Virus record (IMG/VR): IMGVR_UViG_3300024256_000066
Coordinates: 1 to 20,876 of that record
From: a virus
DNA length: 20,876 bases
Reading direction: 5' to 3' (one strand)
The translations under genes were made by a program, and so were the position numbers. The notes under the pieces were generated by a model that had not been told where the DNA came from, did no database searches, and saw only the letters and a list, made by a program, of their open reading frames with translations. Position 1 is the first letter of the stretch. Every line of letters starts with the position of its first letter. This document shows, in pieces, positions 1-20,876 of the stretch.

Positions 1-622
1 TAATCTCAGGGTTCTCGATAATAGTAGTTACAGGCTCTGCATCAATATCTTCAGGGTATGTTGTAACTTCTACTGTAGCTTCTAAAGGCTCAATAGCAGT
101 CTGAACAATAACCTCTTCCTGAATGAACGTAGGCTCGCCATCAGTTAGCACAAGCATACCTTCAGCATCAACTACATATTCTGTAGTATCTTGCATCTCA
201 GTTAGTTCAACTCTACCGTCAGCTAATACATACGCCTCTAGTCTAGCTGTAGCTACTTTGTAGGCTTGTAGTTGCTCTGCGAATAACACCTTATCAGCTT
301 CTTCCTGAACCCAAGCAGGTACATCAGCAATCGTTGTACCACCTGTGATAGTCTTAGGGAATCTAGTCTTAACGTCTGCTATGTGAGCATCCCAAGTACC
401 GTCTGTTTGCATACCGAACTGTTCACCTGTAGAGGCATAGCCGTCCACACCCGTTCTTAGTGCTACGTAATCAGGTTCGATAACATCAGCACCTTCTACG
501 ATAGTTAAGCCATTGACTTTAACGTCTTGTAGGAACTGTTGGTAATCTCTGTTGCCTTCAGCCTGTGGGATAGAAGCTCCATCAGAGAGTCTTTGTATTG
601 AGTTTTCGTTTAGTTTATACAT
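1..622 (-). CDS. Tail-fibre-associated protein, C-terminus cut by window edge
   Basis: The reading frame opens with ATG at 620-622 behind a good AGGAG site and runs without a stop to base 1, giving about 207 residues of an incomplete protein. The N-terminus (MYKLNENSIQRLSDGASIPQ, then a DYQQFL motif) resembles the short N-terminal region of many phage tail-fibre assembly and XkdW-like proteins, which is family knowledge recalled rather than searched. The middle is acidic and mixed; the last 80 residues are rich in E, T and V and look beta-stranded. It is the last gene of the fibre cluster visible here, 12 nt after the stop of the 336-aa fibre gene, so a role in fibre assembly or as a small accessory fibre is the best inference. 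No catalytic motif is seen. Confidence 0.8.
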   Translation of the reverse strand, partial: MYKLNENSIQRLSDGASIPQAEGNRDYQQFLQDVKVNGLTIVEGADVIEPDYVALRTGVDGYASTGEQFGMQTDGTWDAHIADVKTRFPKTITGGTTIADVPAWVQEEADKVLFAEQLQAYKVATARLEAYVLADGRVELTEMQDTTEYVVDAEGMLVLTDGEPTFIQEEVIVQTAIEPLEATVEVTTYPEDIDAEPVTTIIENPEI

Positions 623-634
623 AATAATCTCCTG

Positions 635-1645
635 TTAAAGTTCTGCGTTAAGTGCCATATACGTTACGGCTGTTGGGAACATAACGTAAGTCAGCCCTGA
701 AGTTAAAGCAACACTTGACCTTGCTTGAAACGAAAAGAACGAACTAGGAGAATTTGAATAAGAAGACCAATACGTTATATTTGTAGTGATGTTTGAAGTA
801 CTAGCTAGAGCAACCCTGTCAACAATATTCCAACTTATAGAAGGGAGTACTCTCATTTGTACAGGTGTTGGAACTTGCATATACCCTTGTGTTGTTGAGT
901 AGGTAGTATATACCAAACCGTTAGAACTAATTTTCTGATAATACCTCTGACAAAGTGCCAGTTCCTCACCATAACTACGGTGTTCAAAGTCTGTGGCTAC
1001 TGAGCCTAGTTCTAGTTGGACTTGAGCGAACTCTATGGCATTACCACCCGTTCCATCAGTATGACTCTGCCCTATCGTAATATCCATAAACCCATCTGCT
1101 AGAATACTTCCACTCGTTACAGTGTATGTAAACGAGTATCTAGCCCAACTTGTTGTAGGATTGTAAGTTAAAGTGTTTGCAGTATCTGTGTAAACTTGTC
1201 CTAGTATAGTTGCGCTATCAGCTTTAGCCCAAAAAGAGAGAGTAACCTCTCTGCCAATTAACCATTCACAGTCTTCTATCTTTTGCTTCAACTCTAACCA
1301 ATGATTTACACTGTTTATATTAGCAATGCGAATCGCATTATTAAAGTCTTGACCCGTTACATTTATCTTTGTAGGGGTTGCGTGTAGTCCTATGCTGTAA
1401 ACAGAGAATCTATCCGCTGTAAAGCCATTATGACTACTGGCGTTTGGAAAGCCACTTGTACCCCTCTGCCATACATCCATACCACCATTAATAATCAGGT
1501 TCTTTCTACCTGCACCGATAAGGCTTCTTACTTCCTGAGCGGTTTCAGCTTGTAGTATCTCATTACCTTTTAGACCTTTGTTAGTCTCCAGTTCGTTCAG
1601 CTTCTCACGAAGATTGATTGGTTCTTTAGTTACTTGGATAGTCAT
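635..1645 (-). CDS. Phage tail fibre / receptor-binding-type protein, 336 aa
   Basis: The N-terminal 45 residues form a short charged helical segment (REKLNELETNKG and on), followed at residues 48-65 by the motif NLIINGGMDVWQRGTS and by GFTADRF near 74-80. That NLIxNGxMxxxQRGT signature is common in fibre and virion-surface proteins of aquatic phages. The remainder is beta-rich with Trp, Tyr and Thr, consistent with a carbohydrate-binding jelly-roll (inference from composition). The ATG overlaps the TGA of the upstream HNH-like gene (ATGA), and its AAAGGAG site lies inside that gene, so the two are probably translationally coupled. Likely location is the distal tail, contacting the host surface. 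Exact receptor is unknown. Confidence 0.78.
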   Translation of the reverse strand: MTIQVTKEPINLREKLNELETNKGLKGNEILQAETAQEVRSLIGAGRKNLIINGGMDVWQRGTSGFPNASSHNGFTADRFSVYSIGLHATPTKINVTGQDFNNAIRIANINSVNHWLELKQKIEDCEWLIGREVTLSFWAKADSATILGQVYTDTANTLTYNPTTSWARYSFTYTVTSGSILADGFMDITIGQSHTDGTGGNAIEFAQVQLELGSVATDFEHRSYGEELALCQRYYQKISSNGLVYTTYSTTQGYMQVPTPVQMRVLPSISWNIVDRVALASTSNITTNITYWSSYSNSPSSFFSFQARSSVALTSGLTYVMFPTAVTYMALNAEL

Positions 1646-2280
1646 AAGGTTACTCCTTTAAAATTAACGGGGCGTGTAACAGCATCTACTATATCCCACC
1701 CTCGCGCTATTCTACGTTTAATTGTGTTTATACCACACCCTAGGCGTTTAGCCCAGTCTGTAATTATCATAGATTCGTTGCCAACTTTAATCCAGATATT
1801 GTTACTCTTGTTTCTACGTTGAGTAGCGTCATTAGCCCACCTACAATTAGATGGCTCATAGTTGCCATTATTATTTACCCTGTCAATAGATTCACCTTTC
1901 TTAGGCTCACCCATATCTTCAAGGAAGTTTTCAAAGGACAACCACCTTTTACATACTGAGATTCCTCTACCACCATATCTAGCATAACGATTATTACTAG
2001 GTAATGAGCATCTGTTAATCATTCCTGACCAAGTATTGTAGACACTAGTACCTTTCATACCGTGAGTAGTAGCATTAGCGGTAGAAACCTCTTTACGTAA
2101 ACAACCACACGAGGATGTATTGCCATTTTTAAGCGCACTACCTACTCCTACATATTCATTGCCACAAGTACATTTACATAACCATTGTGGTCTAGGTCTA
2201 GCGTGCTGTGAGTATCCTGCGAAAGCAGTAACAGTCAGTCTGCCATATTTATTGCCAACTATATCTGATACTGTCTTCAC
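1642..2280 (-). CDS. Putative HNH-like (homing) endonuclease, free-standing
   Basis: The 212-aa protein starts at a GTG that shares one base with the TAG stop of the upstream fibre gene (TAGTG). Four regions are visible. Residues 10-20 carry KYGRLTV. Residues 35-60 hold cysteines C35, C37, C39, C58 and C60, typical of a small zinc-binding module. Residues 73-150 hold HGM, YxxW, RYGGRGISVCKRW, FxxFLEDMG and the signature SIDRVNNNGNYEPSNCRWA. Residues 170-203 (ITDWAKRLGCGINTIKRR) look like a helix-turn-helix DNA-binding tail. This arrangement is seen in many phage-borne genes annotated as HNH or homing endonucleases. Catalytic assignment to the HNH fold is family-based inference. It sits between two tail-fibre genes and is unrelated to virion structure, as expected for a mobile nuclease gene. 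It could also be an inactive DNA-binding protein. Confidence 0.72.
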   Translation of the reverse strand: MKTVSDIVGNKYGRLTVTAFAGYSQHARPRPQWLCKCTCGNEYVGVGSALKNGNTSSCGCLRKEVSTANATTHGMKGTSVYNTWSGMINRCSLPSNNRYARYGGRGISVCKRWLSFENFLEDMGEPKKGESIDRVNNNGNYEPSNCRWANDATQRRNKSNNIWIKVGNESMIITDWAKRLGCGINTIKRRIARGWDIVDAVTRPVNFKGVTL

Positions 2281-4922
2281 TATGCTTTCTCCACAATGCG
2301 CATACCACCTTGTTGTGATACCTCTGTGAAATTACCATCTTCTTCGTCAACTCTTGACAAGCCTTTAAAGACAGACAGTCCGCCTGATGTAGCGACAACT
2401 AATTCAGAAGTTGAATCATCGTATGCCAGTGCTGTTACAGCGTCACTAGTGCCGTGTAGTACACACTTTCCGTTCTCTTGGAATAGAGGTTTCTCTGCTT
2501 CGTATATCTCTTTGATTTGGGCAGCTGTTGGTGCTGTTGCTGAGGCTCTCCATAGTGCTAGTGAGCCTGAAGCCCAAGGCTCGTTTGCATAATCTTGTCT
2601 TGCTCCTATACGAGTGATGGCAGTGTTATTAGTCATTGTAGTATTATTTGATACGCTTACATCAAGTACACCATTAACATAAGAGTACACTATCCCATTT
2701 GCTTTACGGACAGATATAAATACCCAACCACCTGTATTAATAGGCACAGTACCTGTAAGAAAAACTGTGAATTGGGTACTAGTAGAATTAGCTATAGTCA
2801 GAAGACCAGAACTGTTCATTTGCATTAAAAATACACCTTCTTCATTTGGCGGAGCTCTGTGTACAACAGCCTGATGTGTTTGAGCGGATGTTTTTACCCA
2901 CCCCATATAACTAAAATCACCCGTGCCGAAGTCCAAGTCAGAGTTATAAGGTTGCTCTAAGAATACACCTGAGCCTACGTCACTAAAGCCACCATAACCC
3001 ACAAGGTCTGCACCCGTTGCTACAGCAGTCTTAGTGATTGTACCGTTGACTTGAAGACCGTTAGCGTTTACTGAGCGGTCTGAGTCTGCTAGTTTAACTG
3101 AGAAAGAAGTAATATCTGCGGAAGCGCCACTACCATAAACATATACAGTGACGTAGGTAGTTGTTCCTGTTGCTGTGACCGTAAGTGACCTACTCTGTAG
3201 CCCCGAACCAGCACTAACTCCTAACGCTAAATCACTACCTCCAGAAGTTGTACCCACTCTTGGAACCCAGTAGTTAGTGGCATTAGCAATAGCATTAAAG
3301 ACGTAAGTTTTACCCACAGTAGTGCTAACTGCGTATGACAATCCGTATGTGCCATCGCCACTATCTGCACCAACAACGTGTATTTTTGAGCTAACTACAC
3401 TTAATCCTGCGCCACTTAACGCTGTATAACCAGTAGTGTTGGTAAAAGAACTACCATTAGTAACCAACTCAGTACCAACTACATTCGTAGTATCAGTATC
3501 AGATAGCCAAGCACCTTTAATATCACCAGTCATATAACCGCTGTTGTAGGTTGAGGTTAGGTAGGCTACTGAGGAGCTAGATTGGGGTATGTTGGCAGAT
3601 AAGAATTTATGAACTCCATAGACGTTTGAACTATCACCAGATGAGACTATACTCATTTTACCTGCATTTGCTACCGTAGATTTGCCACCGTGATTCTGCC
3701 AAAGTCCAGCTGTAGGTGTGGTAGCCCAATGTGTGGTTGTGCCTCCATCATCAGAACCCATAGACAGCCTTACTTCTGTGTGTGTTGGAACCCAAGCAGT
3801 TGCTAACGCGCCAGTTGCGTCAGCAGATGTTGCGTAACAAATTATCCCTGCGTGACTGGAGAGTGACTGTGTTTCACCATAGTAAGAGTTGCTGTACCAA
3901 TAACCCCCATTAACATCAAAAGCGACGTTATAAACGCCACCAGTGACTCCATCGGAAGTACCTGGAGTTCTGTTTATAACAGTTCCATCATCCTTAATAA
4001 CTGATAATCCTTGCCTGCAACCAACAAGAATAGTAGGTATAGGTAGTCCAGTTGTAGAGTCTATAGGAGCATTAGGTAGGACTGTCATTGCTACGTCGTT
4101 GGCGTCCCGACTAATAATCGAATCGTTTTCTGGGTTATCGAAGTTTAGTGCTAAATTTCGTTGAGCTATAGAGCCGTTAAACCAACCTCCATAGCCAGAA
4201 TGATAGGCTGCACCTAGGTGAAAATAACCAGCATCTTTTAAGAAATGGATTGTTTTGGCAGCACCAGATATATTACCGCCAGAAGTTCCACTAACTGCAA
4301 GTATGCCGTTAATAGCTGTAATAGAAGTGTTTATCTGAGATAACGAGCCAATCATTGGCTGGGAGGCATTACTACCAACTTGGTTAAACACCATCCACAT
4401 ATCTAAGTCAGGTGTATCACCATCATAGATAGTTACCTTACTAGCCTCAGCTACAATCACAGCAACACTAGGGAACTCTTTACGAGAGCCACGAGTAGCT
4501 GTGTTTAAAGTTTCATTGTACCAAGAGGTAGCCTGTGTGCGTTTTCTCCAAGCACCACCATCTGAGTCATTCGAGGTATCATAAATGAATACATCTACTG
4601 CGTTACCTGTGATGGCTGAGGCATTACTAATAGCGTCTAAACTTTCATCGTCACCTAAAGCAACGTCATTCAATAGCTCAGCTGTCATGCGTAGTTCAAC
4701 GGTAGCACCGCTAGAATGAGCGCCTGATGTAGCATCACAAGTGAAAGTAGTGCCTGAAATAGCAGTTACTTTAACAACTTCTGAAGTTAGGGATACATAA
4801 GTCCAATCACTAGCGCCTAGTGTTGGGAATGTGGAAGCGGATGCTACTGTAAAACTTGTAGCTCCTGCCGATATACCGGCGGACAGTGTAGTGACCGCAT
4901 TGTTACTAAACTTAACAGACAT
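2280..4922 (-). CDS. Large tail fibre protein with LamG-like domain, 880 aa
   Basis: The ATG is preceded by a strong AGGAGG site with 6-nt spacing. Residues 1-85 (Thr/Ser/Ala-rich, with VVKVTAISGTTFTC) match the generic N-terminal attachment module of phage fibres. Residues 195-475 are beta-rich with a blade-like stretch near 298-315 (ILVGCRQGLSVIKDDGT). Residues 485-612 look like a carbohydrate-binding beta-sandwich, and residues 650-810 like a LamG/concanavalin-A fold (DFGTGDFSYMGWVKT, then WVFISVRK, YVNGVLD, ARQDY). Residues 829-854 (VTALAYDDSTSELVVATSGG, then LSVFKG) resemble another propeller blade. Together these suggest an adhesin that binds surface glycans. The gene is followed directly by the HNH-like gene. 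Domain names rest on motif recognition, not a search. Confidence 0.78.
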   Translation of the reverse strand: MSVKFSNNAVTTLSAGISAGATSFTVASASTFPTLGASDWTYVSLTSEVVKVTAISGTTFTCDATSGAHSSGATVELRMTAELLNDVALGDDESLDAISNASAITGNAVDVFIYDTSNDSDGGAWRKRTQATSWYNETLNTATRGSRKEFPSVAVIVAEASKVTIYDGDTPDLDMWMVFNQVGSNASQPMIGSLSQINTSITAINGILAVSGTSGGNISGAAKTIHFLKDAGYFHLGAAYHSGYGGWFNGSIAQRNLALNFDNPENDSIISRDANDVAMTVLPNAPIDSTTGLPIPTILVGCRQGLSVIKDDGTVINRTPGTSDGVTGGVYNVAFDVNGGYWYSNSYYGETQSLSSHAGIICYATSADATGALATAWVPTHTEVRLSMGSDDGGTTTHWATTPTAGLWQNHGGKSTVANAGKMSIVSSGDSSNVYGVHKFLSANIPQSSSSVAYLTSTYNSGYMTGDIKGAWLSDTDTTNVVGTELVTNGSSFTNTTGYTALSGAGLSVVSSKIHVVGADSGDGTYGLSYAVSTTVGKTYVFNAIANATNYWVPRVGTTSGGSDLALGVSAGSGLQSRSLTVTATGTTTYVTVYVYGSGASADITSFSVKLADSDRSVNANGLQVNGTITKTAVATGADLVGYGGFSDVGSGVFLEQPYNSDLDFGTGDFSYMGWVKTSAQTHQAVVHRAPPNEEGVFLMQMNSSGLLTIANSTSTQFTVFLTGTVPINTGGWVFISVRKANGIVYSYVNGVLDVSVSNNTTMTNNTAITRIGARQDYANEPWASGSLALWRASATAPTAAQIKEIYEAEKPLFQENGKCVLHGTSDAVTALAYDDSTSELVVATSGGLSVFKGLSRVDEEDGNFTEVSQQGGMRIVEKA

Positions 4923-4948
4923 AGCTGTCCTCCTGTATTAGATAGCTA

Positions 4949-5419
4949 TTAAGATACTGTGATAGTCCAAGTAATAGTCATAGAGTCAGCTGCGCCTTTG
5001 TTTACTACTGCAAACTTAGTACGTGCAAACATGTCACCACCTGTTGAAGCGTTAAAGATACCTGCTTCAGTAATAGCTGCTGTGCCATCGCCTGCTGCCC
5101 AAGTACAAGCATACTCAATAGTGTTATCAGTAACAGTACCACCATCAACAGTAAGTGTGTTTCTGTCTACTTCGTCCACAAGGGTTGTGTTAGCTGCGTT
5201 TACAATTGTAGCGCCTGAGTTAGGTGTTGTATCTTTACCGATAGCCATGTGTGACATTTCTGACTTAATCGTGTGTGTAGGTGATGTGCCTGTGTCCTTA
5301 AGACGGTTAGCAACCCACTTCTTACCTACTAAGACTACTAAGTTCTCAGTCTTCTGTACTACTTCGTTATTTACTGCGATTGTTAAAGCACCTGTTAGTG
5401 CAAAGTTATCGTTAATCAT
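4949..5419 (-). CDS. Phage tail protein, 156 aa, conserved fibre/baseplate type
   Basis: The protein begins MINDNFALTGALTI and contains KKWVANRLKDT, MAIGKDTTPNSGATIV, WAAGDGTAAITEAGIFNAST and ends in TMTITWTITVS-like sequence. This order (MAIG.. then AITEAGIFN.. then TWTI at the C-terminus) is recurrent in a family of small phage tail or fibre proteins; the exact function is not established. The ATG at 5417-5419 follows CTAGGAG with about 9-nt spacing. It lies between the 18-residue-repeat protein (11-nt gap) and the 880-aa fibre, so it probably joins the tail tip or fibre base. No signal peptide or membrane segment is present, consistent with a virion component. Confidence 0.75.
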   Translation of the reverse strand: MINDNFALTGALTIAVNNEVVQKTENLVVLVGKKWVANRLKDTGTSPTHTIKSEMSHMAIGKDTTPNSGATIVNAANTTLVDEVDRNTLTVDGGTVTDNTIEYACTWAAGDGTAAITEAGIFNASTGGDMFARTKFAVVNKGAADSMTITWTITVS

Positions 5420-5430
5420 TTGTCTTTCTC

Positions 5431-7071
5431 CTAGTTAAATGGCATTGTGTTTAAGTTTCTCGTTCCTAGTTGATTACTACGTATGAGATTAACCTCAACT
5501 AGGTCGCTTAAACTCATTATGTTACCTTTGTTTCCAATATAGTTTTTGTCCACTAACGCAGCATCATCTAGTGTGAAGGCGTCAGTAACGTGTTTCGCTA
5601 ATTGTAAACCATAACCATCATTAAATGTGAAGTTTTCACCTAGTGTTTTACTAGAGGTAACTCCTGTTAACTCATTTAGTGTGATGTTTTCTGTTTCGTT
5701 TTTGTTGAATACTGTATCAAGGGTTTCGTTAAAAGCAACGGAGTCGCTTATAGTTCTCTTGTATGTAGTAACTAACGATACCAACTCTGATAACCCAATT
5801 AGGTTGCCCTTGTTACCAAGATAGTTCTTGTTGATTAGCGCTGCGTCATCTAAAACAAAGGCGTCACTTAATACTTTACTTAGTACCCTTTCGTACGAGT
5901 CCCCGAACGAAATGCTGTCCGAAGGGTTAACCCCGCTACTAACATAGCTGTCATCCGACACACCGAAGGAATCGGTCTTAGGCTTGCTTACTAATATCGC
6001 ATTTGTGTCATCGACTACAGTGGAGTCGGTTAGTGCCTTACTTTGGGTAACTGCTGCTACTTCGGTAAAGCCTACACCGTCACTACTACCTATCCCTGTG
6101 GTAATTAGTACAGGGTTCTCTTGTGCGTTAAACGATTGTGCATTTAATGTGCTAGCATTTAGAGGGTTTGACTTCTCATCGTAGACACTAAACATGTCAC
6201 TAACTTTCTTTTGCAGGCCTAACGCCGGTACATCAGTAAAGGTTAGTGTTTCTGAAAAGGCACGCTTGTACTGCAGTACTCTGCTTAATACATCTGTAAA
6301 CGCTACGAGGTTTCCTTTGTTACCTGAGTAATCCTTGTTTACCTGTGTAGCATCGTCTAGAACAAAAGCATCTGTAACGTGCTTAGTAATTGCGGTTAAG
6401 TACATCTCAGATAAGCTAAAGTCATCTGATTTCGGTAAGTATGTTCCTACAGAGGGGATGTCACTAAAGCTAAAGATATCTGTAGTAGCTTTGCTAGATG
6501 CTTTAGCCTGTGAATCAGCGAACACGAAGTCATCATCTGATATTTTAGAGATGTCTAAATACGAGGTATCCCCTGGAACTACGCTATCAGTAAATTCACG
6601 TTTGAAGGTGTTAACCACTGAAACTACATCACCTACCGTATAGCTGTCTGTGAAGACTTTATTGTAAGTTAGCCCTATGATGTCTGTGAAAGCAAAGATG
6701 TTGCCCTTGTTACCATAGAAGTCTTTATCAATTTGGCTTAGGTCGTCTAGGGTGAAAGCATCAGTGAAGCTACGGTGGTATGCAACAACCTTTGTAAATG
6801 TGTCAGCGAATGTAAAGCTATCTTCTTTTAACGCACTGAAGTCATAAGCACTAACATCTACTAGAGGTACACTATCTGTTAAATTCTTTTCTACAAGGTT
6901 GAAGCGTACGTCTGATAAAGGAAACTCATCCTTAAGCACTCTATTCTTAGAGTCTGGGTCAGTCCATATACCTGTAGCATGTGATAGCTCGTAAGTTACA
7001 GACGTTGTTGTTCTAGCAGCGCTAACACTAGCTTGTAGTAGTTCAACTGATATTGTAGCGCGTAAGGCCAC
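5431..7071 (-). CDS. Repeat-rich putative tail fibre protein, 546 aa, 18-residue repeats
   Basis: Translation starts at GTG (7069-7071), one base after the TAA stop of the upstream gene, with no convincing ribosome site, so coupling to that gene is likely. From about residue 60 to the end the protein is a tandem array of units of the form (T/S)D(S/A)(F/V)xxxD followed by a hydrophobic stretch. The conserved Asp (or Glu) occurs at 66, 84, 104, 142, 162, 180, 198, 216, 234, 274, 292, 331, 349, 367, 385, 403, 443, 461, 479 and 497, mostly 18 apart. Four longer units carry DAF(T/V)LDD plus GNKGN (GNKGN at 120, 250, 419 and 513). The C-terminus ends in RNLNTMPFN, echoing LNASTLNAQSFNAQ near 305-318. 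A beta-solenoid or elongated fibre shaft is inferred from the periodicity. Confidence 0.75.
   Translation of the reverse strand: MALRATISVELLQASVSAARTTTSVTYELSHATGIWTDPDSKNRVLKDEFPLSDVRFNLVEKNLTDSVPLVDVSAYDFSALKEDSFTFADTFTKVVAYHRSFTDAFTLDDLSQIDKDFYGNKGNIFAFTDIIGLTYNKVFTDSYTVGDVVSVVNTFKREFTDSVVPGDTSYLDISKISDDDFVFADSQAKASSKATTDIFSFSDIPSVGTYLPKSDDFSLSEMYLTAITKHVTDAFVLDDATQVNKDYSGNKGNLVAFTDVLSRVLQYKRAFSETLTFTDVPALGLQKKVSDMFSVYDEKSNPLNASTLNAQSFNAQENPVLITTGIGSSDGVGFTEVAAVTQSKALTDSTVVDDTNAILVSKPKTDSFGVSDDSYVSSGVNPSDSISFGDSYERVLSKVLSDAFVLDDAALINKNYLGNKGNLIGLSELVSLVTTYKRTISDSVAFNETLDTVFNKNETENITLNELTGVTSSKTLGENFTFNDGYGLQLAKHVTDAFTLDDAALVDKNYIGNKGNIMSLSDLVEVNLIRSNQLGTRNLNTMPFN
5521..6876 (-). repeat. 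Coding repeat array: 18-residue units with four GNKGN super-units
   Basis: This stretch encodes residues 66-517 of the 546-aa protein. Nearly all steps between the conserved acidic positions are 18 residues. Steps of 38-40 occur where a unit carries the DAFxLDD...GNKGN extension or, near residues 292-331, an insert. The four extended copies begin near residues 101, 231, 400 and 494. At DNA level the four copies are diverged but still recognisable: the complement of GGNAACAAGGG/GGNAACAAAGG recurs near 5523, 5805, 6315 and 6702. The divergence suggests old duplications rather than recent slippage. Confidence 0.75.
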
Positions 7072-7072
7072 T

Positions 7073-7450
7073 TTAGAAGTCCGCTCTTACCTTAAACTTT
7101 AGCTTATCGAATATGGTTAGCTTCTTACCTGAGGTGTCTTCCAATTCGATTTCACCTTCGTAAGTACCAGCATCAACATCTAACGTCGTAGCGTTCCATT
7201 GCATGAAGCATTTACCATCCGTGTAAGGGGCGGATTTACCGCAAGTCATAGTGTCTAGTACAGTGTCACCGCCAAGGGCTCTAAAGTACACTCTAACTGT
7301 TTGCGCAGTTAAGTCAATTGGTGCCCAAGTAGTGGCGTCGTCTTCATCAAGCGTTTTACCTGCAGCTGCAGTGTTTGAATCACGTAGTGTGAAATTTAAT
7401 TCTGGTTTATCATCCCCCGATACGAGGTTGATTGTGTCGTAATACGCCAT
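7073..7450 (-). CDS. BppU-like tail/baseplate protein, 125 aa
   Basis: The sequence runs GDDKPELNFTLRDSNTAAAG, then DDATTWAPIDLTAQTVRVYF, DVDAGTYEGEIELEDTSGK and KLKFKVRADF. This layout, with a two-sheet beta-sandwich and the DLT..TVRVYFR and YEGEIE motifs, matches the N-terminal domain of phage BppU/baseplate upper proteins and related small tail proteins (family knowledge). The ATG at 7448-7450 has a GGAGG site at 5-nt spacing. It is the first gene after an internal promoter and palindrome (7509-7550) and heads the tail-fibre part of the cluster. It probably forms a platform that anchors the long repeat protein whose GTG lies 1 nt downstream. Confidence 0.75.
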   Translation of the reverse strand: MAYYDTINLVSGDDKPELNFTLRDSNTAAAGKTLDEDDATTWAPIDLTAQTVRVYFRALGGDTVLDTMTCGKSAPYTDGKCFMQWNATTLDVDAGTYEGEIELEDTSGKKLTIFDKLKFKVRADF

Positions 7451-7508
7451 TTAGGCCTCCAATATTTAACCGACTTAGTCGGGTTGTTCTCAGCATTTGG
7501 TATGCAAT

Positions 7509-7550
7509 TAAAGTTAAGGTAACTTTACCCTAACAGGTGCTCCTTGTCAA
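7509..7550 (-). promoter_or_regulatory. Internal sigma70-type promoter with palindrome over the -10
   Basis: On the minus strand a perfect TTGACA (7550-7545) follows directly after the stop codon of the 207-aa connector gene. A 17-nt spacer leads to TAAAGT (7527-7522). A perfect inverted repeat, TAAAGTTA / TAACTTTA with a 3-nt centre, spans 7509-7527 and covers the -10 and probable start site, as an operator would. Downstream, 7470-7482 forms a 5-bp CCGAC/GTCGG hairpin in the leader before the 125-aa gene. The elements are seen directly; activity is inferred. Confidence 0.55.
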
Positions 7551-8174
7551 CTAAAAGTTAACTGAAGCTACGCGCATATTTACGCGTCTAGTGTCTCTTC
7601 CTTTAGCAGCGCACATTGCGCGTTCAAATTCTATTTGGTTGCTGATAGCAACCTCTGGATTACTCCACTCTTTGTTTGGTATCCCTGCGATTCTAGCAAT
7701 AGCTCCGGCGGCTATAGACCTGCCGTGCGACTCGAATATAAAGTCCTCTATCCCCTTAGCAGCTAAGCTAGGTTTAACTACTAGCACGCCCGTGAACGTG
7801 TGTTTAGTAATAGGGGTAGGGTACATACGTATACTAGCATCTTCGAACACACTGAAGTGCGTAGGCGTGCCTGTTACAGCAGAACCATTAACTAAAGTAG
7901 CAGGGATGAAATGACGTTCAGATACGTGAGTTAGTGGAACACCGTCTAACGTTAGAACCATAATGTTTTCTAATACAGCCCTGTTAGGTACATCTAGCTC
8001 GTAGTCAGAAGTGTTTACACTAGTGTAGCTAGGCTCTAGGTTGTAGCGCCATATTTCACTCTTAGCGCAAAACTCTGCAGCTGCTTCCTGTAGATGTGTC
8101 TTTATAACAACTTCAGGACAACCGGGTACGTATGGTTGCGCGTAAGGGTACAACTTATCCCATATTACTGCCAT
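7551..8174 (-). CDS. Putative head-tail connector protein, 207 aa
   Basis: The N-terminus MAVIWDKLYPYAQPYVPGCP, followed by IKTHLQEAAAEFCAKSEIW, is a hallmark of a phage family that lies next to the DUF6682-like adaptor. The pattern is PxVPGCP, then an amphipathic helix with AAxEFCxxSxxW. Residues 45-130 are beta-rich (YELDVP, IMVLTLDGVPL), and the C-terminus is helical with FERAMCAAKGRDTRR. By position after capsid and adaptor it probably joins the portal vertex to the tail (head completion, stopper or tail-tube terminator). The precise role is not established. The ATG lies 2 nt after the preceding stop, with a GAGG site inside that gene. Confidence 0.65.
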   Translation of the reverse strand: MAVIWDKLYPYAQPYVPGCPEVVIKTHLQEAAAEFCAKSEIWRYNLEPSYTSVNTSDYELDVPNRAVLENIMVLTLDGVPLTHVSERHFIPATLVNGSAVTGTPTHFSVFEDASIRMYPTPITKHTFTGVLVVKPSLAAKGIEDFIFESHGRSIAAGAIARIAGIPNKEWSNPEVAISNQIEFERAMCAAKGRDTRRVNMRVASVNF

Positions 8175-8176
8175 GT

Positions 8177-8854
8177 TTAGCCCTCTTGTGGTGAAGAGCT
8201 AACATCACTCTGCGTTTTAACGCCGATACCTGACATAAATGCCTGGTTATGCGACACTGCTCTCTGAGTATTCGCTGCGTACTCAGCGTCCTTAGAAAAG
8301 GCTCTGTACAGTACCCAGTCAATAATAGAGCTTAAGTACGTATCGTCTAGCTTAATTATCTCCGTGCTACTGCCAGCGGGATTTAAATCGGCCTCTGACA
8401 ACGTGTGAGCTCCCGGAGCGTCGGCGTACACAATTTCTACTTGCGCCGCTGTAGTTGCTGGTGGGTACACAAAGAACTCTTTGGGCTGTCTTGCGTCAAA
8501 CGTGTAGTTCTGGATGTTAACCGTGTTGGTTTCTCCGTGCCACGAAGGACGCTGATCGTCTAAGACGCTCCTATTAATAAGTCTTACTACCTTCTTGCTA
8601 GAAGAAGTAGCCAGGTTGCGAACTACGTCTAGTAGGCGTAGTCCTGTTGGAAAACTTGCGGCTAAAGTTTGACGTGTTCCGGCTACACATGTAAGGGTAG
8701 CGGTCTTCGAGTTAGCATCAGGGCGCATTAGAACAATCTGCAAATAGGATTCATTAATCCAGTTCTGCAATTCTAGGCGCGGCCAACGAACGTTTGTGTC
8801 CTGAAGAATGTCTTCAACACGCTTAACGACGTCTATTACTTTTATTGTTGCCAT
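8177..8854 (-). CDS. Putative head-tail adaptor, DUF6682-like, 225 aa
   Basis: The N-terminal helical segment VVKRVEDILQDTNVRWPRLELQ (split here: VVKRVEDILQDTNV then RWPRLELQNWINE) plus LQIVLMRPDA at 41-50 is the typical opening of phage adaptor proteins annotated as DUF6682. These have a helical bundle with an inserted beta domain, as in other portal-ring adaptors. The middle (FPTGLRLLDVVRN, EFFVYPPA, VEIVYADAPG) is beta-rich, and 165-195 (DDTYLSSIIDWVLYRAFSKD) is a conserved helix. It most likely docks under the portal ring. It begins with ATG at 8852-8854 behind GGAG, downstream of the capsid terminator, so expression may depend on read-through. Family assignment is from motif memory. Confidence 0.7.
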   Translation of the reverse strand: MATIKVIDVVKRVEDILQDTNVRWPRLELQNWINESYLQIVLMRPDANSKTATLTCVAGTRQTLAASFPTGLRLLDVVRNLATSSSKKVVRLINRSVLDDQRPSWHGETNTVNIQNYTFDARQPKEFFVYPPATTAAQVEIVYADAPGAHTLSEADLNPAGSSTEIIKLDDTYLSSIIDWVLYRAFSKDAEYAANTQRAVSHNQAFMSGIGVKTQSDVSSSPQEG

Positions 8855-8875
8855 AAGTTACTCCGTAATTTGGTA

Positions 8876-8900
8876 GAAAAGAGGGGGTTCCCCCCCTCTC
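8876..8900 (-). terminator. Rho-independent terminator after the capsid gene
   Basis: A perfect hairpin, GAGGGGG (8881-8887) with CCCCCTC (8892-8898) around a 4-nt loop, extends by one A-T pair. Read on the minus strand it is followed by TTTTCT. It lies 21 nt past the capsid stop and before the adaptor gene. The placement suggests partial termination, so capsid protein is made in excess over connector and tail proteins. Stem and U-tract are seen; the attenuation role is inferred. Confidence 0.75.
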
Positions 8901-8920
8901 TCATTAGTTAGGGTTGCTTA

Positions 8921-9919
8921 TTAAGGCGTGCCAACTAATGCTGTTACAAGAGCTTCACTCTTAACAACCTTACGGCCGTAAACAGATAGACCACGAACGA
9001 TGTCGCCGAAGTCTGTTTGGTTACGTAAAGGCTCAGTCTTAGTGATTTGCGATGCAAAAGCACATGATGCTTTAGTACCTGCAACCATCATACGACGTAG
9101 CTTAGCACCTGATGCTGTAGCACCCGTAGATGTAGCAGACAAGCCTGGAACCAATGCTTTACCTGCAGCACCGTGAGGTAGCAAGTTAGACACGTATACA
9201 GTTAAGCGGTCTAGCATACCAATCTTACCAGTACGAATAGTACTAGACTGGTCACCTGTGAAGTAAGCTTGAGCAATGTTAGATTGCATCAAGATGTTAC
9301 GGTCTTTAGGTGAGATGATTAACCAACGACCTTCTTCAGGAACGTTTTGCTCATCCATAGTAGCTGACATAGCTAAGATAGTGTTCAATACGTTCTGTGC
9401 AGTAGCGTCGTTGATTGGAGCAGCATCAGTACCTAAGTTGTAACTACTTGAAATTGCACCAGCAGTTGCGCCCTTATTGGCAGCAGCAGCACCTTCAGTA
9501 GAGAACCAGTTGAAGAAAGCTTCGTTTTCGATAGAAATCTTCAGTTGCTTAGCAGCGTCATCAGTAAATGTGTTCATCAAGTCGATGTCAGCTTGGTGTG
9601 CCAATACGTCGTTTGTTTGAACAGAGAAGTACTTACCTTTGTTAATCTGCATATCAGTGTAGATTGGTACAGGTACTTCGCTTGTTAGTGTTGAACCAGC
9701 GCCAGCGTAGTCGTTAATAGTAATCGACGGTGCTGTACGGATACGGATAGTATCGCCTTGGTTTTTAATTTCGCCTTCCCAGTCAGTGTTAGACACTTCT
9801 GAAAGCATTGTGTTTGCATAAAATTTAGCATTCAGCTTATTAGACCACAATTGTGGGATAAAACCGCCTGAATACGTTGGGCTAGTAGTAAAACTACCGG
9901 TGGTTGGAAAAACAGCCAT
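8921..9919 (-). CDS. Major capsid protein, P22 coat-like, 332 aa
   Basis: The sequence begins MAVFPTTGSFTTSPTYSGGF and contains PQLWSNKLNAKFYANTMLSE, EIKNQGDTIRIRTAPSITIN, IYTDMQINKGKYFSVQTND, ISPKDRNILMQSN and TKTEPLRNQTDFGDIVRGLS. This is the recurrent pattern of P22-type and related HK97-fold coat proteins in podoviruses: W..KL...F, GDTI.I, a DD..K...... helix and a C-terminal GD.VRGL..YG. It forms the icosahedral shell. The gene has a strong AAGGAG site (9-nt spacing), sits directly after the scaffold gene and ends before a strong terminator, the usual layout for the most abundant virion protein. At 332 aa it is shorter than P22 gp5 (about 430), so it probably lacks the large inserted domain. 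Confidence 0.92.
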   Translation of the reverse strand: MAVFPTTGSFTTSPTYSGGFIPQLWSNKLNAKFYANTMLSEVSNTDWEGEIKNQGDTIRIRTAPSITINDYAGAGSTLTSEVPVPIYTDMQINKGKYFSVQTNDVLAHQADIDLMNTFTDDAAKQLKISIENEAFFNWFSTEGAAAANKGATAGAISSSYNLGTDAAPINDATAQNVLNTILAMSATMDEQNVPEEGRWLIISPKDRNILMQSNIAQAYFTGDQSSTIRTGKIGMLDRLTVYVSNLLPHGAAGKALVPGLSATSTGATASGAKLRRMMVAGTKASCAFASQITKTEPLRNQTDFGDIVRGLSVYGRKVVKSEALVTALVGTP

Positions 9920-9981
9920 TTCTTACTCCTTATAAAAGTTTAACATCATTGTAGGTTAACGGCTGTTGAGTACAATCGTGA

Positions 9982-10959
9982 CTAGTTTTTAACTCGTCCT
10001 TCCATGTACGCAGCTGTTAACTCTGCTTCAAGTTTTGCCGCCTCGCTATACTTACCACTAGTGTTTAGAGTTCGGGTCTTGGCCCAAGCATTATCCATCT
10101 GTTTAGATGAGTAAATCTTAGAACCTGCCGCGCTCTTAGTATCACTAGTGTTCGCTGAACGGTTTGGCGTTACCTGCTTCTCGAGTTCTGCTTGGCGAAC
10201 GCTCTTCCCTTGTTCTGCAGGAGCGATGCTTTCGTTAAACAGTTTCACATAATGTGCTACTGACTCTGCATCGCCTCTGTCAAACGCGGACTGAGCTTGA
10301 TCTCTGCGTGGCCCCCTAGACATAGGGTCATACTCGTTTAGCCACGCAACCCAACGGTCATCCTTGTCAAGTTGGTCAAACCCTGGAACTAAAACATTTA
10401 GTTTCTGAGCAAAACCCATCTCTCCAATTTGGTTACCGGTACTTGAGACCTGCTCGCGCAACTCTGCAATTACTTTCTCCTGTGCTTCGAAGCGCCCCTC
10501 ATAATCCTGGGACACTTCTTTGGCAACTCTACGTTGGAAATCAATCAAATCATCTCCGTACTCTTCTCGATCGGCATCGGTTACATAACTGACTTTCTCT
10601 TTAGGTGTTTCATCTTTGACTTTAGCCGCTTCGTCCATATCCTTACGGATACTTCCTAACTGGTCTGTAAGGTCTCTAACCTGCTGATGCAGTCTAGGTA
10701 CCTCAGCATCGTACTTACCTCGTAGGGTACTGTACTTCTGCTTAAAATCATCTGTAACATCTTTAGTGTCATCAGCCGGCTTTACTTCTTCAGGTGCAAG
10801 TGCTTCCTTCGGTTGCTCTTTAGTTACTTCGTCCTTGGTATCCTCAACTACTTTTAGCTTCGACTCGTCGGTCTTTTCTAATCCTTCATTTTGGGCTAGT
10901 ACTTTCTCTAACTCTTCAACTTCAGCAAGCTGTGCTTGCACTTGTTTTGGCAATGCCAT
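9982..10959 (-). CDS. Capsid scaffolding protein, 325 aa
   Basis: The protein is highly charged and helical. Residues 1-75 are acidic (VEELEKVLAQNEGLEKTDES, VKPADDTKDVTDD), 85-120 and 150-180 look like coiled coils (YDAEVPRLHQQVRDLTDQLG and EAQEKVIAELREQVSS), and the C-terminus (SKQMDNAWAKTR then YSEAAKLEAELTAAYMEGR) is a helical, basic-acidic tail. There is no cysteine. This composition, together with its place between portal and coat genes, is diagnostic of a P22-type scaffold, which drives procapsid assembly and exits before packaging. The C-terminal helix would be the coat-binding part by analogy. The ATG has an AAGGAG site. Two of only four GATC sites in the window lie in this gene (10299 and 10569). 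Confidence 0.85.
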   Translation of the reverse strand: MALPKQVQAQLAEVEELEKVLAQNEGLEKTDESKLKVVEDTKDEVTKEQPKEALAPEEVKPADDTKDVTDDFKQKYSTLRGKYDAEVPRLHQQVRDLTDQLGSIRKDMDEAAKVKDETPKEKVSYVTDADREEYGDDLIDFQRRVAKEVSQDYEGRFEAQEKVIAELREQVSSTGNQIGEMGFAQKLNVLVPGFDQLDKDDRWVAWLNEYDPMSRGPRRDQAQSAFDRGDAESVAHYVKLFNESIAPAEQGKSVRQAELEKQVTPNRSANTSDTKSAAGSKIYSSKQMDNAWAKTRTLNTSGKYSEAAKLEAELTAAYMEGRVKN

Positions 10960-11039
10960 TTTCTTTCTCCTTAAAGCACCAACTCTGTTTCGCAGCGTCC
11001 TATTGGTATGCTGCTCCCGTTATGGTGTGCTTAACAAAT

Positions 11040-11057
11040 GCGATAGTTTCCTATCGC
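11040..11057 (-). other. Stable hairpin with GAAA tetraloop across a stop codon
   Basis: GCGATAG (11040-11046) pairs perfectly with CTATCGC (11051-11057). On the minus-strand transcript the loop is GAAA, a stable GNRA tetraloop. The TAG stop of the 77-aa gene lies in the left arm of the RNA hairpin. There is no proper U-tract after it (ATTTGTT), so it is a weak terminator at best; RNA stabilisation or processing is an alternative. Confidence 0.5.
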
Positions 11058-11284
11058 TCCTCAATCACCTTAGACGATTCATTTATCGCCTTGAGTAAAT
11101 CTTCAAAAGCTTCTGCTCGTCCTTGCAAACGGTGGAGTTTTCCCGTTTCGTTTGCATACACCAGCTTCTGCTTAGCTCCTTCGAGTTCATCCGTCAGGAG
11201 TGTTAATAATGCCTCGTTTCCTGGCTCTTTCAGCTCTTTTAGGGCCTTTAGCGTTTGTGTTCCTAGCTTATTAACGTAAATCAT
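11051..11284 (-). CDS. Small conserved helical protein of unknown function, 77 aa
   Basis: The sequence is almost entirely helical (TLKALKELKEPGNEALLTLL, then KLHRLQGRAEAFEDLLKAIN). Proteins with the LHRLQGRAExxxDLLKxI motif occur between portal and scaffold genes in many phages; no function is known to me. The ATG at 11282-11284 is immediately preceded by an in-frame TAA and has no clear ribosome site, which suggests weak or coupled translation. A small accessory of portal or scaffold assembly is possible. The stop codon lies inside a hairpin. Confidence 0.65.
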   Translation of the reverse strand: MIYVNKLGTQTLKALKELKEPGNEALLTLLTDELEGAKQKLVYANETGKLHRLQGRAEAFEDLLKAINESSKVIEER

Positions 11285-11328
11285 TTAACTACATAATACC
11301 AAAGAAAAAGGGTCTGTGGTACTTAATT

Positions 11329-13392
11329 TCACTTACCATTAGGTTTAGGGCTGAAATTGTTGTCTTGTCGACCCCCCATTTCAGTACCATCTTCCTGTAA
11401 ATTAGCAGCTGCCTGTCCTTGTGCCTGTTGCATCTGCTGCTGCTGCATTTGCATCATCATCTGCTCCTGCTGTTGCTGAGCGGCTATTTCTTGCTGTTTC
11501 TGGACCTCTTCACGAGATGGCACAAGCCTGTCAATATTGGTGTTGAGATTTCCAGCAAGGTCGCGTAATAGTTCAGCCGTTCCTGGCAAACCAACAATCT
11601 GCTGCGCCACAGGGCTTTCCAGTACCAGACGTAAGAACTCAGTTTTACGAACTGCTTCAGCCTCTTTGACGACCAGCGAGGTCGCTCCTCTTGCAACAAT
11701 TTGTACATCACCAATTAACTCCGGGTCTTGTGAATAGCGTAAGTTTCTCTGGTACTGACGCTCAAGCATCGGGTTAAGCACATCGTGGTCGATGTTACTT
11801 ATAACCTGCTTAATACTCTTACCAGCGTTTGAAATCAACATCGACAAGCCGGACGACGTACGTCCTGCACCTGGGACGTGTTGTCCTGTCATGTATTTCG
11901 GAATACCTGTAATCTCGTCAGCTATATCCATGAACCTATCGAACACAGCCATAAGCTCTTGTGCGTTTGAATTCGGCTGGAAAAAGTTAATAGGCTGTGA
12001 AGCATCACCGTATTCTGACTGCTGGAACTGCCAAATCTTCCAAGGATACATCTGCGTAATGTCCTCGCCTGCAGGTAAGCGACTTACGTTAACTCCTACT
12101 TGAGGACCAGAAGAAATACCCATGTTATTAGCTAAGGCACGAGCAGCTGCGTTACACATGTTCTGCGCGTCCATACATAAATCTGAAACACCGTTGCCGT
12201 CAAGTCGGCCTGGGACCTTCTCGAACGACGAGACGTAATATGGTTTACGACCGATAGGGTCGTAGTTAAGTACGGCTTTAATAACTATGTTATCAACCAT
12301 CCATACTTCACAAGGGTAAGACATCTGAGCATCGTCGATGTCCTTCTCGTCTAAACCCCATTCTAATAAAAGTTTACCTGGGATAGAGTCCCACAGTTGA
12401 ACTGCTGCAATAAGGTCCGAGTTAGCCTCGTCGAAGTCTTTACCCTCTAAGACTTCAAACTCAGAGTCCTCGCGGTCTAACCAGTCGAACCCACCAATAC
12501 CGAAGTCCGACAGCAACGCTCGTACTGACGCCTCGTCGTATCCCTCGACGCCTATCATGGCCTCGACGTCTTCTCTAGTTAAGTGGTGAACCTCAATGAT
12601 AGGCATGTTCTGGATGTCGTCACCCCACGGGGCCCAGTAGAATTTGTAAGGGTCTACTCTTTCCCACTCATCTCTAACGATTTCTTTAGTAACAAGCTCG
12701 CCGTTCTCCCACTGTAACTTCTTACGCTTACGGGGGACTGGACCTTTCAGTACCGCATACGGATATGTCGCGATGTCGTTAGTAAATTCAAATAGCGCCT
12801 TGACGAAACCACCTTCTAACAGCTGGTCTTCCATTTTCTTTTCCATACGATCAACGCGTTTGTCCGCTTCGAACTCCATCTCACGCATGGCTACGTCTTT
12901 CATGTCTGCTGCTAATTTCTTAAGGCCAATCTCATCGATAGCCTCACCACCCAACTCATAGTACTGCTGCAAATTCTGCTGCATGATACCTTGAAGGCGG
13001 TCAATTAATTCTGGTGGAACTTCTGGTACTGGAGTCGCTTCGATAGACCATGGCTTATCGGAACCAGTACCTAGTAGCGTGTCACGCAACCAAGCAGTCG
13101 CGGTACGACACTTCGTACTGACGATACCCATAAATAGTTCTGAACCACCTTGGGCTTGAATCTCTGCAAGTTTAGTTGGAGAGTACTCCATGTTGCGAGC
13201 GCGAGCAGTTTCAATCAAGCGAGGCTCAATGTCTTTCTTCTTGTGGTCACGCATCGTAGTCCAGCGTTTACGCGTGTGCGCAGCTAAACCTACTAGCAGT
13301 TCACTCTGTTGTTTTTCTTCTGACTCGCGTTTAGCTCTAGCTTCCAAATCGGAAGAACTAGCAACGGGGATTAAAGCAGGACCTAAAGACAT
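11329..13392 (-). CDS. Portal protein, podovirus-type, 687 aa
   Basis: The length and order of features fit the large portal of P22-like and related podoviruses. Residues 35-65 form a helical, basic N-terminal region (RKRWTTMRDHKKKDIEPRL). Residues 80-115 carry ELFMGIVSTKCRTATAWLRD. A wing region follows (YPYAVLKGPVPRKRKK, EWERVDPYKFYWAP). Residues 395-440 include YDPIGRKPYYVSSF and GNGVSDLCMDAQNMCNAAAR, and 490-540 carry the crown/tunnel region with ITGIPKYMTG and GRTSSGLSMLIS. The tail at about 630-665 is a glutamine/methionine-rich stretch, then a charged disordered end. The protein forms the dodecameric ring through which DNA is packaged. It is downstream of terminase and behind its own candidate promoter. 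The ribosome site (GAG, 8-nt spacing) is weak. Confidence 0.9.
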   Translation of the reverse strand: MSLGPALIPVASSSDLEARAKRESEEKQQSELLVGLAAHTRKRWTTMRDHKKKDIEPRLIETARARNMEYSPTKLAEIQAQGGSELFMGIVSTKCRTATAWLRDTLLGTGSDKPWSIEATPVPEVPPELIDRLQGIMQQNLQQYYELGGEAIDEIGLKKLAADMKDVAMREMEFEADKRVDRMEKKMEDQLLEGGFVKALFEFTNDIATYPYAVLKGPVPRKRKKLQWENGELVTKEIVRDEWERVDPYKFYWAPWGDDIQNMPIIEVHHLTREDVEAMIGVEGYDEASVRALLSDFGIGGFDWLDREDSEFEVLEGKDFDEANSDLIAAVQLWDSIPGKLLLEWGLDEKDIDDAQMSYPCEVWMVDNIVIKAVLNYDPIGRKPYYVSSFEKVPGRLDGNGVSDLCMDAQNMCNAAARALANNMGISSGPQVGVNVSRLPAGEDITQMYPWKIWQFQQSEYGDASQPINFFQPNSNAQELMAVFDRFMDIADEITGIPKYMTGQHVPGAGRTSSGLSMLISNAGKSIKQVISNIDHDVLNPMLERQYQRNLRYSQDPELIGDVQIVARGATSLVVKEAEAVRKTEFLRLVLESPVAQQIVGLPGTAELLRDLAGNLNTNIDRLVPSREEVQKQQEIAAQQQQEQMMMQMQQQQMQQAQGQAAANLQEDGTEMGGRQDNNFSPKPNGK

Positions 13393-13423
13393 AAATTTCT
13401 CATATTAACATGAATATGCTAAT

Positions 13424-13452
13424 ATGCTACCATCAGAACGCGTCGTTGTCAA
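13424..13452 (-). promoter_or_regulatory. Candidate sigma70-type promoter upstream of the portal gene
   Basis: In the 64-nt gap between terminase and portal, the minus strand has a perfect TTGACA (13452-13447), 17 nt, then TAGCAT (13429-13424; 4 of 6 to consensus). A tandem 8-bp repeat AATATGCT (13413-13428) duplicates the -10 region. A 6-bp inverted repeat CATATT...AATATG spans 13401-13418 near the expected start site. These suggest a regulated internal promoter; activity is inferred. Confidence 0.5.
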
Positions 13453-13456
13453 CATT

Positions 13457-14893
13457 TTATGTCCAACCAAACGCAGAAACTTTCTTAACTTCTCGTCGAG
13501 CCCCTTGCCCAGCTGTAGTACCGAACACTTCACCACCATCAGCGTGTAAGCAGAGGTACTGGAACGCATCCGCGACATCAGACCAAGGGTGTGATTTTTC
13601 TGGTTTCTCATCTTTTATACCTTTCGTGTTGATTTTATAACGATATTTTCCAGCTAAACCTTGAACCAACGAGTTCGCTGCATCATGGTCTATCATTAGG
13701 CCGTACTTACCATCAACTATTCGCGTCATGTACTTTTCTACTGCTGCTAAACGCGCAGCCACAGAGTTCGTTTTCGCGGCTTTTATCGAGAAACCCTCAG
13801 CACGATATATGTCGGCTACTGTTCTCTCGTCTGTCTGTGCCCTTTGGAACGCAGCGGGGTCAATTATCACCAGCGATGTCCTTCCAGGAAACTTGTTAGC
13901 TAACAACGGCTTCAGTTTCTCACGTACGAACCTTAGCGCGCCCATGTCTTCTGAGATTATCGAGTCATAAATAACCAAACGACCGTCGTATATCACTTGT
14001 CCTATCACCGCTGCTGGTGTTAGACCCGCGTCGATTCCTATTAGTATAGGCGCGTCACTTACCATCGGTATCAGTGGCGTTTTAGATGTATGGTGTTGTC
14101 TATCGAACGACCTAAACACTGGCTGCCCACTCAGTGACTTACCAAACTCAGCATGTATGTACACGGCTTTCCAGTCTTCAGTTTTACCGTGCGCAAGGTT
14201 ATCGTAGTAGTCATCAGGTAGGAACTGTGTCCAGTCCGCTTCTGGTGCTAAACCAGATGGCTGAATAGTTACGTGCATGTTTTCTGGCGGGTTAGACAGC
14301 AGCTCTTCCCAAAAAGTATCTTGGTCTGGTGGGTTAGTCATCCCCCACAGGTGCGCGTTCGGTTTCCCGTCGTCAGTCTGACAACCCACCCCGTTCATCA
14401 TTTTGTCCGGGTAACGTCCTAGACGACCCTGTGCTGCGTTGTAGATGTCTGGATGTATCTCTCTAAACTCATCGAATATGAAAAAGGATGCCTGAAGAGA
14501 TAGTAGTCTTCGCACGTCATTCGCGTCATCTAGACCACGAAACAACACCTCACACTCTATGTCACCAACCTTTATGACGAATTTGTATTCCGTCTTGAGG
14601 AAGCTACCCATCACGCCATCAGGTATCCACTTCATAAAGTCTGGTATGGACGTGTCCCTCAACTGCTCTCGGGTGTTACGTACCCAGATGGCTCGAGACC
14701 GTCTGACCCCGTCATTACATGGAGCCATCAGAGCGGCGTGGTGCAATATTTTCATCACACCGGCTGTCGTTTTAGTCGAACCAACGGGGCCAACAGCTAG
14801 TGATATAAACTTGGTTGAGTAGAAGAAGTCGTCAAGCGACTTGATAACTTCGAAGTTTATCTCGTGCGCGGGGGTCTGGGGAACGGTAGCCAC
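13457..14893 (-). CDS. terL: Terminase large subunit (packaging ATPase and nuclease), 478 aa
   Basis: The ATPase domain has Walker A GPVGSTKT at residues 35-42 and Walker B FFIFDEF at 137-143 with catalytic E142, plus WGMTNPP near 183-189 as the coupling motif. The nuclease domain has IGIDAG (D288), IIDPAA (D345) and HPWSDVADAFQY (D439, D442), the acidic residues of an RNase-H-like metal site. All key residues are present. The protein drives ATP-powered DNA translocation into the prohead at the portal and cuts the concatemer. It starts with GTG, sharing one base with the TAG of the upstream gene (TAGTG), so the pair is probably coupled. The length is typical of phage large terminases. Confidence 0.95.
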   Translation of the reverse strand: MATVPQTPAHEINFEVIKSLDDFFYSTKFISLAVGPVGSTKTTAGVMKILHHAALMAPCNDGVRRSRAIWVRNTREQLRDTSIPDFMKWIPDGVMGSFLKTEYKFVIKVGDIECEVLFRGLDDANDVRRLLSLQASFFIFDEFREIHPDIYNAAQGRLGRYPDKMMNGVGCQTDDGKPNAHLWGMTNPPDQDTFWEELLSNPPENMHVTIQPSGLAPEADWTQFLPDDYYDNLAHGKTEDWKAVYIHAEFGKSLSGQPVFRSFDRQHHTSKTPLIPMVSDAPILIGIDAGLTPAAVIGQVIYDGRLVIYDSIISEDMGALRFVREKLKPLLANKFPGRTSLVIIDPAAFQRAQTDERTVADIYRAEGFSIKAAKTNSVAARLAAVEKYMTRIVDGKYGLMIDHDAANSLVQGLAGKYRYKINTKGIKDEKPEKSHPWSDVADAFQYLCLHADGGEVFGTTAGQGARREVKKVSAFGWT

Positions 14894-15231
14894 TAGACTG
14901 TACTGCCTTCTATGGTTATCGCTTCCTCTTTGTCCTTGGCGCGTGTGATGTTGATTACGACTTGTGGTCCGTTGGCTCCAACTGCGTCTTTGCCGTCAGG
15001 TTCCAACTTACCCATCTTGTTCAACATCTTCTGAAACTCCAAACGAGTAGCAGGGTTGATTGTAGGGTTCTGCATGTGGCGGAAGAGGTTATCCAAGTTA
15101 ACTGCACCCATAAGACGGGCTAATGTTTCCATCTTGGTAGGGTCGTCCTCAATCATCTGCAGTTGCCCGCGGGATAAGATGGAGGTGTGTTCGAACGCCG
15201 GGTCTGTAAGTTTATCTACTTGATTGCTCAT
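14893..15231 (-). CDS. Probable terminase small subunit
   Basis: This 112-residue frame begins MSNQVDKLTDPAF and ends with PQVVINITRAKDKEEAITIE. Its middle is helical (QLQMIEDDPTKMETLARLMG, then ATRLEFQKMLNKMGKL). Position directly before and coupled to terL and the C-terminal VVINIT beta segment, seen at the end of several small terminases, support a DNA-recognition subunit. No classical helix-turn-helix is obvious, so the call is mainly from context. Two starts are possible: ATG at 15231 with GGA 4 nt upstream, or TTG at 15240 with AGG 5 nt upstream, adding MDI. I chose ATG. With the TTG start, the first codon would overlap the predicted promoter's -10. Confidence 0.6.
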   Translation of the reverse strand: MSNQVDKLTDPAFEHTSILSRGQLQMIEDDPTKMETLARLMGAVNLDNLFRHMQNPTINPATRLEFQKMLNKMGKLEPDGKDAVGANGPQVVINITRAKDKEEAITIEGSTV

Positions 15232-15239
15232 AATATCCA

Positions 15240-15269
15240 AGTGTACCTGTATAGACAGGTGTTTGTCAA
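15240..15269 (-). promoter_or_regulatory. Candidate packaging-operon promoter with palindromic operator
   Basis: Minus-strand TTGACA (15269-15264) is followed after 18 nt by TACACT (15245-15240; 4 of 6). A perfect palindrome, ACCTGTCTATACAGGT (15245-15260), fills the spacer between the two boxes, the position where a repressor would block polymerase. It would drive terminase and the whole leftward structural cluster. If this start site is used, the ATG at 15231 is almost leaderless, which weakens the assignment. Confidence 0.4.
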
Positions 15270-15303
15270 TAATATCGTTATTTTAGCAGGCTGGAATTTT
15301 TTT

Positions 15304-15420
15304 GGGGGGCTATTTATGGGGCGGGGTGTTTCTATGAAGTGGCTCTTTTTGAGCGAGGTCTAAAAATTAGGGGGTTGTTATATGAAGTACATAAGGATGG
15401 GTGGGCACCCCCACCCCTCT
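15304..15420. repeat. G-rich block with imperfect direct repeat and GC hairpin
   Basis: Runs of G (six at 15304-15309, four at 15318-15321, four at 15323-15326, five at 15370-15374) stand out in AT-rich flanks. GGGGTGTTTCTATGAAGT (15323-15340) recurs imperfectly as GGGGTTGTTATATGAAGT (15371-15388), 48 bp apart. A 7-bp GGGTGGG/CCCACCC stem with 4-nt loop follows at 15399-15416. Position just upstream of the probable small terminase makes a pac or cos element conceivable, but nothing proves it. Confidence 0.4.
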
Positions 15421-15692
15421 GCGTTCCCTACCCCCTATATGGACGTTTTGCTATTAGTGTAAGAAGTGTTCCACCCACACTATAAAAAGAGTAGCCCGTT
15501 GCAGGGCAGTGGATTTGCAAGGCTGTAAGCAGGTAGTAGTGATATATAGATTTTATATAAAGCCTATCAGAAAGCAGTAAAAGGTACGGGATAAGTATAA
15601 CCTTTAGATACAATTTAAAGCCCGCTCCAATAATGCTAAAAGGCATGATTAAGAAGGAGAATCCCCGCGAATAGTAGAAATAACGGGGCTTG

Positions 15693-15732
15693 AGTGAGAA
15701 ATGCGAATAGTGGCGTATTCAATGTTCTCACT
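15693..15732. other. Two-tier inverted repeat in the leader of the rightward arm
   Basis: AGTGAGAA (15693-15700) pairs perfectly with TTCTCACT (15725-15732). Inside, after a symmetric 4x4 internal loop, GAATA (15705-15709) pairs with TATTC (15716-15720) around a 6-nt loop. There is no U-tract, so it is not a terminator. A weak promoter, TTCTCA (15725-15730) with 18-nt spacer and TACAAT (15749-15754), starts in its right arm, so an operator role is possible. Confidence 0.4.
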
Positions 15733-15828
15733 AAGGATAGAGAGGTATTACAATATAGGCATGAAAGTTGCACCCTTATACCAATCTATGCCTTATACAC
15801 GGAGTCATGTCATATTAAGTTATGGCGT

Positions 15829-15870
15829 GGTTTCGTTATGTGCATAAGTCATTGTGTGCATAACGAAATC
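15829..15870. other. Inverted repeat before the 179-aa gene
   Basis: TTTCGTTATG (15831-15840) pairs perfectly with CATAACGAAA (15859-15868), extended at both ends by G-C and G-T pairs and partly through the interior. Within it TGTGCATAA occurs twice (15839-15847 and 15855-15863), and TTATGTGCATAA (15836-15847) is itself a 5-2-5 palindrome. It lies 36 nt before the ATG of the 15907 gene. Either an operator pair or an RNA leader hairpin would fit. Confidence 0.45.
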
Positions 15871-15906
15871 ATATAGATTTCACTTTTATAATCAATGGAG
15901 TAATAT

Positions 15907-16446
15907 ATGTTAGACACTAAAGCAATCAATAGGAAAATCGGTGGTATTAAAAAATCTACAACTACAATCCGTGCGAATGTGCAGGAAGTATTGTGCAACG
16001 TAGCAGGTCATGCCTACGAGTTCGGCGATGTAACAGGGTTCGACAAACTGTTAGCTGTATCAACGGGTCTTAGTAAGAGCCGTATCATTCGCTGGGTGCA
16101 TGAATATGGGTTCGCTCGTTATAACGAACAAACAGGCACGTTTAAAACCAACAAAAAGATGTTGAAAGAAACTATGTTTGGCAACGGTTCGTATACTGAC
16201 GGCTCAGGTACTGAAGTGGTTAAGTACTTAGTAGACGAGTCTGTCAATTGGTATGACATGACAGCAGGTGAAGCTTCAACTGACAAACCTCTTGACATCA
16301 CTCAGAGTTTAGTTGCACTTCGTAAGCGTATCGACAAAGCTACTGAGAAAGGTCAAGAGATTGTATCAGATGACTTTCATGTAGCAATGCGACTACTTGA
16401 AGACAAGATTGAGAGTCTGACTGAAGTTGAGATTAAAGTAGCTTAA
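15907..16446 (+). CDS. Conserved phage protein of unknown function, 179 aa
   Basis: The protein is soluble and mostly helical. It opens with MLDTKAINRKIGGIKKSTTT and a helix (IRANVQEVLCNVAGHAYEFG). A conserved patch, SKSRIIRWVHEYGFARYNEQ followed by TGTFKTNKK, lies near residues 56-82, followed by VVKYLVDESVNWYDM (about 104-118) and a C-terminal helical region. The LSKSRIIRWVHEYGFARY motif recurs in uncharacterised proteins of aquatic phages; I know no function. The GGAG site at 6-nt spacing is good. It is the first gene of the rightward block, preceded by palindromic leader elements and closed by two hairpins, so it forms its own short transcription unit. A regulatory or early role is possible on position alone. 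Confidence 0.78.
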   Translation: MLDTKAINRKIGGIKKSTTTIRANVQEVLCNVAGHAYEFGDVTGFDKLLAVSTGLSKSRIIRWVHEYGFARYNEQTGTFKTNKKMLKETMFGNGSYTDGSGTEVVKYLVDESVNWYDMTAGEASTDKPLDITQSLVALRKRIDKATEKGQEIVSDDFHVAMRLLEDKIESLTEVEIKVA

Positions 16447-16459
16447 TCCAAAGAATAAC

Positions 16460-16485
16460 TAAGTGGGCGAGAGGTTGCCCACTTA
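16460..16485. terminator. First of two hairpins after the 179-aa gene
   Basis: TAAGTGGGC (16460-16468) pairs perfectly with GCCCACTTA (16477-16485) around an 8-nt loop, 14 nt past the stop codon. It lacks a U-tract in plus orientation. On the minus strand it is followed by GTTATTCTTT. It may act in the leftward direction or protect the mRNA end. Confidence 0.5.
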
Positions 16486-16523
16486 AAACCATAGCGTATT
16501 CAATCGAGTATGCTATGGTTTTA
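16485..16523. terminator. Bidirectional rho-independent terminator
   Basis: AAAACCATAGC (16485-16495) pairs with GCTATGGTTTT (16512-16522). The interior continues with pairs up to a 4-nt loop (17 pairs including two G-T). The arms themselves supply A-runs and U-runs, so both directions end in TTTT. It ends the 15907-16446 unit and would also stop any leftward transcript coming through the GTCTTA repeat region. Confidence 0.75.
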
Positions 16524-16537
16524 TCCAATAAACCTAT

Positions 16538-16810
16538 TAAGACGCTCTTTTGCGTGTCTTATTGCGTGTCTTAATACAAAACGCTTTCGTAGCGGGGAAA
16601 AATAAGCCTATTAAGACAATAAGACAATAAGACATAATATAATAGAGAGAAGAAGTTTTAAAAAGTTAGAGAATAAAAAGTTCTAAAAGACAACCACCAT
16701 AGACTACTCCCGAGGGAACTTTCCGTCTCTCTCAGAAACCGTGTCTTATTGTCTTATTCGAGGAATATCAAGGACTTACGCGTGTCTTATTGTCTTAATA
16801 CAATGTCTTA
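16538..16810. repeat. Iteron-like array: eleven GTCTTA copies, both orientations
   Basis: GTCTTA lies at 16556, 16568, 16743, 16751, 16784, 16792 and 16805, and its complement TAAGAC at 16538, 16612, 16620 and 16628. Most copies extend to GTGTCTTATTG or GTCTTAATACAA. Spacing is 8 bp within the pairs or triplets at 16612, 16743 and 16784, 12 bp for 16556/16568 and 13 bp for 16792/16805. GCGTGTCTTATTG occurs identically at 16552 and 16780. The inner part (16610-16690) is strongly AT-rich. No gene is present from 16447 to 16934. Clustered short repeats with an AT-rich core are typical of iteron origins or of arrays for a cooperative repressor. The binding protein is unknown. Confidence 0.75.
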
Positions 16811-16853
16811 TTACAATCTTTGGATTAATACACTTTTTGCTGATACGCTCTCA

Positions 16854-16880
16854 TTAACATGACAGGTACTGTCATGTTAA
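16854..16880. promoter_or_regulatory. 27-bp perfect palindrome, probable operator
   Basis: TTAACATGACAG (16854-16865) and CTGTCATGTTAA (16869-16880) are exact inverted repeats around a 3-nt centre, 12 bp per arm. The plus side is followed only by a weak CTGTTTT, so a protein-binding operator is more likely than a terminator. It sits between the GTCTTA array and the gene at 16935 and covers the -10 of the minus-strand promoter. A half-site ACAGGT is also present in the palindrome at 15245-15260. Confidence 0.65.
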
Positions 16881-16902
16881 CCTCTGTTTTCCACCTTGTC
16901 AA
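16874..16902 (-). promoter_or_regulatory. Candidate minus-strand promoter reading into the repeat array
   Basis: The minus strand has a perfect TTGACA (16902-16897), a 17-nt spacer and TAACAT (16879-16874; 4 of 6). No minus-strand gene lies downstream before the bidirectional terminator at 16485-16523, so transcription would give an untranslated RNA of about 350-400 nt across the repeats. Boxes are seen; the transcript is inferred. Confidence 0.5.
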
Positions 16903-16934
16903 CCCCTTTTCCATAATAAATAGGAGTAATCCAA

Positions 16935-17135
16935 ATGTTCAAAAAGATAATCACCGACATAACAATCGGTACACTCATATCTATACCGTTTGCTTGGATA
17001 GTTCTAAACTTCGCGAGTGGTTGTGGCGACTACTATCTGAATAAGGACTTATCAGTTTATCAATCGGGCGAGTGTATCGCCATGCCGTGGGTATCAGAAA
17101 CTTTAACAATAGGAGAATACAATGCCGAAGATTAA
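16935..17135 (+). CDS. Small membrane protein or lipoprotein, 66 aa
   Basis: The peptide starts [20 protein letters not shown], followed by a hydrophobic stretch to residue 26 and ASGC at 27-30. That is a basic N-terminus, one membrane-spanning segment, and a cysteine placed like a lipobox cysteine, although the -3 residue is Ala rather than Leu. The rest (about 35 residues, with one further Cys) would be outside the membrane. The start has a GGAG site at 8-nt spacing. It is the first gene after the palindrome and overlaps the next gene by 14 nt. Small phage lipoproteins sometimes block superinfection, but there is no direct evidence for that here. Confidence 0.65.
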
Positions 17136-17463
17136 CAACAACCAAATGCGTGAGTTCACGACTCATCAGCGAACGTTCGAAACCAACAACGGTCATGCGT
17201 TTGCCAACAGAGATAACCGCAACCAAATGTATGTGGTGTATTCGTACGGGGAACACTTCCCGATGTATGCCTACGACAGCGACACGGAGCATTGGTTTGG
17301 TAACTCATCAAAATACTCGCCCACTACATCAAAGCACCAAAAAGCATCACGACCCGATACATCAAATGACCACCCTATCGCTTGGTTACCAACAGATGAG
17401 TTGGTATCCCTTGTAGCACTTGGCGGTTACGCACCATACTGTGCTGAGCGGTGTGCGAGTTAA
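17122..17463 (+). CDS. Small conserved phage protein of unknown function, 113 aa
   Basis: The sequence includes [47 protein letters not shown] and [17 protein letters not shown]. This order (a YSYGxHFPMY strand pair, then a SxKYSxTTSKHQ motif and a C-terminal W.xTDxL helix) recurs in uncharacterised proteins of many phages. Aromatic and histidine content suggests a compact beta-rich fold. The ATG has a GGAG site inside the upstream gene, so both are co-translated. No catalytic motif can be named. It likely belongs to the early or middle gene set, judging by position only. Confidence 0.7.
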
Positions 17464-17508
17464 CAGCACAAGCACAACCCCATAAGTAACACACCACCAA
17501 GTTAGACC

Positions 17509-17539
17509 GTCTTATTGTGGTATAGGCGACTGATGTCGC
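17509..17539 (+). promoter_or_regulatory. Lone GTCTTATTG site and hairpin before the ATPase operon
   Basis: In the 128-nt gap before the MoxR-type gene, GTCTTATTG (17509-17517) repeats the core of the array at 16538-16810. It is followed by a GCGAC/GTCGC hairpin (17526-17539). A TATATT box at 17555-17560 has no good -35. The shared motif suggests a common binding protein; this is inference. Confidence 0.4.
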
Positions 17540-17591
17540 AGGTCACCAACCGTATATATTTTTAATCTTATTTCAACCATGGAGGGCTAAC

Positions 17592-18608
17592 ATGCCATCA
17601 ATTAACCAAGTAGTAGACGTAGCGACATCAATCCTACGTAAATCACCATCAGCTGTACCGTTCTTTAAGGGAAAACCTGGAATGGGTAAGTCTGACGCTT
17701 GTCTGCAAGTGGGACACAACTTAGACATCAGAGACGAGCGTGTCCTAGTGGTACACGTTAACAACCACGACGTAGTGGACTTCACAGGTGTGCCATCAGT
17801 AACTGATGATGGTGTAACGATATTCAACCCGACCGAGATGTTCTACAACTTCAGAGAGGGAACGGGAGCGGGACTGATTGTCTTGGAAGAACTACCACAA
17901 TCAAGTACGCACCACCAAACGTGGGCTGCGGGGTTTATTCTAGAACGAAAGACACCCACGTTCAAATTAGACAAAGACGTGCGGTTCATCGTAACGGGTA
18001 ACAGAGTAGAGGACAAAGCGGGAGCGAAACAGATGCTAACCCACCTATCGAACCGTATGTATGAGTTCGAGATGGAAACATCGTTAGACGATTGGTGTGG
18101 TTGGGCGATGGAGCATAACGTTGACCCCCTAGGTATCGCGTTCATGAGGCTAAGACCGCAACTGTTGAACGACTTTGACCCTATGCGTTCGGTCAATCCA
18201 ACACAAAGAGCGTGGACTCAACTATTCACCGAAGTACCGAGAGAGTTACCAACAGACTTATATATGTATGCTTGTGAGGGTAAGGTTGGAGAAGGTGCGG
18301 CGGCGGAGTGGGTAGCGGCGAGGTCGCTAATGAGTAAGATGCCGAGTGTTGACGTAATCAGACTACACCCCGACAAAACAGAAGTACCCGATGAACCCGC
18401 AGTTAAGTACGCCGTAGCGACAGCACTCAGCATGACCGCTGAACCCGTGTCGTTCGGTAGAGATATGTTGTACATCGCTCGTATGCCTAAGGAGTTTCAG
18501 ATGGTGTACGTAACCGATGCCCTACGACTACACCCCGAGTTACAGCAGACGAAAGACTTTATTACTTGGGCTGTAGCTAACAAAGACATATTCATGGGAG
18601 GTGAGTAA
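17592..18608 (+). CDS. MoxR-type AAA+ ATPase, 338 aa
   Basis: Walker A is GKPGMGKS at residues 27-34. Walker B is GLIVLEEL at 94-101, with E99 in place of the usual Asp and catalytic E100 kept. Sensor 1 is RFIVTGN with N137, and LSNRMYEFE at 152-160 supplies the NR of the MoxR arginine region. The VDFTGVPSV segment near 62-70 and THHQTWAAGFILERK near 106-120 match the substrate-pore and helix-2-insert area of MoxR proteins. These hexameric ATPases act as chaperones together with a VWA-domain partner, as in RavA-ViaA, NorQ-NorD and CbbQ-CbbO. A candidate partner lies at 20332. A strong GGAGG ribosome site precedes the ATG. Function in the phage is unknown. Confidence 0.88.
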   Translation: MPSINQVVDVATSILRKSPSAVPFFKGKPGMGKSDACLQVGHNLDIRDERVLVVHVNNHDVVDFTGVPSVTDDGVTIFNPTEMFYNFREGTGAGLIVLEELPQSSTHHQTWAAGFILERKTPTFKLDKDVRFIVTGNRVEDKAGAKQMLTHLSNRMYEFEMETSLDDWCGWAMEHNVDPLGIAFMRLRPQLLNDFDPMRSVNPTQRAWTQLFTEVPRELPTDLYMYACEGKVGEGAAAEWVAARSLMSKMPSVDVIRLHPDKTEVPDEPAVKYAVATALSMTAEPVSFGRDMLYIARMPKEFQMVYVTDALRLHPELQQTKDFITWAVANKDIFMGGE

Positions 18609-18700
18609 TGAGCCTCAACTCAATCGTAAACATAGCAATTGGAGTAGCCATGGGAGTTATGGCTTTGTACGTATTAACCGTAATTTCTTTATACACATAG
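18608..18700 (+). CDS. 30-residue single-pass membrane peptide
   Basis: The ATG shares one base with the TAA of the ATPase gene (TAATG) and has an excellent site, GGAGGTGAG, 2-5 nt upstream inside that gene. The product is MSLNSIVNIAIGVAMGVMAL followed by YVLTVISLYT: four polar residues, then an uninterrupted hydrophobic segment of about 23. The stop TAG is followed at once by the AGGAGG site of the next gene, so the frame exactly fills the space between two co-transcribed genes. This makes translation likely despite the size. A membrane anchor or small regulator for the neighbouring complex is possible. No family is recognised. Confidence 0.6.
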   Translation: MSLNSIVNIAIGVAMGVMALYVLTVISLYT

Positions 18701-18710
18701 GAGGAACAGC

Positions 18711-19703
18711 ATGAACATGAATGACATATTGGCACAAGCCATAAACGAAGCCGTCGACCACGACTCATCGCCCACCATCGTTGAGCAAGTTGCCGTCGTT
18801 GATGAACCCCAGATACAAGTACCGCCGACGCGACCATCAGTAAGCGTTAAAGGCTTAGATGAGAAAGCAGTCCTAATCAGCGTGAAACGTCGCATGTACT
18901 CACCGTACAAACTAGACCAAGAGGAAAGTAAGAAGTACGGTGCGGGTAATGTGAATAAGCACCTATTTGAGGGGCGTAACAACAAAGTCAAGGAAACCAT
19001 CAGCAAATTCTCAGAGGTATATGTGTACGTGAAAGAGAACACAGTACCTTGGAGTACAGGTGTAGATATGTTGAACATAGACCACTACATGGAATTTACT
19101 CAAGGACTTAGACAGTTAGTTGACCAAGCGAACCAAGCAGTATGGGAGCTGTATAGCAAGTGGGACGACGAAGTTACCGCAGACCTAGACAGACTAGCAC
19201 AAATTGCAATAGCGAAAGGTAAGCCGAACTTAGCGAACCCTAGCGACTATCCATCAGCGGACGAGATGAGAACCAAGTTCAGCATCGACGTAAGATACAT
19301 GCCAGTTCCAACTACTGGTGACTTTAGAGTAGGCATCAGCGACGAGGACAAAGAGTCACTACAACAGCAGTTAGATGATGCGGGTAGTAACGCAACCAAG
19401 CATGTACTTGAGTCAATGATAACGCCAATGCGTAGGGCAATCGAGAAGTTAGCAGTACCGATAGGAAACGACGGTAGTGTGTTCCGCGATACCCTAATCG
19501 ACAACATGGTAGATGTAGCCGAGCGTATGAATAAGGTGAACATATCAGATGACCCAGCAATCCAAGCAAAGATTGATGACCTACGTAGCCTAGTTGGAAC
19601 GTACGCCAATAACAAAGACATGCTTAGAGATAGTCAGACTGTGCGTGAGAAAGCAGTTAGTCAGATAGACAGCCTAGTAAGTCAGATGGCTAACCTAGTA
19701 TGA
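18711..19703 (+). CDS. DUF3150-like protein, putative partner of the MoxR ATPase, 330 aa
   Basis: After an acidic, disordered first 40 residues the protein has VLISVKRRMYSPYKLDQEES (54-73), VYVKENTVPWSTG (104-116), then a long helical region and IGNDGSVFRDTLIDNMVDVA near 251-270. The C-terminus is helical with a repeated VSQxxxL(V) pattern. This arrangement resembles DUF3150-type proteins that are encoded between MoxR and VWA/DUF2201 genes in phages and plasmids. The assignment is from memory of the family. It has no enzyme motif and probably acts as a substrate or adaptor within the complex. It has a perfect AGGAGG site with 6-nt spacing and overlaps the next gene by 4 nt. Confidence 0.65.
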   Translation: MNMNDILAQAINEAVDHDSSPTIVEQVAVVDEPQIQVPPTRPSVSVKGLDEKAVLISVKRRMYSPYKLDQEESKKYGAGNVNKHLFEGRNNKVKETISKFSEVYVYVKENTVPWSTGVDMLNIDHYMEFTQGLRQLVDQANQAVWELYSKWDDEVTADLDRLAQIAIAKGKPNLANPSDYPSADEMRTKFSIDVRYMPVPTTGDFRVGISDEDKESLQQQLDDAGSNATKHVLESMITPMRRAIEKLAVPIGNDGSVFRDTLIDNMVDVAERMNKVNISDDPAIQAKIDDLRSLVGTYANNKDMLRDSQTVREKAVSQIDSLVSQMANLV

Positions 19704-19933
19704 GTATCCCAGAGAAGTTAGTGTGTGAACTGTGCGGGAGTTCCAACACATCTCGCGATGGGTATGCTAGATGGGATACCGACACACAAAAGTGGGAGGT
19801 CACCGATATGTCAGACTATACGTGGTGTAGTGCTTGTGACAATGAGATAACCGGTGAATGGTTACCGCTAGAACTTAAAGACATGGCGAAATTAGCAATC
19901 AAAAAGGAGAATGAAGATGGGATACCGAAGTGA
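19700..19933 (+). CDS. Small zinc-ribbon protein, 77 aa
   Basis: Two CxxC pairs, CELC at residues 9-12 and CSAC at 43-46, frame a beta-rich loop containing YARWDTDTQKWEVTDM. This is the common layout of tiny phage zinc-ribbon proteins whose function is unknown. The ATG overlaps the upstream TGA (ATGA). The C-terminus is a short charged helix. The end of the gene overlaps the start of the next by 17 nt. It could be a nucleic-acid-binding or protein-bridging accessory of the operon. Confidence 0.7.
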   Translation: MSIPEKLVCELCGSSNTSRDGYARWDTDTQKWEVTDMSDYTWCSACDNEITGEWLPLELKDMAKLAIKKENEDGIPK

Positions 19934-20321
19934 TGTAACAGTGCTTATCTACGGCGACACCAAGGACGTAGTAGCGTTCGTTGCCGGTGAGAAACTACAA
20001 GGAAAGCCAAAGAATAGTGATTTCCACCCGCTCAGTGAGCCGACGAACGAGACCCATGAGCGTAACACGTACACTTATGGCAAGCACGACGAGTTCACGA
20101 TGATGGAGTTCAATTGGTGGGACGTGAAGTGGTACGACAGCTATCCCGAGGTTGATTACTGGACAAACTTGGAGAGCGTGTGGGATGAAGCATTTCCACG
20201 ACTGAGTATGGAGGTTGCTCGTGTCGGAGAGTCAGTAGATGACAACGTGACAAGCTATTACGGTAGCGACCCACAGTATCACCTAAACATTAGTAGAGAG
20301 ATAACGAAAGACTTACCATAA
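19917..20321 (+). CDS. MGYRSDV-family phage protein of unknown function, 134 aa
   Basis: The start was set at ATG 19917 rather than 19911. The AGGAG site (19905-19909) is then 7 nt away, while 19911 would have a spacing of 1. The resulting N-terminus MGYRSDVTVLIYGD is the conserved opening of a widespread phage and plasmid family. Further conserved stretches are FNWWDVKWYDSYPEV (106 to 120 of the nucleotide-encoded order, mid-protein), SVWDEAF, EVARVGESVDD and a C-terminal YHLNISREI. The fold is probably alpha/beta with a central sheet. No function is known to me. It sits directly before the metallopeptidase gene (10-nt gap). Confidence 0.72.
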   Translation: MGYRSDVTVLIYGDTKDVVAFVAGEKLQGKPKNSDFHPLSEPTNETHERNTYTYGKHDEFTMMEFNWWDVKWYDSYPEVDYWTNLESVWDEAFPRLSMEVARVGESVDDNVTSYYGSDPQYHLNISREITKDLP

Positions 20322-20331
20322 AGGAGATACC

Positions 20332-20876
20332 ATGAGTAATGCAGTAACAGTTGAGGAAACTATAAACCAAGCAGAAGTAGAGCGTAAGGTTGGAAAAGCC
20401 AAGGCCTTACTTATTTTAGACCACCCGTTCTTCGGCACCGCTGTGTCTAAGCGACCGATACAGTATTCAGACGTAGTACCAACTGCCGGTATGTCAGCAA
20501 CGGGACAGATGGTAATCAACCCCGCGTTCGCCGAGAACCTAACAGTCAAGAACTTAATGTTCTTGATGGCACACGAAGCCATGCACTACATGTTGGCTCA
20601 TGCGTTAAGAAGACAGCACCGCGACCATCAAGCGTGGAACGTAGCGTGTGACAAAGTCATTAACGACACACTCATAGAAGCAAACGTTGGAGACTTTATT
20701 GATGGTGGCGTCACACTACATGACGCTAGGAACTACGCGTCAGAAGAACTATACGATGAAAACGACGACGACATGGGTAGCGGTGGCATCGGCAACGACA
20801 TCGGTGACCCCGTCGACGACAACGGTAAGCCTTTGGACGAGTCGCAGATGCACCAACTAGAAGCCCAAGCTAAGAT
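20332..20876 (+). CDS. Putative metallopeptidase/VWA protein (DUF2201-like), N-terminal part
   Basis: The frame runs from ATG behind AAGGAG (5-nt spacing) to the right edge, about 181 residues, without stop. Residues 22-30 (KAKALLILD) and HPFFGTAV open the domain. HEAMHYMLAH at 81-90 gives the HExxH zinc motif (H81, E82, H85), and WNVACDKVINDTLI at 102-115 matches the conserved third-ligand helix of the DUF2201 N-terminal domain. From about 144 it becomes acidic and low in complexity (ENDDDMGSGG), as is usual for the linker before the C-terminal VWA-like domain, which is beyond the window. Together with the MoxR-type ATPase it forms a likely chaperone-peptidase pair. Peptidase activity itself is predicted, not shown. 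Confidence 0.82.
   Translation, partial: MSNAVTVEETINQAEVERKVGKAKALLILDHPFFGTAVSKRPIQYSDVVPTAGMSATGQMVINPAFAENLTVKNLMFLMAHEAMHYMLAHALRRQHRDHQAWNVACDKVINDTLIEANVGDFIDGGVTLHDARNYASEELYDENDDDMGSGGIGNDIGDPVDDNGKPLDESQMHQLEAQAK

Follow-up and report, generated by a model that had tools for sequence, protein, structure and literature searches.

Judging by its sequence features, the repeat cluster in a gene-free gap of the DNA analyzed here is, very probably, where a family of bacterial viruses starts DNA replication. The window, i.e., the whole stretch under analysis, is a virus record of 20,876 bp, which represents a fragment of a virus. The array is likely to constitute the phage's replication origin, with arms to which the phage's own primase-DUF927 helicase would bind through its C-terminal winged-helix domain. 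An earlier sequence-only reading had left the choice between an iteron origin and a cooperative repressor array. The former is now well supported by the conserved geometry, the IHF consensus at a fixed spacing, the AT-rich spacer between inverted arms, and the co-variation of the repeat with the protein's C-terminus, while the repressor array has become less likely. For most uncultured phages, origins are unknown, and an origin type that is recognizable by its geometry alone, whatever its letters, also points to the initiator.

Organization of the Repeat Array and Its Flanks

The features of the gap and of its immediate surroundings are as follows:

15907 to 16446, plus strand: phrog_1448-family gene, upstream of the array
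16459 to 16523: two hairpins (16459-16486 and 16484-16523), probable terminator after the upstream gene
16538 to 16573: left outer iterons, GTCTTA at 16538 (minus), 16556 (plus), and 16568 (plus), with counterparts in relatives
16612 to 16633, minus strand: left core arm, three GTCTTA copies in exact 8-bp steps (16612, 16620, 16628)
16634 to 16700: AT-rich spacer (76% AT), which would melt as the presumed duplex-unwinding element
16743 to 16756, plus strand: right core arm, two GTCTTA copies with an 8-bp step (16743, 16751), inverted relative to the left arm
16766 to 16778, plus strand: IHF-consensus site TATCAAGGACTTA, 23 bp from the start of the right pair
16784 to 16810, plus strand: right outer iterons, copies at 16784, 16792, and 16805
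16854 to 16880: 27-bp palindrome TTAACATGACAG-GTA-CTGTCATGTTAA, with perfect 12-bp arms, before the next gene
17592 to 18608, plus strand: MoxR-type ATPase gene, the anchor for finding relatives

The description of the array given by the sequence-only reading is confirmed. The 11 copies of GTCTTA or its complement that it had counted within 273 bp are found exactly, at 16538-16810, where about 0.19 would be expected, in line with its estimate of well under one; in the window as a whole, the hexamer occurs 26 times, against a shuffle mean of 14.7. The 8-bp phasing in pairs and triplets is exact, the strand positions bear out the two orientations, and the longer duplicate reported at 16552 and 16780 is an exact 13-mer, GCGTGTCTTATTG. 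The interval 16610-16690, called AT-rich, contains 79% AT (vs. 56% in the window), the array has no open reading frame of at least 60 amino acids, as expected of a gap described as gene-free, and both the flanking hairpins and the palindrome were located. The two core arms are 100% complementary to each other (pair I5). Clustered and conserved non-coding repeats, an adjacent AT-rich region, and an IHF-consensus site, by which iteron origins are recognized, occur together. An IHF site is common, but not obligatory, at iteron-type origins.

The left part of the window carries structural genes (terminase, portal, capsid), and rightward genes, including those of the MoxR ATPase and a metallopeptidase, lie beyond the gap. 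The palindrome is either an operator or a terminator near the downstream gene; at its position, a palindrome-like sequence of another kind is present in other relatives (e.g., CTGTTTACATGTATACAC). The octamer CGACTCAT, present in the window at 17159 and 18761, occurs 7-13 times per genome in G006, G010, G015, G017, and G021 (about one or fewer expected), frequently in the form ACGACTCATAGG within gaps near the array, and may serve the phage as a promoter or regulator site. A search for a T7-type RNA polymerase, carried out with regard to this octamer, gave no match, and its positive control likewise gave none.

Just upstream of the array, phages that hardly differ elsewhere carry a gene of one or the other of two unrelated families of about 165-180 amino acids (window 15907-16446 vs. 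L006:1382-1882). In L006, the MoxR protein is 98% identical and the same array is present, but the upstream gene is of the other family, with a profile-comparison probability of 0.3%. The phrog_1448 protein was, therefore, rejected as the array binder.

Conservation and Geometry across Relatives

Relatives were gathered by scanning IMG/VR with the MoxR protein, which yielded 45 loci; no nucleotide-level relatives of the window were found among phage records. Conservation of the repeats in relatives, which the sequence-only reading had put forward as a check, was found in about 35 distinct IMG/VR relatives, with variation in the letters of the hexamer; this outcome speaks for a function of the array. 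In nearly all of the MoxR loci covering the gap, the array is present and its order is kept: one or more outer copies come first, then the minus-strand triplet and, beyond an AT-rich stretch, the plus-strand pair, both in 8-bp steps, and finally further copies. The distance between the starts of the triplet and the pair is 107-133 bp (36 arrays, near-copies excluded) and falls into three classes (107, 117-121, and 127-133). As this spacing shows no clean 10.5-bp period, the idea that the two arms keep a strict helical phase was rejected.

A detector based on geometry only, which requires a single hexamer to form 8-bp pairs on each of the two strands inside 330 bp, points to one place in most genomes and gave no match in 2.65 Mb of first-order random sequence. 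It missed G021, G023, G029, and L042, which have degenerate copies and whose arrays were read by eye. The cultured relative Pseudomonas phage Rollin has eight of its nine TTGCATA copies inside positions 260-680 of its record; they include inverted copies and a triplet spaced at 9 bp, and an AT-rich run is present as well. No array was clearly seen in G055 or in Rhizobium phage RHph_TM3_14A. L168 encodes a 2,546-residue protein (L168:9017-16657) whose C-terminal third gives a DarB-like antirestriction match.

These comparisons bear on the possibility of an operator or enhancer array, in which a phage repressor or activator would bind GTCTTA cooperatively and control the early genes to the right. 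The array does lie upstream of rightward genes and is followed by a palindrome, and sigma-70-like hexamers overlap it. Nevertheless, this explanation is unlikely: the arms face each other in inverted orientation across an AT-rich spacer, an IHF-consensus site keeps a fixed distance, the downstream genes and the distance to the MoxR gene (about 0.4-2.8 kb) vary while the array stays constant, and hth64, a small conserved HTH protein, does not track the hexamer in the labelling test described below.

The IHF-Consensus Site

The IHF consensus applied here, WATCAANNNNTTR, was taken from the literature. Most arrays carry it at +22/+23 from the start of the right pair, in either orientation; 18 of 38 arrays contain a perfect match, where shuffled sequences would lead one to expect 1.5. 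In RHph_TM3_14A, both perfect IHF-consensus sites of the genome are located in one gene-free gap (L429:7439-7772, i.e., 19439-19772), upstream of a MoxR-type ATPase gene; this gap is a likely location of an origin, without an obvious array.

Repeats and IHF sites are also combined at other phage loci. In lambda, cosB pairs repeats with an IHF site, and the terminase genes are close to the array here (the small terminase gene starts about 1.3 kb from it), as would suit a cos or pac packaging site to which the small terminase binds. This is, however, very unlikely, given that the complete relative G023 assembles into a 60,628-bp circle that closes within other genes, that long contigs continue through the array, and that the hexamer tracks the C-terminus of the primase-helicase. 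Likewise, attP sites use repeats plus IHF, and some relatives possess a tyrosine integrase, for which the copies could serve as arm sites; but the integrase is optional and encoded beside the primase-helicase gene, far from the array, and G021 has the array with no integrase in 44 kb (an incomplete contig), which makes an attP hardly credible. The integrase gene adjoins that of the primase-helicase at G023:60430-60849, G032:21765-22217, and G033:17849-18310, and part of the lineage is probably temperate, since some members have this enzyme. Repeat arrays are found at centromeres too, but a partition centromere bound by a segregation protein is extremely improbable: no ParA-type ATPase (PF13614) was detected in the nine records searched, while the control search matched in all 14 genomes.

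The Primase-Helicase and Its Co-Variation with the Hexamer

A protein of about 980 residues, combining a primase-like N-terminus with a DUF927 helicase, is encoded in all adequately covered relatives. The DUF927 profile PF06048 matches it with an E-value of 3e-23, and PHROG primase/helicase matches span both of its halves. As the window fragment does not include its own primase-helicase, the relative G006 (94% MoxR identity) was used as a stand-in. The gene lies about 14-17 kb from the array (G006, G021, G042).

The last 150 residues or so of this protein diverge specifically where the hexamer has changed. Co-variation was scored on seven GTCTTA and four GTCTAA genomes for which both parts are available, using all 330 possible 7/4 splits. 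Over residues 831-980, the true GTCTTA/GTCTAA split ranks best of the 330, with 8 of 137 columns separating the groups. These include H841, K931, Y933, I934, and F950, which are invariant in the GTCTTA group and provide the clearest differences (K931/R, Y933/V or T, I934/L, F950/I or L, H841/Q). For most other proteins, a different split, usually the phylogenetic one, fits better, and hth64 does not follow the hexamer. The DNA polymerase is the exception, the true split being first there too (15 of 635 columns, next best 13), and recombination of the replication block could, given this rank, contribute to the co-variation. In a tree of residues 1-830, the GTCTTA genome G037 lies inside the GTCTAA clade (support 100/99); in the weakly supported C-terminal tree it lies outside, and it carries a GTCTTA-type wing. 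Only two hexamer switches are represented by complete pairs.

Structure prediction points to a C-terminal winged-helix DNA-binding domain in the primase-helicase. Models of residues 720-980 and 823-980, both of moderate confidence (pLDDT 65 and 67), place two helices ahead of a beta wing. Residues 931-935 and 947-951 are on the predicted wing strands, so that the switching residues 931-934 and 950 are placed on two strands. The best structural match of the C-terminal model is SaPIBov1 Rep (8tch, Foldseek E-value 1.4e-5). The long model aligns with Rep at a VIA Z of 8.4 (205 aligned residues, rmsd 8.4), and the short one with Rep residues 449-565 at a Z of 6.8, although a Z below 8 may by itself reflect a common fold; for the short model, the oriT-binding accessory protein of the pCW3 relaxosome (5vfx/5vfy) ties with Rep. 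The helicase core matches SCCmec Cch (5dgk, E-value 7.6e-11). In SaPI Rep, the C-terminal domain recognizes the iterons, and that of Cch2 binds direct repeats of the origin (PMC7581432). The likeness to SaPI Rep is supported by this published C-terminal iteron recognition and by the independent match of the helicase core to Cch.

Hexamer Switching

In relatives, the geometry is kept, including that of the left core arm, with arrays built from GTCTAA, GTCTCA, GTCATA, GTAATA, GAACAA, or GGATAT. The following arrays were assigned:

GTCATA: L034/L035/L040, L400, L405
GTAATA: L037
GTCTAA: G028/G029/G033, G032, G035, G042
GTCTCA, degenerate: G023
GAACAA: L396

The distant phages G056 (GTCTAATT) and G060 (TTGGATAT), of about 60 kb, keep the layout with polymerases that are only about 50% identical. 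The polymerase of G039 is 95% identical to that of a GTCATA phage, and its primase-helicase has a distinct wing, RMYIGQG, on a contig without the array. Pairing of the GTCATA and GTAATA phages with their primase-helicases was abandoned, the contigs being too short.

A tentative interpretation, somewhat less probable than not, is that the origin is re-coded again and again in this phage lineage: while the geometry stays frozen, the hexamer would switch together with a few residues in the wing of the initiator, giving one family many incompatible origin types. Satellites or origin-directed nucleases are perhaps the driver. If true, such a lineage yields a readable protein-DNA recognition code. 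The natural hexamer switches and the matching wing changes make this code, as well as the evolution of origin incompatibility, directly testable, Rollin included.

Proposed Initiation Mechanism

Initiation may proceed as follows. The initiator, a self-loading primase-helicase acting at a distance of about 14-17 kb from its own gene, would bind the mirrored arms through its C-terminal domains, while IHF would bend the DNA beside the right arm. The AT-rich spacer would then melt, and two helicase rings would load in opposite directions, prime, and unwind for the family-A polymerase of the phage, resulting in a bidirectional start. Whole-genome GC skew, which the sequence-only reading had proposed as a check, could be compared only in relatives, the window being a fragment; there it turns near the array in G021 and several kb away elsewhere; as it follows gene direction, it is a weak proof of an origin. 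A limited literature search found no experimental test of origin function.

Comparison with Known Systems

The layout is best read as working like a SaPI or P4 replicon located far from its initiator gene. The SaPI replicon (SaPIBov1 Rep) likewise has a DUF927-related AAA+ helicase; as an initiator it recognizes short iterons with its C-terminal domain, as is proposed for the phages. Unlike in SaPI, the helicase is fused here to a primase-like N-terminus, an IHF-consensus site is built in, and the carrier is a phage of about 60 kb rather than a satellite. As the SaPI origin is directly downstream of the initiator gene, and the present one about 14-17 kb away, the array is not classed as a SaPI replicon.

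The P4 alpha replicon also has an iteron-based origin with C-terminal recognition. P4 alpha unites primase and initiating helicase in one protein (PMC7145576), a fusion to which the primase-like and helicase parts of the phages' protein correspond, whereas the DUF927-type core, the repeats, and the 8-bp inverted arms with their IHF-consensus site differ from P4 as described. SCCmec Cch/Cch2 resembles the present helicase core, but it has separate primase proteins, belongs to a Gram-positive cassette, and has its putative origin beside the gene. Finally, in the RepA of PLE satellites, the DNA-binding domain of the initiator changes in step with the repeats of the origin and is exchanged as a module (PMC8263062); the co-variation of domain and repeat is comparable here, although RepA is an unrelated protein of the RepA_N family, with iterons of about 30 bp.
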